Part shown: positions 1 to 64,000 of the stretch, piece by piece
Layout: every line of letters starts with the position of its first letter
Numbering within the stretch: the first letter of the stretch is position 1
Assembly (NCBI GenBank): GCA_001897535.1
Contig: MKTC01000016.1
Coordinates: 958-64,957, forward strand
DNA length: 64,000 nt
Origin: Bacteroidetes bacterium 37-13
Lineage (GTDB): Bacteria; Bacteroidota; Bacteroidia; Chitinophagales; LD1
Direction: 5' to 3'
Program-made: the position numbers and the translations under genes
The notes under the pieces: generated by a model
What the model was told of the DNA's origin: nothing
What the model saw: the letters and a program-made list of their open reading frames with translations, nothing else
Database searches by the model: none

Positions 1-716
1 ATACAATTATTGATGGAACAGCTTGTAAAAAAATAGGAAAATCTTCATCTATATATACTTACGAAAGTAATGATACAGTTTACATCTACTTTGCAAATAA
101 GTTTAAACCTGTTTATTATTTTAATGCAAAAATTGGCGATACCGTTTCTTATTACAATAAACATTATTGGGATGGTAATTGTGGCATTGATAGCATAGTT
201 TATGCAGTAATTGATAAAATAGATTCAGTAAATGTTGGGAATAAATTTTTGAAAAAATTCCATAGCACAGTTATTGGCGATTCCTTGCCATGGGGGCAAA
301 ACGAATATTCTTATACAGAATATATTGGGTCTAACTATATCTACCCATATCTCTATTGTCCTAACTATGTAGATCAAGAATCCTATGGAATATGCAATTA
401 TGGCGACAGTACCATTCAGAATTTCTATGCTTTACAAAATAATTGTCTGAATGTTTCGGTAAACAATATACCTCCATTATCAGAAGCACTTTCTGTTTAT
501 CCCAATCCTGCCGCTAATACAGTAAACATATCTATTGCAGAAAACCAACCCGGGTTAAAATTGTTTGTAACAGATATAAACGGCAGCATAGTCCACAGCC
601 AAGCTATCTATTCAGAAACTACTTTAGATATAAATAACTGGGCTGCTGGGTTTTATTTTGTACGCATAGAAAGCAACGGCAAACTTATGGCAATGCGCAA
701 ATTTGTAAAGGAGTAA
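1..716 (+). CDS. T9SS type A sorting-domain protein, 5' truncated
   Basis: The reading frame is open from the left edge of the window (codons begin at base 3) to the TAA at 714-716, so the N-terminus lies outside. The body is rich in Tyr, Asn, Asp and Ser, as in secreted Bacteroidota proteins, and has no domain I recognise. The last ~75 residues are a typical T9SS type A C-terminal domain: the YPNPA motif near codon 500-515, then a beta-rich stretch ending in GFYFVRIESNGK...KFVKE. This domain directs export across the outer membrane and is then cleaved. An ATG at 249 is internal and not the start. A strong terminator follows at 739-769. Confidence 0.9.
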   Translation, partial: TIIDGTACKKIGKSSSIYTYESNDTVYIYFANKFKPVYYFNAKIGDTVSYYNKHYWDGNCGIDSIVYAVIDKIDSVNVGNKFLKKFHSTVIGDSLPWGQNEYSYTEYIGSNYIYPYLYCPNYVDQESYGICNYGDSTIQNFYALQNNCLNVSVNNIPPLSEALSVYPNPAANTVNISIAENQPGLKLFVTDINGSIVHSQAIYSETTLDINNWAAGFYFVRIESNGKLMAMRKFVKE

Positions 717-738
717 AAAATTAAGTTTATTTTTTTGC

Positions 739-769
739 AAGCTACACTTGTAATAGGTGTAGCTTTTTT
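739..769 (+). terminator. Rho-independent terminator after the first T9SS gene
   Basis: A perfect 9-bp stem (739-747 with 757-765) closes a 9-base loop and is followed by a run of T to 769. It lies 23 bases after the stop codon at 716. This is the textbook arrangement for intrinsic termination. Confidence 0.85.
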
Positions 770-790
770 GGGTAAACAATAGAACCAATC

Positions 791-1102
791 TCACACCTGC
801 TTATACTGCCCAACTGCTTTTAAATAGCCAATAATATGGCTAATAACAATTTTTATTTTTTCTTCAGGCATAAACAAGAAATGGTGAGCGCGTAGTTCTT
901 CCACAACATACGTTTTTAGTTCTTCTTCTTGCACTACCTTTCCCAAAGAATCGTTCCACTTAAAAATAAAAGTATCTAAAATTAAGTAAGCTTCGTGCTC
1001 GGCAATGTGAAAGTCAATATATTTATATACATACTTCACCGTTTCATAATAATCGGGAGCCTTGTTTTTATCCGGTTCCCATTTATCTAACGAACTTGCC
1101 AT
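791..1102 (-). CDS. Hypothetical protein of 103 residues
   Basis: I do not recognise this family. The start is set at the ATG at 1102 (MASSLDKWEP). The frame extends upstream to a TTG at 1144, but that would be a weaker start. The protein is acidic and probably soluble, with predicted helices rich in Tyr, Glu and Lys; no signal peptide or membrane segment is visible. It is convergent with the upstream T9SS gene and divergent from tryptophanase. It could be a small cytosolic protein with a lineage-specific role; nothing in the context points to a function. Confidence 0.6.
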   Translation of the reverse strand: MASSLDKWEPDKNKAPDYYETVKYVYKYIDFHIAEHEAYLILDTFIFKWNDSLGKVVQEEELKTYVVEELRAHHFLFMPEEKIKIVISHIIGYLKAVGQYKQV

Positions 1103-1295
1103 TGCGCTAATGTAAACCACATTATGAATTTCAAAAAGCAACAATCCACACGCTTTACTTTACAAAACACTTTTGCAAACACTTTTAAAATTTTCAACCT
1201 AAATATTTAGCAATATTGCAATCACCATCATAAAACACCAAGCGAAAAACATGCACTTTTGCACTTTATGAAACTACCAAAATACAATAAAAAAC

Positions 1296-2684
1296 ATGCA
1301 AGAAACTAAACAGCGTACACTCTGCGAACCTTTCAAAATAAAAATGGTTGAACCAATTAGGGTTACTACCAAAGCATATCGCGAAGAAGCCTTAAAAAAA
1401 GCCGGCTACAATCCGTTTTTGCTTAGTTCAAAAGATGTGTTTATTGATTTACTTACCGATAGTGGCACAGGGGCTATGAGCGATAAGCAATGGGGCGGAA
1501 TTATGACCGGAGATGAAAGCTATGCAGGCGCACTAAGTTGGGAACATTTAGAAGATGTAGTGAAAAAACTTTCGGGAATGCCTTATGTTTTACCCACGCA
1601 CCAAGGCAGAGCAGCAGAAAGAATTTTATATGGCATTTTAGGTGGCAAAGACAAGATATTTCTTAGTAATACACACTTTGATACTACCCGCGCCAACATT
1701 GAATTTACCGGAGCCACCGCCTTTGATTTAATGCCTGATGAAGCTAACGACCCTGAACTTTTTTTACCCTTTAAAGGCAACATAGATTTAGAAAAAACAG
1801 AGCAACATATTTTAAAATACGGCAAAGAAAATATTGCCGCAGTAGTTTTAACCGTTACCAATAATTCTTCGGGAGGCCAGCCCGTGAGTATGGAAAATGC
1901 CAAAGCCCTGCGTGCACTTTGCGATAGGCACCATATACTTTTGGTAATTGATGGTTGCCGCGTGGCAGAAAACAGCTATTTTATTAAGCACCGCGAAAAA
2001 GGCTACGAAGATAAATCGTACTATGCCATTGCTAAAGAAATGCTCAGCTTGGGCGATGCATTTGTAATGAGCGCTAAAAAAGATGGCATGGTGAACATTG
2101 GCGGATTACTTACTCTAAAAAATGAAGCACTTGCCACAAAATGCAAAAACCTACTTATTATTTCCGAAGGTTTTACAACCTATGGCGGACTTGCCGGAAG
2201 AGATATGGAGGCACTTGCTATTGGACTTACAGAAGTTTTTGATCCTGATTACTTACATTACAGAATAAGAAGCACTGCCTACTTAGGCGAACATCTGAAA
2301 GAAAAAGGAATTCCGGTAGTTTGGCCGATTGGTGGCCATGCCGTTTATATTGATGCCAAGCAACTCTATCCTAACATTCCGATAAACCAATATCCGGGGC
2401 AAGCATTGGTCTGCGATTTATATGTGCAAGGCGGCATTCGCAGTGTAGAAATCGGAAGCGTAATGTTTGGGAAATATGATGCAAGCGGAGCCTTGATTCC
2501 TGCGAAAAATGAATTAGTTCGTTTGGCAATCCCACGCAGAGTTTACACTCAAAGCCACATAGATTATGCATTAGATGTATTTGACGATATTTTAAACCTT
2601 CGCAACCAAACCAAAGGCTATAAAATAACTTACGAACCTGAATTTTTAAGACACTTCACCGCAAGGCTTGAGAAAATTGCATAG
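1296..2684 (+). CDS. tnaA: Tryptophanase (tryptophan indole-lyase)
   Basis: PLP enzyme of the beta-eliminating lyase family, splitting L-tryptophan into indole, pyruvate and ammonia. The 462 residues match the family length. Landmarks: IDLLTDSGTGAMSD (~50-63), THQGR (~101-105), NNSSGGQPVS (~189-198), and MSAKKD (258-263), where the second Lys (K262) should form the PLP aldimine. Tyrosine phenol-lyase is the close alternative. The stretch EPIRVTTKAYREEA, the EIGS segment and the YTQSHID motif near the C-terminus fit tryptophanase better. No tna permease or leader peptide lies next to it. The prfB promoter appears to sit in its last codons. Confidence 0.88.
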   Translation: MQETKQRTLCEPFKIKMVEPIRVTTKAYREEALKKAGYNPFLLSSKDVFIDLLTDSGTGAMSDKQWGGIMTGDESYAGALSWEHLEDVVKKLSGMPYVLPTHQGRAAERILYGILGGKDKIFLSNTHFDTTRANIEFTGATAFDLMPDEANDPELFLPFKGNIDLEKTEQHILKYGKENIAAVVLTVTNNSSGGQPVSMENAKALRALCDRHHILLVIDGCRVAENSYFIKHREKGYEDKSYYAIAKEMLSLGDAFVMSAKKDGMVNIGGLLTLKNEALATKCKNLLIISEGFTTYGGLAGRDMEALAIGLTEVFDPDYLHYRIRSTAYLGEHLKEKGIPVVWPIGGHAVYIDAKQLYPNIPINQYPGQALVCDLYVQGGIRSVEIGSVMFGKYDASGALIPAKNELVRLAIPRRVYTQSHIDYALDVFDDILNLRNQTKGYKITYEPEFLRHFTARLEKIA

Positions 2685-2698
2685 TATTTCTACATTCG
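2668..2698 (+). promoter_or_regulatory. Probable prfB promoter
   Basis: A TTG (2668-2670) lies 20 bases upstream of TACATTCG (2691-2698), matching the Bacteroidota housekeeping pattern TTTG-N17-23-TAnnTTTG with one mismatch in the -7 box. It overlaps the end of tnaA and lies 22 bases before the prfB ATG at 2721. This suggests prfB is transcribed on its own. Confidence 0.5.
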
Positions 2699-2720
2699 CC
2701 ACTCAAATATTTCAACTAAT

Positions 2721-3813
2721 ATGACTTTAGAGAATATAAATGATATGAAGAGCCGCTTAGAGGCTTTGAGGAGATTTCTTTGACATCGAAAACAGAAAAC
2801 TCAAAATACTACAAGACGAACAAACAACACTTCACCCCGATTTTTGGAATAAACCGGAAAAAGCAGAAGAACTTTTAAAAGGAATAAAGCTAAATAAACA
2901 GTGGATTGAAGTGTATGAAAACGCTGCAAAAGAAGTGGACGACACTTCGGTAATGCGCGATTTTTTTGAAGCCGGAGAAGCGGAAGAAAGCGACCTGAAG
3001 GCACAATATAATCAAGCCGTTGAAGCAGTTGAGGAATTAGAATTTAAGAGTACGCTCAACTCAAAAGAAGACCAATTTGCCGCAATTTTGGAAATAAACT
3101 CCGGTGCCGGAGGAACAGAAAGTTGCGATTGGGCTTCCATGCTTTTGCGCATGTATTTAATGTGGGCAGATAAACACGGCTATAAAGTTTCGGAACTGGA
3201 AAGAACAGATGGCGATGTAGCTGGAATAAAATCAGTTTCCATACAAATAGATGGTGATTTTGCTTATGGATATTTAAAAGGCGAAAATGGCGTTCACCGT
3301 TTGGTACGCATCTCTCCTTTCGATTCCAATGCTAAACGACATACTTCTTTTGCCTCAGTGTTTGTGTATCCTGTAGCAGATGATACGGTTGAAATAAATA
3401 TTCCGGCATCAGAATTAGAATGGGATACTTTTAGAAGTAGTGGAGCCGGTGGGCAAAACGTAAACAAGGTTGAAACTGCGGTGCGTTTAAAACACTTACC
3501 TTCCGGCATTGTAGTAACCTGCCAAATTACACGCTCACAACACGATAACCGCGAACGTGCATTGCAAATGCTTAAAAGCCGCTTATACGAAATTGAAGTT
3601 CAAAAGCGCAACGAAGAGCGAGATAAAGTAGAAGGGACAAAACTTAAAATTGAATGGGGTTCGCAGATACGTAATTATGTTTTGCATCCTTACAAACTGA
3701 TAAAAGACACCAGAACCAATTTTGAAGTATCGAATATTCAGCCAGTTTTAGATGGGGAATTAGACGGTTTTATTAAAGCATATTTGTTACATGCTACTAA
3801 GAAATTGGGGTAA
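2721..3813 (+). CDS. prfB: Peptide chain release factor 2 with programmed +1 frameshift
   Basis: Releases finished peptides at UGA and UAA codons. Translation starts at ATG 2721, reads 20 codons and meets an in-frame TGA at 2781-2783. The rest of RF2 is in the +1 frame, so the product is join(2721-2780, 2782-3813), 363 residues. The shift site CTT TGA C (2778-2784) is preceded by AGGAG (2769-2773), the same layout as the classical prfB autoregulatory frameshift. After the shift the protein continues DIENRKLK. It carries the stop-codon-recognition SPF tripeptide (~198-200) and the catalytic GGQ motif (~243-245). Low RF2 favours the frameshift and so restores RF2 level. The gene is intact, not broken. 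Confidence 0.96.
2769..2784 (+). promoter_or_regulatory. prfB +1 frameshift signal
   Basis: The signal consists of an internal Shine-Dalgarno-like AGGAG, four spacer bases, the slippery CTT, the in-frame TGA and a following C. The ribosome pauses at the UGA when RF2 is scarce and slips one base forward on CUU-U. Confidence 0.93.
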
Positions 3814-3827
3814 AGAAAGGGCTTCGA

Positions 3828-3890
3828 CTTCGCTCAGTCTGACAAACCAACTTCGCTCAGCCTGACAAACCAACTTTACTCAACTCAGAG
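3828..3890. repeat. Intergenic tandem repeat, ~23-bp unit
   Basis: Two near-identical 23-bp units (3828-3850 and 3851-3873) of the form CTTCGCTCAGNCTGACAAAC plus CAA are followed by a third, decayed copy (from 3874). A partial copy precedes them (3822-3827). The unit resembles the CTTCGCTCAG...CTGACA repeats often scattered between genes in Bacteroidota. It lies just after prfB and before the bidirectional terminator. Confidence 0.7.
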
Positions 3891-3933
3891 CCAAGAATCA
3901 AGAAAAGCCAAACACACAGTAAACAACAAACAA

Positions 3934-3965
3934 AAAAGGGCTGCACTAAAAAATGCAGCCCTTTT
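3934..3965. terminator. Bidirectional terminator between prfB and the M43 protease gene
   Basis: A perfect 12-bp stem (3934-3945 with 3954-3965) with an 8-base loop has A-runs on the left and T-runs on the right, so it can end transcripts from both convergent genes. Confidence 0.85.
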
Positions 3966-3987
3966 GCTTATTAAAACTACTTAGTAA

Positions 3988-6093
3988 TTATTCAGTAATT
4001 ATTGCTTTTGCGCCAAACACTTGTGAAGCTGTTTTTACTTTTACAAAGTAAACTCCTGTTGATGGGAATGTAGATTTATCGAAGTCAAATCTGTTTTCTC
4101 CGGCATTTATATTGCCTTTGTAAACAGTAGAAACCAATTTGCCACTCACATCAAAAATTTCGATAGTAGCATCTTCGCTTACTTCAGAAGTGAACATTAA
4201 AGAAGTGTTTCCATTTGAAGGATTTGGGAATACTTTAAGTACGCCATTATTAAACACTGTTTCGTTTATTCCAGTAACATCTACTCCACCAATATTTATG
4301 TCATCAATATAAAAGTTATTGCTCAAATTAGAACTCTTGTATTGAATTTTAAATAGCACATTTGGCTTTTTAATATTGCCTGACATTGTAAATGTTTCTT
4401 TCTGCCAATAAAAACCTGCTGTAGGAACATAATTAGCAAGCGTATAACCGCCATTTACTATTTTATGTCCTCCAATGCCGCGTAGAAATAACCAGTTGGC
4501 TCCACAGTTGATACTCGCATATATTTTTATAGAATCTACACTTTTATCTGAATAGAATTGATCTGCTGAAGCCAGTGAATAATAGAAAGAGAATGTCATA
4601 TTTGTAAGTCCCGACAAATCCATTGCAGGGCTTACAATTTCTTCCACATCACTTTCGCGTGTTAGCTTATAGTTGTTCACCATGTAACAGTGATTACCGC
4701 TACGGGCAGCAACATTTGTAGGTTTAAAATAGGAAGGTGTACCTCCGTAATTTATAGAAGTCCATTGGTCAAAAGCATCAGACCCTTCAAAGTTCTCATA
4801 AAAAGGAGCTGTATGAAAAACGTTACCTTCGCTAACATACACAGCAAAAGAATCCACAGAAGTAGTACTTCCATATCCATTTCCAACTGATAATTTTACA
4901 ATTTTCCAACCCGGAGTAAAATAACTTACAGAAACTACTGAATCTGTAGAGTTTTGAATATCTGCATCATCGCCAAATTCCCATAATCTTTCGCTTGGCT
5001 CTCTAAAACCATTATATGAAGCATCAATAAATTTTACAGGATTTCCCACACAGGTATATAATGTAGTTGTACCGAAAGCTGCAATTGGTTTGCTGGCTGG
5101 ATCATCTATATCGTATGGGTCATTCGTTCCTGTTAAGGTTAAATTAGCACAATCCCACAAATTACGTCTTGAAGAAATTGTTGAATTTAGTGTTGCTAAC
5201 ATTCTTGTTTTTTGCCCTTCTGTAAACATTTTTGAGCAATAAGAATAGTCCATATAATTTTGAACATTCTCGATTGTGCCAATTTCACATTCATTCATAT
5301 TTAAGTTACAACTTAGGTTTGAACCTTTTGTAATTGGCGTATCATTCACGCCATCATCACCACAAGCAACACCTGGTTGGTTAGAACCTCCCCACACGTG
5401 TGGCAAATTTAGGTAGTGCCCAACTTCGTGTGTAAGTGCTCGTGAATTGTATGGTTTACTGGTACCAATACTTCCAATATAATTATGCAAAATCATTATG
5501 CCATCTTTATCGGTAATATATCCGGCAACTGTTGCAGGTAAATAAGCATATCCTGCCACTCCATCTTCCATAGAACTGCAAACCCACACATTCAAATATT
5601 TATCGCGTGGCCAAGGATCTACTTTAGCGTTATCGTTTCCGCTATATGCCTGCATCACAGCGTGACGAATTATACCATTAGTTGGATTGCCTTTGGGATC
5701 TAAATGTGCTAAGCGGAACTCAACACCAATATCTCCAATAATATTTTTAAATGCAGCCACAACATCAGCAGTATCTGCATTGCGCTTGTTATAGTCATCA
5801 TTTAAAATGCGCACTTGGTCTATTACCTGAGCATCAGAAATATTTTCCGGACCAAAATTGTGTAAGATGTGAAACACTATCGGAATAATAATCGGGCAAT
5901 CTCTGCCTGCAGCAGATTTATGAGGTTGCAAAGCATACTGTGCTGTGAAATCATTCAAGGCTTTTTCAACATCCAAAATAGATGGATCTGCTTTAATTGC
6001 CTCTTGTGTTTTTTCTGTTGTGCCGCACACAAAATTTTGTGCATTTGCAAATAACATTGCACCGGAAAAAATAATGGTAAGTACTTTTTTCAT
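3988..6093 (-). CDS. Secreted M43 (pappalysin-like) zinc metalloprotease with T9SS sorting domain
   Basis: 701-residue secreted protease. A signal peptide (1-18, ending FANAQ) is followed by the metzincin domain. The zinc motif HEVGHYLNLPH (222-232) and the Met-turn NYMDYS (279-284) are typical of peptidase family M43. A PKD-like domain follows (about 335-430, WEFGDD), then a jelly-roll-like adhesion region with an FENFEGS-type start (about 440-610). The last ~75 residues are a T9SS type A domain (VFPNPSNG). It probably acts outside the cell on proteins or is surface-attached. It is transcribed alone and ends at the shared terminator with prfB. Confidence 0.93.
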   Translation of the reverse strand: MKKVLTIIFSGAMLFANAQNFVCGTTEKTQEAIKADPSILDVEKALNDFTAQYALQPHKSAAGRDCPIIIPIVFHILHNFGPENISDAQVIDQVRILNDDYNKRNADTADVVAAFKNIIGDIGVEFRLAHLDPKGNPTNGIIRHAVMQAYSGNDNAKVDPWPRDKYLNVWVCSSMEDGVAGYAYLPATVAGYITDKDGIMILHNYIGSIGTSKPYNSRALTHEVGHYLNLPHVWGGSNQPGVACGDDGVNDTPITKGSNLSCNLNMNECEIGTIENVQNYMDYSYCSKMFTEGQKTRMLATLNSTISSRRNLWDCANLTLTGTNDPYDIDDPASKPIAAFGTTTLYTCVGNPVKFIDASYNGFREPSERLWEFGDDADIQNSTDSVVSVSYFTPGWKIVKLSVGNGYGSTTSVDSFAVYVSEGNVFHTAPFYENFEGSDAFDQWTSINYGGTPSYFKPTNVAARSGNHCYMVNNYKLTRESDVEEIVSPAMDLSGLTNMTFSFYYSLASADQFYSDKSVDSIKIYASINCGANWLFLRGIGGHKIVNGGYTLANYVPTAGFYWQKETFTMSGNIKKPNVLFKIQYKSSNLSNNFYIDDINIGGVDVTGINETVFNNGVLKVFPNPSNGNTSLMFTSEVSEDATIEIFDVSGKLVSTVYKGNINAGENRFDFDKSTFPSTGVYFVKVKTASQVFGAKAIITE

Positions 6094-6386
6094 TTATTCC
6101 CTTGTTTCAGATTTAACTAATAATATTTTATATAAGAGTTTAGAGTGTAAATATACGATTACTAAAACTCATTTTGTAATCTTTTTACAAGATTATCATT
6201 CGTTCAAAATAATATTGCTTGCTTTTAACAAATAAAACTTTGTAACCAAATATTACCTGAAAGACAATCGCGCTGAATTCAATTCAAATTTATTTTAATA
6301 AATAATTCCCAACCTTAAACTAAGTTACTAAGATTAAAATTTGCACAAAATTTTCGTTCTATAAACACTAATAATACTTTTACGGC

Positions 6387-7370
6387 ATGAGTAAAGTTTC
6401 CACACCACTTACAGAAATGTTAGGAATAGATTATCCTGTAATTATGGCTCCAATGTTTTTGGTAAGTAATGCCAAAATGGTTATTGAAGCATGCAATGCC
6501 GGAATTGCAGGAACAGTTCCTGCGCTCAACTACCGCACCGATGCAGAATTTAGAAAAGCATTGGAAGAAATAAAAAGTTCAACCAACAAAGCATTTGGCG
6601 TAAATATCATCACTAACAAATCAAATATTAGAATGAAGGAAAACCTTCAATCGTGTTTAGATTACGAAGTGCCATTTATTATTACTTCACTCGGAAGCCC
6701 GGAAGAGGTTATTAAAGAAGCTCACAAAAAGGGCATAAAAGTTTTTTGCGATGTAGTTGATGTAAAATTCGCCCAAAAAGTTGAAGCCTTAGGTGCAGAT
6801 GCAGTAATTGCAGTAAACAACAGAGCCGGAGGGCATGCCGGAGATTTATCACCAGAGGAACTCATTCCATTGTTAGTAAAAAACTGCAAAATTCCCATTA
6901 TATCAGCCGGTGGTGCAGGCGATTCAAAAAGTATAAATCATATTCTTTCGCTTGGGGCTTGCGGAGTTTCTGTGGGCAGTATTTTTATTGCCAGCCACGA
7001 ATCGCCCGTAACACAAGAATACAAACAAGCCTGCGTTCATTATAGTTCAAAAGACATTGTGATGACCACTCGGCTTTCAGGTACGCCTTGCACTGTAATC
7101 AATACGCCTTATGTGCAACAAATTGGAACACAACAAAATTGGCTTGAAACCATTTTAAACAAGAATAAAAAACTAAAGAAATATGTAAAAATGCTCACTT
7201 TTTATAGAGGCATGAAGATGCTTGAAAAAGCTGCATTTAGCGCTACATACCAAACAATGTGGTGTGCCGGACCTACCATTGACTTTGTGAAAGAAATAAG
7301 ACCATTAAAAAACATAGTAGAAGAATTAGTAGTAGGCATTACTACACAAAAAGCAAACCAAACCGTTTAA
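6387..7370 (+). CDS. Nitronate monooxygenase family flavoprotein
   Basis: 327-residue TIM-barrel FMN enzyme of the 2-nitropropane dioxygenase/nitronate monooxygenase family. Landmarks are PVIMAPM near the N-terminus (~17-23), the phosphate/FMN loop NNRAGGHAGD (~144-153) and ISAGGAGD (~171-178). Family members oxidise alkyl nitronates such as propionate-3-nitronate; the related FabK enoyl-ACP reductase shares the fold, so substrate is inferred. A TTTC-N19-TACTTTTA promoter-like pair (6352-6382) would place the transcript start almost at the ATG. The next gene follows after 8 bases and is probably co-transcribed. Confidence 0.85.
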   Translation: MSKVSTPLTEMLGIDYPVIMAPMFLVSNAKMVIEACNAGIAGTVPALNYRTDAEFRKALEEIKSSTNKAFGVNIITNKSNIRMKENLQSCLDYEVPFIITSLGSPEEVIKEAHKKGIKVFCDVVDVKFAQKVEALGADAVIAVNNRAGGHAGDLSPEELIPLLVKNCKIPIISAGGAGDSKSINHILSLGACGVSVGSIFIASHESPVTQEYKQACVHYSSKDIVMTTRLSGTPCTVINTPYVQQIGTQQNWLETILNKNKKLKKYVKMLTFYRGMKMLEKAAFSATYQTMWCAGPTIDFVKEIRPLKNIVEELVVGITTQKANQTV

Positions 7371-7378
7371 AAAAGAAG

Positions 7379-7888
7379 ATGAAACTAAACACTAAGATAA
7401 TTATAGCAGCAACTCTTTTATTGTTTACTATTTCTGCCTGCAGAAAAATACAAGAAGATAACCTAATTAAAGGGCTTTGGCAAGTTGAGAGCATCTCGAT
7501 AGACACTTCAACAATGCTTAATAGAAATACCACTTTTGTACGCAATTTGATTGATACTGCCAATGCACGCAATGGAAACTATCTAAATGCCTTTTTAGAT
7601 GGCTATACTGCCAATAGCAGCAATGCTTACTACAGAATAGATTATCAGCGCGATGGTATAGTTTTTACTTACTATAATATTGGCGACTCAAATGTATATT
7701 CAACCATTGGTAAATGGGAGTTGCCTAAAAACAATTTACTAATACAAAAAGTAGATAAGTTTTTAGATGGACAATTCACGATTAAACAACTAAACACTAC
7801 AAGTTACAGCTATAAATCAACCAATAACTATATTAAGTTTTTAGATGACACCGTTTCGCTGGAAGTGAAGATTAAAAAAGTGCCATAG
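7379..7888 (+). CDS. Lipocalin-like lipoprotein, function unknown
   Basis: 169 residues starting with a lipoprotein signal peptide (lipobox FTISAC, Cys 21). The mature part opens with IKGLWQVESI and continues with alternating beta strands, as in the small lipocalin-like lipoproteins common in Bacteroidota. It should be anchored in the periplasm or outer membrane. It sits 8 bases after the nitronate monooxygenase gene and ahead of a strong terminator, so the two likely share an mRNA. No ligand can be inferred. Confidence 0.75.
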   Translation: MKLNTKIIIAATLLLFTISACRKIQEDNLIKGLWQVESISIDTSTMLNRNTTFVRNLIDTANARNGNYLNAFLDGYTANSSNAYYRIDYQRDGIVFTYYNIGDSNVYSTIGKWELPKNNLLIQKVDKFLDGQFTIKQLNTTSYSYKSTNNYIKFLDDTVSLEVKIKKVP

Positions 7889-7910
7889 CCTATCAAAATT
7901 TTGGTCAATA

Positions 7911-7946
7911 AAAATGCCGTAGAAATCTAAATCTCTACGGCATTTT
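7911..7946. terminator. Bidirectional terminator
   Basis: A perfect 13-bp stem (7911-7923 with 7934-7946) and 10-base loop, flanked by A and T runs, separates the convergent lipoprotein and peroxiredoxin genes. Confidence 0.88.
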
Positions 7947-7967
7947 GTATTTTAGTTATACTAATTT

Positions 7968-8600
7968 CTAGTTAGCAGCCAAATAACTTGCAACGCCATC
8001 GTGCGTAGCTTTCAAACCGTCCTTTCCGGCACTCCAATTGGCAGGGCAAACTTCACCATGTTGCTCAAAAAATTGAAGAGAATCAACCATTCTAAGTGCT
8101 TCATCAATATTTCTACCCAATGGCAAATCGTTTACTAATTGATGGCGAACTACACCTTCTTTATCAATCAAAAACAAACCGCGATATGCAATCAACTCAG
8201 CAGTAGCTTGCATTTGGTCGTTATCATCGTAAAAATAAGCCCCATTTAAAACATCGTAGTTGGCAGAGATTGTTTTATTAGTATCTGCAACTAACGGATA
8301 GGTAACACCTTGAATTCCGCCTTTGTTTTTTGGCAATTGCAACCAACCCCAGTGGCTTTGTTCTGTATCGGTAGAAACACCAACAACCACAGTTCCTTTA
8401 CTTTCAAACTCAGCTAATTTTTCTTGGAAAGCGTGCAACTCCGTTGGGCACACAAACGTGAAATCTTTTGGATAAAAGAATAACACTACGTGTTTCTTTC
8501 CAATGTATTGCTCCAATGAAAAATTCTCAACAATATCCGAACCGTTTAAAACGGCAGCAGCCTTAAATAAAGGTGCTTTTTTTCCTACTAATACAGCCAT
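7968..8600 (-). CDS. Typical 2-Cys peroxiredoxin
   Basis: 210-residue AhpC/Prx1-type peroxidase that reduces hydrogen peroxide and alkyl hydroperoxides using thioredoxin-like donors. The peroxidatic Cys is in FYPKDFTFVCPTE (~42-54) and the resolving Cys in HGEVCPANW (~180-188). The GG(I)QG region (~94-97) stands where sensitive peroxiredoxins carry GGLG, but the C-terminus has no clear YF motif. This suggests a form less prone to overoxidation. It has no signal peptide and is cytosolic. It heads a block of envelope redox genes but has its own intergenic region on both sides. Confidence 0.94.
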   Translation of the reverse strand: MAVLVGKKAPLFKAAAVLNGSDIVENFSLEQYIGKKHVVLFFYPKDFTFVCPTELHAFQEKLAEFESKGTVVVGVSTDTEQSHWGWLQLPKNKGGIQGVTYPLVADTNKTISANYDVLNGAYFYDDNDQMQATAELIAYRGLFLIDKEGVVRHQLVNDLPLGRNIDEALRMVDSLQFFEQHGEVCPANWSAGKDGLKATHDGVASYLAAN

Positions 8601-8684
8601 AATAATTTCTTGTTTTTGTTTAAATAATCGTGTGCAAAATTAAGAACTAAAGCTATAAACCAAAGCCAAATCTTTGTAAAACAA

Positions 8685-9326
8685 TTATGGATTTTCTTTA
8701 AATAACTTAGCCAAATCTCCAATCAATTTATCTACCGATTCAGGATTGGTGCCATCATAATAACCGCGAATTTTTCCGTCTTTATCTGCCAATACAAAAT
8801 TTCCACTATGCGCAAAACCACCCGGGCTTTCAGGATCTTCTTGTGCAGCAATTAGATATTTGTCGGCAGTAGCAAATAACTGTTCTTTATCTCCGGTAAG
8901 GAAATACCAATTTTTATCAATGCCCAATTTATGCGCAAACTCAAATAGAACATGTACTGAATCGCGCTTTGGATCTATGGTGTGTGAGAGAATTAAAAAA
9001 TCGTTTCGCTTGCCATACTTCTCATAAACACGCAACATTTGCGCTTTCATTTTTGGGCAAATACTCGGGCATTTGGTAAAGAAAAAATCAGCTACAAAAT
9101 ATTTTCCTGCCACATCTTTTTCTGTAACCGTATCCCCAAACTGATTTATAAATTTAAACTTTGGAACAGTATATGCAGATGTATCTTCCACAATTTCGCC
9201 ATTCACTATTCGCTTTACAGAAATTCTTTCTACCACCGGATTACTATTGCTCTGGCAGGATTGTAATATTATGGCTACCAACAAAAGCAGAAATAAACAT
9301 TGAAAATATTTTCTTTTACTAAACAT
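8685..9326 (-). CDS. SCO1/SenC-family copper chaperone lipoprotein
   Basis: 213 residues with a lipoprotein signal peptide (lipobox ILQSC, Cys 24) and a thioredoxin-fold SCO domain. The copper-binding CPSIC pair is Cys 86 and Cys 90, and the distal ligand His 173 is in GGFAHSGNF. SCO proteins deliver copper to the CuA site of cytochrome c oxidase or act as thiol oxidoreductases. It lies 36 bases downstream of the diheme cytochrome gene 9363-10457 on the same strand, so the two probably share a transcript. This fits a role in envelope electron transfer or copper handling. Confidence 0.93.
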   Translation of the reverse strand: MFSKRKYFQCLFLLLLVAIILQSCQSNSNPVVERISVKRIVNGEIVEDTSAYTVPKFKFINQFGDTVTEKDVAGKYFVADFFFTKCPSICPKMKAQMLRVYEKYGKRNDFLILSHTIDPKRDSVHVLFEFAHKLGIDKNWYFLTGDKEQLFATADKYLIAAQEDPESPGGFAHSGNFVLADKDGKIRGYYDGTNPESVDKLIGDLAKLFKENP

Positions 9327-9362
9327 ATTATACGTAGAATTTTAAAATAAAATTTTATAAAA

Positions 9363-10457
9363 TCATAATTTGCATGGTGCTGCATTTAAAGCATTTATCC
9401 AGCGCGAAATAAGTGCTACTCCTTCGGTGTGAATTAGTTGTTTCCCCAACTCCGGCATTCTCACTCCGGGATCGTTCGACAGCATTCTGTGTATCACTAT
9501 GGATTCGTTTGCTTTTCCAGGAACAATATCAAAATAATTTCCACCGGTAGCTTTTCCTGCCGCAACAGGAGTTTTGCAAATTCCCAAATTCTCAGGGTTC
9601 TCATTCTCCCAATTTAGATAAAGCCCGGAAGTATAAGCCGGCCCTTTTGGATTGTGGCAATGTCCGCAATTCATATCTAAATAAGCCCTTGCGCGTTGGT
9701 CTAAATTGTAATGTACAGAATCTTCCCAGTTCGGTGTCTTCGGCACTGTTTCAACAGCAGGGAGATTTGAAAGAAGTCCTAATTTTGCCCAACGGCTTAA
9801 TTGATTTTCAGTGCCCTCAGCATACGCATAATCTTTATTCAAATTTCTGATTTTAGGTCCTATCGGAAGGATTTTTGTATTGTTATGCCAATGGCAACCT
9901 TTACACTGATTTTTGCTTGGTACCACATATTCAACACTTTTTTTCGAACCATCAAAATGTATCCAACTCACTTCTTTAAAAGCGCCAATACTATTTAGCG
10001 TTGCTTCTGTTTGTTCATCATTCCAAGTGTATTCTAATGCGTCCCAACCGTTTGCTCTATGCACCAAAAGTCTTGTTTCTATTATCTTCTTATCACCATC
10101 AGGCTTTCTAAAATCTAAAGGATAGTAAAAGTTTTTTACCAAAAAAGAACCTACCGGAAGGTTAAAAGCATCGGTGGTATCATAAGTTGCACTCTTGCCT
10201 TCGGGCACATATACAAAGCGTTTTTTAAAAGCATAGTCGGTAAAAAGAGAAGAGTTTAAATCGTAAGGAATAATGCGCTCGTTAGGTTTTAAATTTTTTA
10301 ATGCACCAATAAAAATATTGTATTCTGAAAGGTTTTTAAAAGGCTCTTTCGCTACATCTAAAGCCAACTTTGCAGGTTGCGAGTTACAACTCACCAATTC
10401 ATAAGCAGCTATTAAAATAAATAAAAACAAAGCGCTAAATGATGCTCTAATTTTCAT
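9363..10457 (-). CDS. SO2930-family diheme c-type cytochrome lipoprotein
   Basis: 364 residues with a lipobox (ELVSC, Cys 24). Two heme c sites are visible: CKGCH (185-189) and CGHCH (264-268). The arrangement, with a beta-rich region before the first heme (LNSSLFTDYAFKKRFVYVP), matches the SO2930 family of diheme cytochromes. Its role is not established. In other genomes it tends to sit beside a parallel beta-helix protein, which is absent here; the neighbours are an SCO protein downstream and a divergent paraoxonase-like lipoprotein. Confidence 0.85.
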   Translation of the reverse strand: MKIRASFSALFLFILIAAYELVSCNSQPAKLALDVAKEPFKNLSEYNIFIGALKNLKPNERIIPYDLNSSLFTDYAFKKRFVYVPEGKSATYDTTDAFNLPVGSFLVKNFYYPLDFRKPDGDKKIIETRLLVHRANGWDALEYTWNDEQTEATLNSIGAFKEVSWIHFDGSKKSVEYVVPSKNQCKGCHWHNNTKILPIGPKIRNLNKDYAYAEGTENQLSRWAKLGLLSNLPAVETVPKTPNWEDSVHYNLDQRARAYLDMNCGHCHNPKGPAYTSGLYLNWENENPENLGICKTPVAAGKATGGNYFDIVPGKANESIVIHRMLSNDPGVRMPELGKQLIHTEGVALISRWINALNAAPCKL

Positions 10458-10554
10458 TCAGCGAAGTTGTGTTATTTAAAACGAATAGCAAACACAAAAA
10501 AATATTTCTAACAGAATTTACCGTAAAGTAAAAAAGAGTTTCACTTTTGTTGAA

Positions 10555-11541
10555 ATGAAAAATCTGATTGCCACATTCGCATTTGCCTTATTGCTTACAG
10601 GCTGCGCACACGTTCCTGAAATTCAAACAAAAGTAAACTCATTCCACACCTTTAATGTGCCAACCGGACCAGAAGATTTTGTATTAGATACTTTAAGTTC
10701 AAACACACCACGCCTGTTGGTTTCGTGTGGTATAAAGCGAAAAGATGACCTTTCAAAAGGTGCGTTTGTTTACATCAATTTACACACTAAAAAGGTTTCC
10801 AATATTCCAACAATTCTTCCGGAAAACATTGCACTGTTTCCACACGGAATCGATTTGCTTAAAATGAACGACAGTTTGTTTTTATATGCTGTAAATCACG
10901 AACCAAAGTTAAAAGGCAAAAAAGATTTCGCACGAAATTCCGTGCTCAAATTTTTACTTCAAAAAGACTCCTTATTTTTTATGAAAAAATATGCTGCCCC
11001 TTGCATTGTAAGCCCAAATGCAGTTTGTGCTTTAGCTGATGGAAATATCTTAGTAACCAATATGAATACCGGAAGTTACTTAAGCAATGGAAATGTTTGC
11101 TATTGCAATAGCGACACTTGTTTCCGTGTTTCAAAAAAGATTTTTTACGCCAATGGAATCACGCGCAACAAAGAGTTTATTTACGTTGCTTCAACCTTAA
11201 AAAACAAAGTATTTCGCTATACTTTTTCAGATAACAAACTACACGAAAATGTAACAGTAGAAAAAGTTTATGGTGGAGATAATTTGCGTATTGTGAACGA
11301 CACACTTTATGTTGCCGCACACTTAAATATCAATAAATTTCTTGGCCATGCAAAAAAAGCAAGCAAACATTCGCCAAGTGCCGTTTACGAAATTCCTTTA
11401 GCTACCATGCAGCCTAAACTTATTTTTTATCACGAAGGCGATTTAATTGATGCAAGTTCAACAGCCATAAAATACAATGGAAAACTTTATATTACAGGGG
11501 TTTTTGACCCTGAAATAATTGAAATAAAACTTACAGAATAA
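10555..11541 (+). CDS. Paraoxonase/SMP-30-like beta-propeller lipoprotein
   Basis: 328 residues with a lipoprotein signal peptide (lipobox LLTGC, Cys 17). The repeats GPEDFVLD (~39-46), FPHGIDLL (~99-106) and SPNAVCALADGNILVTN (~150-166) match the calcium-binding blades of paraoxonase/arylesterase proteins, which hydrolyse lactones and aryl esters. The catalytic role is inferred from family resemblance only. A CACTTTTG -7-like box (10542-10549) ends 5 bases before the ATG, suggesting a very short leader. It ends 3 bases from the convergent cytochrome peroxidase gene. Confidence 0.7.
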   Translation: MKNLIATFAFALLLTGCAHVPEIQTKVNSFHTFNVPTGPEDFVLDTLSSNTPRLLVSCGIKRKDDLSKGAFVYINLHTKKVSNIPTILPENIALFPHGIDLLKMNDSLFLYAVNHEPKLKGKKDFARNSVLKFLLQKDSLFFMKKYAAPCIVSPNAVCALADGNILVTNMNTGSYLSNGNVCYCNSDTCFRVSKKIFYANGITRNKEFIYVASTLKNKVFRYTFSDNKLHENVTVEKVYGGDNLRIVNDTLYVAAHLNINKFLGHAKKASKHSPSAVYEIPLATMQPKLIFYHEGDLIDASSTAIKYNGKLYITGVFDPEIIEIKLTE

Positions 11542-11544
11542 AGG

Positions 11545-12675
11545 CTATTTAAACGGATTTGAAAAAGCGGTATCACTCACAAAACTTGCATCGTCTAAGG
11601 TTTTTAAAAATGCAATTAAATCGCTTTTTTCCTGTGCTGTTAAATGCAATCCACCTTGGTTAATCTTCTTCATGTTTGGTGAAATATTTGGCGAATAACG
11701 CAAGCTATCGCTATAAAAATTCACCACTTGCTCTAAGGTTTCAAATCTACCATCGCGCATGTATGGATAAGTATAAGACAGGTTTCGCACCGAAGGCACT
11801 TTAAATTTTCCATAATCATCGGTTGAGCCTGTAACTTTTCCCAGCCCAATATCTTTTACATCGGCTAAAGTTGCCGCACTGTCTAATGCGTTATTTAAAA
11901 ACTCATTATTGGTAAAAGTCAAGTACGGGCCATCAGTATGGCAGTGAAAACAATCGCCTTTTTCTGTACTAAAAATAGCCAACCCTCTTTGTTCTGCATC
12001 GCTTAAAGTATAAAGCCCTCGAAGCGATTTATCGTAATTAGAATTTGTAGAAATCATAGTGCGCATAAACATGCCGATGGCTCTAAAAATCTTATCTTCT
12101 GTGATAGTTCCGGGTCTGCCAAATGCTTTCTTAAAAAGCGGAACATAATCTGTTCTTTTCTCAATTTTAGAAACTGCTTGAGCAGCATTAAAGTGTTGTT
12201 CATCTAAAAGAGCATCATGCGAAGCTGCTTCCAGCGAAGGTTGTCTTCCGTCCCAAAAAAGCTGCCTCATCCAAATAGAATTTTGCAACGATGGTGTGTT
12301 GCGTTTGGTTGGCCCACTCAGGTTCATGCTAAACTGCTTTCCTTCATCAGAAAAGGCAAACTCCGGTTTGTGGCAACTGCCACAACTTAAAGTGCTATCG
12401 GCAGAAACTATTGGATCCCAAAACAACATTCGTCCTAAGCGAATGCCTTCAACTGTGAAAGTAGAATCCGGAAACCTGCGAAATCTATTTGAAGGGCTTG
12501 GTCTTTGTAAAGAATATGGCGTGCCCACATACAAGCTATCGGGGTCATTTGAATTCGGATCGGGCTCAATATTTTTATCGGGTTTGCAACCTGCAATTCC
12601 TAATAAAAATAATAGAACTGTGGCAAGTGAAACTTTCACTAAACTGCTAAGCAATTTTTCAATTTTCAATTTCAT
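11545..12675 (-). CDS. Diheme cytochrome c peroxidase/MauG-family lipoprotein (MbnH-like by context)
   Basis: 376 residues. A lipoprotein signal (lipobox GIAGC, Cys 30) is followed by two heme c sites, CGSCH (98-102) and CFHCH (242-246). Other landmarks are RLGRMLFWDP, RNTPSLQNSIW, FWDGR and PYMRDGRFETLEQVV near the C-terminus. The family covers bacterial cytochrome c peroxidases and MauG-type enzymes that oxidise protein residues. It lies 6 bases downstream of the MbnP-like gene on the same strand. Known MbnH-MbnP pairs have this gene content, with MbnH oxidising a Trp in MbnP. The pairing is seen; the shared function is inferred. Confidence 0.88.
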   Translation of the reverse strand: MKLKIEKLLSSLVKVSLATVLLFLLGIAGCKPDKNIEPDPNSNDPDSLYVGTPYSLQRPSPSNRFRRFPDSTFTVEGIRLGRMLFWDPIVSADSTLSCGSCHKPEFAFSDEGKQFSMNLSGPTKRNTPSLQNSIWMRQLFWDGRQPSLEAASHDALLDEQHFNAAQAVSKIEKRTDYVPLFKKAFGRPGTITEDKIFRAIGMFMRTMISTNSNYDKSLRGLYTLSDAEQRGLAIFSTEKGDCFHCHTDGPYLTFTNNEFLNNALDSAATLADVKDIGLGKVTGSTDDYGKFKVPSVRNLSYTYPYMRDGRFETLEQVVNFYSDSLRYSPNISPNMKKINQGGLHLTAQEKSDLIAFLKTLDDASFVSDTAFSNPFK

Positions 12676-12681
12676 TTTTGC

Positions 12682-13428
12682 TTACTCTATCGTAAATGCT
12701 TTTGAAAAATTTTCAGCAAATTTTATTGCGGTATCGTAGTTTTTGCTGTTTGTTTTATCGGAGTGTGTGTAGCTTTCTTCGTAATTAGAAATATCAATAT
12801 CGCTTATCCCATTTCTGAAAATTTTATCAATATCTAAACGAAAAGTAAGCGTATTATTTCCTTCAGCAATGTTTAAACTTTTCAAAACTTCAACTGTTTT
12901 ATACAATTCATCTGAACCAACATCATAAATCAGCAAATTGTCAAACTTATCGCTGCCATCAACATCGCTTCTGCCTTCCATTCGCACAAAAATATATTTA
13001 AGCCAGCCCCAATACATTGAACTGTACAAATGGCGCGGGTCGCTATCTGCAACATCATCGGGCAACATGTTATTTTGCGCAGCAGTTAATCCCACTCCAA
13101 ACTTCACTTTTTTAAAGTGCGTTACCGGAATATTTTTAATAACAAGTGTTTGCGTTGAAGGGGTTTCATAATCCACGCAAACCAAATCAGTAAGTTTTAC
13201 TTCTGTGTTATCATCTTTCACCAAAGCAATGTTTGAAAGGAAATATTTAAACTTTTCAATTTTATACTTGTAGCTTGCAGAATCAATATATTCTGACTTT
13301 AAAACCAAATTTTGATTATTGAATTTGGCAGTAAAATTCAATGTAAGGTCGGCTGTTTTTTCTTTCTTGCTGCAAGCACTTATTCCAAAAATAGTAAGCA
13401 TTACGGCAAGCGATAAAAGATTTTTCAT
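12682..13428 (-). CDS. MbnP-like lipoprotein
   Basis: 248 residues from the ATG at 13428; the frame runs upstream to 13515 but only the 13428 start gives a clean lipoprotein signal (lipobox FGISAC). The mature protein is beta-rich with an MYWGWLKYIFVRMEG segment typical of MbnP-family proteins, extracytoplasmic copper-binding proteins linked to methanobactin and copper uptake. The only two Trp residues are in that WGW segment. The diheme enzyme gene follows after 6 bases. Together with the nearby SCO protein this suggests periplasmic copper handling, but no copper transporter is adjacent. Confidence 0.75.
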   Translation of the reverse strand: MKNLLSLAVMLTIFGISACSKKEKTADLTLNFTAKFNNQNLVLKSEYIDSASYKYKIEKFKYFLSNIALVKDDNTEVKLTDLVCVDYETPSTQTLVIKNIPVTHFKKVKFGVGLTAAQNNMLPDDVADSDPRHLYSSMYWGWLKYIFVRMEGRSDVDGSDKFDNLLIYDVGSDELYKTVEVLKSLNIAEGNNTLTFRLDIDKIFRNGISDIDISNYEESYTHSDKTNSKNYDTAIKFAENFSKAFTIE

Positions 13429-13503
13429 AACTAAACAAATATGGTTGGAAAGATAAGATTTATTGCAAAGAAGTTGCTTGTAAATAAAATCTATTCTAAA
13501 ACA

Positions 13504-13534
13504 TTTGTTAAGCAAGCGTAGTCTATTACTTTCG
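13504..13534 (+). promoter_or_regulatory. Promoter of the nucleotide-sugar operon
   Basis: TTTG (13504-13507), a 19-base spacer and TACTTTCG (13527-13534) match the Bacteroidota sigma-70 pattern TTTG-N19-TAnnTTTG almost perfectly. It lies 34 bases before the ATG at 13569. Confidence 0.65.
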
Positions 13535-13568
13535 CCCTTCTTTTTTACTTTAAAATAACTTTTTGCAC

Positions 13569-14543
13569 ATGCAAAGAAAAAGGGTTTTAATTACCGGAGC
13601 AGCAGGATTTTTAGGCTCTCATTTATGCGATAGATTTATTAAGGAAAACTACCATGTTATAGGCATGGATAATTTAATAACAGGCGATTTAAAGAATATT
13701 GAACACCTTTTTAAGTTAGAAAATTTCGAGTTTTACAACTGTGATGTGTCCAAGTTTGTACACGTTCCTGGAGAGTTAAATTATATTTTGCATTTTGCAT
13801 CTCCGGCTTCGCCAATTGATTATTTAAAAATTCCTATCCAAACTTTAAAAGTTGGTTCGCTTGGCACACATAATTTATTGGGCTTAGCGAAAGCAAAACA
13901 AGCACGCATTTTGGTAGCTTCAACTTCTGAAGTTTATGGCGACCCATTAGTTCATCCGCAAAACGAAGATTATTGGGGAAATGTAAACCCGATTGGGCCG
14001 CGCGGTGTTTATGATGAGGCAAAACGCTTTCAAGAAGCCATTACAATGGCTTATCACACTTATCACGGATTAGAAACAAGAATTGTGCGCATTTTTAATA
14101 CTTACGGGCCAAGAATGAGACTGAACGATGGCAGAGTGCTTCCTGCATTTATTGGGCAAGCATTGCGCGGTGAAGATTTAACCATGTTTGGCGATGGTAG
14201 CCAAACACGCTCTTTTTGCTATGTAGATGATTTAGTAGAAGGAATTTATCGTTTACTTTTAAGTGATTATCACTTACCGGTAAACATTGGAAACCCTGAT
14301 GAAATTACCATTAAAGAGTTTGGAGAAGAAATTTTAAAACTAACAGGCGCTAACCAAAAACTAATTTCAAAGCCACTACCGGTTGATGACCCAAAACAAC
14401 GCAAACCGGATATTACGCGCGCTAAAGAAATTCTTGGATGGCAGCCGAAAGTGAACCGCTCCGAAGGCTTGAAAATAACTTACGAATACTTTAAAAACCT
14501 GCCGAAAGAAATTTTATTTGATTCACGCCATAAATTTGAATAA
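13569..14543 (+). CDS. UDP-glucuronate decarboxylase (UDP-xylose synthase)
   Basis: Short-chain dehydrogenase/epimerase-type enzyme converting UDP-glucuronate to UDP-xylose with bound NAD+. The NAD-binding [10 protein letters not shown] is near residue 10-19, the STSEVYG segment follows, and the catalytic YDEAK (Tyr-x-x-x-Lys) is near 155. [10 protein letters not shown] and [18 protein letters not shown] match the UXS family. An upstream TTG at 13563 is in frame, but the ATG at 13569 gives the normal N-terminus ([10 protein letters not shown]). First gene of a four-gene operon. Its substrate could come from the UDP-glucose dehydrogenase at 32067-33374. Confidence 0.9.
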
Positions 14544-14549
14544 CAGTAT

Positions 14550-15125
14550 ATGCAACAAGACTTTTTTTCGCACGAAACAGCTATAGTTGATGAAGGCTGT
14601 AAAATTGGAAAAGGCACTAAAATATGGCACTTCAGCCATGTAATGCCGAATTGCACTATTGGCGAAAATTGCAACATTGGACAAAATGTAGTAATAAGCC
14701 CCGAAGTAATTTTGGGTAATAACGTAAAAGTGCAAAACAACGTTTCAATTTATACCGGAGTGGAATGTGAAGACGATGTTTTCTTAGGCCCATCAATGGT
14801 TTTCACCAATGTTACCAACCCAAGAAGCGCGGTAAATAGAAGAGGACAATACGCCAAAACAGTTGTAAAAAAAGGCGCTTCAATAGGTGCAAACGCCACT
14901 ATTGTTTGCGGGCACGACATTGGTGAATTTGCCTTTATCGGTGCCGGTGCGGTAGTTACTAAACATATTCCTGCGTATGCACTTGTGGTAGGAAATCCTG
15001 CAAAACAAATCGGCTGGATGAGCGAATACGGACATCGTTTATCATTTGATAAAAATGGCATTGCGGTTTGCGAAGAAAGTAAAGAGCAATACGAATTAAA
15101 AAACGGAGCAGTAAGAAAACTATAA
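14550..15125 (+). CDS. WbpD-like UDP-amino-uronate N-acetyltransferase
   Basis: 191-residue left-handed beta-helix acetyltransferase made of hexapeptide repeats ([31 protein letters not shown]). It ends with [17 protein letters not shown], characteristic of WbpD/WlbB enzymes. These acetylate the 3-amino group of UDP-2-acetamido-3-amino-2,3-dideoxy-glucuronate on the way to UDP-GlcNAc3NAcA for surface polysaccharides. It starts 6 bases after the preceding gene. The matching aminotransferase (WbpE-like) is at 30921-32057, in a different operon. Confidence 0.88.
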
Positions 15126-15167
15126 TAGAAAATATACTAAAGCAACAATTAAATTGAATCAAAAAAA

Positions 15168-16457
15168 ATGGTAGAAGAATTACTTAAAAAAGAAAAGAAA
15201 TTAGCAGTTATCGGATTAGGCTACGTTGGTTTGCCTATTGCATTGGAGTTTGCAAAAACTGTTTCGGTAATTGGTTTTGATATTAGCCAAAAGCGTGTGG
15301 AGATGATGCGCAACGGTATTGACCCAAGCGAAGAATTAGACAGTACGGAATTTGAAAACCGCGATATACAATTTACTGCAGATTTAGAAGATTTAAAAGC
15401 CGCAAACTTTTTTATTGTAGCCGTACCCACTCCGGTTGACGACCACAACGTGCCAGATTTAAAACCCGTGCTTGCCGCTTCGCGCACTATTGGAAAGGTA
15501 ATTAAAAAAGGCGATTATGTGGTGTATGAAAGCACAGTTTACCCGGGCTGCACCGAAGAAGATTGCCTTCCGGTAATCGAAAAAGTTTCAGGCTTAAAAA
15601 TGGGTAAGGATTTTAAATTAGGCTATTCCCCTGAAAGAATAAATCCGGGCGATAAAAACCATACGCTTACCAAAATTGTAAAAGTGGTTTCAGGTTGTGA
15701 TGAAGAAAGTTTAGACATTGTTGCCCGCACCTACGAAATTGTAGTAAAAGCAGGCGTACACCGCGCCAGCTCTATTAAAGTAGCAGAAGCCGCAAAAATT
15801 ATTGAGAACACTCAGCGCGATTTAAACATCGCTTTAATGAATGAACTTTCGCATATTTTTTCACTCATGGGAATAAATACTTACGAAGTTTTAGAAGCAG
15901 CGGGAACTAAATGGAATTTCTTGAAGTTTTCTCCCGGCTTAGTTGGTGGACACTGCATTGGCGTAGATCCATATTACCTTACTTACAAAGCAGCTTCACT
16001 CGGCTACACACCGGAAGTAATACTTGCCGGAAGAAAAACAAACGATGGAATGGGAGCTTACATTTCTAAAAAATTGGTTCAGCAATTGATTAAAAAGAAT
16101 AAGCAAATACCGCAAACAAGAGTACTTGTGATGGGCGCTACTTTTAAAGAAAACGTAAGCGATATTCGCAATAGCAAGGTAGTAGATGTAATTAAAGAAC
16201 TAATAAATTACTCGGTAAATGTAGATGTAATAGATCCATTTGCAGACCATGAAGATTTTCACCACGAATACGGAATACATTTAGTAAAAGAAGCAGGAAA
16301 AGAATACGATGCTGTTGTTGTAGCCGTAAACCACGAACAATACAGCCACTTAAAAGATGCTGACTTTAAAAAAGTTTTGAAAGAAGACGGCATTATTGTA
16401 GATGTAAAAGGAACGCTTAGAAAAAATGTGAAAGCATTTGACTATTGGAGTTTGTAA
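15168..16457 (+). CDS. UDP-N-acetylhexosamine 6-dehydrogenase
   Basis: 429-residue NAD-dependent nucleotide sugar dehydrogenase. An N-terminal Rossmann motif (AVIGLGYVGLPIA, 13-25), the PTPVDD loop and the catalytic-Cys segment PGLVGGHCIGVDPYYL (256-271, Cys 263) place it with the TviB/WbpO/WbpA group that oxidises UDP-GlcNAc or UDP-GalNAc to the uronic acid. The AAGTKWNFLKF segment resembles the UDP-GalNAc type, but the neighbouring WbpD-like gene would fit UDP-GlcNAc; the substrate cannot be decided from sequence alone. It is 42 bases after the acetyltransferase gene. Confidence 0.88.
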   Translation: MVEELLKKEKKLAVIGLGYVGLPIALEFAKTVSVIGFDISQKRVEMMRNGIDPSEELDSTEFENRDIQFTADLEDLKAANFFIVAVPTPVDDHNVPDLKPVLAASRTIGKVIKKGDYVVYESTVYPGCTEEDCLPVIEKVSGLKMGKDFKLGYSPERINPGDKNHTLTKIVKVVSGCDEESLDIVARTYEIVVKAGVHRASSIKVAEAAKIIENTQRDLNIALMNELSHIFSLMGINTYEVLEAAGTKWNFLKFSPGLVGGHCIGVDPYYLTYKAASLGYTPEVILAGRKTNDGMGAYISKKLVQQLIKKNKQIPQTRVLVMGATFKENVSDIRNSKVVDVIKELINYSVNVDVIDPFADHEDFHHEYGIHLVKEAGKEYDAVVVAVNHEQYSHLKDADFKKVLKEDGIIVDVKGTLRKNVKAFDYWSL

Positions 16458-16476
16458 TTGATAATTTCACTTGAAT

Positions 16477-17547
16477 ATGAAAAAAATACTTGTTACCGGA
16501 GGTGCCGGATTTATCGGTTCGCATGTGGTTAGATTGTTTGTTACAAAATATTCTAACCATCACATTGTAAACGTTGATAAACTTACCTATGCAGGCAATT
16601 TAGAAAACCTAAAAGACATTGAAAACGCCTCTAATTACTCTTTTGTGAAAGGAGATATTACCGATGCCGCTTTTGTAGATAAACTATTTGATGAACACGA
16701 TTTTGCGGCAGTAGTGCATTTAGCTGCCGAAAGTCATGTAGATAGAAGCATCAGCAATCCTTTAGATTTTGTACTTACCAATGTGGTAGGAACCGTGAAT
16801 TTATTAAACGCTGCAAAAAAAATTTGGCATTGTTCAAAAGACAAACCATTGCCACAAAACAAAATATTTTACCATGTTTCTACCGATGAAGTTTATGGCT
16901 CGCTTGGCGAAACAGGCTACTTTTTAGAAACAACACCTTACGACCCACAATCGCCTTACTCTGCTTCAAAAGCATCGAGCGACCATTTCGTGAGAGCCTA
17001 TTTCAACACCTTTAATTTGCCGGTTGTTTTAAGCAACTGCTCAAATAATTATGGTTCACATCAGTTTCCGGAGAAACTTATTCCGCTCTTCATAAAAAAT
17101 ATTCGCGATAAAAAATCGCTGCCCGTTTATGGCGATGGAAAATATACCCGCGATTGGCTTTTTGTTGAAGACCACGCTACCGCAATTGACACCATTTTGC
17201 ACAATGGAAAACTGGGCGAAACCTACAATATTGGTGGATTTAACGAATGGCAAAACATCAACTTAATAAAGTTGCTTTGCAAAGTAATGGATAAAAAATT
17301 AGGACGAGCAGAGGGCGAAAGCGAGCAGTTAATTACCTACATAAAAGACCGCCCGGGCCACGACAGACGCTATGCTATTGATGCTTCTAAGTTAAACCAA
17401 TCACTTGGCTGGAAACCATCAGTAACTTTTGAAGAAGGTTTAGAGCGCACTGTAGAATGGTATCTTGAAAACGAGACTTGGCTTAACAATGTTACCAGCG
17501 GCAATTACCAAAAATACTATGCTGCGCAGTATGAAACTGCTGAATAA
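16477..17547 (+). CDS. rfbB: dTDP-glucose 4,6-dehydratase
   Basis: 356-residue extended SDR enzyme making dTDP-4-keto-6-deoxy-glucose, the precursor of rhamnose and other deoxysugars. Landmarks are TGGAGFIGSHVVRLF, HLAAESHVDRSI, STDEVYGSLGE with catalytic Asp-Glu, and YSASKASSDH with the catalytic Tyr and Lys; NCSNNYGSHQFPEKLIPL is diagnostic of RfbB. An in-frame TTG at 16471 precedes the ATG at 16477, which is preferred. It is the last gene of the operon and a strong terminator follows. No rfbA, rfbC or rfbD lies in the window. Confidence 0.94.
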   Translation: MKKILVTGGAGFIGSHVVRLFVTKYSNHHIVNVDKLTYAGNLENLKDIENASNYSFVKGDITDAAFVDKLFDEHDFAAVVHLAAESHVDRSISNPLDFVLTNVVGTVNLLNAAKKIWHCSKDKPLPQNKIFYHVSTDEVYGSLGETGYFLETTPYDPQSPYSASKASSDHFVRAYFNTFNLPVVLSNCSNNYGSHQFPEKLIPLFIKNIRDKKSLPVYGDGKYTRDWLFVEDHATAIDTILHNGKLGETYNIGGFNEWQNINLIKLLCKVMDKKLGRAEGESEQLITYIKDRPGHDRRYAIDASKLNQSLGWKPSVTFEEGLERTVEWYLENETWLNNVTSGNYQKYYAAQYETAE

Positions 17548-17576
17548 TAAAAATTAAAAGTTTACTTGTAATATTG

Positions 17577-17618
17577 AAACCGATAGTACTTTATCTGCTA
17601 TCGGTTTTATTTTTTTCA
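17577..17618 (+). terminator. Rho-independent terminator of the nucleotide-sugar operon
   Basis: A 10-bp perfect stem (17577-17586 with 17598-17607) with an 11-base loop is followed by a T-rich run. It lies 30 bases after the rfbB stop codon. Confidence 0.85.
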
Positions 17619-17631
17619 TTCCATTACAATA

Positions 17632-18519
17632 ATGCAGGAACAGAATAACAACAAAAAAGAACCACACTATTTAATAGACGGCACTAAAAAGTTTATTAGA
17701 GATGTAAACCAAGTTATTGATTTACGTAATCGCATTCATCAAATAATTTTTGATTCGCGAACACCTTTAGGCAAGCTCTTTGATATTGTTTTAATGCTAT
17801 TCATTTTAGTAAGTGTTATCACGGTTGTGCTTCACAGTGTACCTACTATAAGAGCAAAATACGATACCTTACTTTACTCCTTAGACTGGTTTTTTACCAT
17901 TTGTTTTTTGGTTGAATATGGACTAAGAGTTTTTTCTGCCAAGAATCGAAAAGCATACATTTTCGGTTTTTGGGGAGTATTAGATTTTATTGCTGTTTTT
18001 CCTTCTGTTGTGGCACTAATTATTGTTGGGCATCCAACTATTCAAGTAATAAGAGTTGTGCGTTTGCTAAGAGTATTTAAAGTGCTGCGGCTCTTGCGGT
18101 TTATTGCCGAAGGTTATGCGCTTATGCGCATACTGCGTGCTAGTTTTTACAAAATAACGGTGTTTATGTCTTTTATTTTTGTATTAGTTATTTTGTTAGG
18201 CTCTGCCATGTATGTAATAGAAAGTGGGAATCCCGGGTTTGAAAGTATTCCAAATAGCATTTACTGGGGAATTGTAACCATTACCACAGTTGGCTTTGGC
18301 GATGTTACTCCAAGTACAGCACTCGGAAAATTTGTTTCCTCTCTTATCATGTTAGCCGGTTATGCTTTAATTGCTGTTCCAACCATAATTATTGGTAGCG
18401 AAACCGTAAACGACAAAAACAGAAAACAATTTCCTTGCCCGCAATGCCACCACCAAAATTACTACAGCCACAAATATTGCAGTGAGTGTGGCAACTTCTT
18501 TTTAGATGATGAAAATTAA
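17632..18519 (+). CDS. Voltage-gated K+ channel with C-terminal zinc ribbon
   Basis: 295-residue inner-membrane channel. Six helices are apparent. S4 is the Arg-rich VIRVVRLLRVFKVLRLLR (139-156). The pore loop carries the K+ selectivity filter TVGFGD (219-224), and S6 follows (about 236-255). The cytosolic tail ends in a Cys4 zinc ribbon: CPQC (269-272) and CSEC (283-286). The ribbon is not part of the usual Kv core and could tether or gate the channel. An N-terminal cytosolic stretch of ~45 residues is polar. The gene stands alone between a terminator and a convergent T9SS gene. Confidence 0.92.
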   Translation: MQEQNNNKKEPHYLIDGTKKFIRDVNQVIDLRNRIHQIIFDSRTPLGKLFDIVLMLFILVSVITVVLHSVPTIRAKYDTLLYSLDWFFTICFLVEYGLRVFSAKNRKAYIFGFWGVLDFIAVFPSVVALIIVGHPTIQVIRVVRLLRVFKVLRLLRFIAEGYALMRILRASFYKITVFMSFIFVLVILLGSAMYVIESGNPGFESIPNSIYWGIVTITTVGFGDVTPSTALGKFVSSLIMLAGYALIAVPTIIIGSETVNDKNRKQFPCPQCHHQNYYSHKYCSECGNFFLDDEN

Positions 18520-18560
18520 TACTAGCAAGGCAGCCAATGAAAAAGATTAGTTCTATTCCT

Positions 18561-19718
18561 TTACTCCTTCAAAAATTTTACTCTCTGTTTTAAACCGTTG
18601 GTAAAAGTAACTTCTGCAAAATATACTCCGCTTGTGTTTATTCTATTTTCGAGCAAAATGGTTGTGTATGTTGTTGCTTTTATCTGTTGGCTGTAAATGT
18701 TTTTACCAGTTGCATCAAATATGCTTATCTGCTGCATTAGGTTTGCTCCACTTTTTATATTGATGCTGTTAGTTGCAGGATTTGGAAATATATTTACTCC
18801 ATACGCCTCACTACCGGCCGGTGTAGCCACAGCCGTTCCAGTATTTACGGTAACTTTTACTGTATCGTAGCTCCACCAAATACCTGCACAATCCTGTACA
18901 CTATCGCGCATGGCAATAACATAGTAGGTGCTGCTATCGGGGCATACTATGCCGCCACTAAAGCCATCTGCTATTTTATTGCCTGCGGCATCCTGCCAGT
19001 AAACCGTATCGTAAGTTGCAATGTTAGCAGTGGCGCTTAGCTCTATACAAGTACTGTTGGCTTTGGCAAAGGCAGTATCTTGTATGGTGGCAGTAACATC
19101 ATTGGCATTAAAGGGATATATATCGCTGAGGGCATCTAATTGTAGATTCCCTGTAACAGATGTTATTCCAATTCTAAAATGGATAAACTCATAATCTTGG
19201 AGTTTAGGTGTAAGTATGGCAGTATATTGATGCCAGCCAGTGTCTATTCCTTCGCTTTCATAAATTTTTTCAATACGATTACAAGTATCTGTGTTACCCC
19301 ATATTTGGAGTGTCTTTTTATTATAAAGAGAGTCTAAATTAAAAAAATCTGCCGCCCAATAAGTGATTTGATATTCTCGATTTCTTTTTAGTGAACAACT
19401 TAAAAACGTAGATAGGCTTCCTTTTAATGTATTTGACACATCACTAATCATAATACAAGTTTGCCCTGAATAGGGAAAAGCAGGATAAAAGGTAGTAGGG
19501 TTGCTAAATGTATTATCAATAACTGATACAAAAGAATCACAAAGAAAAAAGCCGGACAATGAACATGTATTTAAATAAACAAAAGTATCTATTGAACCAC
19601 CAACAAAAGCTATACACTTAGTGCCTTCCATCTCTTTATTTGTTACTATTATCTGCGCTATTGCTTGTTGATAAAAAGCAATAGCACAGATGATTATCTG
19701 TGCTATTGCTTTTATCAT
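18561..19718 (-). CDS. Secreted protein with T9SS type A sorting domain; start region in inverted repeats
   Basis: 385 residues. The N-terminal MIKAIAQIIICAIAFYQQ AIAQ can serve as a signal peptide cleaved after AIA. The middle (about 30-200) resembles a carbohydrate-binding jelly roll and the region 205-290 an Ig-like domain (CPDSSTYYVIA). The end is a T9SS type A domain (IFPNPATNS). No catalytic motif is seen. Codons 3-21 lie in an 18-bp inverted repeat plus a third copy (see 19651-19713), giving the peptide its repeated AIAQII. The ATG overlaps the stop of a 47-codon ORF (ATGA), suggesting coupled translation. Confidence 0.88.
   Translation of the reverse strand: MIKAIAQIIICAIAFYQQAIAQIIVTNKEMEGTKCIAFVGGSIDTFVYLNTCSLSGFFLCDSFVSVIDNTFSNPTTFYPAFPYSGQTCIMISDVSNTLKGSLSTFLSCSLKRNREYQITYWAADFFNLDSLYNKKTLQIWGNTDTCNRIEKIYESEGIDTGWHQYTAILTPKLQDYEFIHFRIGITSVTGNLQLDALSDIYPFNANDVTATIQDTAFAKANSTCIELSATANIATYDTVYWQDAAGNKIADGFSGGIVCPDSSTYYVIAMRDSVQDCAGIWWSYDTVKVTVNTGTAVATPAGSEAYGVNIFPNPATNSINIKSGANLMQQISIFDATGKNIYSQQIKATTYTTILLENRINTSGVYFAEVTFTNGLKQRVKFLKE
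19651..19713. repeat. Three-copy inverted repeat over a signal-peptide coding region
   Basis: A perfect 18-bp inverted repeat (19674-19691 with 19696-19713) encloses a 4-base loop. A third copy (19651-19666) matches the 19696-19711 arm with one change, in the same orientation. In the mRNA of the minus-strand gene the middle arm could pair with either outer copy, one pairing being perfect and the other having one G-U. The structure begins 3 bases after the start codon. Confidence 0.9.
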
Positions 19719-19858
19719 TTTAAAAGTATTTTACCGTTATATTTATTACCAGAAATTAAGCATTTAGCAATGGTTAAAACGAGAGGAAATGAAAATTGAC
19801 GGGTAGGATTTACCCCCCAATCATTAACATTTTTTAATGATTGTAGTTTGCTTTTCAT
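19715..19858 (-). CDS. Possible small ORF (47 codons) coupled to the T9SS gene
   Basis: An ATG at 19858 opens a 47-codon frame (MKSKLQSLKNVNDWG...) ending in TGA at 19717-19715, which overlaps the ATG of the downstream gene as ATGA. Such overlaps usually mean translational coupling. The peptide is basic (Lys-rich ends), without a signal peptide, and I do not recognise it. It contains a 10-bp hairpin in its DNA (19818-19843). It may be a real small protein, a leader peptide that sets expression of the secreted protein, or chance; at this length the frame alone is weak evidence. Confidence 0.4.
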   Translation of the reverse strand: MKSKLQSLKNVNDWGVNPTRQFSFPLVLTIAKCLISGNKYNGKILLK

Positions 19859-20046
19859 AACACAGGTTTTTAGAGCAGCCCGCTTGGGCATGCGGTGAGT
19901 AAATGGTTTGGTAAAGATATAACATATTTTTTAAATGCAAAAAAATACATTTACAAAGGCTAAGAATTATATGATTACGTAGAAATTATTTGAGATCATC
20001 GCTCGTTGGATTTCGATTATCCTAAGTTTATACTTGTTGCTTGTAT
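19719..20046. other. Noncoding interval between the T9SS gene and mevalonate kinase gene
   Basis: Apart from the possible 47-codon ORF, this 328-base interval holds a perfect 10-bp hairpin with a 6-base loop (19818-19827 with 19834-19843), a short GC-rich patch at about 19870-19895 with a GCCC/GGGC stem, and otherwise AT-rich sequence. It contains no recognisable tRNA or known riboswitch. It probably carries the T9SS gene promoter and the end of the mevalonate kinase transcript region. Confidence 0.5.
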
Positions 20047-20979
20047 TTACCTCAACACCAAACACTTTCCAAAAATATCTTCAGGGTTTACGGTTTGCGG
20101 GCAAACACCTAACATAAAACCACCTCCTCCTGCTCCGCATATTTTCAAGTAAAATTGCTTGCTTTTTAATCCCTGTTGCCAAAGTATCTTCATGCTTTCA
20201 GGGATAAACTCCGGCATTAAGTTAAGTTGATGTTGCGAAAGTATTGCAAATGATTTCAGCAGGTTTGCAGCATCATTTTCTATAAAATATGAAATACACA
20301 AATTCACAGTTGGCACTAAAGATTTTTCAACTTGTTTTAAAAAGTTTGAGTCTTCACTCTTTTTCAAAAATAGGTTTACATAAGTTAAAGTATTTCTTGC
20401 TTTCCCTGTATCAACTAAAAAGAATTTTAAGTCCATTTTGTTGAAAGCAGGTGTAGTTACTTTTTCTGTTTTTTCTTTTGTGATATAAATTGAAGAATTG
20501 GTGTAGCTTACCAAAGCATCTAAGCCTGAACTTTTGCCGTGGTAATAACTTTCTATATCTGCCAAAATTTCCTTTATGGCAGAAAAGTTTTTTTCGTTTA
20601 CTCCTATTCCATAATTATGCAATACAGCCGCTGCTAAAGCACCGGAGCTTCCCAAACCGTAGCCTTGCGGAATATTTGAATTGAAATACAAACCATCTTC
20701 AATATTAGAAAGTAAGCGGTTAGTATCAATAAATTTTGAGAGTTTAGGGTGAAAAATAATGTAATTAGCAAGCAACTCCAGCGACTGGTTTGAAGCCATT
20801 GCTGCGCCTGAAAGCATTTCTCTTTTCTCAAAAAAACCTTCAAACAAATTGAGGGGCAGCGCCAAACCGGCAGAACCAAGGTTTACGGTATGTTCCCCAA
20901 AAAGCAACAGTTTTGAATAAAAGAACCGATGGCTGATTTCAATCTTTTTCTTCGGCATAATAATTTCAGGTGCAAGCAT
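20047..20979 (-). CDS. Mevalonate kinase (GHMP family)
   Basis: 310-residue GHMP kinase. Motif 1 is KLLLFGEHTVNLGSAGLALP (23-42). The ATP-binding motif 2 is IPQGYGLGSSGA (103-114). SYYHGKSSGLDALVSY (144-159) supplies the metal- and base-binding Asp, and the C-terminal glycine loop is CGAGGGGF. These fit mevalonate kinase, which phosphorylates mevalonate in isoprenoid synthesis. An internal ATG at 20958 is an equally possible start. Other mevalonate-pathway genes are not adjacent. A different sugar-kinase specificity within GHMP is possible but less likely. Confidence 0.82.
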   Translation of the reverse strand: MLAPEIIMPKKKIEISHRFFYSKLLLFGEHTVNLGSAGLALPLNLFEGFFEKREMLSGAAMASNQSLELLANYIIFHPKLSKFIDTNRLLSNIEDGLYFNSNIPQGYGLGSSGALAAAVLHNYGIGVNEKNFSAIKEILADIESYYHGKSSGLDALVSYTNSSIYITKEKTEKVTTPAFNKMDLKFFLVDTGKARNTLTYVNLFLKKSEDSNFLKQVEKSLVPTVNLCISYFIENDAANLLKSFAILSQHQLNLMPEFIPESMKILWQQGLKSKQFYLKICGAGGGGFMLGVCPQTVNPEDIFGKCLVLR

Positions 20980-21051
20980 AAACTATATTCTAAGTATAAC
21001 AATTACTCAGCGCAATTATTTAATGCAAGCTAACAGCACACAACGCTTTTG

Positions 21052-21300
21052 TCAATCTAAAAATGAAGGTTTTATCAATTTATCAATTTCCAAAGCCAGT
21101 TTCCTATCCTTTTCGGTAATAGTATTTCCGGCATCGTGCGTGGTAAGTTTTATTTCTACTTTGTTCCACACATTACTCCAATTCGGATGATGATCAAATT
21201 TTTCAGTAAGAAATGCTACTTGTGTCATAAAAGCAAAAGCTTGGGTAAAATTTTCAAACACAAAAACCTTGCAAAGCATATTATCTTTTTCTTCCCACAT
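21052..21300 (-). CDS. 4a-hydroxytetrahydrobiopterin dehydratase (pterin carbinolamine dehydratase)
   Basis: 82-residue protein with the family signature: FMTQVAFLTEKFDHHPNWSNVWNKVEI, containing the HHPNW active-site motif, and LTTHDAGNTITEKDRKLA. It dehydrates the 4a-hydroxypterin made by aromatic amino acid hydroxylases, recycling the cofactor. The protein is slightly shorter than the usual ~95-100 residues at the N-terminus. It is 15 bases downstream of the YpfJ-like protease gene on the same strand and probably shares its transcript. No aromatic hydroxylase gene is in the window. Confidence 0.9.
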   Translation of the reverse strand: MWEEKDNMLCKVFVFENFTQAFAFMTQVAFLTEKFDHHPNWSNVWNKVEIKLTTHDAGNTITEKDRKLALEIDKLIKPSFLD

Positions 21301-21315
21301 AGTATATAATTTTAG

Positions 21316-22170
21316 TTACAAATTAGTAGCACTAAAAGTGTCGCCTTGGTTTATATCTCCGGTGTCGAAGCCTTTTTTAAACCAGCGCATTCTTTGTGCC
21401 GAAGTGCCGTGTGTAAACGCATCGGGAACCACATAGCCTTGTGCTTGCTTCTGCAACTTATCATCGCCAATAGAATTTGCTGCATTTAGTGCTTCTTCAA
21501 TATCTCCGGCATCTAAAACATTTTTCATTTGCTGGGCGTGGTGCGCCCAAACGCCCGCCAAAAAATCTGCTTGCAATTCCAATTTCACAGAGAGTTTATT
21601 GTAATCTTCTTCGCTTAACTTGCTGCGCATATTGTGAACCTTATCAGAAATGCCCAAAAGGTTTTGAATGTGATGACCGTTTTCATGCGCTACCACATAC
21701 GCCATTGCAAAATCTCCGGGTGCGTTCAGTTTATTTTTTAATTCATCGTAAAAACTCAAATCAATATACATTTTTTGGTCGGCAGGGCAGTAAAAAGGCC
21801 CCATAGAACTGGAAGCATCTCCACAGCCCGACTGCACGGCATCTCTAAACAAAACCAATTTGGGTTCTTCGTATTTCATTCCTTGCTCTTTAAAAATTTT
21901 ATGCCATACATCTTCGTTATCTGCCAGCACCACTTTCACAAATTGTGCAGCCTCATCATCTTGTGCAGTATTTGCAGGAGCAGTTTGTTCCTGCATTGGC
22001 GCGTTTTGGTTCACAGCTTGCAGCAGTTCCATTGGGTTTTTGCCCATGAGCAAACCAAGCACCAGCACAATCACGGTTCCAATTCCGCCAAGTGCCAAGC
22101 CGCGCTTAGCGCCACCACTTCCGCGCATATCTTCTACATTATCGCTCTCGCGTCTTCCTTTCCATTGCAT
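21316..22170 (-). CDS. YpfJ-like neutral zinc metallopeptidase
   Basis: 284 residues. The N-terminus MQWKGRRESDNVEDMRG is the recognisable start of the YpfJ family and is followed by one membrane helix (about 25-43) and a linker rich in Gln, Ala and Asn. The predicted zinc motif HENGHH is at 162-167, and LELQADFLAGVWAH downstream supplies a third ligand region. QRMRWFKKGFDTGD closes the domain. It is likely an inner-membrane protein with the catalytic domain in the periplasm. Its substrates are unknown. It probably forms an operon with the pterin dehydratase gene. Confidence 0.9.
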   Translation of the reverse strand: MQWKGRRESDNVEDMRGSGGAKRGLALGGIGTVIVLVLGLLMGKNPMELLQAVNQNAPMQEQTAPANTAQDDEAAQFVKVVLADNEDVWHKIFKEQGMKYEEPKLVLFRDAVQSGCGDASSSMGPFYCPADQKMYIDLSFYDELKNKLNAPGDFAMAYVVAHENGHHIQNLLGISDKVHNMRSKLSEEDYNKLSVKLELQADFLAGVWAHHAQQMKNVLDAGDIEEALNAANSIGDDKLQKQAQGYVVPDAFTHGTSAQRMRWFKKGFDTGDINQGDTFSATNL

Positions 22171-22329
22171 ATTTTCTATTCTAATTTATAAACTAAGTAC
22201 CCAAAAATACAATATCACTTCTATATTTTATGAAAGAATAAAATTAAGCCCCCAAACACGAAAATTCATATTTGCTGTTTACTAAAAAAATACACTGCTA
22301 TTTTCATTTATTTGCCGAAAATTTACTTC

Positions 22330-24063
22330 ATGCGCTATCTATCTGTTACATTCTTATTCTCATCTATTATATTGCTTTCTGCTTGTGGAAGCGGAGGCAA
22401 CAATCCTTCAACCGAAGAAAAAAAAGCAAAAGGTGGCGTGAAATACGGTGGTATTTTCCGTGAAAACGAAACAGAATTTTACCGCTCGCTTTATCCGCAA
22501 AATATTACAGAAGTAGTTGGGCACCGCATTGTAAACCAAATTTACGAAGGCTTAGTTTCGCTTAACCAAGCAGATTTAAGCATTGAACCTTCCATTGCAA
22601 AAAGTTGGACTGTGAACGACAGCGCAACCATATTCACTTTCACACTTCGCAAAGGTGTTTTTTTTCACGATAACGAAGTTTTTGAAAATGGAAAAGGTAG
22701 AGAAGTTACTGCAAATGATTTTGTTTATTGCTTAGAATTATTGTGCAAAAAATCTGCTTCGAACCAAGGCTTTTGGCTCTTTGAAAACATTGTGAAAGGA
22801 GCTAAAGAATACTATGAAAAACCTTCTGCCCAAACTCGCGAAAATTTAGGTATAACTGCATTAAACGATAGCACTCTTCAAGTAACTTTAGAAAATCCTT
22901 ATGCCGGATTTTTATACCGACTCGCCATGCCGTTTTGCTATGTTTTTCCGCACGAACTTTACGAAAAGAAAGGCGAAGCCATGCGCGATATTGCAGTTGG
23001 AACAGGTCCGTTCTTAGTAAAAAGAATTTTGCAAGATGAAGGTGTTTATTTGGCGCGCAACGAAAAATACTGGAAGTATGATGAATTTGGCAACCAACTT
23101 CCTTATTTAGATGGTGTGAAATTTTCTTTTATTAAAGAAGAAAAAACAGAAATGCTGGAATTTCGCAAAGCAAATTTAGAGATGAAACACCGCCTGCCTT
23201 TAGATGCCGTGAATGAAATTATTGACACCACAGGGCAACTTAAAGGCGAATACAAAAAATTTGAACTACAACAAACTACTGAGCTTTCGCTGCAATACTA
23301 CGGCTACCTGCATGTAAATAGTATATTTTCTAACGACCATGTGCGCAGAGCTTTTTGCTATGCAATAGACCGTAAAAAAATTGTTGATTACACACTAAAA
23401 GGTGAAGGCGTTCCTGCATATAATGGCATTGTGCCACTCGGTATGAACGGCTACAACAATGATGCCGTGAAAGGTTTTTCCTTCGACCCTGCAAAAGCAC
23501 AAGCGGAATTAAAATTAGCAGGCTACGAAAACGGAAAAGGATTTCCTAAAGTAACATTACAAATTAACAGCGGTGGCGGCAGAAACGAAAAAGTAGCAGA
23601 GGCAATCACTTCAATGCTAAAAGAAAATTTGAATGTAGATGTTGTGATTACCCAACTTCCTTTTGCGCAGCATTTAGAAAATTACGAAACAGGAAAAGCA
23701 ATATTTTGGCGTGCCGGCTGGGTTGCCGACTATCCCGATCCCGAAAATTTTCTCACGCTTTGCTACGGTAAACACGTACCGGAAAAAGTTACGGATAAAG
23801 CATACTTAAATGCGTTCAGATATAAAAACCCTGCGTACGACAAACTATTTGAAACAGCTTTGGCAACTACCGATTTTGAAAAGCGAAACAGAATATATGA
23901 GCAATTAGATCAAATAGTGGTAAACGATGCTGTGATGCTGCCAATCTCTTACACCATCAACCGAAGGCTTATTCAACCTTACGTAAAAAATTTCCCGATA
24001 AACGGCATGGAATACAGGCTTTACAGAGATATTTGGTTCAGCCAAACACAAACCATCAAATAG
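22330..24063 (+). CDS. Peptide/nickel ABC transporter substrate-binding lipoprotein (SBP family 5)
   Basis: 577 residues from the ATG at 22330; the frame extends to a TTG at 22312, which is less likely. The signal is lipoprotein-type (lipobox LLSAC). The family 5 core is clear: FRENETEFYRSLYPQN, IVNQIYEGLVS, SWTVNDSATIFTFTLRKGVFFHD, AVGTGPFLVK, and AFCYAIDRKKIVDY. Members bind oligopeptides or dipeptides, nickel or heme for ABC importers. No permease or ATPase genes are adjacent, so it may work with a transporter encoded elsewhere. An esterase gene follows after 7 bases. Confidence 0.92.
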   Translation: MRYLSVTFLFSSIILLSACGSGGNNPSTEEKKAKGGVKYGGIFRENETEFYRSLYPQNITEVVGHRIVNQIYEGLVSLNQADLSIEPSIAKSWTVNDSATIFTFTLRKGVFFHDNEVFENGKGREVTANDFVYCLELLCKKSASNQGFWLFENIVKGAKEYYEKPSAQTRENLGITALNDSTLQVTLENPYAGFLYRLAMPFCYVFPHELYEKKGEAMRDIAVGTGPFLVKRILQDEGVYLARNEKYWKYDEFGNQLPYLDGVKFSFIKEEKTEMLEFRKANLEMKHRLPLDAVNEIIDTTGQLKGEYKKFELQQTTELSLQYYGYLHVNSIFSNDHVRRAFCYAIDRKKIVDYTLKGEGVPAYNGIVPLGMNGYNNDAVKGFSFDPAKAQAELKLAGYENGKGFPKVTLQINSGGGRNEKVAEAITSMLKENLNVDVVITQLPFAQHLENYETGKAIFWRAGWVADYPDPENFLTLCYGKHVPEKVTDKAYLNAFRYKNPAYDKLFETALATTDFEKRNRIYEQLDQIVVNDAVMLPISYTINRRLIQPYVKNFPINGMEYRLYRDIWFSQTQTIK

Positions 24064-24070
24064 CCTCAAT

Positions 24071-24994
24071 ATGTTCGGCATAAGATTATTTTTAGTAAAA
24101 CAAGCTTTGCATAAAATTAAAAGTAGAGCCAACTACCATAATTTACGTGTAAGCCGAATTTTATTCAATCAAAAAACCAGGAAATTTAATCAGCCATTAG
24201 CAGGTTTCACTTACCAAACTGTAGAAGTTTGCGGCATGAAAAGCGAGTGGATTGCTTACAATAAAAACAATCATACCAATAAAGTAATTCTTTATTTTCA
24301 TGGTGGTGGCTACGTAACCGGAAGCATAGAAACACATCGTTCTTTTTGCTCGCAACTGAGTAAACACTCAGGTGCAAAACTGCTTTTAATAGAATATCGT
24401 TTAGCACCGGAAAATGTTTATCCTGCACCAATTGAAGATGCTGCAAATGCCTACAAATGGCTTTTAGCACAAGGTTACGAAGCTAAAAACATTGCCTTTG
24501 CGGGCGATTCTGCCGGAGGCGGAGTTACTGCCGGAACCTTAGCTTATTTACGCGACAATGAAATTGAATTACCTGCTTGCGCTGTAATGTTTTCTCCTTG
24601 GTTAGACCTTACTTTTAGTGGCAAATCGTACCAAGAGAATCAAGAAATTGACCCCATGTTGATTTATGATGGTTTTGTGCTTTGGAGCAAAGCTTATTTG
24701 GGCAATGCCGAAAGGAATGCGCCTTATGCTTCTCCCCTACTTCATTCGCTAAAAAAATTCCCTCCTACTCTAATTCAAGTTGGCTCTTGCGAAATGCTAT
24801 TAGATGACTCTACGCAGTTTGCGGCAAAAGCCAAAACTGAAGGCGTAGAAGTAACCTTAGAAATTTACGATAAACATTTTCATGTATTCAATGCGTTTTG
24901 GCGCGTACTGCCACAAGCGCGAAAAGCAAATAAAATTGCAGGTGCTTTTATGGCAAAGCACTTAAATATTTCTGCTGCTAAATCTGGTGAATAA
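24071..24994 (+). CDS. HSL-family alpha/beta hydrolase (esterase)
   Basis: 307 residues. The oxyanion-hole motif HGGG is at 77-80, the nucleophile elbow GDSAGG at 145-150 (Ser 147), and the catalytic His in DKHFHVF near the C-terminus. These define the hormone-sensitive-lipase esterase family (carboxylesters of short to medium chain). No signal peptide is evident. It starts 7 bases after the substrate-binding lipoprotein gene. Its last 17 bases overlap the convergent DUF1015 gene. Natural substrate unknown. Confidence 0.9.
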   Translation: MFGIRLFLVKQALHKIKSRANYHNLRVSRILFNQKTRKFNQPLAGFTYQTVEVCGMKSEWIAYNKNNHTNKVILYFHGGGYVTGSIETHRSFCSQLSKHSGAKLLLIEYRLAPENVYPAPIEDAANAYKWLLAQGYEAKNIAFAGDSAGGGVTAGTLAYLRDNEIELPACAVMFSPWLDLTFSGKSYQENQEIDPMLIYDGFVLWSKAYLGNAERNAPYASPLLHSLKKFPPTLIQVGSCEMLLDDSTQFAAKAKTEGVEVTLEIYDKHFHVFNAFWRVLPQARKANKIAGAFMAKHLNISAAKSGE

Positions 24995-26216
24995 AAAGCC
25001 CATCGCGCAATTTTGGTTCAAACCAAGTGCTTTTTGGCGGCATCACATTATTAGTATCTGCAATTGCCATTAGCTGCTCTAATGAAACCGGAAACAAGGC
25101 AAATGCAACCGCCATTTCGCCACTGTTTACACGCTTTTCCAATTCTTTTAAACCTCGTATTCCACCCACAAAATCAATTCGTTTATCCGTGCGCGGATCT
25201 TCAATTCCTAAGATTGGTTGAAGTAAAAAGTTTTGCAGAATAGTAACATCTAAAACGCCTATTGCATCTTCTTTTACAGTTGTAGATTTTGCAGTTAATT
25301 GATACCATTTTCCATTTAAAAACATGCCAAAATCATGTAAGCCCTTTGGCGAATAAGTTGAAGAGACCTCTGTTACTTCAAAGTTTTCTTTTACTTTATT
25401 TAAAAACTGCTCTGGTGAATTTCCGTTTAAATCTTTCACCACACGGTTGTAATCCATAATAGCTAATTGACTTGCAGGAAAAAGAACCGATAAAAAGAAA
25501 TTGTATTCTTCCTGCCCTGTGTGTATTGAACTTTCCGAGCGTATTTTCTGCCCAATTTTTACAGCACTCGCTGCGCGGTGATGTCCATCAGCAATATAAA
25601 GAAACCGTACATTTTGTGCAAAAAGCTGTACCAAAGTTCGCACAGCAGGCACATCGCCCACGCGCCACACTTCGTGCTTCACACCATCATTTGCCACAAA
25701 ACTGTAAAGTGGTGGCTGGCTCACATAATTTTCTACAATTTTATCTATTGCATCATTATCTCTGTAAGTCAAAAATATTGGACCTGTTTGCGCTTCTAAC
25801 GTGGCAATATGTTTTATTCTATCCTCTTCCTTTTCAGGGCGGGTGAACTCATGTTTCTTAATAATATTATTCTCGTATTCTTCAATAGAGCAGCAAGCCA
25901 CTAAACCGGTTTGAGTTCTACCATTCATGGTGAGTGAATAGATATAAAAACTCGCATTTTCATCTTTCACCAAAACACCGTCTGCTATTAACTTTTTAAA
26001 ATTGGCAGTTGCCTTTTCGTAAACACTTTCGCTGTATTGAGAAGTATTTTGAGGCAAATCAATTTCTGCTTTGCTTACATGAAGAAATGAAAAAGGGTTA
26101 CCCGCAGCCATTTCTTTGGCTTCTTCAGAATTCATTACATCGTAAGGCAAAGACGCTACTTGTGATGCTAATGCAGCTTTTGGGCTAAGTGATTTAAACG
26201 GTCTTACAGTTGCCAT
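24978..26216 (-). CDS. DUF1015 family protein
   Basis: 412 residues matching the DUF1015 family: N-terminal VRPFKSLSPKAALASQVASLPYDV, a central HEFTRPEKEEDRIKH with TGPIFLTY, and IADGHHRAASA, which contains the conserved DGHHR motif. The family is related to ParB/serine-kinase-like nucleotide enzymes, and archaeal relatives phosphorylate free serine. A serine kinase role here is only inference. In other Bacteroidota it is often beside serine-pathway genes, but here its neighbours are an esterase and sdhB. No signal peptide. Confidence 0.88.
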   Translation of the reverse strand: MATVRPFKSLSPKAALASQVASLPYDVMNSEEAKEMAAGNPFSFLHVSKAEIDLPQNTSQYSESVYEKATANFKKLIADGVLVKDENASFYIYSLTMNGRTQTGLVACCSIEEYENNIIKKHEFTRPEKEEDRIKHIATLEAQTGPIFLTYRDNDAIDKIVENYVSQPPLYSFVANDGVKHEVWRVGDVPAVRTLVQLFAQNVRFLYIADGHHRAASAVKIGQKIRSESSIHTGQEEYNFFLSVLFPASQLAIMDYNRVVKDLNGNSPEQFLNKVKENFEVTEVSSTYSPKGLHDFGMFLNGKWYQLTAKSTTVKEDAIGVLDVTILQNFLLQPILGIEDPRTDKRIDFVGGIRGLKELEKRVNSGEMAVAFALFPVSLEQLMAIADTNNVMPPKSTWFEPKLRDGLFIHQI

Positions 26217-26337
26217 ACAAAAAGAATAATTACAATAGAAATTAACGGGAATAAAAAATAATTATAGTGTAAAAGATTGAAAGAAATTCAATGCTTTCAG
26301 AAGCAAAAATGAGCAAACAAGCAATTGGATTGATTGC

Positions 26338-27099
26338 TTATTTTTTGTTTAGTTCTGCTGCGAAAAACTCGCGGTTCATGTGCGCAATGTTTGAAACAGA
26401 AATTCCTTTAGGACATTCTGCTTCACAAGCTCCGGTGTTGGTACAACTTCCAAAACCTTCAGCATCCATTTGTGCTGCCATGTCCAACACGCGCGATTGT
26501 CTTTCCGGTTCACCTTGTGGCAAAAGTGATAGTTGCGTAACCTTTGCAGAAACAAACAACATAGCAGAAGAGTTTTTACAAGCTGCAACGCAAGCGCCAC
26601 AGCCAATACAAGCCGCAGCAGCAAATGCTCTATCTGCAAGTTCTTTGCTAATTGGCAACGCATTGGCATCTTGTGCATTTCCGGTGTTTACCGAAATAAA
26701 TCCACCTGCTGCAATTATTCTATCGAATGCACTTCTATCAACTACCAAATCTTTAATTACCGGAAAAGCCTTTGCTCTCCAAGGTTCTACCACAATAGTA
26801 TCGCCATCTTTAAACGAACGCATGTGCAACTGGCAAGTAGTAACACCTTGCAATGGTCCGTGTGGTTGTCCATTGATGTACATGCTGCACATACCGCAAA
26901 TGCCTTCGCGGCAATCGTGGTCAAATGCAATTGGATCTTTTCCTTCGCGAATTAGTTTATCATTCAAAACGTCAAACATTTCAAGGAAAGACATATCTGA
27001 AGAAACCTCATCAACTTTATAGGTTTCTAATGCGCCTTTTGCTTTATTATTTCTTTGTCTCCAAACTTTAAGTGTAATCTTCATGTTGTTCTCACTCAT
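26338..27099 (-). CDS. sdhB: Succinate dehydrogenase/fumarate reductase iron-sulfur subunit
   Basis: 253 residues. The [2Fe-2S] ligands are in [10 protein letters not shown] plus a later Cys (TTCQLHM). The C-terminal domain carries [11 protein letters not shown] and [14 protein letters not shown] for the [4Fe-4S] and [3Fe-4S] clusters. It passes electrons from the flavoprotein to the heme b subunit and the quinone. It is the last gene of sdhCAB and lies 30 bases after sdhA. A weak 7-bp hairpin (26319-26339) overlapping its stop codon could end transcription. Confidence 0.95.
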
Positions 27100-27129
27100 A
27101 ACCTTAAATTTTATTTATGCTCTACTAAA

Positions 27130-29127
27130 TTATTTATATGAACGTTGTGCAATTTTGATGTTTTCAAATTTCAATTCCTCTTTGTGAAGTTCCCAATCTG
27201 CGCCTTTGTATTCCCATGCAGCCACATAATTGTATTTTTCATCATCGCGAAGTGCTTCACCTTCTTCAGTTTGGTATTCTTCACGGAAATGCCCGCCACA
27301 AGATTCGTTTCTATCTAAAGCATCTTTGCAAACAAGTTCTCCCAATTCCAAGAAATCAGCTACTCTACCTGCTTTTTCTAATTCAGGATTAAACTCATCT
27401 TTTTCACCGGTTACGCGCACATCTTTCCAAAATGCTTCACGCAATTTTTGGATTTCAGATATTGCTTCTTGCAAGCCTTTTGCATTACGCGCCATACCGC
27501 ATTTTTCCCACATAATTTTGCCTAATTCTCTGTGGAAATAATCTACCGGTTGCGTTCCTTTCACAGCAAATAATTTATCTATTTTTTCTTGAACCGATTT
27601 TTCTGCTTGCGCAAAAGCTTCATGGTCAGTTGAAATTGCTTTGGTTCTTATTTCGGTTGAAAGGTAATCGCCAATAGTGTAAGGAATTACAAAATAGCCA
27701 TCTGCCAAACCTTGCATTAAAGCAGAAGCTCCCAAGCGGTTTGCACCGTGGTCAGAAAAATTTGCTTCACCTAAAGCGTACAAGCCGGGAACAGTTGTCA
27801 TTAAATTGTAATCTACCCACAAACCACCCATGGTGTAGTGCACAGCCGGATAAATTTGCATTGGCTCTTGGTAAGGATCTACTCCGGTAATTTGCTTGTA
27901 CATATCAAACAAGTTGCCGTATTTTTCTTTAATTACGCCTCTACCAAGCTCCATAATTTCAGCATCGGGCAAATTGTGATGTCCGTGTTTGGTAGCTTCA
28001 ATATTTCCGTAGCGTCTTGTATTTGTAGTGAAATCCAAGAACACTGCTTCGCCTGTTGCATTCACACCAAAGCCTGCATCGCAGCGCTCTTTGGCAGCAC
28101 GAGAAGCCACATCGCGCGGCACTAAGTTTCCGAAAGCCGGATATCTTCTTTCCAAATAATAATCTCTGTCTTCTTCCGGAATTTGACTTGCTTTTTTCTG
28201 CTTTTTACGAAGTGCTTCCACATCTTCTTTTTTCTTAGGAACCCAAATTCTTCCATCGTTTCTAAGCGATTCGCTCATAAGCGTGAGCTTACTTTGGTGA
28301 TGCCCCGAAACGGGAATACATGTTGGGTGAATTTGAGTATAGCAAGGGTTGGCAAAATACGCACCTTGTTTGTGCGCTTTCCACGCTGCTGTTACGTTTG
28401 AACCCATTGCATTGGTTGAAAGGAAAAATACGTTTCCATAACCTCCGCTGCAAAGCAAAACAGCATGACCAAAATGGCGCTCTAATTTTCCAGAAACTAA
28501 ATCGCGAGCAATAATTCCGCGACATTTTCCATCTATCATTACCAACTCCAGCATTTCGTGGCGCGAATACATTTGCACTGCTCCCATTCCAACTTGCCTT
28601 TCTAATGCTGAATAAGCACCAAGCAATAATTGTTGGCCTGTTTGTCCCGCAGCATAAAATGTGCGCTGAACCAACACACCACCAAATGAACGGTTACTTA
28701 ACATTCCACCGTATTCACGTGCAAAAGGAACACCTTGAGCCACACATTGGTCAATAATATTGGCACTCACTTCTGCCAAGCGATATACGTTTGCTTCGCG
28801 TGAGCGATAATCGCCACCTTTTACTGTATCGTAAAACAAACGATAATCAGAATCGCCATCGTTTTGATAGTTCTTTGCTGCGTTTATTCCTCCTTGTGCT
28901 GCTATTGAGTGTGCTCTGCGCGGTGAATCTTGAAAACAAAATACTTTTACTTTGTATCCCAACTCTGCTAATGAAGCAGCAGCAGATGCTCCGGCTAAAC
29001 CTGAGCCAATTACAATTACTTCTAAGTTGCGTTTGTTGGCAGGGTTAATTAAGTGTACGTGCGATTTATAATTAGTCCATTTTTTTTCTACTGGACCTTC
29101 TGGAATTTTTGAATCTAATGTAGCCAT
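27130..29127 (-). CDS. sdhA: Succinate dehydrogenase/fumarate reductase flavoprotein subunit
   Basis: 665-residue FAD subunit. The dinucleotide motif [20 protein letters not shown] is near residue 35. The FAD-linking region [15 protein letters not shown] carries the His for covalent flavin. The substrate region includes HPTCIP, with [11 protein letters not shown] and [20 protein letters not shown] near the C-terminal half. It oxidises succinate to fumarate in the citric acid cycle at the cytosolic face of the inner membrane. The length and sequence style fit the Bacteroidota/epsilon type that works with a single cytochrome b subunit and menaquinone. Confidence 0.96.
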
Positions 29128-29147
29128 TGTATATTTTTTTATCTATC

Positions 29148-29861
29148 TTAATGAACAAGGTTAAAAAACATCGAAATAGGCATAGAAGCAAATAAAACCG
29201 AAATGATTACCGAAAATGCTATGCCAACATTTTTAATTAACGGATTATATTTTGGATGGTTAATTCCCAAAGTTTGAAAAGCAGTTTTGAAACCCTGCAT
29301 TAAATGCCAAAAGAGTGAAAAACAACCTGCAACATAAATCACAACCACATACCAATGGCTAAAAGTATCTTGCATTCTAGTAAAAAGATTTAACTCTTCG
29401 CCCGTAGTGAATTGGTTGTAGCGGTTTGGAATCCAAAAATGCGCAGCGTGAATAATTAAGAACAATAAAATAATAGTTCCCAATAAGCCCATGCTGCGAG
29501 AATACCAAGTGCTGTTTGCATTTGGGTTAGAATACGCATACTGAACCGGACGAGCGGCTTTGTTGTGCTTCGTGATAAGTAAAGCATCTACAATATGCAC
29601 TACAAAACCTGCTACCAACACTAATTCCATCGTTCGAATAATTAGGTTAGTGCCCATAAAATGCGCCCAATGTGCAAAGGTTTCGCCACCATCATTAAAA
29701 AAAATCATAGCGTTTATTCCTGCGTGTACAATTAGGAATGTAATTAAAAAAAGTCCCGTTAAAGCCATCATGGCTTTCTTACCTAGGGTTGTCTTAAAAA
29801 AATAAGACCCTGATGATGTATCGTTTGTATTACTCACTGTATAAAATTTTAAGCCCGCCAA
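29148..29861 (-). CDS. sdhC: Succinate dehydrogenase cytochrome b subunit
   Basis: 237 residues with five hydrophobic helices. His residues inside helices (VHAGINAM, VHIVDALL, IIHAAHFW, WHLMQGF) fit diheme b ligation as in Wolinella-type enzymes. It anchors SdhAB and exchanges electrons with menaquinone. No ATG is available: the frame begins with TTG at 29861, while a GTG at 29837 (VSNTNDTSS) is an alternative start. It is first in the operon, 20 bases before sdhA. A 13-bp palindrome (29909-29921) lies upstream, next to a TACCTTTT -7-like box. Confidence 0.93.
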   Translation of the reverse strand: MAGLKFYTVSNTNDTSSGSYFFKTTLGKKAMMALTGLFLITFLIVHAGINAMIFFNDGGETFAHWAHFMGTNLIIRTMELVLVAGFVVHIVDALLITKHNKAARPVQYAYSNPNANSTWYSRSMGLLGTIILLFLIIHAAHFWIPNRYNQFTTGEELNLFTRMQDTFSHWYVVVIYVAGCFSLFWHLMQGFKTAFQTLGINHPKYNPLIKNVGIAFSVIISVLFASMPISMFFNLVH

Positions 29862-29908
29862 AATTAAACTACCAACGCATATTTAAAAATTAAACTTAGG
29901 CTAATTAA

Positions 29909-29921
29909 GCACACAGTGTGC
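29909..29921. promoter_or_regulatory. Palindrome upstream of sdhCAB, possible operator
   Basis: GCACACAGTGTGC is a perfect palindrome with 6-bp arms around a central base. It lies 48 bases upstream of the sdhC frame. On the operon strand it follows directly after TACCTTTT (29930-29923), a -7-like box, so it would overlap the transcription start. The regulator is unknown. Confidence 0.4.
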
Positions 29922-30101
29922 GAAAAGGTAATATCTCCACACTCAAATTCTTTATTAAACTAATGCCAAACCTAAAAATGGTGATGAACGAAGGTTAATT
30001 TTGTAGCACTTATACCTTTTTTTAATCAAAATGTTTCATTTAAAATTTAAGTTCCAAAAGTTACACTTCAAAATATAATTCATTAAGTAACTCTACTTGC
30101 T

Positions 30102-30869
30102 CTATTGCTGCTTTTTCCTAAACACAGGAATTATCCAACCCACTTTTATACCGATAAAAGCATCAATACGATTGTGTGTATCTGCTGAATAAGTATCAAA
30201 ATTCCAAGGTCTTCTGTTTTTTGTAAATGCCACATCTGCCTGCACTCCGCCATAAATTGCAAACCACTTTTTATGCTTCAAAAATATACCGCCAATAAAC
30301 TGTGAAATCACAAAGCCATTTGTGAGTCTATCATAACCTTTTCGATATGTTTTATTGAGTTGTGGCAACACTTCTTCGCGCACATCAATAGAAATTTTAT
30401 GTTCCAAAAATCCTATTCCGGTTAAAATCAAAATACCGGAATGGTTAAGTGCATTCTGTTTCTTACTTAAAATAATTGTTTTCCCTGCAAGAATTTTAAA
30501 ATTCCAACCACGTTCTTGCAGACTTAAATTCACTAAAGAGTTATCTCTTGAATTTATAAAACGTCCATCAGTAGCCGTAGAAAGACTATCGAGGATTGTA
30601 TTTTCCTTTACGCGAGTGCCAAATAAAAATCCACCTTCCAAACCAACATGCCAACGATTAAGAAATTGATATGTGAGTGTTCCTCCAATATTTGAATTAA
30701 AACCAAAGCGTTTTTGCATATCTCCTAACGGGAACTGGAACGAATATGCCGGTGCAATTAGAAAGGCGCTTGTGTAGTTTTTGTCTGCAATAAAATCTTC
30801 TACGTCTTGAGCAAATAAAAAACCTGTGTGTAAAAAACTAATAAGTATAAGCGACAACAAAATCCTCAT
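30102..30869 (-). CDS. Outer-membrane beta-barrel protein, function unknown
   Basis: 255 residues from the ATG at 30869, which starts a clear signal peptide (MRILLSLILISFLHTGFLFAQ). The frame continues upstream to 31034 but that would overlap the divergent aminotransferase gene. The mature part alternates hydrophobic and polar residues with many Gly and aromatic residues (GGTLTYQFLNRWHVGLEGGFLFG), as in small outer-membrane barrels of the PorT/OmpW type. It ends in IPVFRKKQQ. Role unknown. It is divergent from the sugar operon by 51 bases. Confidence 0.8.
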   Translation of the reverse strand: MRILLSLILISFLHTGFLFAQDVEDFIADKNYTSAFLIAPAYSFQFPLGDMQKRFGFNSNIGGTLTYQFLNRWHVGLEGGFLFGTRVKENTILDSLSTATDGRFINSRDNSLVNLSLQERGWNFKILAGKTIILSKKQNALNHSGILILTGIGFLEHKISIDVREEVLPQLNKTYRKGYDRLTNGFVISQFIGGIFLKHKKWFAIYGGVQADVAFTKNRRPWNFDTYSADTHNRIDAFIGIKVGWIIPVFRKKQQ

Positions 30870-30883
30870 AAATGCAAATCTAT

Positions 30884-30891
30884 TATATTCG
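30884..30891 (+). promoter_or_regulatory. -7 box of the aminotransferase-ugd-yraN operon
   Basis: TATATTCG matches TAnnTTTG with one mismatch and ends 29 bases before the ATG at 30921. No TTTG -33 element stands at the usual spacing, so the call rests on the -7 box alone. Confidence 0.35.
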
Positions 30892-30920
30892 CGTCCGCTT
30901 TTTAGAAAAAAAGTTACCAA

Positions 30921-32057
30921 ATGGAAGATATAAAAATGGTTGACCTTTCCGGTCAATACAAAAAAATTAAGCAAGAAGTAGATACTGCAATAGCCGGAGT
31001 GCTTGATAACACTGCCTTTATTAAAGGTCCGCAACTTCTCGCTTTTGAAAAAAATTTAGCAAATTACTTAGGTGTAAAACATGTAGTTGGTTGTGCAAAC
31101 GGAACCGATGCGCTGCAAATTGCTATGATGGCTTTAGATTTGCAACCAGGCGATGAAGTTATTACACCGGCTTGCACTTATGCCGCTACTGCCGAAGTAG
31201 TTGCGCTTTTAAAATTAACACCAATTTTTGTTGAAGTTGATGAGCAAACTTTCACCATAAACCCAAAGGAAATTGAGAAAGTAATTACTGCAAAAACAAA
31301 AGCAATTGTGCCGGTTCATTTATATGGACAATGTGCCGATATGGAAGCCATACTTGCCATAGCGGCCAAACACAATCTTTTTGTAATTGAAGATACTGCT
31401 CAAGCCATTGGTGCAGATTTCACTTTTAGCAATGGCGAAAAGAAAAAAGCAGGAACAATGGGGCAAATTGGTTGCACATCATTTTTCCCTTCAAAAAACT
31501 TGGGTTGCTTTGGCGATGGCGGTGCTATATTTTGCAACGATGATGCACTAACCGAAAAACTGAAAATGATTGCTAACCACGGGCAACGCATACAATATCA
31601 TTTTGATTTGGTAGGTGTAAATTCTCGCTTAGACACTTTGCAAGCTGCCATTTTAGATGTAAAGTTAAAATACTTAGATGAATATGCTGCCGCAAGAAAT
31701 CGTGTTGCAGATTTTTACGATTCTGCTTTTTCAGATTTAAACGAAGTAACCACACCATTCCGCGCACCGTTTTCTACACATGTTTTTCACCAATACACTT
31801 TAAAATTGAACAAAGGAAATCGCGATGAGCTACGCGAATTTCTAAAGAAAAAAGGTATTCCAAGTATGGTTTATTACCCAAATCCAATACACTTAGAAAA
31901 AGCTTACAACCCAAATGGCACATGGAAAAAAGGCGATTTCCCATATACCGAATGGCATAGTTTAAACAGTATTTCGTTACCTATACACACAGAATTTGAC
32001 GAAAAAGTTTTCAGCTATATTGCCGAAAACGTAAAAGAATATTTTAAAACACTTTAA
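30921..32057 (+). CDS. DegT/DnrJ/EryC1/StrS-family nucleotide-sugar aminotransferase (WbpE-like)
   Basis: 378-residue PLP enzyme. The N-terminal MVDLSGQYKKIKQEVD and NGTDALQIAM fit WbpE-type aminotransferases. EDTAQAIGA holds the PLP-ring Asp. SFFPSKNLGCFGDGGA holds the aldimine Lys (K192). WbpE transfers an amino group from glutamate to UDP-2-acetamido-3-keto-glucuronate; the product is the substrate of the WbpD-like enzyme at 14550-15125. Related transaminases act on 3- or 4-keto-sugars, so the exact substrate is inferred. A second ATG at 30936 is possible. It leads an operon with ugd and yraN. Confidence 0.88.
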   Translation: MEDIKMVDLSGQYKKIKQEVDTAIAGVLDNTAFIKGPQLLAFEKNLANYLGVKHVVGCANGTDALQIAMMALDLQPGDEVITPACTYAATAEVVALLKLTPIFVEVDEQTFTINPKEIEKVITAKTKAIVPVHLYGQCADMEAILAIAAKHNLFVIEDTAQAIGADFTFSNGEKKKAGTMGQIGCTSFFPSKNLGCFGDGGAIFCNDDALTEKLKMIANHGQRIQYHFDLVGVNSRLDTLQAAILDVKLKYLDEYAAARNRVADFYDSAFSDLNEVTTPFRAPFSTHVFHQYTLKLNKGNRDELREFLKKKGIPSMVYYPNPIHLEKAYNPNGTWKKGDFPYTEWHSLNSISLPIHTEFDEKVFSYIAENVKEYFKTL

Positions 32058-32066
32058 AAAGCAAAA

Positions 32067-33374
32067 ATGAAAATTGCAGTAGTTGGAACAGGATATGTTG
32101 GTTTAGTAACAGGAACTTGCTTTGCAGAAACCGGAAACGATGTTACTTGTATTGATATAAATGAGGAAAAAGTTAAGCAGCTAAAAAATGGTTCAATTCC
32201 AATTTATGAACCAGGCTTAGATTTATTATTTGAAAGAAATACCAAACAAGGAAGGCTTGAATTTACCACTTCTTTGGAAGAAGGAATTAAAGGCGCTAAA
32301 GTTATATTTTTAGCATTGCCTACACCTCCTGGCGAAGATGGAAGTGCCGATTTAAAATATATTCTGGCAGTAGCAAACGACCTTGGAAAAATAATTAAAG
32401 ATTATGTGGTAGTGGTGAACAAAAGCACCGTGCCAGTAGGAACTGCCGAGAAAGTTCAAAAAGCAATTACGGCCAACACACAAGTTGCTTTCGATGTGGT
32501 GAGCAATCCTGAATTTTTGCGTGAAGGCGTTGCCGTGCAAGATTTTTTAAAGCCTGAGCGCGTAGTAATTGGAAGTAAAAGTGAAAGAGCACAAAAAGTA
32601 ATGCAAGAGCTTTACGAGCCATTTGTGAGACAAGGCAATCCAATTATTTTCATGGATGAGCCATCGGCAGAACTTACCAAATACGCAGCCAATTCATTCT
32701 TGGCAACTAAAATTTCTTTTATGAATGAAATTGCAAACTTATGCGAAAAAGTTGGTGCCGATGTGGACATGGTTCGCAAAGGAATGGGAACCGATTCGCG
32801 TATTGGAAAACAGTTTCTATATGCAGGAATTGGCTATGGCGGAAGCTGCTTTCCGAAAGATGTGCAAGCACTTCATTTCACATCAAAAGAATACGAATAC
32901 AACTTTAGCATTTTAAATGCCGTAATGGATGTGAATGCCAACCAACGCAAACTTTTCTACGATAAAATATTGGCTGCTTACAACGGCAATTTAAGCGGAA
33001 AAACTATAGCACTTTGGGGCTTAGCATTTAAACCAAATACCGATGATATTCGCGAAGCTCCGGCTCTTTATCTAATTGATAAACTTTTAGCGGCAGGAGC
33101 AAAAGTGCGTGCTTACGACCCCGAAGCAATGGAGAATGTAAAACGTATTTATGGCGATAAAATATTTTTTGCCAGCGAAGAATATGAAACTTTAAAAGAT
33201 GCCGATTTCTTAGTAGTTGTAACCGAGTGGAATGTGTTCCGCTCTCCTGATTTCGATAAAATAAAATCGCTATTAAAAGAACAAGTCATTTTTGATGGAA
33301 GAAATGTATTTAGCGTAGAAACGATGGAAGAACACGGCTTTAAATACGAAAGTATCGGCAGAGCTAAAGTTTAG
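32067..33374 (+). CDS. ugd: UDP-glucose 6-dehydrogenase
   Basis: 435-residue NAD-dependent enzyme oxidising UDP-glucose twice to UDP-glucuronate. The N-terminal MKIAVVGTGYVGLVTGTCFAE is a standard Ugd start. NPEFLREG (~147-154) and the catalytic Cys in GIGYGGSCFPKDVQAL (Cys 261) follow. WGLAFKPNTDDIREAP marks the C-terminal domain. The product can be turned into UDP-xylose by the decarboxylase at 13569-14543. It starts 9 bases after the aminotransferase gene and is followed after 3 bases by yraN. Confidence 0.95.
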   Translation: MKIAVVGTGYVGLVTGTCFAETGNDVTCIDINEEKVKQLKNGSIPIYEPGLDLLFERNTKQGRLEFTTSLEEGIKGAKVIFLALPTPPGEDGSADLKYILAVANDLGKIIKDYVVVVNKSTVPVGTAEKVQKAITANTQVAFDVVSNPEFLREGVAVQDFLKPERVVIGSKSERAQKVMQELYEPFVRQGNPIIFMDEPSAELTKYAANSFLATKISFMNEIANLCEKVGADVDMVRKGMGTDSRIGKQFLYAGIGYGGSCFPKDVQALHFTSKEYEYNFSILNAVMDVNANQRKLFYDKILAAYNGNLSGKTIALWGLAFKPNTDDIREAPALYLIDKLLAAGAKVRAYDPEAMENVKRIYGDKIFFASEEYETLKDADFLVVVTEWNVFRSPDFDKIKSLLKEQVIFDGRNVFSVETMEEHGFKYESIGRAKV

Positions 33375-33377
33375 TCA

Positions 33378-33743
33378 ATGGCTCAGCATAACGAAACGGG
33401 AAAGAAAGGCGAAATAGCCGCTGCAAATTTTCTACTCAAAAAAGGGTTTGAAATTTTAGCAACTAACTACCGTTTCAAAAAAGCTGAAATTGATATTATA
33501 GCCAAGCAAAACAACAGAATAGTTTTTGTGGAAGTAAAAACCCGCAGCACAGATTTTTTTGGCTTTCCAGAAGAGTTTGTGGACAAAAAAAAGCAGCAAC
33601 TTATTGCAAAAGCTGCTGCTCAATTTATTGAAGAAACTAAGATTACCGGAGAAATTCGCTTTGATATTATTAGCGTGCTTGAAACTAAAGAACAATTAGA
33701 AATTCGCCATATTGAAGATGCCTTTTTCCCTATTAGCGAATAA
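33378..33743 (+). CDS. yraN: YraN family (UPF0102) endonuclease-like protein
   Basis: 121 residues with the family pattern GKKGEIAAANFLLKKGFEIL, YRFKKAEIDIIAKQ and VFVEVKTRS. The Glu, Asp and ExK residues form a restriction-endonuclease-like active site seen also in Holliday-junction resolvases. The cellular role is uncertain. It is the last gene of the operon, 3 bases after ugd, and is convergent with the thioredoxin gene with only 2 bases between stop codons. Confidence 0.92.
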   Translation: MAQHNETGKKGEIAAANFLLKKGFEILATNYRFKKAEIDIIAKQNNRIVFVEVKTRSTDFFGFPEEFVDKKKQQLIAKAAAQFIEETKITGEIRFDIISVLETKEQLEIRHIEDAFFPISE

Positions 33744-33745
33744 AT

Positions 33746-34060
33746 CTATTTGTGTTCATTTATCACTTGTTCCAAAACATTTGCCGGCATCACACCGCTT
33801 TGACGCCATTTCACTTCTCCGTTTTTAAATAGAATTAAAGTAGGTACTCCTTGAATTTGATATGCAGCAGCTGCTTGCGGATTTCTGTCCACATCAATTT
33901 TAATAATGCTTGCAGCATCGCCAACTTTTGCCTTTAAATCATCTAAAATTGGTTTCATCATTTTGCAAGGTCCGCACCACTCAGCACTAAAATCTACCAG
34001 CACAGGTTTCTCAGAATTTATCAATTCTTGAAAAGACTTCGGTTTATTTGTTGTTTCCAT
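33746..34060 (-). CDS. trxA: Thioredoxin
   Basis: 104-residue thioredoxin with the redox motif EWCGPCKMM (Cys 29 and Cys 32), the conserved DFSAEWC strand and the cis-Pro loop GVPTLILF. It has no signal peptide, so it is cytosolic. It is the last gene of a five-gene minus-strand cassette with two rhodanese-type proteins, 3 bases after the small membrane protein gene. This context suggests a role in reducing persulfide or disulfide products of the rhodaneses. That link is inferred. Confidence 0.93.
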
Positions 34061-34063
34061 GGC

Positions 34064-34324
34064 TTACTTATTTTCTGTTTTTATTTCTTCAAACTTTACT
34101 TCTTCGGGCTTGAAATTTTGAGCAGGACTTCTATAATTTCTATTTGGAACATAACACGCACCTCCGGCACAGCCGAAATTAAAAATCCCCATAGAGGCAA
34201 AATACATTCCAAATACGGCTACGAACCATTGCTTATCCATAACGCCTTGAACAATGATACCAATGCCTGCAAGAACATAAGTTGCTCGAATAACCGTCCA
34301 ACCGGAAGTAACTCTTTGTAACAT
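34064..34324 (-). CDS. Small YgaP-like membrane protein
   Basis: 86 residues with two hydrophobic helices (about 10-29 and 33-51) followed by FGCAGGACY and a charged tail. It resembles the membrane part of YgaP-type proteins, in which a rhodanese domain is fused to a two-helix membrane hairpin. Here rhodanese (34332-34643) and membrane parts are separate, adjacent genes. The Cys pair near the membrane surface could accept sulfur from the rhodanese. The similarity is by pattern, not by a search. Confidence 0.65.
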   Translation of the reverse strand: MLQRVTSGWTVIRATYVLAGIGIIVQGVMDKQWFVAVFGMYFASMGIFNFGCAGGACYVPNRNYRSPAQNFKPEEVKFEEIKTENK

Positions 34325-34331
34325 AATTTAC

Positions 34332-34643
34332 TTATAGTTTACTGTTTAAATTTCTCCACCCACAACCATTATGAACCACTGTGAAGCCTTTCTCTAACAA
34401 TATGCTTTTGGCTTGCGCACTGCGCACACCGCTGGCACAGCAAGTAATTACCGGCTTATCTTTTTTAAGTGAATTGCAACAACTTGACAATTCTCCCAAA
34501 GGCATATTTACTGCTTTACCAATATGCCCACCTGTAAATTCTGCTTTTGTTCGCACATCAACTATTTGAGCACCTTGCTTCATTAGTTCTTTGTAATCAA
34601 CTTCCGGTCCTAATCCAAACATTTCTTTTAATGATTCTAACAT
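34332..34643 (-). CDS. Single-domain rhodanese (sulfurtransferase)
   Basis: 103 residues. The N-terminal IVDVRTKAEFTGGHI is the rhodanese signature, and the active loop CASGVRS starts at Cys 69 and ends with the Arg-Ser pair expected for sulfurtransferases. A CC pair precedes the loop (Cys 55-56) and Cys 68 adjoins the catalytic Cys, giving a Cys-rich protein. It carries sulfane sulfur on Cys 69. It is 7 bases from the membrane-protein gene and 11 bases from the fusion gene. Confidence 0.92.
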   Translation of the reverse strand: MLESLKEMFGLGPEVDYKELMKQGAQIVDVRTKAEFTGGHIGKAVNMPLGELSSCCNSLKKDKPVITCCASGVRSAQAKSILLEKGFTVVHNGCGWRNLNSKL

Positions 34644-34654
34644 AAATTCAGTTT

Positions 34655-35491
34655 TTATTTTTTAGTTAATTCTATAAACAATTCATTGCCTAATCGAGGT
34701 TTCACAGAGTTCGCTGCTGGTTCCATTTGCTGAATATTAAAGTACGGAGAAAACAGCCTTTCATATTCAGATTTTTCTCCTCCAAACGGAGGTCCTTCTT
34801 TCCCAAATTCACAGTTAAAAAGCAGCCCAACTAATTTTCCATTTGGTTTTAAAATTTCAGCTGTATGTTTCACATAGTTTTCTCTAAGCGAAGGATTGAT
34901 TGCGCAAAAAAATGTTTGCTCCAGCATTAAATCGTATTGTCCATTATGAGCAAAAAAATCTGCATGTATAATTTGTATTGCTTTACCTTGAAAACGTTGC
35001 TGCTGCCTCATCACAGCCTCTTTGGAAATATCAACAAGCGTAACATTTGCAAATCCTCTCTCCAATAAATATTCCGCTTCATGTGCATTTCCACAGCCAG
35101 GAATTAAAATCTTCAACTCTTTATTTTCAAGTGTATCAATATATGCTGAAATTGGTGGAGAAGGTGCTCCTAAATCCCAACCTGTTTCATTATTTTCGTA
35201 GCGTTCATTCCAAAAATTTTCATCTAATGTTCTCATCTCTTCTTTTTTAGTATTCTCCAATTCGTACCAGCAACCACCATTTGTACATTCAATTCCATTA
35301 TAATTTAAGTAAGCAGCAACTTGTTCGCTTTCATTTCCGGTTTCGCAACAAATAATAATTGGCTTGCTCAATAATTTAATTTCAGCTAAGCGCTCGGGCA
35401 CTTCAACATAAGGAATATTGATGCTTCCATGTGCATGCTCTATCTCAAATTCTTCAACAGTGCGCACATCAATTATTGTTGCATTTTTCAT
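34655..35491 (-). CDS. Rhodanese-thiopurine-methyltransferase-like fusion protein
   Basis: 278 residues from the ATG at 35491, whose first base is the last base of the upstream TGA stop. A GTG at 35494 is in frame but less likely. Residues 1-80 form a rhodanese domain (IIDVRTVEEFEIEHAHGS) with active-loop CETGNES from Cys 49. The Arg of the usual CxxGxRS loop is Glu here. Residues ~86-278 form a TPMT-like SAM methyltransferase: FWNERYENNETGWDLGAPS, the SAM loop IPGCGNAHEAE, and LEQTFFCAINP. An internal Met 86 (35236) is where stand-alone relatives start, so a second, shorter product is possible. Bacterial TPMT proteins methylate thiols, selenium or tellurium compounds. Confidence 0.9.
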   Translation of the reverse strand: MKNATIIDVRTVEEFEIEHAHGSINIPYVEVPERLAEIKLLSKPIIICCETGNESEQVAAYLNYNGIECTNGGCWYELENTKKEEMRTLDENFWNERYENNETGWDLGAPSPPISAYIDTLENKELKILIPGCGNAHEAEYLLERGFANVTLVDISKEAVMRQQQRFQGKAIQIIHADFFAHNGQYDLMLEQTFFCAINPSLRENYVKHTAEILKPNGKLVGLLFNCEFGKEGPPFGGEKSEYERLFSPYFNIQQMEPAANSVKPRLGNELFIELTKK

Positions 35492-35712
35492 CACTTATTT
35501 TCTTTTGTTGAATTTTTGTATTCCTTTTCTTTTTCAAAAGTTGCTAAAAGCAAACCTCCCATTAAAGCGCCATAAGCCGTGCTATTAATTGGATTCGAGG
35601 TAATTGCACAAGTGCCACTCGCGCAGCCTACAAAATAATAATAAGCATATCCGGCAAGCGCTCCTGCTACAATGCCAAACCAAAGTTTCTTTTGAAGAAA
35701 TATCTGTTTCAT
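35491..35712 (-). CDS. DUF6132 family small membrane protein
   Basis: 73 residues from the ATG at 35712 (MKQIFLQKKLWFG). The frame runs upstream to 35775 without a good start. Two hydrophobic segments flank the conserved core YFVGCASGTCAITSNPINS, characteristic of DUF6132, with its CxxGxC motif, ending in YGALMGGLL. The role is not known, but the conserved Cys pair resembles that of the small membrane protein at 34064-34324. It is the first gene of the sulfur cassette, and its stop codon overlaps the next start by one base. Confidence 0.85.
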   Translation of the reverse strand: MKQIFLQKKLWFGIVAGALAGYAYYYFVGCASGTCAITSNPINSTAYGALMGGLLLATFEKEKEYKNSTKENK

Positions 35713-35860
35713 AACATTTAATTGTAGAGTAGATGGCGTATGTACAAACAAAGATTGTTCAACTTTTATTATCACAATCTGCTATCTAAATCACTATGCA
35801 AAAGTGCAGTTTAAAAAGCGATTAGTTTGCCACTTTTGTTACAATAAAATGTAAAATAAC

Positions 35861-37807
35861 TTACTCTATTGGAAGTGCATTTTCCATTCTTAAATCCCCG
35901 TTCTGCAAAGAGTCAAAATCAGCAGGAGAAATGTATTTAAGTGCCGCTCCGTTAAATATCACATCAGGCGAAAACATTGCCGTATCAGCATCTGCAATTC
36001 GATTGCGCAGCAACATTCGGTTCATTAAAATATGTGCAAATCGCTCAAAGTGCGGTTTAAATTTACCTGAACTATCCACTTGGTATTTAAAGTATTTTGG
36101 ATTGGGGATAATGCCTGCCAAAAAGATACCCTCCTGCAAATTGAGAGCAGCTGGTTTTTTCTTAAAATAAAAATTTGCCGCTTCACCAATTCCATACACA
36201 TTTGGTCCCCATTCAATAATATTTAGATACACTTCTAACATTCGCTCTTTGCTTACCAATCGCATATTTTCTATCAAAAAAACAAGCAGCGCTTCTTCTA
36301 CTTTTCGTGAAATATTTTTATCTCTACTGAGGAATACATTTTTTACCAATTGCATTGTGATAGTACTACCACCGCGCGCAAATCTTCGCTCTTTTATATC
36401 TTGAATTATAGCTTCGCGAAAAGCGCTTTCCACAAAGCCGCCATGCTGCATAAATGAAGGATCTTCCGACTGCAGAACCGAAGCAATTAGATATGGAGAA
36501 ATAGCATTGTAAGGTGTAAAATTCACATTGCTTTCACCAACAAAAATTTGGCGCACTAATCTTCCATTCACAAAAACATCATGAATAAAATCGTCATTTA
36601 TCATTGTTAGTTTTTCTGCACCAAAATGGTTGAGCGAAAAGTTTTCTCGCTTCATTTCCGATTCAAAAACTAAAGCATCTAAGTTTTTACTATCTGCATC
36701 AAAATTTAATTTGTAAGCAAGTTTTCCATTACACGAAATTCCGTTTAATGAGCTAAACATTCCATCAGGCAAAGAGCTAAAGAAATCGTTTGCATCAATT
36801 TTAGGCATCTCAATTTTAAGTGCTGCATGAAAATTTGAATCTTGTTTCTCAGCATAAGCAAAAACATCGAGCAGAATATTTTGCAACTCTACTTTTGAAG
36901 TTGAATCTATCTGTAATGCTGTGGAAGAAATAGTTCCGGAAATTTCGGATTTTAAATTTGAAAACACAATTGGTTGTGGGGCTAAGCGCCAATGTTCTAA
37001 TTGCAAATTTTTCAATTCCGCACTTTGGTCAAAATGCACATCAGTTTTTGTTGCCTTCCATTTAGTTCTAAAATAAATGGTATCAAAATCTATGTTCAAA
37101 TTGTAGTTCTTTCTTAAAAAGGAAAATGCACTAATAGTATCAGAAGTGTGATTAACATTACATTCCAACCATTTATTATCTATATCGAAAGTGCCGCTTG
37201 CATGTAAAGTATCAGCCAAATATTTATTGGAAACATAAGCTGAAAATTGCTTTTGTTTTAGTTCAAATTGAGGAACATAAATTTGTTCACTCTCAATAGT
37301 GTCTTTAAAAATAATGCGAATTTGGTTAAGCGAAATTTCTGTGGAAGAAAACATCGCTAAATACTTTATTGCTCTTGTAAGCACAAAATCTTGATTAGAT
37401 AAAACAGTTTTTTTCGCTGTTCCCTTTTGTTTAAATTTTTCAAGATTCAAAACACCATTTTTATCTATCAAGAAAAACTGAATACTATCTGCAACGATTG
37501 TTTTTAAACGGATTCTGGCTAAAAACATCTGCGGCAATGAAACGTCAATTTTAGCTTGTTGAACACTAAATATTTCAAATGACGCAGAGTCTTTAAGTTC
37601 TACATTTTCAAATGCTACTTCATCTAACTTACTAAAGTAAGCACGGTGAAATTTCAAAGTTAAATGATATTTATCCTGAATTGATTTTTGTGTTTTTTCC
37701 ACTACATACTGAAGCAAAACATTGCGGAACGCAAACACCAAAATGGCGATTATAAAAACTATTGTAACTATTGATATTACTAATACTTTAGCGTATTTTC
37801 GGTTCAA
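35861..37807 (-). CDS. GT51 transglycosylase with long AsmA-like N-terminal region
   Basis: 648 residues. One membrane helix (about 8-27) is followed by ~400 periplasmic residues of beta-rich, AsmA-like sequence. A C-terminal GT51 peptidoglycan glycosyltransferase domain (about 435-620) includes SEDPSFMQHGGF with the catalytic Glu (~448), ARGGSTITMQLVKNVFL, and ERMLEVYLNIIEWGPNVYGIGEAA. It would polymerise lipid II, but it has no transpeptidase domain. The start is a TTG at 37807, since the frame closes 15 bases upstream and no ATG precedes the membrane helix. The TTGA overlap with the msrA stop supports coupled translation. Confidence 0.85.
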   Translation of the reverse strand: MNRKYAKVLVISIVTIVFIIAILVFAFRNVLLQYVVEKTQKSIQDKYHLTLKFHRAYFSKLDEVAFENVELKDSASFEIFSVQQAKIDVSLPQMFLARIRLKTIVADSIQFFLIDKNGVLNLEKFKQKGTAKKTVLSNQDFVLTRAIKYLAMFSSTEISLNQIRIIFKDTIESEQIYVPQFELKQKQFSAYVSNKYLADTLHASGTFDIDNKWLECNVNHTSDTISAFSFLRKNYNLNIDFDTIYFRTKWKATKTDVHFDQSAELKNLQLEHWRLAPQPIVFSNLKSEISGTISSTALQIDSTSKVELQNILLDVFAYAEKQDSNFHAALKIEMPKIDANDFFSSLPDGMFSSLNGISCNGKLAYKLNFDADSKNLDALVFESEMKRENFSLNHFGAEKLTMINDDFIHDVFVNGRLVRQIFVGESNVNFTPYNAISPYLIASVLQSEDPSFMQHGGFVESAFREAIIQDIKERRFARGGSTITMQLVKNVFLSRDKNISRKVEEALLVFLIENMRLVSKERMLEVYLNIIEWGPNVYGIGEAANFYFKKKPAALNLQEGIFLAGIIPNPKYFKYQVDSSGKFKPHFERFAHILMNRMLLRNRIADADTAMFSPDVIFNGAALKYISPADFDSLQNGDLRMENALPIE

Positions 37808-38463
37808 GGATTTTTCAATTTATCTTTAAATACTTTCTCGAATTTTTCCAATTTTGGAACAATTACAAAAGTGCAATATGGGTTACTATTTTTATTATCG
37901 TTAAAATAATTTTGGTGATAATCTTCTGCTTTGTAAAACTTAGTAAACGGTACTACTTCTGTAACAATTTTACTATTAAATGCACCTGATGCATCTAACT
38001 GTTTTATTACATCTTCTGCTATTTCTTTTTGCACATTGTTATGGTAAAAAATAGCTGAGCGATATTGTGTACCCACATCGTTTCCTTGCCTGTTTAATGT
38101 AGTTGGGTCGTGTGTTTTAAAAAATACTTGCAGCAATTCAGTAAAAGAAATTTCGTTGGCATTAAATGTAATTTGAAAACATTCAGCATGCTCGGTAAGT
38201 CCGCTGCAAACTTCGCGATAAGTTGGATTTGCAATTTTTCCTCCGCTGTAGCCACTTTCAATTTTCTCTACTCCTTTTAATCTCTGAAACACTGCTTCAC
38301 CACACCAAAAGCAACCGCTTGCAAGCGTTGCTACTTCTATATTTTCAGTATTATTCATTTTTACTTTTGTTGTAATTCTATTTTCATTTTGAGCACAACT
38401 GTTCAGCACAGAAAAGCTAACTAAAACAAGTATAGTTTGTTTTATGGAACTTAACTTTCTCAT
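37804..38463 (-). CDS. msrA: Peptide methionine-S-sulfoxide reductase A, lipoprotein form
   Basis: 219 residues from the ATG at 38463, which gives a lipoprotein signal (VLNSC, Cys 23); the frame extends to 38571 but overlaps the upstream gene. The catalytic motif GCFWCGE (50-56) and GYSGG, HAECFQITF and DVGTQYRSAIFY are typical of MsrA. It repairs S-form methionine sulfoxide, here in the periplasm or on the outer membrane. No MsrB domain is fused. Its stop overlaps the start of the GT51 gene by 4 bases. Confidence 0.93.
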   Translation of the reverse strand: MRKLSSIKQTILVLVSFSVLNSCAQNENRITTKVKMNNTENIEVATLASGCFWCGEAVFQRLKGVEKIESGYSGGKIANPTYREVCSGLTEHAECFQITFNANEISFTELLQVFFKTHDPTTLNRQGNDVGTQYRSAIFYHNNVQKEIAEDVIKQLDASGAFNSKIVTEVVPFTKFYKAEDYHQNYFNDNKNSNPYCTFVIVPKLEKFEKVFKDKLKNP

Positions 38464-38506
38464 GCTTGTAAAAGTGAAAAAGAAAACCGTAAACAATACT
38501 ATTGCT

Positions 38507-39244
38507 TCACAGTTTTTCACAATGCAAAATAATGCGTGGAGAAGTTCTGCTGTTGAATGTTTCCAACTCATAATTTCCCCAAATATTTTTTATTGCTAAG
38601 CCAGATTGGCTACACAATTCTTCAAACTTTTGAAGTGGAATAATCCGCAGCTTTTCCTCGTACTCATTATCGCTTCCCGCTTCATCTAAAAATTGAATTT
38701 CTTTTACCACAAACCCTGCTGAAACTTTTCTCTTAATATGAAACTGAATTGCTCCTAATTGCAATATTTCTCTTGCTTTTAGGTGTTTTACCACCCATTC
38801 GGAATTCATATAGTCTATTATCAAAATTCCGTTTTGCTTTAAGTTTGAAGCTATAGCTTTCAGCGCAGTTAAGTTATCTTCTTCGGTAGGTAAATAGCCA
38901 AAACTGGAAAATAAATTCACAGCTACATTAAAATAGTTTTCATGAAAAGTTTGGCGCATATCCCACTGGGCAAAGTGAAGTTTTTCATCTTCAAATTGTT
39001 TTGCAAAATCTATGCTGTTTTTACTCAAATCAATTCCGGTAACATCAAAACCTAATTGATGAAACATTTTGGAATGGCGACCTTTGCCACAAGCCACATC
39101 TAATATTCTTGTGTTTGGTTCAATCTTCAATTCTTTCGCTAAAGCGGTTACAAATTTCTCGGCTTCCGTTTCATCGTGATTTTTATACAACAAATGATAA
39201 TATGGCGAGTTAAACCAATCTATAAACCATTCTTTTTCAGCCAT
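38507..39244 (-). CDS. Class I SAM-dependent methyltransferase
   Basis: 245 residues from the ATG at 39244; a TTG two codons earlier is less likely. The SAM-binding loop ILDVACGKGRHS (~46-57), the acidic GIDLS and the NLFSSFGYL motif fit a family of small-molecule methyltransferases common in Bacteroidota. No substrate can be named. It is 43 bases upstream of msrA on the same strand, so the two plus the GT51 gene may form a transcript. It diverges from glmM. Confidence 0.87.
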   Translation of the reverse strand: MAEKEWFIDWFNSPYYHLLYKNHDETEAEKFVTALAKELKIEPNTRILDVACGKGRHSKMFHQLGFDVTGIDLSKNSIDFAKQFEDEKLHFAQWDMRQTFHENYFNVAVNLFSSFGYLPTEEDNLTALKAIASNLKQNGILIIDYMNSEWVVKHLKAREILQLGAIQFHIKRKVSAGFVVKEIQFLDEAGSDNEYEEKLRIIPLQKFEELCSQSGLAIKNIWGNYELETFNSRTSPRIILHCEKL

Positions 39245-39289
39245 TAACAAAACTTTAAAACATTATGTACTTAGATAGCGTTGAGTTAT

Positions 39290-39297
39290 TACCTTCG
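39290..39297 (+). promoter_or_regulatory. -7 box of glmM
   Basis: TACCTTCG matches TAnnTTTG with one mismatch and ends 23 bases before the TTG start of glmM. The upstream TATG at 39264-39267 is a possible weak -33 element at 22 bases. Confidence 0.4.
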
Positions 39298-39320
39298 CAG
39301 CCTCAAAAATAGCATATAAG

Positions 39321-40715
39321 TTGGCACTCATCAAATCAATTTCAGGAATAAGAGGAACGATTGGCGGATTTCCAGGCAACAATTTAACACCGGAAGATAT
39401 TGTGAAGTTTACTGCCGCATTTGGCACTTGGGTTATACAAAATAGCGGAACGCGCAAGATTGTAATTGGTCGTGATGCTCGTGTGAGTGGCGAAATGGTA
39501 AATCATATTGTTGTAGGCACTTTGCAATCAATTGGCATTGACGTTATTGACTTAGGCTTTTCTACCACTCCAACGGTGGAAATCGCTGTGCCGCAAGAGC
39601 GTGCAGGAGGCGGAATTATTTTAACCGCGAGTCATAATCCAAAACAATGGAACGCACTAAAATTACTTAACGCACACGGTGAATTTATTTCAGCAGCAGC
39701 AGGCGAAGAAGTATTGCAATTAGCTGAAGAAAGAGAAATAAAATACGAAGATGTAAACGGGCTTGGAAGCTATTCCCAAAACGATACTTACATTGACAAG
39801 CACATTCAGAAAGTTTTAGCACTAAAACTGGTTGATGTTGAAGCGATAAAAAAACGCAATTTTAAAGTTGTGATTGATTGTGTAAACAGCACCGGAGGCA
39901 TTGCCTTGCCTAAGTTATTAAAAGCGTTAGGCGTAGAAAATGTTGTAGAACTTTACACCGAACCAAATGGATTATTTCCACACAATCCTGAGCCATTACC
40001 GGAAAATTTAAGTGAGTTGGCAATGACGGTAAAAAAGAACAATGCCGATTTAGGAATAAGCGTAGATCCTGATGTGGATAGGCTTGCATTGGTTTGCGAA
40101 GATGGCAATATGTTTGGCGAAGAATATACTTTAGTTGCCGTTGCCGATTACGTTTTAAGCCACAAAAAAGGCAATACAGTTTCAAATTTATCTTCTACCA
40201 GAGCATTACGCGATGTAACAGAAAAACATGGTTGCGAATACTTTGCAAGTGCTGTGGGCGAAGTGAATGTGGTTGAAAAAATGAAAGAAGAAAAGGCAGT
40301 GATTGGCGGTGAAGGCAATGGCGGAATTATTTATCCTGAATTGCATTACGGCAGAGATGCTTTAGTTGGAATTGCTTTATTCTTAACACATTTGGCAAAA
40401 TTTGGAAAATCAACTTCTTTACTTAGAGCAAAATATCCAAACTACTTTATCAGCAAAAAGAAAATTGATTTAGATCCTTCAATAAAAATAGAGCAACTAT
40501 TTTCTGAAATAGAAAGCAAATACAAAAATCAACCGATAAACAAAATTGATGGTGTAAAGATTGAATTTGATAAAGACTGGGTGCATTTGAGAAGAAGCAA
40601 TACAGAGCCAATTATTAGAATTTATGCGGAAAGTGGCTCAGAAACAACTTCTGAGAATATTGCCAACCAAATAATGCAAGATTTAAAATTCTTTAGCCAG
40701 CAGCAAGCAAAATAA
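39321..40715 (+). CDS. glmM: Phosphoglucosamine mutase / phosphohexomutase
   Basis: 464 residues of the alpha-D-phosphohexomutase family. The N-terminal LIKSISGIRGTIGG matches Bacteroidota GlmM. The active-site phosphoserine loop is TASHNPKQWN (~103-112). The metal loop is DPDVDRLA (~246-253). GEGNGGI binds sugar, and RRSNTEPIIRIYAE binds phosphate. It makes glucosamine-1-phosphate for peptidoglycan and LPS, though phosphomannomutase activity is possible. The start is TTG at 39321: no in-frame ATG precedes it, and a later start would remove conserved residues. Confidence 0.9.
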   Translation: MALIKSISGIRGTIGGFPGNNLTPEDIVKFTAAFGTWVIQNSGTRKIVIGRDARVSGEMVNHIVVGTLQSIGIDVIDLGFSTTPTVEIAVPQERAGGGIILTASHNPKQWNALKLLNAHGEFISAAAGEEVLQLAEEREIKYEDVNGLGSYSQNDTYIDKHIQKVLALKLVDVEAIKKRNFKVVIDCVNSTGGIALPKLLKALGVENVVELYTEPNGLFPHNPEPLPENLSELAMTVKKNNADLGISVDPDVDRLALVCEDGNMFGEEYTLVAVADYVLSHKKGNTVSNLSSTRALRDVTEKHGCEYFASAVGEVNVVEKMKEEKAVIGGEGNGGIIYPELHYGRDALVGIALFLTHLAKFGKSTSLLRAKYPNYFISKKKIDLDPSIKIEQLFSEIESKYKNQPINKIDGVKIEFDKDWVHLRRSNTEPIIRIYAESGSETTSENIANQIMQDLKFFSQQQAK

Positions 40716-40751
40716 TATTTTAGATTAAGATTGAGCTAAGTATTGATTATT

Positions 40752-40970
40752 TTACTTCTTGCACTTGTTCAACAAGTGTAAAATTATTGAAACAACACCC
40801 AAACTAAATAATACTAAACCTACCAAGAATAGAAATGAAGTAGGAAAAGAGACGTGTTGTATTTTTAGAAACGCTCCTAATGTACAAACTATAAAACCTA
40901 TCAACAATGTCGCTACTGAAAATTTTATGTAATTCACAGCAGTTATTCTGTTGATTGTACCGTTCTCCAT
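40752..40970 (-). CDS. Small two-helix membrane protein, unknown
   Basis: 72 residues, two long hydrophobic helices (about 15-36 and 44-65) and a basic C-terminal NKCKK. It starts within the last 28 bases of ccmE in another frame, suggesting coupled expression. The composition supports a real inner-membrane protein, but I do not recognise the family. Its last codons include a 17-base palindrome (40762-40778) that may help terminate the transcript. Confidence 0.55.
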   Translation of the reverse strand: MENGTINRITAVNYIKFSVATLLIGFIVCTLGAFLKIQHVSFPTSFLFLVGLVLFSLGVVSIILHLLNKCKK

Positions 40971-41374
40971 TCTCCTTCGCCAGCACCTTTTTCTTTTAGC
41001 GTGATATCGTCATTCACGTATTTAGAAGGACATTTCATCAATATTTCGCTGGCGCGAAAATATTTGCCATCTATTTTTCCTTTCACCACTAATTGTTCGC
41101 TGCGTTCAAAATCTTGTGGCTTTGCGCCTTTATAGATTACCGCTTGCGCATTGCCATCTTTATCATACATCGTAAATTCAAAATGGTTGGGATCTTTTAG
41201 CGGGTCATAAACCAAAGGCAAATCTTTTGCCAAATAGCCTGTAACACTTACCACTTTTGCTTTTTCTTTTGCTTGGGTAAAATTAGCATAAGTAGTGTAG
41301 TCGCCCGTCATGGCAACAATTACCCCAACAGCAACAGCAATAAGCAGCAAAAGAACTATGTGTGATTTTTTCAT
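40943..41374 (-). CDS. ccmE: CxxxY-type cytochrome c maturation protein CcmE
   Basis: 143-residue membrane-anchored OB-fold heme chaperone. An N-terminal membrane helix (4-21) precedes NFTQAKEKAKVVSVTGYLAKD and GKYFRASEILMKCPSKYV. The position of the heme-binding His of E. coli CcmE (HxxxY) is occupied by Cys 115, giving CPSKY (Cys 115, Tyr 119). Cys variants of this type are known from archaea and some bacteria. It would hand heme to apocytochromes, matching the c-type cytochromes in this window. Other ccm genes are not adjacent. Confidence 0.85.
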   Translation of the reverse strand: MKKSHIVLLLLIAVAVGVIVAMTGDYTTYANFTQAKEKAKVVSVTGYLAKDLPLVYDPLKDPNHFEFTMYDKDGNAQAVIYKGAKPQDFERSEQLVVKGKIDGKYFRASEILMKCPSKYVNDDITLKEKGAGEGEWRTVQSTE

Positions 41375-41476
41375 TCTAAAATAAAATTACCGTGTGAAAT
41401 TAAAATCAACTTTGTGTAAATAAAAGTTTTAAGCAAATTTGGGTGAAAGGGTTTCAACAAACTTCCATAAAAAAAC

Positions 41477-41510
41477 AATGCCCGAAACTTAATTCAGAAT
41501 CGGGCATTTT
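41477..41510 (-). terminator. Terminator of the acyl-CoA dehydrogenase gene
   Basis: A 9-bp perfect stem (41477-41485 with 41500-41508) lies 66 bases past the stop on the minus strand. The minus-strand transcript continues into TTGTTTTTTT after the stem. Confidence 0.75.
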
Positions 41511-41575
41511 CGGCAACAGCCGAACCTCAGTTAGAAAAATCCAACCAAGGGATTTAGGGGAAAGCTAACAACGCT

Positions 41576-43384
41576 TTAGTTCCAAAGCGCGTAATCATTT
41601 TCTTGGATAAATTTATCGGCAACAGCTCTGCGAATTTCTTTAGTGTTTACCATTTCATATTTAGTGAAACGCTTTAAGCCCATCAACATAATACGCAATT
41701 CATCGCCACCTGCAAATGCAGCCAACGCTTGTTTTCCGTTCACGTTTATTCTATCCATTGCATCGAAGAAGTAACACTTCACCATATCTACATAAAGTTT
41801 ACTTGCTTCTAAACCGTGTAGGTTTATCAACTTTTCTGCACGTAGCAATGCACTTTCCATCACTAAAATATCAGCCATCACATCAGAAGCATGAATAAGA
41901 ATTTCTTGTTCACTTTCTAACTTCTGCATCAATTTTTGAACTGCTCCACCGGCAACTAACAAAAATGCTTTTTTAGCATTTACCAATGCTTTTCTTTCTG
42001 CTGCAAAAACATCGTCTTCTCCTGCGCTTGCGCCAAAATCCGGCACGCTCATCAATTCTTTTTGAATTGCCATTCCGGGAGTCATTAAATCTAACTTTCC
42101 TTTCATAGCAAATTTTAATAAAGCACTTACTGAAAGCATACGGTTAATTTCGTTTGTGCCTTCAAATATTCTATTGATACGGCTATCGCGATAAGCGCGA
42201 GCCATTGGATATTCTTCGCTGTAGCCGTAACCACCGTGAATTTGCAATGCTTCATCAACCACAAAATCTAAAACTTCAGAGCCTATTACTTTTAGCAAAG
42301 CACATTCTACTTGGTATTCTTCTGCACCACCGGTTAAGTATTCAGTCATAGATTTTCCGGCTTCTCTCAACTCGTGTTCTTTTTGAGTTATTAAACCGCA
42401 AACTCTGTATGAAGCAGCTTCAGCAGCCCAAGTGCGAATTGCCATTTCTCCAATTTTTTGTTTAATAGCACCGAATGAAGAAATTGGTGTTTTAAATTGC
42501 TGGCGCTCGTTTGCATATTTCACTGCTTGACCTAATGCGCGTTTTGCTCCTCCTAATACGCCATTACACAATTTGTAACGCCCGATATTTAAAATTTGGA
42601 ATGCAATTTTGTGCCCTTTTCCGGCTTCGCCCAAAAGGTTTTCAGTTGGCACTTTTACATTATTAAAAAACACTTGGCGGGTTGAAGAAGCTTTAATTCC
42701 TAATTTCTTTTCTTCTGCGCCAACACTTAAACCTTCAAAACCTCTTTCTACAATAAATGCTGTGAACTTTTTATCGTCTCCATCAATTTTTGCAAACACT
42801 ACAAACACATCAGCAAAACCGGCATTAGTAATCCACATTTTTTGTCCGTTCAAAGTGTAGTATTTCCCATCTTCACTCAACACTGCTTTTGTGCGTGCAC
42901 CCAAAGCGTCAGAGCCGCTCCATGGCTCAGTTAAACAATATGCAGCTTTTAATTCGCCTGTGGCTAATTTCGGCAAATATTGTGCGCGTTGTGCATCTGT
43001 ACCGTAATAAATAATTGGGCAGGTTCCTATTCCTGTGTGTGCGCCAATAGTTACGCTCATGCCGTGTGCCCAACCTAAAATTTCTGTTACATAAGAAAAC
43101 GTAGTAAAATCTTTTCCGTTTCCACCGTATTCTTCAGGAATGTGCAGAGAAAGCAAACCGAGTTCTCCTGCTTTATTCAACACATCAACACCGTTCATCG
43201 GGTCTTTATCAAATGCCTCTAAATTTGGATCTATTTCTTTTGTAACAAATTCTTTTGTCATGTCGCGCATCATCTGCTGCTCTTCAGAAATTTGCTCAGG
43301 AATGTATGTTTGTTCCCATGTGCTTTCTTTAATAATAAATTCTCCACCTTGTAAAATCTGGTTCTTGTCTGTAGTTACTGACAT
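41576..43384 (-). CDS. Acyl-CoA dehydrogenase (VLCAD-like)
   Basis: 602-residue FAD enzyme, longer than ordinary acyl-CoA dehydrogenases and like the VLCAD/ACAD9 type with a C-terminal extension (about 430-602). Landmarks are YCLTEPWSGSDALG, WITNAGFADVFVVFAK, and LQIHGGYGYSEEYPMARAYRDSRINRIFEGTNEINR, which holds the catalytic-base Glu. It does the first oxidation step of fatty acid beta-oxidation. The promoter region carries a CAAAC-N4-GTTTG palindrome. It stands alone, with its own terminator. Confidence 0.94.
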   Translation of the reverse strand: MSVTTDKNQILQGGEFIIKESTWEQTYIPEQISEEQQMMRDMTKEFVTKEIDPNLEAFDKDPMNGVDVLNKAGELGLLSLHIPEEYGGNGKDFTTFSYVTEILGWAHGMSVTIGAHTGIGTCPIIYYGTDAQRAQYLPKLATGELKAAYCLTEPWSGSDALGARTKAVLSEDGKYYTLNGQKMWITNAGFADVFVVFAKIDGDDKKFTAFIVERGFEGLSVGAEEKKLGIKASSTRQVFFNNVKVPTENLLGEAGKGHKIAFQILNIGRYKLCNGVLGGAKRALGQAVKYANERQQFKTPISSFGAIKQKIGEMAIRTWAAEAASYRVCGLITQKEHELREAGKSMTEYLTGGAEEYQVECALLKVIGSEVLDFVVDEALQIHGGYGYSEEYPMARAYRDSRINRIFEGTNEINRMLSVSALLKFAMKGKLDLMTPGMAIQKELMSVPDFGASAGEDDVFAAERKALVNAKKAFLLVAGGAVQKLMQKLESEQEILIHASDVMADILVMESALLRAEKLINLHGLEASKLYVDMVKCYFFDAMDRINVNGKQALAAFAGGDELRIMLMGLKRFTKYEMVNTKEIRRAVADKFIQENDYALWN

Positions 43385-43437
43385 AATTTTTGTTTTGATT
43401 AGTTACTAATTTTTTTTTGAATTGCTTTAACGGCTTA

Positions 43438-43445
43438 CGAAGGTA
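43438..43445 (-). promoter_or_regulatory. -7 box of the acyl-CoA dehydrogenase gene
   Basis: On the minus strand the box reads TACCTTCG, 20 bases downstream of a TTG that lies inside the palindrome at 43457-43480. It ends 53 bases before the ATG at 43384. Confidence 0.55.
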
Positions 43446-43456
43446 ATTGTTTCATT

Positions 43457-43480
43457 TTTACCAAACAACCGTTTGGTAAA
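43457..43480. promoter_or_regulatory. PsrA-like operator upstream of the acyl-CoA dehydrogenase gene
   Basis: A perfect inverted repeat with 10-bp arms (TTTACCAAAC and GTTTGGTAAA) around AACC. The core CAAAC-N4-GTTTG equals the consensus reported for PsrA, a TetR-family repressor of fatty-acid oxidation genes. It overlaps the presumed -33 element, as expected for repression that fatty acyl-CoA would relieve. Confidence 0.65.
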
Positions 43481-43549
43481 TAATTTTTCTTGCTTAATTG
43501 AGATTTGTCTTATTTTTATCAAAGTGTACTATTTAAAATACTGTAACAA

Positions 43550-45148
43550 ATGAAAAAGTTTTTACTTACAAGTGGCATTGCCATTATTGTTTCATTATCA
43601 TTTAGCCAAACGGTAAATTGGGCGGAACATATTGCGCCAATACTTTACAAGAACTGTACAACATGCCACCACGATGGCGGTGCAGGACATTTTTCATTGA
43701 TAAATTACAGCGATGCTTTTAATAACGCTTTTTCGATTCACTATAAAACCCAAGCCAAGGAAATGCCACCATTTCCTTCAGACCCAACTTATCGAAAATT
43801 TAAAGATGAAAGAAGGTTGACAGACAGCGAAATTCAGCTAATTACAGATTGGTTCAACAATGGTGCACCAATGGGCGACTCAACTTTAGCGCCAGCAAAA
43901 CCAACATACACTAACTTGCCAGAAATTGTAACACCAAGCAAAGTGCTGCAAATGCCTACTTATACCGTTACAGCCACAAATGATGTTTATCAATGTTTTG
44001 TTTTAGACCCACAGCTTACACAAGATGTATTTTTAGATGCTTACGAAGTAATTCCAGGTAATAGAGAAATTGTGCACCACGTATTGATTTACGAAGATAC
44101 AACCGGGCAAAGCACAGTAAAAGATGCGCAAACTCAAGAGCCGGGCTACACAAGTTTTGGAGGAATTGGTGTGATGAGTGCCAGGCTATTAGGCGGTTGG
44201 GTTCCAGGCAGTAATGCTTCTTTTTTTCCAAGAAATATGGGTGTAAAATTGCATAAAAACGGGAAGATTGTAATTCAAGTACATTACCCGGCAGGAAGTA
44301 AAAATAAAGCAGATAGCACAACTTTGCGCTTGCGCTTTTCGAATTCCACTTTGCGCGAAATAAATATAGACCCGGCTCTGCATTATTTTGGTGGAAATGG
44401 AGGCTTAACGAATGGCCCGCTTGTTATCAATGCCGGTGAAGTGAAAACTTTTTACAACAAGTATGATATTCCTTCATACTATCCTAAATTGAGTTTGATT
44501 TATTTAGCACCACACATGCACTTGATTGGCAGAAGCATTATGGCATTTGCGGTTACGCCAACCAACGATACTATTCCATTAGTAAAAATTCCAAACTGGG
44601 ATTTCCGTTGGCAAATGTTCTACTTTAATCAAAAACCAGTTGTAGTTCCTCCAGGCTCAAAACTAATGGGTAAAGCAACCTACGACAATACAGCTACAAG
44701 CCCTTTTCAACCAAACGATCCTCCTAAAAAAGTTACAGCAGGTGAAGCAACAACTGATGAAATGTTTTTAGTGTATTTTGGTTATACACTTTACGAAAAT
44801 GGCGATGAAAACATTGTAATTGATAGTTCAATTATTCAACAACCTACAGGGATAAACACTAATGATTTAGAAGAAATTATTACCACGGCACAGTTTTTAG
44901 ATCCGCTTCCAAACCCGGCTCAAAACCAAACTAAATTGCAGTTTGTTTTGCCAAAGCAAGAAACAATCCTATTTCAAGTATTTGACGTGAATGGAAAAAT
45001 AGTAAGTGAGATAAAACCCGTATCGTATGAAAAAGGTTTTGGAGAAACCACTTTAAATACCGAAAAGTTTTCTTCAGGAAATTATATTATTCGAATGGTT
45101 TCCAATAGTGGAAAAACTGTGAGCAAACAACTTTTAGTTGAGCATTAA
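43550..45148 (+). CDS. Secreted heme c / PHM-like copper protein with T9SS domain
   Basis: 532 residues. A signal peptide (ending SFSQ) is followed by a cytochrome c-like domain with heme motif CTTCH (36-40). A two-domain region like peptidylglycine monooxygenase (PHM) follows (about 145-430). Its copper ligand candidates match both PHM sites: His 176-His 177 and His 245 for one, and His 322, His 324 and Met 405 for the other. The last ~80 residues are a T9SS type A domain (PLPNPAQNQ). It may be an extracellular or surface copper monooxygenase fed by its own heme domain. Substrate unknown. It is divergent from the acyl-CoA dehydrogenase gene. Confidence 0.85.
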   Translation: MKKFLLTSGIAIIVSLSFSQTVNWAEHIAPILYKNCTTCHHDGGAGHFSLINYSDAFNNAFSIHYKTQAKEMPPFPSDPTYRKFKDERRLTDSEIQLITDWFNNGAPMGDSTLAPAKPTYTNLPEIVTPSKVLQMPTYTVTATNDVYQCFVLDPQLTQDVFLDAYEVIPGNREIVHHVLIYEDTTGQSTVKDAQTQEPGYTSFGGIGVMSARLLGGWVPGSNASFFPRNMGVKLHKNGKIVIQVHYPAGSKNKADSTTLRLRFSNSTLREINIDPALHYFGGNGGLTNGPLVINAGEVKTFYNKYDIPSYYPKLSLIYLAPHMHLIGRSIMAFAVTPTNDTIPLVKIPNWDFRWQMFYFNQKPVVVPPGSKLMGKATYDNTATSPFQPNDPPKKVTAGEATTDEMFLVYFGYTLYENGDENIVIDSSIIQQPTGINTNDLEEIITTAQFLDPLPNPAQNQTKLQFVLPKQETILFQVFDVNGKIVSEIKPVSYEKGFGETTLNTEKFSSGNYIIRMVSNSGKTVSKQLLVEH

Positions 45149-45151
45149 AAT

Positions 45152-45184
45152 TTTAGAGAAGATTAAAACTAAATCTTCTCTAAA
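45152..45184. terminator. Hairpin shared by the heme-copper protein gene and rnr
   Basis: A perfect 13-bp stem (45152-45164 with 45172-45184) has a 7-base loop. The loop holds the rnr stop codon (45169-45171) and the right arm lies inside rnr coding sequence. T runs flank the stem on the plus side only weakly, so it is a probable rather than classical terminator between convergent genes. Confidence 0.6.
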
Positions 45185-47349
45185 TCTATTTTTCTGGTAT
45201 CTAAATTTGCTCCAATTACTTTAACTCGAATTGGATCACCCATGTTGTACCGAGTACCGCTTGTAGTGCCACGGAGGTAAAGTTGCTTTTCATCAAACAC
45301 AAAATCTTCATCTCCTAAATTTTCGATGGAAATCATTCCTTCACAAAGTAGTGAAGACATTTCCACAAAAATGCCACGGGCAATAACTCCGGTAACTACA
45401 CCTTCGTATTCATTCCCAATTTTATCGCTTAAATATTCCACTTGTTTGTATCGAACAGCTTCCCTTTCTGCATCCATTGCTTTTCGCTCCATGAGCGAAC
45501 TTGTTTTGCATTTCTCTTCCAATTCACCTACTGCAATATCCACTTTCCCTTTCTGTAATAGCTCAAAAACTAAGCGATGAACAAGTAAATCCGGGTAGCG
45601 CCTAATTGGCGAAGTAAAGTGTGTGTAGTATTTAATCGCCAAGCCGTAATGCCCAATATTTTTAGTAGTGTAAGCTGCCTTTGCCATACTGCGAATTGCC
45701 ATTTGTTCCAGCAATCCTTGCTCTGGTTTTCCATTTACTTTAAGTAATAAATCGTTGATAGTTGCGGCAACTTGTTTTGGATTTTCTACATCGAAAGAAA
45801 GCTTGTAACCAAACCTTGAAGCAATGAGTGAAAACTGTTCTAACTTAGAAGCATCAGGCGAATCATGAACGCGATACACAAATGGACTATGCTTTTTGTT
45901 CTGGTCTAATTTACTACCAAATCGCGCAATCGTTTCATTCGCAAGCAGCATTAAATCTTCAATAAGCAAATGTGCATCTTTACGATGTTTAATATAAAGT
46001 TCCAAAGGTTTCCCTACTGAATCTAAACGGAAGCGTACTTCTTCTTTTTCAAAAGAAATTGCTCCTGAATCGTAGCGCTTTTGCCGAATAGATTTTGTAA
46101 TTCGGTGAATAATTTTCAACTCTTCGGCATAGTCGCCTTTGCCTGTTTCTAATACTTCTTGTGCTTGTTCATAAGTAAATCTTCTATTGGAATGAATTAC
46201 TGTTTTTGCAATTGTAATGTGCTTGATTTCATTCTTTTCATTAAAATGAAAAAGTGCTGAAAACGTTAGCTTATCTTCATTTGGGCGAAGTGAACAAACA
46301 ATGTTTGAAATTTCTTCCGGCAGCATTGGGCAAACTCTATCGGGCAAATACACAGAATTGCCGCGCTGTGAAGCTTCTTTATCCAATTCACTTCCTTCGG
46401 TTACATAATGCGAAACATCCGCAATGTGAACACCAATTTCAATCAAACCATTTTCTAACTTTTTGAATGAAATTGCATCATCAAAATCTTTTGCATCTTC
46501 CGGGTCAATAGTAAAAGTAGTTACATCGCGATAGTCTAATCTATCTTTACAATCTCTTTCAGAAACAGCCTGTGCCAAGCTTCTAGCCTCTTTCATTACT
46601 TTATTGGGGAAAGAAATATGAAAACCATTTTGAATCAAAATCATCTTCATTTCCTTATCACTTTCAGAAAATGATGTGAGGCGTTCTATAATTTCTCCAA
46701 CGGGATGTTTACCGGGTTTTCCCCAATCGGTAACGCGAACAATTACTTTTGTTTCTGTTTCGTACTCTTTTGCTTCTTCCAAAGGGATATTGATGAAAAA
46801 CGTTACACGTTGCCCTTCCGGCTGCACAAAAGCATGTGTACGATGAATGTGTAAGGTTCCAATAAAAGTATCTTGATTCCGCTTAATAACGGCAACGATT
46901 TTACCTTCCGGTTTCTTTTTGTAATGCCCAGTAATTTCAATTAAAACTTCATCGCCATGCAATGCACCTTTGGTAAATTTTGCAGGAACGTAAACATCTT
47001 TATCAAAATTTTCGATAGCGATGTAAGCCGCGCCACTCTTCGTTAAATCAACAATTCCTTGCAATTGCTTCGCTCCTTTTGGCGGCAAACTTTTCCCTTC
47101 CGTTTCCTCTTGATGTCTTGAAGCATATCTCAATTGTAGTCTGCCTTTTTGTTGCATTTCTATTTTGCCTTTTTGCTCCAAATTTTTCAGTGCTTCATGA
47201 ATTACTGCTTCAGTAAAATCATCTTCCAAAAGCGGAAAAAGTTTTTCAAGATTAGCTTGACTTCCCATCGCTTTTACTACAATTAAAATTGACTTTTCAG
47301 CCTCTGCACTTGTGCCTTTTCGTTTTGATGAATGTTTCGTTTTTTTCAC
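45169..47349 (-). CDS. rnr: Ribonuclease R
   Basis: 726-residue RNase II/R family 3'-5' exoribonuclease. The winged-helix/cold-shock N-terminal part covers about 1-230. The RNB catalytic domain includes TIDPEDAKDFDDAIS with the metal-binding Asp cluster (~280-295). YTHFTSPIRRYPDLLVHRLV and a C-terminal S1 domain (about 640-726) follow. It degrades structured RNA and helps in RNA quality control. The start is GTG at 47349 (MKKTKHSSKRKG, basic start). Confidence 0.95.
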   Translation of the reverse strand: MKKTKHSSKRKGTSAEAEKSILIVVKAMGSQANLEKLFPLLEDDFTEAVIHEALKNLEQKGKIEMQQKGRLQLRYASRHQEETEGKSLPPKGAKQLQGIVDLTKSGAAYIAIENFDKDVYVPAKFTKGALHGDEVLIEITGHYKKKPEGKIVAVIKRNQDTFIGTLHIHRTHAFVQPEGQRVTFFINIPLEEAKEYETETKVIVRVTDWGKPGKHPVGEIIERLTSFSESDKEMKMILIQNGFHISFPNKVMKEARSLAQAVSERDCKDRLDYRDVTTFTIDPEDAKDFDDAISFKKLENGLIEIGVHIADVSHYVTEGSELDKEASQRGNSVYLPDRVCPMLPEEISNIVCSLRPNEDKLTFSALFHFNEKNEIKHITIAKTVIHSNRRFTYEQAQEVLETGKGDYAEELKIIHRITKSIRQKRYDSGAISFEKEEVRFRLDSVGKPLELYIKHRKDAHLLIEDLMLLANETIARFGSKLDQNKKHSPFVYRVHDSPDASKLEQFSLIASRFGYKLSFDVENPKQVAATINDLLLKVNGKPEQGLLEQMAIRSMAKAAYTTKNIGHYGLAIKYYTHFTSPIRRYPDLLVHRLVFELLQKGKVDIAVGELEEKCKTSSLMERKAMDAEREAVRYKQVEYLSDKIGNEYEGVVTGVIARGIFVEMSSLLCEGMISIENLGDEDFVFDEKQLYLRGTTSGTRYNMGDPIRVKVIGANLDTRKIDLEKI

Positions 47350-47436
47350 GCTGATGGGTTAAATTATTTTTCGATATTAGTTGTAAAAATGCTAAGCGCC
47401 AACAGAAGAAATAAACACTGTTGCTACTTTTTAAAT

Positions 47437-48348
47437 TTAGGGTGTATTTAGTTTGCTTTCTATGTATGAAACAATTTCAGCTTTTTCATTTGGCTGAAAC
47501 CACTTTATGTTTTCATCCTTTTTAAACCAAGTCATTTGCCGCTTTGCGTAGTTCCGAGTGTTTTGCTTAATCAGCGCCACTGCTTCGTCTAAACTTAACT
47601 TGTCTTCAATAAAATCAAACAATTCTGTGTAACCAACAGTATTGAGTGCAGGCAATTTCTTATTGATAAAGAGCGCTTTTGCTTCATCTAAAAGTCCTTG
47701 TTGCATCATTACATCAACTCTTTGGTTTATTTTTTCATAAAGCAACTCACGCGGCAAAGTCAATCCGATTTTAATGATGTGAAATGGTCGCTCGGCCTTT
47801 TTTCCAATACGCTGTTCCGAATATTTTTTTCCTGTGGAGTAAATAATCTCTAAAGCTCTTTTTAATCGAATAGGGTTTTTCTTATCCACTATTTCAAAAT
47901 ATTCTGCATCCAAACGTTCAACTTCATTTTGCAGCCATTCCAAAGTTTGAGTATTCAAAAATTTTCGCGTTGCCCAAAGTTCACTCTCATCTTTGGTTTC
48001 TATTTTATCAAAACCGCTACACACCGCGTTAATAAACAATCCTGAGCCGCCAACCATTACTGCTACAGATTTGTGGAGATAGTATTTTTCTAAAAATTGT
48101 AACACTTCATATTCAAATTTTCCGGCACTATAATGCTTAGTGAAAATTGAAATGTTATTGATAAAATGATGTAGAACTTCACCAAGCTCTTCTTCACTTG
48201 GTTTAGCTGTTCCAATATTCATTTCGCGATAAAACTGGCGAGAATCGGCAGAAATAATTTCAGCACCAAACAACTTTGCAAGTTCAATTGAAAGGCTTGT
48301 TTTGCCAACAGCAGTTGGTCCGCAAACCACAATTAGCGTAGGTTTCAT
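47437..48348 (-). CDS. miaA: tRNA dimethylallyltransferase
   Basis: 303 residues. The P-loop GPTAVGKTSLSIELAK (10-25), SADSRQFYREMNIGTAKPS (~34-52) and VMVGGSGLFINAV fit MiaA, which adds a dimethylallyl group to A37 of tRNAs reading UNN codons. Its ATG overlaps the stop of the preceding aminopeptidase gene by 4 bases (ATGA), indicating translational coupling. Confidence 0.95.
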   Translation of the reverse strand: MKPTLIVVCGPTAVGKTSLSIELAKLFGAEIISADSRQFYREMNIGTAKPSEEELGEVLHHFINNISIFTKHYSAGKFEYEVLQFLEKYYLHKSVAVMVGGSGLFINAVCSGFDKIETKDESELWATRKFLNTQTLEWLQNEVERLDAEYFEIVDKKNPIRLKRALEIIYSTGKKYSEQRIGKKAERPFHIIKIGLTLPRELLYEKINQRVDVMMQQGLLDEAKALFINKKLPALNTVGYTELFDFIEDKLSLDEAVALIKQNTRNYAKRQMTWFKKDENIKWFQPNEKAEIVSYIESKLNTP

Positions 48349-50738
48349 TTTATGTTGTTTAGAATTTCGGTTGCCCAGTTTGGATAGTTACCAACTGCTA
48401 ACTTGGCTGTATAATTCTCTTTAAACTTACTTCGTTTCAAGAAGAATCGAATATAACTTGCTGCTGGATTTGCCAATCTTCTATTTGTATTCAGCGCAGC
48501 ATCAATTAGGTTTGAAACTAAATCATCATTAAAATAATCAAGCGTTTTCAGGGCTTCCATTGCTTTTAGGCGTGTGCGAAATTCGTAACTGTTTGAAGTA
48601 AAATCAACTAATTTCCTTCCATATTCATCAGGATTTTCTTTGGCTTTAATCTCTAACCATGCAATTTTCACATTCTTTGCAGAGCCATCAATATTTTTAG
48701 TTCTGTCTAAAAATTTTGCACTTTGTTGAGGAAACTGCGCGCATAATTTTCGTAATGTCTTTTCAATATTCACATAGCTGGAATCTTGCAAAAGTTGTTC
48801 GTAATTCTTCAACAAAACTTCCGGAATAGTATCAATATTATCTATAGCAGCTCTGCGCACAAACACATTTTTATCTGCAAGTGCTTTCTTTAGCAAACTA
48901 TAAATTGCATCGTTCTTTTGGTTGCGTAATTGATAAACAATTTCATTCTGGATAGGGTAATAATTATTCTTTTCAAATAGCTGAATTAAGAAATTGTATT
49001 TTGCTTCTGTATCAACACTTCGCAAAGCGTAAACAGCATCGTATCTATCTATAAAATGCTTGGCGTTTAGCGCTTGTATTTTTAACTCTTCAAAAGATTT
49101 TTGCACAGTAACTTTCTTCAAAATATTATCGCCTTCATCAAAAAGCCAATAGCTTATTTTTTTATCAGTAGGAATTTTAAAGCTAAAGGTATCGCTTCCA
49201 TTCAGCATTATTTTCTGCTGCTCCGAAGTGCCGTCAGCAAAGTAAATTCTCATACTTGCCGGCATTGTAAATAGCTTTCCGGATTCATTAGGTTTTTGAG
49301 TTTGCTTTACAAAAAAGTGAATTGAATTTCCTTTTGTAGTGTCTGTCGTTATTTCAAAATTTGGATAGCCACTATGCAAAATCCATTCATCAAAAAACCA
49401 ATCTAAATTCATGCCGCAACATTCCATAAATGTTCGCCAAAAATCGTGTGTATCTGCATTGTCAAACTGATGCTTCTTTAAGTAATGTGTAATTGCTTTT
49501 CTATAGATAGAATCGCCTGTTACATAGCGCAACATACCAAGCACAGCACTGCCCTTCGGGTAATGGCGAGCACTTCCGGCATTGGAATGTGCAATCGGAA
49601 AATTGTCGCGATTATCTGCGTTAATTCCTTGTTCATATTCATTTCTGCGAATCCATTCGTAAACATCATCACCTGCAATTTTTCGCATAAAAAGTTTGGC
49701 ATAATAAGTTGCAAAATTCTCGTGAAGCCAATGGTGCGTGGCGCTCCATTCCGTAACTAGATTGCCAAACCATTGGTGAGTGAGTTCGTGTGCATTGGTT
49801 GAAATATAAGGATGTTCCAGCGCTTCTCTTGCATTCTGCAAATAATAATCGGTGTAAATTGTTGCTGAAGTATTTTCCATTGCACCATACATAAAATCCT
49901 GTACCGGCACATTGGCATACGATTCCCAAGGGTAAGCTACGCCAAATTCTTCAGGCATCCAATCCATTAATTCTTTACTGTGTTGGTAGGTTGGCGCAAA
50001 AGTTTCAGGCATATCGGCATAATAATATTGGCGCGAAACCACTCCATTTTTTGCAACAATATCTTTATGCGCATACTTATCAATTGCTAGCATTACCAAG
50101 TATGGCACATGTGGCTTATTCATTGCATAGTGCCACACAAATTCACCTTTACTGTTTTTCTTTTTTGAAATCAATTTCCCATTAGAAATTACGGTGTAGT
50201 TACTATCAAATGCAATTACAGTTTCGGTTACCAAGCGATCGTTTACGCCATCATAACTTGGAAACCAATGACGATTATCAATGCCTTGACCCTGTGTCCA
50301 AATTTGCTTGCGCGATAAGTTTTTCGGGTCATTCCAACCTATAAAATACAATCCTTTTCGCGGTTGCGCTTGGTAAGTAATATCTAAACTGTAGTTTTTA
50401 TTCCAGTTCAGTTTTTCATTAAAATATATAATCAAACCATCGCTATTTGTTTTCCATTTTTGCACCTTTCCATTTAGTTTCACCGAGTCTATTTTTATTC
50501 CTGGCGCATCTAAAAAGAGTGTATCAATTTCGGGTTGAATTGGCTTAAAAGTATATTTCGCTTTTCCAAATACAATACCTTCTTTTGGAGCAAACGAAAC
50601 TTCCAAAACTAACTTCGTAAAATCGGTATTGTGCTCGCGATAGCGACCTGCCACATCAGCAACATAGCAGTTTAAACTATCAGCTGAAAATGCTTTAAAG
50701 CAAAAAGAGATGAGAAAAACAAAAATAGAAATTCGCAT
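48345..50738 (-). CDS. M1-family aminopeptidase (secreted)
   Basis: 797 residues. A signal peptide (MRISIFVFLISFCFKAFSA) is followed by an N-terminal beta domain (to about 230). The gluzincin domain holds the exopeptidase motif GAMEN (285-289), zinc motif HELTH (317-321) and Glu 340. The C-terminal 250 residues are helical, HEAT-like repeats. It removes N-terminal residues from peptides in the periplasm or outside. The protein lacks an obvious T9SS domain. It is upstream of miaA in the same operon. Confidence 0.94.
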   Translation of the reverse strand: MRISIFVFLISFCFKAFSADSLNCYVADVAGRYREHNTDFTKLVLEVSFAPKEGIVFGKAKYTFKPIQPEIDTLFLDAPGIKIDSVKLNGKVQKWKTNSDGLIIYFNEKLNWNKNYSLDITYQAQPRKGLYFIGWNDPKNLSRKQIWTQGQGIDNRHWFPSYDGVNDRLVTETVIAFDSNYTVISNGKLISKKKNSKGEFVWHYAMNKPHVPYLVMLAIDKYAHKDIVAKNGVVSRQYYYADMPETFAPTYQHSKELMDWMPEEFGVAYPWESYANVPVQDFMYGAMENTSATIYTDYYLQNAREALEHPYISTNAHELTHQWFGNLVTEWSATHHWLHENFATYYAKLFMRKIAGDDVYEWIRRNEYEQGINADNRDNFPIAHSNAGSARHYPKGSAVLGMLRYVTGDSIYRKAITHYLKKHQFDNADTHDFWRTFMECCGMNLDWFFDEWILHSGYPNFEITTDTTKGNSIHFFVKQTQKPNESGKLFTMPASMRIYFADGTSEQQKIMLNGSDTFSFKIPTDKKISYWLFDEGDNILKKVTVQKSFEELKIQALNAKHFIDRYDAVYALRSVDTEAKYNFLIQLFEKNNYYPIQNEIVYQLRNQKNDAIYSLLKKALADKNVFVRRAAIDNIDTIPEVLLKNYEQLLQDSSYVNIEKTLRKLCAQFPQQSAKFLDRTKNIDGSAKNVKIAWLEIKAKENPDEYGRKLVDFTSNSYEFRTRLKAMEALKTLDYFNDDLVSNLIDAALNTNRRLANPAASYIRFFLKRSKFKENYTAKLAVGNYPNWATEILNNIK

Positions 50739-50838
50739 TGTGCGAAGGTAGCTTTAATGTACAAAATCTTGACTTATGTTTCTTTCTACCACAGATTTTA
50801 AAGAAAATTAAATAGTGTAAGTAATTTAGTGCAAATTG

Positions 50839-50867
50839 TTTGCCGTCATAATTATTTTTTACTTTGC
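50839..50867 (+). promoter_or_regulatory. Promoter of the MerR-type regulator gene
   Basis: TTTG (50839-50842), a 17-base spacer and TACTTTGC (50860-50867) fit the Bacteroidota pattern. The box ends 10 bases before the ATG at 50878, supporting that start over an in-frame TTG upstream. Confidence 0.5.
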
Positions 50868-50877
50868 GAAACAAGAA

Positions 50878-51213
50878 ATGGCCTACCGAGAAAAAGAAAT
50901 AGAGCGATTGTATTACAGCATTGGCGAAGTAGCAGAAATGCTGCAAGTTACTGCTTCGCAAATTCGCTATTGGGAAACGGAGTTTAATATTCTAAAGCCG
51001 CGAAAAAACAGGAAAGGCAATCGCTTATTTACGAAGGATGATATTCAGTCAATAAAACTAATTCACTATTTGCTGCGCGAAAAAGGCTTAACCATTGAAG
51101 GCGCAAAAAATCATATAAAAGCAGATACTGCTTTAACTAAATCCAACTTTCAGGTAATTGATGAATTGAAGGCAATAAAAAAGTTTTTAGAAGAACTGCG
51201 TGAGCGCTTCTAA
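50878..51213 (+). CDS. MerR-family transcriptional regulator
   Basis: 111 residues from the ATG at 50878. The helix-turn-helix YYSIGEVAEMLQVTASQIRYWE (~11-32) and the following RKNRKGNRLFTKDDIQSIKLIHYLL are typical of MerR. The C-terminal helix is short (about 85-111, coiled-coil-like dimer helix) and has no ligand or metal domain, so the effector cannot be predicted. The arginase gene lies downstream on the same strand, after 130 bases that contain their own promoter-like box and leader structure. Confidence 0.9.
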   Translation: MAYREKEIERLYYSIGEVAEMLQVTASQIRYWETEFNILKPRKNRKGNRLFTKDDIQSIKLIHYLLREKGLTIEGAKNHIKADTALTKSNFQVIDELKAIKKFLEELRERF

Positions 51214-51236
51214 CTTTGCGGTTTCAATAAACATTT

Positions 51237-51244
51237 TACCTTCG
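51237..51244 (+). promoter_or_regulatory. -7 box of the arginase gene
   Basis: TACCTTCG (51237-51244) matches TAnnTTTG with one mismatch and lies about 100 bases before the ATG. A second box, TAACTTTG (51211-51218), overlaps the stop codon of the MerR gene. Confidence 0.4.
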
Positions 51245-51258
51245 CCAATAGACATTTT

Positions 51259-51324
51259 GCGATTGTACAATTAAATTTATCTATAAAATTGAAAAGTAAA
51301 AAACACAATTTTATAAGCAATCGC
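51259..51324 (+). promoter_or_regulatory. Structured leader upstream of the arginase gene
   Basis: Outer arms GCGATTG (51259-51265) and CAATCGC (51318-51324) enclose an inner 10-bp stem (51282-51291 with 51306-51315). The palindrome ATTGTACAAT (51262-51271) overlaps the outer left arm. The structure ends 19 bases before the ATG. It could be an RNA switch, an attenuator-like fold or two DNA operators. Confidence 0.5.
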
Positions 51325-51343
51325 TTCACGAAACAAAAACTAT

Positions 51344-52303
51344 ATGGCAAAGGCTAAAAACGTTAGGATAATTGAAAACAAAAGTGAAGTTGGTGCCGGT
51401 ACAAGAGGTGCAAGTTTAGGTGTAGATGCTATAAAAATTGCAGGGCACGATTTTAGAAGCAGTTTTTTTAAAACGCACAGAAGCGTTGCCATTCCTGACG
51501 ATAATGCAGCTTTATACACAGGTTTTGACAGTCGCTATGCCAAGCGAATAAGAAGTGTTTTAAAAATGCACGAGCGCATTGGTGCTGCCGTTCGGGATAC
51601 CTTGCGCGATGGACGATTCCCTATTATGCTTTCGGGCGACCACAGCAATGCTAGCGGCACTATTGCCGGTATAAGAATGGCATATCCTGATTCTCGCATT
51701 GGCGTAATTTGGATTGATGCACACTGCGATTTACATTCTCCATACACTACGCCTTCTGGCAATATGCACGGCATGCCACTTGCAATTGCGCTTGGCGAAG
51801 ACAACATTGAAAACAAAGTAAACGACTTAGATTATGAAACCATAGAAATATGGGAAATGCTTAAAAATGTTGGCGGTTATTCTCCAAAAATTGAGTACAG
51901 AGATTTATTGTTTATGACTCTTCGCGATTTTGAAGAGCAAGAGGCAGCTTTAATTAAGCAGCATAAAGTAAAAAATTTCAGCACAAACGATATTCGTAAA
52001 ACAGGGGTAACAAAAGTTTGTAGAGAAGCTATAAAATATCTTTCGCAATGCGATAAAATTTATATCTCATTTGATGTTGATTGCTTAGATCCTACTGTGA
52101 GCCGTGGCACGGGAACGCCAGTAAAAGGTGGTATTAACGAGCGCGAAGCAGCTGACATTATCTTAGATTTGCTGCAAAACGAACGTGTTTGCTGCCTTGA
52201 GTTTACAGAAGTAAATCCAACATTAGACAGCGAAAATGTAATGGCAGAAACTGTGTTTGAAATCTTGCAAAAAGTAGTTCGCCAGTTAGAGATGAATACT
52301 TAA
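51344..52303 (+). CDS. Arginase-family ureohydrolase
   Basis: 319 residues. The Mn-binding motifs of the family are all present: SGDHS with His 100; DAHCDLHSP with Asp 125, His 127 and Asp 129; and SFDVDCLDP with two Asp. GNMHGMPLA is the arginine/substrate-side loop. It hydrolyses arginine, agmatine or formiminoglutamate; the GNMHGMPLA segment favours arginase, but the family cannot be separated fully by eye. A structured leader precedes it and a two-part hairpin follows it. No nearby arg genes. Confidence 0.87.
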   Translation: MAKAKNVRIIENKSEVGAGTRGASLGVDAIKIAGHDFRSSFFKTHRSVAIPDDNAALYTGFDSRYAKRIRSVLKMHERIGAAVRDTLRDGRFPIMLSGDHSNASGTIAGIRMAYPDSRIGVIWIDAHCDLHSPYTTPSGNMHGMPLAIALGEDNIENKVNDLDYETIEIWEMLKNVGGYSPKIEYRDLLFMTLRDFEEQEAALIKQHKVKNFSTNDIRKTGVTKVCREAIKYLSQCDKIYISFDVDCLDPTVSRGTGTPVKGGINEREAADIILDLLQNERVCCLEFTEVNPTLDSENVMAETVFEILQKVVRQLEMNT

Positions 52304-52359
52304 ATCCAAATTCTGTGTAGAATTCTATCACTAAAAAATCTACACAAAACTTGGATTTA
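52301..52359. terminator. Two-part inverted repeat between arginase and htpG
   Basis: An outer stem (52301-52309 with 52351-52359) and inner stem (52314-52321 with 52339-52346), both perfect, are separated by 4-base internal loops and close a 17-base loop. It overlaps the arginase stop codon. There is no strong T run, so it may act as a bidirectional stop or an mRNA-stabilising hairpin. Confidence 0.5.
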
Positions 52360-52373
52360 AAGATAGTATTCAT

Positions 52374-54251
52374 TTACTCAGCCACGCTTAATTCTTTCAC
52401 ACTTCTTTGAATAAAATCGGTGAGCGCTTTGCCTTTTAGCATACCTTGTGCTAAAAGTGCTAAATCGTAAAGCCGTTTAACTTTTTCGGTAGCATTTTCA
52501 GTTTTTAAAATACCTGAAACAGAGTTGTGATTTGCGTTTACAATCACATTTAATTGTTCTGGCATTTCACCCATAAATGCAAATTGGTTTCCTCCTAATT
52601 TACTCATATCCGCCATTCTGCGCATAAATTCACTTCGTGTAATTTGCACCGGCAATTCATCGGGCGAAAGTGCTTTCACTTCTACTGTTACTTTTTTATC
52701 GTTAATGGTTTCAGTAAAAATACTCTTCACTTTTTCTTCTTCTTCTTTTGATAAAACCGATTGCAACTCATTTTCTTTTTCAATCAATTTATCAACTGTA
52801 TCAGCATCTACGCGTTTAAACACCACATCGCTTTGCTTATATTCTAAATGCTGAATAAAGTGTTGGTCAATTAAAGTATCGAATTGCAACACTTGGTAGT
52901 TGTGGTTCTTAGCCGATTGTATATAGCTATCTTGTCCATCTCTATCAGTTGTGTAAAGCCAAACAATTTTGCCGTTTTTATCTTTCTGAGTTGCAGAAGT
53001 TTTCTCTTTCAATTCATCAAAAGTAAAAAACTCGCCTTCGGTATTTTGATACAAACAGAATTTCTGTGCTGCTTCGTAAAATTTTTCATCGCTCAACATT
53101 CCATATTTTGCAAACACGCCCAAACTTTCCCATTTAGCTTGGAATGCAGCTCTATCTTGTTTAAAAATTTCGTACAACTTGTCGGCTACTTTTTTCACAA
53201 TGTGTTGCGAAATTTTTTTCACGTTAGGATCGCCTTGTAAGTAGCTACGCGAAACGTTTAGCGGAATATCTGGTGAATCAATTACGCCTTGCAATAAGGT
53301 TAAAAATTCAGGTACAATTTGCTCTACCGAATCGGTAACAAAAACTTGATTGCAGTATAAATGAATTTTGTTTCTGTTGAGTTCTACGTTTGGCTTAAAC
53401 TTAGGAAAATATAAAATTCCTTTTAAGTTGAAAGGAAAATCGGTATTGATGTGAATCCAAAATAATGGCGGCTCGCTGAAAGGATAAAGTTCGTTGTAGA
53501 ACTGTGTATAATTTTCATCTTTTAATTCAGATGGCGACTTAACATAAGCAGGAGTGGTATTATTGATTACGTCTGGAACTGCTGTTTTTGTTGGCTTCCC
53601 TTCTGCATCTTTCACTTCTTCATTTTCAACTTCTTTAGTGCCAAAGCGAATTTCAACAGGTAAAAAGCGGCAATATTTTTCCAGCATCGAATGAATTTTC
53701 TGCTCTTCTAAATACTCTTTTGCTTCTTCTGAAATATGAAGAACAATATCTGTTCCGCGAATTTCCTTCTCGGTTGCTTGCAATTCAAACTCGGTAGAGC
53801 CGGTGCAAGCCCAATGTGCCGCAGCTTCATCTTTATAGCTTTTGCTAAAAATTTCCACTTTATCGGCAACCATAAAAGCAGAATAAAATCCCAAGCCAAA
53901 ATGTCCGATAATATTTGCTTTATCTGTGCCTTCAAACTTTTTAATAAACTCTTCGGCACTGGAAAGCGCGATGGTGTTGATGTAGCGCTTCACCTCATCG
54001 GTGGTCATTCCTATTCCTCTATCACTTATGGTAAGTGTTTTTGTTTCCTTGTTTATGCTTATTTCAATAAATAAATCTCCAAGTTCACCTTTCACTTCGC
54101 CCATTGCGGCTAAGCGCTTTAATTTTGTGGTTGCATCTACTGCATTGCTCACCAACTCTCGCAAAAATATTTCTTGCTCGCTGTAAAGAAACTTTTTAAT
54201 AATTGGGAATATATTTTCCGTAGAAACCGAAATGTTGCCTTTTTCCATCAT
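52374..54251 (-). CDS. htpG: Chaperone HtpG (Hsp90)
   Basis: 625-residue bacterial Hsp90. The N-terminal ATPase motifs are FLRELVSNAVDA, DRGIGMT and NIIGHFGLGFYSAFMVADKV. The middle domain has YFPKFKPN and LPLNVSRSYLQGD (seen as IPLNVSRSYLQ). The C-terminal dimerisation part is at 520-625. It helps fold client proteins and responds to stress. A second ATG follows immediately. Upstream, the direct repeat ATTTTGTC-N2-ATTTTGTC (minus strand) may be regulatory. Confidence 0.97.
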   Translation of the reverse strand: MMEKGNISVSTENIFPIIKKFLYSEQEIFLRELVSNAVDATTKLKRLAAMGEVKGELGDLFIEISINKETKTLTISDRGIGMTTDEVKRYINTIALSSAEEFIKKFEGTDKANIIGHFGLGFYSAFMVADKVEIFSKSYKDEAAAHWACTGSTEFELQATEKEIRGTDIVLHISEEAKEYLEEQKIHSMLEKYCRFLPVEIRFGTKEVENEEVKDAEGKPTKTAVPDVINNTTPAYVKSPSELKDENYTQFYNELYPFSEPPLFWIHINTDFPFNLKGILYFPKFKPNVELNRNKIHLYCNQVFVTDSVEQIVPEFLTLLQGVIDSPDIPLNVSRSYLQGDPNVKKISQHIVKKVADKLYEIFKQDRAAFQAKWESLGVFAKYGMLSDEKFYEAAQKFCLYQNTEGEFFTFDELKEKTSATQKDKNGKIVWLYTTDRDGQDSYIQSAKNHNYQVLQFDTLIDQHFIQHLEYKQSDVVFKRVDADTVDKLIEKENELQSVLSKEEEEKVKSIFTETINDKKVTVEVKALSPDELPVQITRSEFMRRMADMSKLGGNQFAFMGEMPEQLNVIVNANHNSVSGILKTENATEKVKRLYDLALLAQGMLKGKALTDFIQRSVKELSVAE

Positions 54252-54293
54252 GCTTTAAATTTTGCTCTCTTTTATTCAAAGAGTGTGCCACAA

Positions 54294-54311
54294 GACAAAA
54301 TATGACAAAAT
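54294..54311 (-). promoter_or_regulatory. 10-bp-period direct repeat upstream of htpG
   Basis: GACAAAAT occurs at 54294-54301 and again at 54304-54311 on the plus strand (ATTTTGTC twice on the gene strand), one helical turn apart, 43-60 bases upstream of htpG. Each copy includes a TTTG that could serve as a -33 element. It may be the site of a heat-shock regulator; none is known to me with this site. Confidence 0.35.
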
Positions 54312-54434
54312 GGCTTTGCTGATTTATTTATAATTACATGAAACAGATTAAGCATACGCCCCCATTCTTCTTAATCTAAATGCTAAATTTGTAGCGATAA
54401 AAATAGGTCATATCAAAACATTTTCAATTAACAG

Positions 54435-54464
54435 TTGTAGAATTGGGCAATAATGCTATTTTTG
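54435..54464 (+). promoter_or_regulatory. Promoter of rpmI-rplT
   Basis: TTG (54435-54437), a 19-base spacer and TATTTTTG (54457-54464), an exact TAnnTTTG, lie 20 bases before the ATG at 54485. Transcription would begin near 54470, so an in-frame ATG at 54443 cannot be the L35 start. Confidence 0.6.
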
Positions 54465-54484
54465 CCCTCCCAAATTTTAAAGCA

Positions 54485-54679
54485 ATGCCTAAGGTTAAAA
54501 CAAATTCAGGAGCTAAGAAGCGTTTCAAAGTTACCGGATCAGGAAAAGTAAAGTATAAAAAAGCTTTTAAACGCCACTTATTGGGGCACAAGAGCAAGGA
54601 TAGAAAGAAAGGCTTAAACATTGATGGAATCGTGCATCCAAGCGATATGCCGAGAGTAAAAGACATGTTGGTGCTGTAA
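54485..54679 (+). CDS. rpmI: Large ribosomal subunit protein bL35
   Basis: 64 residues, [20 protein letters not shown]..., the standard bL35 start with Lys/Arg-rich composition. The start at 54485 agrees with family length and with the promoter position. It is followed by rplT after 33 bases. infC, which usually precedes rpmI, is not upstream here; htpG is divergently transcribed instead. Confidence 0.95.
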
Positions 54680-54712
54680 TAATTTCAAATAAAAAAATTA
54701 AAAAGGTAAGAA

Positions 54713-55057
54713 ATGCCACGTTCAGTAAATTCGGTTGCCAGTCGTGCACGTAGAAAAAAAGTATTAAAAAGCGCGAAAGGTTATTTCCTTTCTCGTAGCA
54801 AGGTTTATACAGTAGCTAAAAACGCTGTTGAAAAAGCAGGTTTATATGCTTATGTAGGCAGAAAACGTAAGAAAAGAGACTTCCGTTCATTGTGGATAGC
54901 ACGTATAAATGCAGCAGTTCGCGAAGAAGGTTTGTCATATTCAAAATTTATTGCTAAACTTGCAGATAAAGGAATTGAGTTGAACAGAAAAGTATTAGCT
55001 GATTTGGCTCTTAATAATCCTGAAGCGTTCAAAGCTATTGTAGCTCAAGTAAAATAA
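54713..55057 (+). CDS. rplT: Large ribosomal subunit protein bL20
   Basis: 114 residues, [24 protein letters not shown]..., full length for bL20 and very basic at the N-terminal half. It binds 23S rRNA early in 50S assembly. In some bacteria L20 represses the operon by binding the leader; here the leader is only about 15 bases, leaving little room for that. A terminator follows. Confidence 0.96.
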
Positions 55058-55104
55058 AATAAAAAAACGAATTAAAGAATTCGTGTTTTCATAGGTTCAA
55101 GATT

Positions 55105-55138
55105 GGTCGTTCCCGCAAGGGGCGACCTTTCCTTTTTT
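55105..55138 (+). terminator. Terminator of rpmI-rplT
   Basis: A 9-bp GC-rich stem with two G-U pairs (55105-55113 with 55119-55127) and a 5-base loop is followed by TTTCCTTTTTT. It lies 47 bases after the rplT stop. Confidence 0.82.
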
Positions 55139-55162
55139 AGGTAAGCCTATATTTTTCGCGCT

Positions 55163-55831
55163 ATGGAAATTAAAATAGAAAACAGTTGGAAAGAAGCATT
55201 AGAAAAAGAATTTTCAATGCCCTATTTCCCTATTTTAAAACAAAAAATATTAGCCGAAAAAGCAAAAGGAAAGCGCATTTTCCCGCCCGGAAATTTAATT
55301 TTTAATGCCTTTAATTTAACGCCACTTCCAAGTGTGAAAGTAGTTATACTTGGTCAAGATCCTTATCACGGATTTGGGCAAGCGCATGGGCTTTGCTTTT
55401 CGGTGCCTGCCGGGGTTGCGCCACCGCCTTCACTCAAAAATATTTTTAATGAACTTCGTAACGATTTAGGATTACCAGTTCCATTACACGGTAATTTAGA
55501 AAACTGGGCAAAACAAGGTGTTTTGCTGCTCAACGCCAGCTTAACCGTAAACGAAGCAGAAGCCAATTCTCACGCGGCTTTTGGCTGGCAAATTTTTACC
55601 GATACGGTAATAAAATGTATTTCAGAAAAAAATAGCGGTGTGGTATTTTTGCTATGGGGCAAATTTGCCGCACAAAAAGAAACATTGATTGATAAACAAA
55701 AACATCATGTTTTAAAAGCCGGTCATCCTTCACCACTTTCTGTTACGCTGTTTCGTGGCTGCAAACATTTTTCTAAAACCAACGAGCTGCTGCAACAGCA
55801 AGGTAAAAGCACAATAGACTGGAAATTGTAA
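55163..55831 (+). CDS. ung: Uracil-DNA glycosylase
   Basis: 222 residues, family 1 UDG. The catalytic water-activating motif [19 protein letters not shown] (~63-81), the NASLTVNE segment and the minor-groove loop HPSPLS (with the catalytic His) are complete. It removes uracil from DNA. A TATTTTTC -7-like box ends about 5 bases before the ATG. The gene stands between the ribosomal terminator and ubiE. Confidence 0.96.
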
Positions 55832-55911
55832 AATACCAAAATTGCTTTTTGCCAATTTTTAAAACTGTTTACATTTAATGTATTACAAAATACTACTTTA
55901 GCACTTCCAAA

Positions 55912-56652
55912 ATGCAAACGAAAGTAACGCCATACGGGAACACAACTAAAACCAAAAAAGAAGAGGTTGAGGAAATGTTTGACAACATTGCTCACCGCTA
56001 CGATTTTTTGAATCGCCTTTTAAGCTTAGGAATAGACCGCAGTTGGCGCAAAAAGGCAGTTGCCTACATTGGCGAAATTAAGCCAAAGCAAATATTAGAT
56101 GTAGCTTCCGGCACAGGCGATTTTGCATTTGATGCTTTACGCATTCAGCCCGAAAAAGTAATCGGATACGACATTAGCGATGGCATGTTGAAATATGGCA
56201 GAGAGAAAGCGCAGAAAATGGGTGTTTCAAATATTGTAGAATTTGTGAAAGGCGATAGCGAAAAAATTCTTTTTGAAGACAATAAATTTGATGCTATTAC
56301 CGTTGGTTTTGGAGTGCGCAATTTCGAATATTTAGAAGATGGACTTTCTGAAATATACCGCGTTTTAAAACCTGGCGGAAGGCTTGCTATATTAGAAATA
56401 AGCTTGCCAACAAATACTTTTGTACGTTTTTTCTACGACATATATTTCTCACATATTTTGCCTTTTGTAGGGCGAATTTTTTCGCGTGATGTGCGTGCAT
56501 ACACTTATTTGCCCGAAAGTGTAAAAGCATTTCCGCAAGGTTTGGCATTCGTTCAAATTTTAAATACCACAGGTTTTAAAAATGTGGAATGGAAAGCGCT
56601 AACATTAGGAACTTGCGCTTTATATACTGCCGAAAAACACGAAGCGTCATAA
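55912..56652 (+). CDS. ubiE: Demethylmenaquinone / 2-methoxy-6-polyprenyl-benzoquinol methyltransferase
   Basis: 246 residues of the UbiE/MenG family: KEEVEEMFDNIAHRYDFLNRLLSLGID (~20-46), SAM loop ILDVASGTGDFA, and GFGVRNFEYLEDGLSEIYRVLKPGGRL. Given the SDH type and Bacteroidota setting, it likely methylates demethylmenaquinone in the last step of menaquinone synthesis (MenG role). porT follows after 9 bases, an order conserved in Bacteroidota. Confidence 0.95.
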   Translation: MQTKVTPYGNTTKTKKEEVEEMFDNIAHRYDFLNRLLSLGIDRSWRKKAVAYIGEIKPKQILDVASGTGDFAFDALRIQPEKVIGYDISDGMLKYGREKAQKMGVSNIVEFVKGDSEKILFEDNKFDAITVGFGVRNFEYLEDGLSEIYRVLKPGGRLAILEISLPTNTFVRFFYDIYFSHILPFVGRIFSRDVRAYTYLPESVKAFPQGLAFVQILNTTGFKNVEWKALTLGTCALYTAEKHEAS

Positions 56653-56661
56653 TTCAAAAAT

Positions 56662-57345
56662 ATGTTTCAAAGAGTTTTTGTTCTTCTTTTTGTACTTATT
56701 TCAATTAGTGCCAAAGCACAATTTAATGTGCATGAATTAGGCAAAAAACAACTTTATTTTGGTATTGCAGTTGGTGCAAACATGGCAGATTTTACCATTA
56801 TCAGAAAACCAAAATCAATAGAAAACGATACGATAAAAACACTTCGTCCGCGCATGGGACCCGGTTTTAATTTAGGTATTATTTGCAACTACCAATTTCA
56901 TCGCTATTTTGATTTGCGATTTATTCCTACGCTTTCTTTTTCTGATAAAAGCATTGAATACACACAGAAAGGAAGACCTCCTGTGGTGAAGAAAACCATT
57001 CAATCTATCTATCTTGATTTTCCTGTTTTGCTGCGCTACAAAAGTGAGCCGATTAAAGATTTCAGAATTTATGTAATTGCTGGCATACGCTACGATTTCG
57101 ATTTGGCTTCAAACCAAAAAGCGCGCAGAGCTACCGATATTGTAAAGCTAAAAAAACACGACTTGTGTGTGGAAGCCGGTATCGGATTTATGTACTATTT
57201 CCCTTACTTTATTTTAAGTCCCGAAATTAAGTTTACGCATGGCGTATTGAATATTCACGAACCAACCGATGGGTTAATTTATTCGCGCGTTTTAGATAAA
57301 TTATTCTCTCGTGCATTTACGCTTACAATCAACTTAGAAGGTTGA
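56662..57345 (+). CDS. porT: T9SS/gliding protein PorT
   Basis: 227-residue outer-membrane beta-barrel with a signal peptide (ending SAKAQ). FNVHELGKKQLYFGIAVGANMADF and RPRMGPGFNLGIICNYQFHRYFDLRF are typical of PorT, a core type IX secretion component. The position directly after ubiE is the usual one. It serves export of the sorting-domain proteins encoded elsewhere in the window. Its stop overlaps the start of the next gene (TGATG). Confidence 0.9.
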   Translation: MFQRVFVLLFVLISISAKAQFNVHELGKKQLYFGIAVGANMADFTIIRKPKSIENDTIKTLRPRMGPGFNLGIICNYQFHRYFDLRFIPTLSFSDKSIEYTQKGRPPVVKKTIQSIYLDFPVLLRYKSEPIKDFRIYVIAGIRYDFDLASNQKARRATDIVKLKKHDLCVEAGIGFMYYFPYFILSPEIKFTHGVLNIHEPTDGLIYSRVLDKLFSRAFTLTINLEG

Positions 57346-57947
57346 TGATGAAGCCTCTGTTTTACAATCCAAATTTACTACCTGATGTATCAGTTGCTAT
57401 TGTTGAAATTGACACAAGCGGACAAATTTTAAAAGCCGAAGCTCAATCGAAATTTGCGCGTTTTGCTGCCAACATTGCAGCCAACGAAAACTTAGAAATT
57501 ATTAAAACTGAATTAGGGAAACCACTTGCAAAAAACAGCGATTTAAACTTATCACTTTCACACTCCAAATACTGGGGCGCAGCAGCAGTGAGCAAACATC
57601 ATTTATTAGGAATAGATGTTGAAACTTTAGAAAACAGAATAGAGCGAATTGCACATAAATTTTTACAACCTCAAGAGATTGAAAGCATTACCCAAAATAG
57701 AATTGAAATGCTTACACTTTACTGGAGCGCAAAAGAAAGTTTATATAAACTGTATTCAAAAAAACAGTTGGATTTTGCCAATCAACTTTTAATAAAACCA
57801 TTTGAGTTAAACAACGAAGGCGAGTTATTTACCAGTATAAAAATTGATGCACAAACAGAAATAAAAAACATAACATTGAAATATAAATTCTTTGATACGC
57901 ATGTTCTAACAGTGGCAAGTTTGCCACAGGAAATGCTTATTTCTTAA
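57345..57947 (+). CDS. 4'-phosphopantetheinyl transferase superfamily protein
   Basis: 200 residues from the ATG at 57345 (a second ATG follows). GKPLAKNSDLNLSLSHS, GIDVE (~84-88) and WSAKESLYKLYSKK hold the Mg- and CoA-binding residues of Sfp-type transferases. It attaches the phosphopantetheine arm to acyl, aryl or peptidyl carrier proteins. No carrier protein gene is close. The gene overlaps porT by one base and runs 11 bases past the stop of the convergent hypothetical gene. Confidence 0.9.
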   Translation: MMKPLFYNPNLLPDVSVAIVEIDTSGQILKAEAQSKFARFAANIAANENLEIIKTELGKPLAKNSDLNLSLSHSKYWGAAAVSKHHLLGIDVETLENRIERIAHKFLQPQEIESITQNRIEMLTLYWSAKESLYKLYSKKQLDFANQLLIKPFELNNEGELFTSIKIDAQTEIKNITLKYKFFDTHVLTVASLPQEMLIS

Positions 57948-58653
57948 GCGCAAATCTACTCCAAACGGTTTTAATTCTATTTCTCGGAAGCGGAATTTCC
58001 AAACAAATAAAAACAGTTGCTTTTCCTTTTACTTTCTTTATCTCTTTAATCATTTCACCGCTTAGAGTATCGTTTAAAGCGCGCATATTTTTTTGCATTT
58101 TCTTTCTCACAATGGTAAGGCGAACCGCATTTATTTTCTTAGCTGTATCACTGGTTTCTTTCTCGTAAAAAGATACTATCGGACGTTCTAAAAAATCGTT
58201 CTTGTCGTAAGTTTTATTTCGTTCTAATACTAACCCTGAGCCTAATTTTATAATGTTTGTTTTTGGCTTGTAAGCAATAGGATAAAGCTCGCCATCACTC
58301 TTAATCACAAACTCTTTCATGAGCAAAATTCGTGTCTTTTGCTTATTGATAATAATAAACCGAAGTGCTGCTTTTTCTGTGCCTTTAGGCAGTTGTGCCT
58401 TTAGCGTAACCACAATAAAAGAATCGTATAACGTAGCTAAGCCAATATCAAAAAAGGATTGCGAAATTCTGTAACCCGGAGCAATTTCATATTTAAAAAC
58501 ATAATCAGTTCCCGCTTCTAAAGTGTCAATATCCGGATCAATTTTAAGTTCTGGTCGGTTGGCAATAGGAATAAAAATATCCTTTTGGGGTTGAGCAGCT
58601 AAAAAGCAGCTCCAAAGCACAGTAACTAACAAGAAAAAGTATCGAGTAGCCAA
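57937..58653 (-). CDS. Secreted protein of unknown function
   Basis: 238 residues beginning ATRYFFLLVTVLWSCFLAAQ after the start codon, a clear signal peptide cleaved at LAAQ. The start must be the TTG at 58653, because a stop codon lies two codons upstream and no ATG is near. The rest is beta-rich and Lys-rich, with no T9SS domain or catalytic motif that I can identify. It lies between the phosphopantetheinyl transferase and the divergent mreB. Periplasmic or outer-membrane location is likely. Confidence 0.7.
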   Translation of the reverse strand: MATRYFFLLVTVLWSCFLAAQPQKDIFIPIANRPELKIDPDIDTLEAGTDYVFKYEIAPGYRISQSFFDIGLATLYDSFIVVTLKAQLPKGTEKAALRFIIINKQKTRILLMKEFVIKSDGELYPIAYKPKTNIIKLGSGLVLERNKTYDKNDFLERPIVSFYEKETSDTAKKINAVRLTIVRKKMQKNMRALNDTLSGEMIKEIKKVKGKATVFICLEIPLPRNRIKTVWSRFALKK

Positions 58654-58749
58654 TTTTTAAGGGATATTTTATGCTATTATACTTAAAATAAATAATATTG
58701 TTGCATTTCTAAGGAATGAAATAGCTAATAATTTATGTGTTCATAAAAT

Positions 58750-58779
58750 ATGAACAAACTTTTGAAAAACATACATTTG
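58750..58779 (+). promoter_or_regulatory. Promoter of mreB
   Basis: TACATTTG (58772-58779) is an exact TAnnTTTG match. A weak -33 element ATG (58750-58752) stands 19 bases upstream. The box ends 36 bases before the ATG at 58816. Confidence 0.5.
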
Positions 58780-58815
58780 CAGCTCTTTAGCAAACAACGA
58801 AACTTTTTGGGATAA

Positions 58816-59841
58816 ATGGGAATATTTAATTTTCTAACACAAGAAATAGCAATAGATTTAGGTACAGCAAATACGCTTATTGTTCACAACGACCAAGTAG
58901 TGGTTGATGAACCATCTATTGTAGCCATAGACAGGCGCACAGATAAAGTGATTGCAGTTGGGCAACGCGCCATGCAAATGCACGAAAAAACACACGACAA
59001 CATTAAAACAATTCGTCCATTAAAAGATGGCGTAATTGCTGATTTTCAAGCTGCCGAAAATATGATTCGGGAGATGATAAAAATGATTTTTAAAAACAAA
59101 TCAACTTTGTTTCCTCCGCGATTTAAAATGGTAATTTGTATTCCTTCGGGCATTACCGAAGTGGAGAAACGCGCGGTGAAAGACAGTGCAGAACAAGCCG
59201 GAGGTCAAGAAGTGAAAATGATACACGAGCCAATGGCTGCAGCGATTGGAATTGGTATTGATGTGGAAGAGCCAAACGGCAATATGATTATTGATATTGG
59301 CGGTGGCACAACCGAAATTGCAGTTATTGCTCTCAGCGGTATTGTGTGCGACCAAAGTATTCGCGTTGCAGGAGATGAATTTACTTTAGACATTGTAGAT
59401 TACATGCGCAGACAACATAATATGCTTATTGGCGAGCGCACTGCAGAACTCATTAAAATAAATGTAGGCTCAGCACTTACTGATGTTGAAAATCCACCAA
59501 GCGATTTTCCTGTAAATGGAAGAGATTTAATGACCGGAATTCCTAAGCAAATAATTGTTTCTTATTCTGAAGTTGCACATGCTATTGATAAATCAATTTC
59601 AAAAATTGAAGAAGCAATTTTAAAGGCGTTGGAAACCACTCCGCCAGAGCTTGCTGCCGATATTTTTAAAATGGGATTGTACTTAACCGGAGGAGGAGCT
59701 TTGCTTCGCGGCTTAGATAAACGGATTAGCCAAAAAACAAAATTACCTGTTCACGTTGCGGAAGATCCACTTCGCGCTGTGGTTCGCGGCACTGGAATTG
59801 CACTTAAAAACATGGATCGTTTTACTTTCCTTTTAGATTAA
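58816..59841 (+). CDS. mreB: Rod shape-determining protein MreB
   Basis: 341-residue bacterial actin. IAIDLGTANTLI (phosphate 1), IDIGGGTTEIAVIAL (phosphate 2) and LTGGGALLRGLDKRI (adenosine motif) are intact. It polymerises beneath the membrane and guides wall synthesis, implying a rod-like cell. mreC is not directly downstream: the next gene is the convergent mtgA, so the usual mreBCD cluster is broken here. Confidence 0.97.
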   Translation: MGIFNFLTQEIAIDLGTANTLIVHNDQVVVDEPSIVAIDRRTDKVIAVGQRAMQMHEKTHDNIKTIRPLKDGVIADFQAAENMIREMIKMIFKNKSTLFPPRFKMVICIPSGITEVEKRAVKDSAEQAGGQEVKMIHEPMAAAIGIGIDVEEPNGNMIIDIGGGTTEIAVIALSGIVCDQSIRVAGDEFTLDIVDYMRRQHNMLIGERTAELIKINVGSALTDVENPPSDFPVNGRDLMTGIPKQIIVSYSEVAHAIDKSISKIEEAILKALETTPPELAADIFKMGLYLTGGGALLRGLDKRISQKTKLPVHVAEDPLRAVVRGTGIALKNMDRFTFLLD

Positions 59842-59876
59842 GCAACTCCTTTTAAACTAATTTTTTACTTGATTTT

Positions 59877-60578
59877 TTATTTCGGTAAAACCATATAATT
59901 CATTTGCCGAAGAATCCATGCTTTGCGCTTATTTACATAAGCTGTTGGAGCAGAAGCACTCCACTTTCTCGGATTGGGAATAATGGCTGCAATAGCCGCA
60001 GCTTGATTAGCATTTAAGTTCTTTGCCGAAGTATGAAAATAGTAATCGGCAGCAGCATCAACACCATACACACCTTTTCCCGTTTCAATCACATTCAAAT
60101 ACACTTCCAAAATTCTTTCTTTACTCCAAAATATTTCAATTAAAAAAGTGAAGTAAACTTCTAAGCCTTTTCTAAACCAACTTCTTGCAGGAAATAAAAA
60201 AACATTCTTTGCTGTTTGTTGGCTAATGGTGCTGGCACCTCGTAGTTTCTTTTTCTTTTTGCTCACCTGCCTTTCGTTGAATTTTGTTGCTTTTTTTATT
60301 GCTTCAAAATCGAAACCAGAATGGCTAAAAAAGTTTTGATCTTCAGAAGCAATTACAGCGCGTTTCATATTGCTTGAAATATTATTCCACTCAACCCAAT
60401 TCTTTTTAATTCGCGGCTTCTCCCCTGCAATAATTTGTTCCACACTTCGCTGAAGCATAAGTATAGTAAACGGCACAGGCACAAAGCGGAACAATATTGT
60501 AGAACCGATTGAAAGCACAAAAAACCATAGTATGGTTTTCAATAAAAAGACTTTTGCTTTTTTAAAGAAAGGCTTCAC
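59877..60578 (-). CDS. mtgA: Monofunctional biosynthetic peptidoglycan transglycosylase
   Basis: 233 residues. One N-terminal membrane helix (about 12-30) is followed by a GT51 domain: SEDQNFFSHSGFDFEAI with the catalytic Glu, RGASTISQQTAKNVFL, and KERILEVYLNVIETGKGVYG. It polymerises lipid II glycan strands without a transpeptidase domain. The start is GTG at 60578. It is the second GT51 protein in the window (compare 35861-37807) and lies next to mreB, though transcribed toward it. Confidence 0.95.
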   Translation of the reverse strand: MKPFFKKAKVFLLKTILWFFVLSIGSTILFRFVPVPFTILMLQRSVEQIIAGEKPRIKKNWVEWNNISSNMKRAVIASEDQNFFSHSGFDFEAIKKATKFNERQVSKKKKKLRGASTISQQTAKNVFLFPARSWFRKGLEVYFTFLIEIFWSKERILEVYLNVIETGKGVYGVDAAADYYFHTSAKNLNANQAAAIAAIIPNPRKWSASAPTAYVNKRKAWILRQMNYMVLPK

Positions 60579-60669
60579 TTTTTACTATTTGGTCAATTAC
60601 AAACAATACGAATAATATACTTTTTTCAAAATACTTTTTTTTTAAATAACTTTACCTCACTTTCGATAA

Positions 60670-62112
60670 ATGAAACAGTTTTTACTTTTTCTACTTAGTA
60701 TAATTTTTTTTGTACCTAAGGCACAGCAAGCGTTTTGGAGCAATGCCGGAGCATTTGTTAGCGTGCGCGAAAGTGCTTTTCTTTCCATACAAGGCGATGC
60801 GTTTAATGCTGATACTGGTTTTTATCACAATCGAGATACCATTTTTGTAACCGGAGATTGGAAACACGATGCCAACAATCGTTGCTTCGATTCTATCAAT
60901 ACCGGCTGGGTGGTGATGCATGGTAACGACCAACATATTTGGGGAAATTCTATCACACATTTTCAGCATTTAGTATTAAAAAATCAAGGTGTGAAATATG
61001 GCGATACTGATGTGGTGGTAAACGGAAATTTGTTTCTAACCGATAGAGAATTTAATATGAACGAGAATACGGTATTTGTTACCAACTCCAACACTAATGC
61101 CGTTCAGCACACATCAGGTTTTGTTTCTTCTTTGCAAGATGGCGGTTTATCGCGCCATACCACAAGCGATTCTGTCTATTTATATCCGGTTGGTTCTTCG
61201 TTAGGCATTGCGCGTTATCGCCCGATAGAACTCACACCAACTTCAAACAGATTTAATCGTTACAAAGTTCGTTTTGCCAATGTTGATGCCACTTTAGAAG
61301 GCTTTGATAGAAATGAAAAATATCATTTGGTGTGCGAAGTAAATCCCAATTGGTATCATAAAGTTTGGCGCACTTGGGGCAGCGATTCTGTTTCCATGAA
61401 AATATTTTATGACCAAGCTGCCGATGGCTCTTGGAACGATATGGTGCATTGGCAAAATGTTCCTGAATGGCAAGCTATGCCAAAGACTTTACAAGCTCAA
61501 GGCACACCATTTTCATTTATGCAGCGCGATAATTGGTCGAACTTTGGCTACTCGCCTTATGCTTTGGCAAACACGAGCGTTTCTTTTGCAGATGCAGGCG
61601 CTGATACTTCTGTGATAAATGGAAATTTTGTGCAACTAAATGCAACTGGTGGAATAGATTACAAATGGCGCGATGCTTCAACTTTAACGGATAGTATGAT
61701 TGCTAATCCACTCGCTTTCCCTTTAGTGAATACTACTTATTTTGTTACAGTTACAAACAATTTAGGTTGTGAAGATTACGACAGTGTGCGCGTGAAAGTT
61801 TTACCACGTCCGAAAGAAGAAACCACAGTAGAAGTGGATACTGTATTTTTTATTCCAAATACAATTACACCAAACAATGATGGCTATAACGATGTTTGGT
61901 ACATAAAAGGTTTAGAGCGCTTTCCTGATAACAATGTGAGAATACTAAACCGCTGGGGCGATGAAGTATTTTTTGAAGAACCTTATGGCAATGTGTGGCA
62001 AGGATTTTGGAACGGCAATCCACTTCCGGGAGCTACATATTATTATGTTTTAAAGGTAAAGATGAAAGGAGAATGGAAATCATTTAGCGGACCATTAACC
62101 ATTATTCGATGA
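60670..62112 (+). CDS. Secreted protein with T9SS type B (gliding-motility-associated) C-terminal domain
   Basis: 480 residues with a signal peptide ending KAQQ. The body is beta-rich and includes an Ig-like domain (about 315-370, TYFVTVTNNLGCED). The last ~90 residues are a type B domain: IPNTITPNNDGYNDVW, ILNRWGDEVF and YYYVLKVK. Type B proteins need a dedicated PorP/SprF partner, which is the next gene, overlapping by 4 bases (ATGA). Its function is probably adhesion or cell-surface structure. Confidence 0.93.
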   Translation: MKQFLLFLLSIIFFVPKAQQAFWSNAGAFVSVRESAFLSIQGDAFNADTGFYHNRDTIFVTGDWKHDANNRCFDSINTGWVVMHGNDQHIWGNSITHFQHLVLKNQGVKYGDTDVVVNGNLFLTDREFNMNENTVFVTNSNTNAVQHTSGFVSSLQDGGLSRHTTSDSVYLYPVGSSLGIARYRPIELTPTSNRFNRYKVRFANVDATLEGFDRNEKYHLVCEVNPNWYHKVWRTWGSDSVSMKIFYDQAADGSWNDMVHWQNVPEWQAMPKTLQAQGTPFSFMQRDNWSNFGYSPYALANTSVSFADAGADTSVINGNFVQLNATGGIDYKWRDASTLTDSMIANPLAFPLVNTTYFVTVTNNLGCEDYDSVRVKVLPRPKEETTVEVDTVFFIPNTITPNNDGYNDVWYIKGLERFPDNNVRILNRWGDEVFFEEPYGNVWQGFWNGNPLPGATYYYVLKVKMKGEWKSFSGPLTIIR

Positions 62113-63071
62113 AGAAATTTTTACTCCTCTTATTCTTTATTCCAACTTTGCTTTTGTTGAAAGCTCAACAAGTTGAAGAGTTTAATTTAGTGCGCGAAAA
62201 TGCAATCGCATTAAATCCCGCATTAGCCGGAACAGGAGGCTTTATCAATGTTACCGCAGCTTTCAAGCGGCAATTTACTTCAGTAAATAATTCGCCTTAC
62301 ACTACTTTTTTAAACTTCAATACACAGTTAGCTGATAATCATTTTAGCTTAGGCGTTACAGGAATTTACGATGCCACAGGACCAAGCAGCAAAGGCGGAG
62401 CAAGTATTCAATTAGCTTATCCAATAAACTTCAACAAGAAGTATAAAGAAACTTATTTAGGCAAAACATCGCACTTTTTAAGCATTGGTTTGCAGGCAAG
62501 TATTTATCAATACAGAATTGACGGAACAAAACTTTTAGTAAACGACATTGGAGATCCGCAACTTAGTTTCACAAACGCCACAAAGGTATTTCCTGATGCA
62601 GGTTTTGGCATTTATTACCAATACAAAAACTATTTTAATGTTGGTATAAGCGTACCAAATTTAGTAGCACTGGATATTAACTACCAAGGCAATGTAACCG
62701 ATATTAAAATCAGAAAAATTCCACACCTATATTTTGTAGCTGCGGGAAGCTACGAACTTGCAACTAAAAAAGTTTGGATTGAGCCGGTGCTAAGTTTGCG
62801 CTGGGTTCACAATGCGCCATTTCAAGCTATTGCAGGTGTTCGTTTATCATTTATTAAATGGTTTTGGGTTGGCTTTAACTACCGCACTATGAACGCACTA
62901 AACATGGAAGCCGGAGTTACAATAAAAGACAGATTGCGCATTGGCTATGTAATGGATTTTATTTTAGAAGCCTATCGCCCTGATATTGGTTTAACGCACG
63001 AAATTGGGGTGCAACTTTTCTTTAACCGAAAAGTAACACGCGGCTATTTTCCGGAACTAAACCATCCATGA
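62109..63071 (+). CDS. PorP/SprF-family T9SS outer-membrane protein
   Basis: 320 residues. A signal peptide (ending LLKAQ) is followed by the family start LVRENAIALNPALAGT and a beta-barrel with many aromatic residues, ending HEIGVQLFFNRK. PorP/SprF proteins hold type B substrates on the surface. The upstream gene encodes such a substrate, so the pair likely works together. The downstream GNAT gene overlaps by 4 bases, so the three genes form one translationally coupled unit. Confidence 0.93.
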   Translation: MKKFLLLLFFIPTLLLLKAQQVEEFNLVRENAIALNPALAGTGGFINVTAAFKRQFTSVNNSPYTTFLNFNTQLADNHFSLGVTGIYDATGPSSKGGASIQLAYPINFNKKYKETYLGKTSHFLSIGLQASIYQYRIDGTKLLVNDIGDPQLSFTNATKVFPDAGFGIYYQYKNYFNVGISVPNLVALDINYQGNVTDIKIRKIPHLYFVAAGSYELATKKVWIEPVLSLRWVHNAPFQAIAGVRLSFIKWFWVGFNYRTMNALNMEAGVTIKDRLRIGYVMDFILEAYRPDIGLTHEIGVQLFFNRKVTRGYFPELNHP

Positions 63072-63505
63072 AAACAATTCGCTTCGATACTTCTTCGCCA
63101 TATTATTCTTTGGCTTTAGCATTGCGCTACGATGTTTTGCGCAAGCCATTAGAACTACAATTTACTGCTGCCGAATTAGAAAAAGACAAGCACGATATTC
63201 ATTTTGCACTTATTGAAAATGAGCAAATATTTGCTTGCCTCACACTCACATTTTATGAAAATGAACGAGTAAAAATGCGCCAAGTGGCAACTCAAGAAAG
63301 TGAACAAGGAAAAGGTTATGGAAAAACTTTAGTTGCTTTGGCGGAACAATTTGCAATAGAAAAAAACGCTACTACAATATTTTGTCATGCACGAAAAACT
63401 GCTGTGCCATTCTATAAAAAATTAGGCTACAAAATTGTTGGTGATGAATTTAAAGAAATAGAACTTCCGCATTTTGAAATGGAGAAAATGCTATCTCCTA
63501 AATAA
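63068..63505 (+). CDS. GNAT-family N-acetyltransferase
   Basis: 145 residues. The acetyl-CoA loop is in VKMRQVATQESEQGKGYGKTLVALAEQFA (Q/R-x-x-G-x-G/A as QGKGYGK). TTIFCHARKTAVPFYKKLGYKIVG is the usual C-terminal part. The substrate cannot be predicted; ElaA/PhnO-type small proteins look similar. It overlaps the PorP/SprF gene by 4 bases (ATGA). Confidence 0.88.
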   Translation: MKTIRFDTSSPYYSLALALRYDVLRKPLELQFTAAELEKDKHDIHFALIENEQIFACLTLTFYENERVKMRQVATQESEQGKGYGKTLVALAEQFAIEKNATTIFCHARKTAVPFYKKLGYKIVGDEFKEIELPHFEMEKMLSPK

Positions 63506-63507
63506 AA

Positions 63508-63538
63508 AAACCTTATAGGTTTAGAGCCTATAAGGTTT
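63508..63538 (-). terminator. Terminator of clpC
   Basis: A perfect 12-bp stem (63508-63519 with 63527-63538) and 7-base loop lie 26 bases past the clpC stop. On the minus strand the stem is followed by seven T. The plus-strand GNAT gene ends at 63505, so the structure also sits directly behind that gene. Confidence 0.82.
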
Positions 63539-63563
63539 GGATAAACTATTTTAAGCAAAAAAA

Positions 63564-64000
63564 CTACGCTTCGCTTTCTGCCTTTTTCTTTGGTGTTTTA
63601 GATGTAATTACCAATCCACTCACATCTTTATTTACATCCACCATAAACATATCGCCTGCTTTAGCAGTAGCTTTCAATATTTCTTCTGCTAATGGATCTT
63701 CTAAATATTTTTGAATTGCACGATGAAGCGGGCGGGCACCATAAGCAGGATCGAAGCCTTTATCTGATAAGAAGTCTTTTGCTCCATCAGTAAGTTTAAT
63801 ATCGAAGCCTAAATCTTTTAAGCGCTTCACAACATCTTTCAATGCAATATCAATAATCTTATGAATGCTATCTTTTTCAAGACTATTGAATATTACAACA
63901 TCATCAATTCTATTTAAAAACTCTGGAGAGAAAGTACGCTTTAGCGCTTTAGAAATTACGCCCTTAGTCATTTCATCACTTTGGTCTGATTTTGCTTTTG
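63564..64000 (-). CDS. clpC: ClpC-type ATPase, C-terminal part (truncated by the window edge)
   Basis: The frame is open past the ATG at 63971 to the window end, so this is the C-terminal ~145 residues of a longer protein. ALKRTFSPEFLNRIDDVVIFN is the sensor/arginine region of the second AAA domain, and GFDPAYGARPLHRAIQKYLEDPLAEEIL is the C-terminal D2 small domain shared by ClpA/B/C proteins. The sequence is most like ClpC, the unfoldase of ClpCP protease; ClpB is the alternative. A terminator follows. Confidence 0.88.
   Translation of the reverse strand, partial: KAKSDQSDEMTKGVISKALKRTFSPEFLNRIDDVVIFNSLEKDSIHKIIDIALKDVVKRLKDLGFDIKLTDGAKDFLSDKGFDPAYGARPLHRAIQKYLEDPLAEEILKATAKAGDMFMVDVNKDVSGLVITSKTPKKKAESEA

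Follow-up and report, generated by a model that had tools for sequence, protein, structure and literature searches.

Recurring and possibly regulatory hairpins in the signal-peptide codons of a T9SS cargo gene and its relatives

Why should the first codons of a gene for a secreted protein be built from three copies of one inverted repeat? The question arose in a 64-kb stretch of DNA (the window, analyzed at its full length of 64,000 nucleotides) from Bacteroidetes bacterium 37-13, an uncultured member of the Chitinophagales. A sequence-only reading had pointed out that, right after a start codon, two 18-bp arms form a perfect inverted repeat around a 4-base loop and a third copy follows; it had suggested either an element controlling translation or a template-switch event that was still fresh. 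The gene concerned encodes a protein of 385 amino acids with a Por_Secre_tail (PF18962, E 6.2e-10), the T9SS C-terminal sorting domain, and a signal peptide, the latter called by a simple rule with no trained predictor; the two together identify it as T9SS cargo. Its 5' end reads ATG ATA AAA GCA ATA GCA CAG ATA ATC ATC TGT GCT ATT GCT TTT TAT CAA CAA GCA ATA GCG CAG ATA ATA, and the encoded peptide, MIKAIAQIIICAIAFYQQAIAQIIV, contains the repeat AIAQII that had been ascribed to the arms. The features of the locus are collected in Table 1.

Table 1. Features of the window around the start of the cargo gene (window coordinates; arms and tail in gene sense)
Feature	Position	Strand	Remarks
T9SS cargo gene, 385 aa, signal peptide and Por_Secre_tail	18561..19718	(-)	second member of an ancestral two-gene unit
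Start codon ATG of the cargo gene	19718-19716	(-)	
Arm 1, AAAAGCAATAGCACAGAT	19696..19713	(-)	begins 5 nt past the A of ATG
Arm 2, ATCTGTGCTATTGCTTTT	19674..19691	(-)	perfect complement of arm 1
U-rich tail, TTTTTATC	19668..19678	(-)	downstream of the G-C part of hairpin 1:2
Arm 3	19648..19669	(-)	sits on the predicted signal-peptide cleavage site, between A-I-A and Q-I-I
Relic ORF, 47 codons	19715..19858	(-)	what is left of the ancestral upstream Ice_binding/T9SS gene: its start and its last codons
Junction of ~4.9-kb deletion	19747..19754	(-)	most of the upstream gene lost; 8-nt alignment overlap
5' block	19647..19932	(-)	97% identical to C21:102405-102691; stops right past arm 3

Coordinates, complementarity and shuffles all bore out the repeat as it had been described. 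Arms 1 and 2 are 100% complementary over 18 bp around a loop of 4 nt, while arm 3 repeats arm 1 in the same orientation (18/19 nt identical, offset 45 nt) and is an inverted copy of arm 2, to which it is 86% complementary across 22 nt, giving a 2:3 pairing of 16 bp with one G-U among them. The middle arm can indeed pair with either outer copy, so that hairpins 1:2 and 2:3 are mutually exclusive; folded alone they reach -25.3 and -22.9 kcal/mol, respectively. With 18 bp and this stability, hairpin 1:2 has the stable stem-loop of an intrinsic (rho-independent) terminator. The RNA from -10 to +100 of the gene has a dinucleotide z of -5.75 for stability against shuffles, and in the folded RNA hairpin 1:2 extends into the start codon. 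When the 64-kb window was shuffled 60 times with its dinucleotides preserved, perfect stems (loop 3-10) reached at most 13 bp, and that in a single case. We took hairpin base rates from ~860 kb of the organism's own genome and ~375 kb of its relatives, and in the own-genome sample the palindrome was the strongest hairpin within coding sequence.

A search of the whole genome (G000) found two paralogs, on contigs C21 (102620 to the end, 59% amino acid identity) and C13 (175525 to the end, 53%), both cut by the contig ends. The C21 copy has the three arms of the window with a single substitution, A to G in arm 1, by which an A-U pair becomes G-U. The C13 copy has the same design in other letters, with a perfect 21-bp 2:3 stem (TATTATCTGCGCTTTTACATT / AATGTAAAAGCGCAGATAATA) and a 17-bp 1:2 stem that relies on G-U pairs. 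In all three genes either outer arm can serve as the partner of arm 2, and the cores of arms 1 and 3 lie exactly 45 nt apart. The repeat could in principle be a product of chance or an assembly artefact of a single locus, and the assembly is evidently repeat-limited here, C13 and C21 both breaking inside the paralogs; with the arms on three separate contigs in three sequence versions, and shuffles that never came near 18 bp, this explanation is in practice refuted and hardly credible. The breaks fall within the shared parts of the paralogs (C13:176181 and C21:103308), and a further contig starts with C-terminal fragments of further copies (C18:1-361), so the genome probably holds more than three paralogs. 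No recognizable copy of the gene was found in the same-genus genomes G001 and G002.

We aligned the arms of the three paralogs as 21-mers. Within a gene the arms are identical at 16-20 of 21 positions, whereas between the window and C13 arm 1 agrees at 11/21, arm 2 at 15/21 and arm 3 at 18/21. Arms 1 and 2 are thus more alike within a gene than descent predicts, and because of this excess the comparison indicates that they have followed arm 3, the arm that encodes the cleavage site. Such concerted evolution is the expected footprint of template switching, which is well supported as the means by which the arms are kept alike; concert alone does not imply function. The template-switch half of the earlier proposal therefore stood, since arms 1 and 2 track arm 3 inside each paralog, but "fresh" did not: the comparison dates the three-arm layout to before the paralogs diverged, and distant relatives too have hairpins in their signal-peptide codons, as described below. 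When the growing RNA was folded prefix by prefix, hairpin 1:2 formed first in all three paralogs. It remained the minimum in the window and C21, while in C13 the more stable 2:3 displaced it once arm 3 was made.

The paralogs also record what once lay upstream. The C13 gene is preceded by an open frame of 1735 codons (~1.7 kaa) with an Ice_binding domain (PF11999, E 4e-25), and the stop of this Ice_binding/T9SS gene overlaps the start of the family gene as ATGA. Window positions 19647-19932 align to C13:170364-170552 and then to C13:175480-175594, and of the upstream gene the window and C21 retain no more than the beginning and the final codons; the stop of the window's relic ORF still overlaps the ATG of the cargo gene as ATGA. 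The deletion in the window's relic is in-frame and lies at a short repeat (source gene G000:C13:170312-175519). The C21 copy has the same junction, and the deletion therefore preceded the duplication. The C21 relic ORF is frameshifted: a run of Gs (window 19812-19818, a C run on the + strand) counts six in the window and seven in C21, and from its sequence it could be a slippage site. The proteins of the window and C21 genes are 59% identical versus 97% for their 5' block, and the end of that block at arm 3 resembles a gene-conversion tract halted by a repeat.

To place the element in a wider setting we delimited a close family of 14 genes by profile searches of the order. Three are those of the own genome, one is in another genome of the same bacterial family (G022), and the other ten are spread over six genomes of two other families (G044, G070, G082 and G092; G087 and G118). 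A class-wide search returned weaker homologues only, mostly multidomain, and no further independent relatives were found in the contig collection, in which two matching contigs proved to be genomes already in the set. Strong hairpins with arms unrelated to those of the window occupy the signal-peptide codons of G087 (ATTTGGGAGTAGCA/TGCTACTCCCAAAT), G044 (AGTTGTGCAAGGTGTT/AGCACTTTGCACAACT, then TTTTT), G070a (nested, TGGTGGCTGC/GCAGCCACTG within TTGTGCAAA/TTTGCACAA) and G070b (AGGGGTTGCC/GGCAGCCCCT). The hairpin of G118a, AAAACGCCGATGT/ACATCGGCGTTTTTT, lies immediately 5' of the likely start and not inside the codons, that of G118b is modest, and no noteworthy signal-peptide hairpin was present in G022, G092a, G092b, G082a or G082b. 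The element is present in three of three paralogs, and distant members of the family have strong hairpins of unrelated sequence in the corresponding codons. Elsewhere in G022, a locus with ~20-nt tandem repeats (GGAGTAGATACTC/AAACTT; L128:3474-3551) forms a 37-bp imperfect stem that is unrelated to the signal-peptide hairpins.

We compared the family with 283 signal-peptide-like starts picked mechanically in the same genomes, family members included, whose median hairpin score was 6.3. A score of at least 10.5 was reached by 6/14 family genes versus ~7 of ~270 other signal-peptide genes (Fisher p 6e-6), and by 4/12 when the three paralogs were counted once (p 5e-4); both p-values are indicative, as the 10.5 threshold was set after the data had been seen and the relatives' contigs were picked for holding the gene. 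At least 2 of the ~7 non-family starts at this level are doubtful open frames. None of 23 more distant superfamily members scored 10 or more, the listed L056 being the family gene G070a and so excluded. A signal-peptide gene of G044 that is unrelated to the family also holds a terminator-like hairpin (L120:14669-14706, score 13.3) with a T-rich tail in its signal-peptide codons; this gene begins 5 nt after a zinc-ribbon-like gene.

Could the hairpins be a by-product of the peptide? We shuffled synonymous codons and found the observed stability matched in 0/300 shuffles each for G087, G070a, G070b and G044 and in 1-2/300 for the three paralogs. Because shuffles that keep the peptide (almost) never match the stability, the pairing is no by-product of it, and a peptide-driven hairpin was rejected on the failure to reproduce it in G087, G044, G070a and G070b. 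A known RNA family was rejected as well, as nothing in Rfam matched at the gathering score, and so was a dispersed repeat or MITE: the arms are confined to the paralogs, and single matches with 1-2 mismatches are scattered as by chance.

The check that had been suggested for selection on RNA structure, compensatory changes in the arms, turned out negative. Column-wise tests of covariation and pair retention between relatives were not significant (P 0.15-0.94), and we dropped them as proof of selection. An excess of G-U over A-C (11 vs 3 by hand count) was left unused for the same purpose, since T-rich composition favors G-U.

These results bear on a purely mutational explanation, by which quasi-palindromes in weakly constrained signal-peptide codons are lengthened and homogenized by replication template switching and are functionless and transient. 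It would account for arms that evolve in concert, for perfect stems with short loops, for the lack of significant column-wise covariation and for hairpin turnover between sister genes (the G082a protein is 56% identical to that of G044 and its gene lies in the same operon type, yet only G044 has the hairpin); template switching is moreover known to create perfect hairpins in one step and to maintain them (PMC8794818). It also predicts like hairpins in signal peptides at large, where only the 7/270 starts reach the threshold, some of them not genuine, and the enrichment is specific to the 14-gene family, with 0/23 in the wider superfamily. A mutational hotspot in tolerant codons is thus a serious rival, possible without being probable, and what weakens it most is how seldom other signal peptides of the same genomes have such hairpins. 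We regard the hairpin in signal-peptide codons as a recurring and possibly regulatory feature and no one-off accident.

What might it regulate? For 9/14 family genes the next gene upstream on the same strand is, or judging from relics once was, a T9SS gene. Those of C13, G087, G044, G070a and G118a follow large T9SS genes with ends that overlap, abut or lie close, and in C13, G087, G044 and the window the stop of the upstream frame overlaps the start. A hairpin in or just 5' of the signal-peptide codons was seen in 7/9 genes behind a T9SS gene versus 1/5 others (one-sided Fisher 0.063, a hand count in which the upstream side of G082b is cut by a contig end). The association has exceptions in both directions: G070b has a hairpin yet no adjoining upstream gene, and G092a and G082a are operonic yet have no strong hairpin.

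Several hairpins are followed by U-rich tails. The tail of window hairpin 1:2 scores 4.0, in the top 1.6% of background positions, and the four Ts at its beginning are at the same time pairing partners of the A-run in arm 1. Scored from the last G-C pair onward, window 1:2, C13 1:2, G044 and G118a have tails that fall in the top 0.3-2.2% of background positions and resemble those of intergenic hairpins in these genomes (median 4.1), on a scale that T-rich hydrophobic codons inflate. Tail scoring found no U-tail at C13 2:3 or G070a, and a terminator scan flagged the window palindrome solely on the opposite strand.

The second half of the earlier proposal, control of translation, can be weighed against this context. 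In this explanation ribosomes that reach the second gene's signal peptide meet a hairpin that slows or gates them, either as translational coupling to the upstream gene or as a pause for targeting, and transcription is not terminated. The four stop/start overlaps agree with it, as do the reach of window hairpin 1:2 into the start codon and the hairpin of G070b, which has no upstream gene. The hairpins of C13 (2:3), G087, G044 and G070, in contrast, begin 29-59 nt past the ATG, beyond the initiation site, and several carry terminator-like U-tails, so that we think it unlikely. The same distances led us to reject RBS occlusion as a general mechanism. Of the earlier claim, then, the notion of a control element gained from the family-wide enrichment, while the compensatory changes lacked significance and occlusion of the RBS fitted poorly.

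A terminator or attenuator between co-transcribed genes is the better fit to the gene context. Long-stemmed internal terminators whose U-tracts are weak or paired are known to set the stoichiometry of operons (PMC9045158), and translating ribosomes block the formation of terminator hairpins (PMC5021804). The most likely role, which we propose tentatively from sequence, is a terminator-like attenuator between two T9SS genes that is written into signal-peptide codons and renewed by template switching. The hairpin would terminate transcription of the upstream gene leakily. Given the overlap of the two genes, it could only be placed within the second gene's signal-peptide codons, where coding constraint would be weak. 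There it would lower transcription of the second gene or make it translation-dependent: a ribosome on the overlapping stop/start would hide part of arm 1, which disfavors 1:2 and frees arm 2 for pairing with arm 3. Template switching would keep the arms matched. In the window the upstream gene would have collapsed to a 47-codon leader ORF with the ATGA overlap retained. A regulatory role, most likely attenuation of this kind, is plausible and unproven.

A more specific, translation-gated form of the attenuator can be imagined. Hairpin 1:2, which can have a U-tract after it, would terminate, and hairpin 2:3, which competes with it, would not; whether a ribosome occupies the stop/start overlap would decide between them. 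Template switching would renew the arms in concert, with arm 3, at the cleavage site, anchoring their sequence. We consider this form rather doubtful.

If the hairpins are functional, signal-peptide codons, tolerant of much sequence variation, would offer tightly packed operons a site for RNA control elements. The gene family would then be a natural test of template switching as supplier and maintainer of regulatory hairpins, because arm sequences turn over yet a hairpin returns at the same place. If they are non-functional, the family points to a local and so far unexplained hotspot for template switching.

Attenuators of the trp type are ribosome-mediated and use alternative hairpins. Unlike such ribosome-mediated attenuators, the element described here comes without known regulatory codons or ligand. 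It resembles the BmrC/BmrD attenuator of Bacillus subtilis in having mutually exclusive hairpins beside a short upstream ORF and a start/stop site, and differs in that the putative terminator hairpin forms first and lies within the structural gene (PMC4191407). The internal intrinsic terminators in the ABC importer operons of Ruminiclostridium cellulolyticum likewise place a stem-loop after the first gene of an extracellular-protein unit, with a long stem and a weak or partly paired U-tract, but they stand between genes, whereas our candidate terminator is embedded in the following gene's signal-peptide codons (PMC9045158). Perfect arms, a short loop and concerted changes in several arms are shared with template-switch quasi-palindrome mutations, from which the element differs in having three arms, not two, and in recurring in one gene family (PMC8794818, PMC7202029). 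Perfect inverted repeats inside protein-coding sequence are also known from the mitochondria of Nematomorpha (PMC6649704); those described here are bacterial, confined to one site per gene, and placed at the signal peptide.
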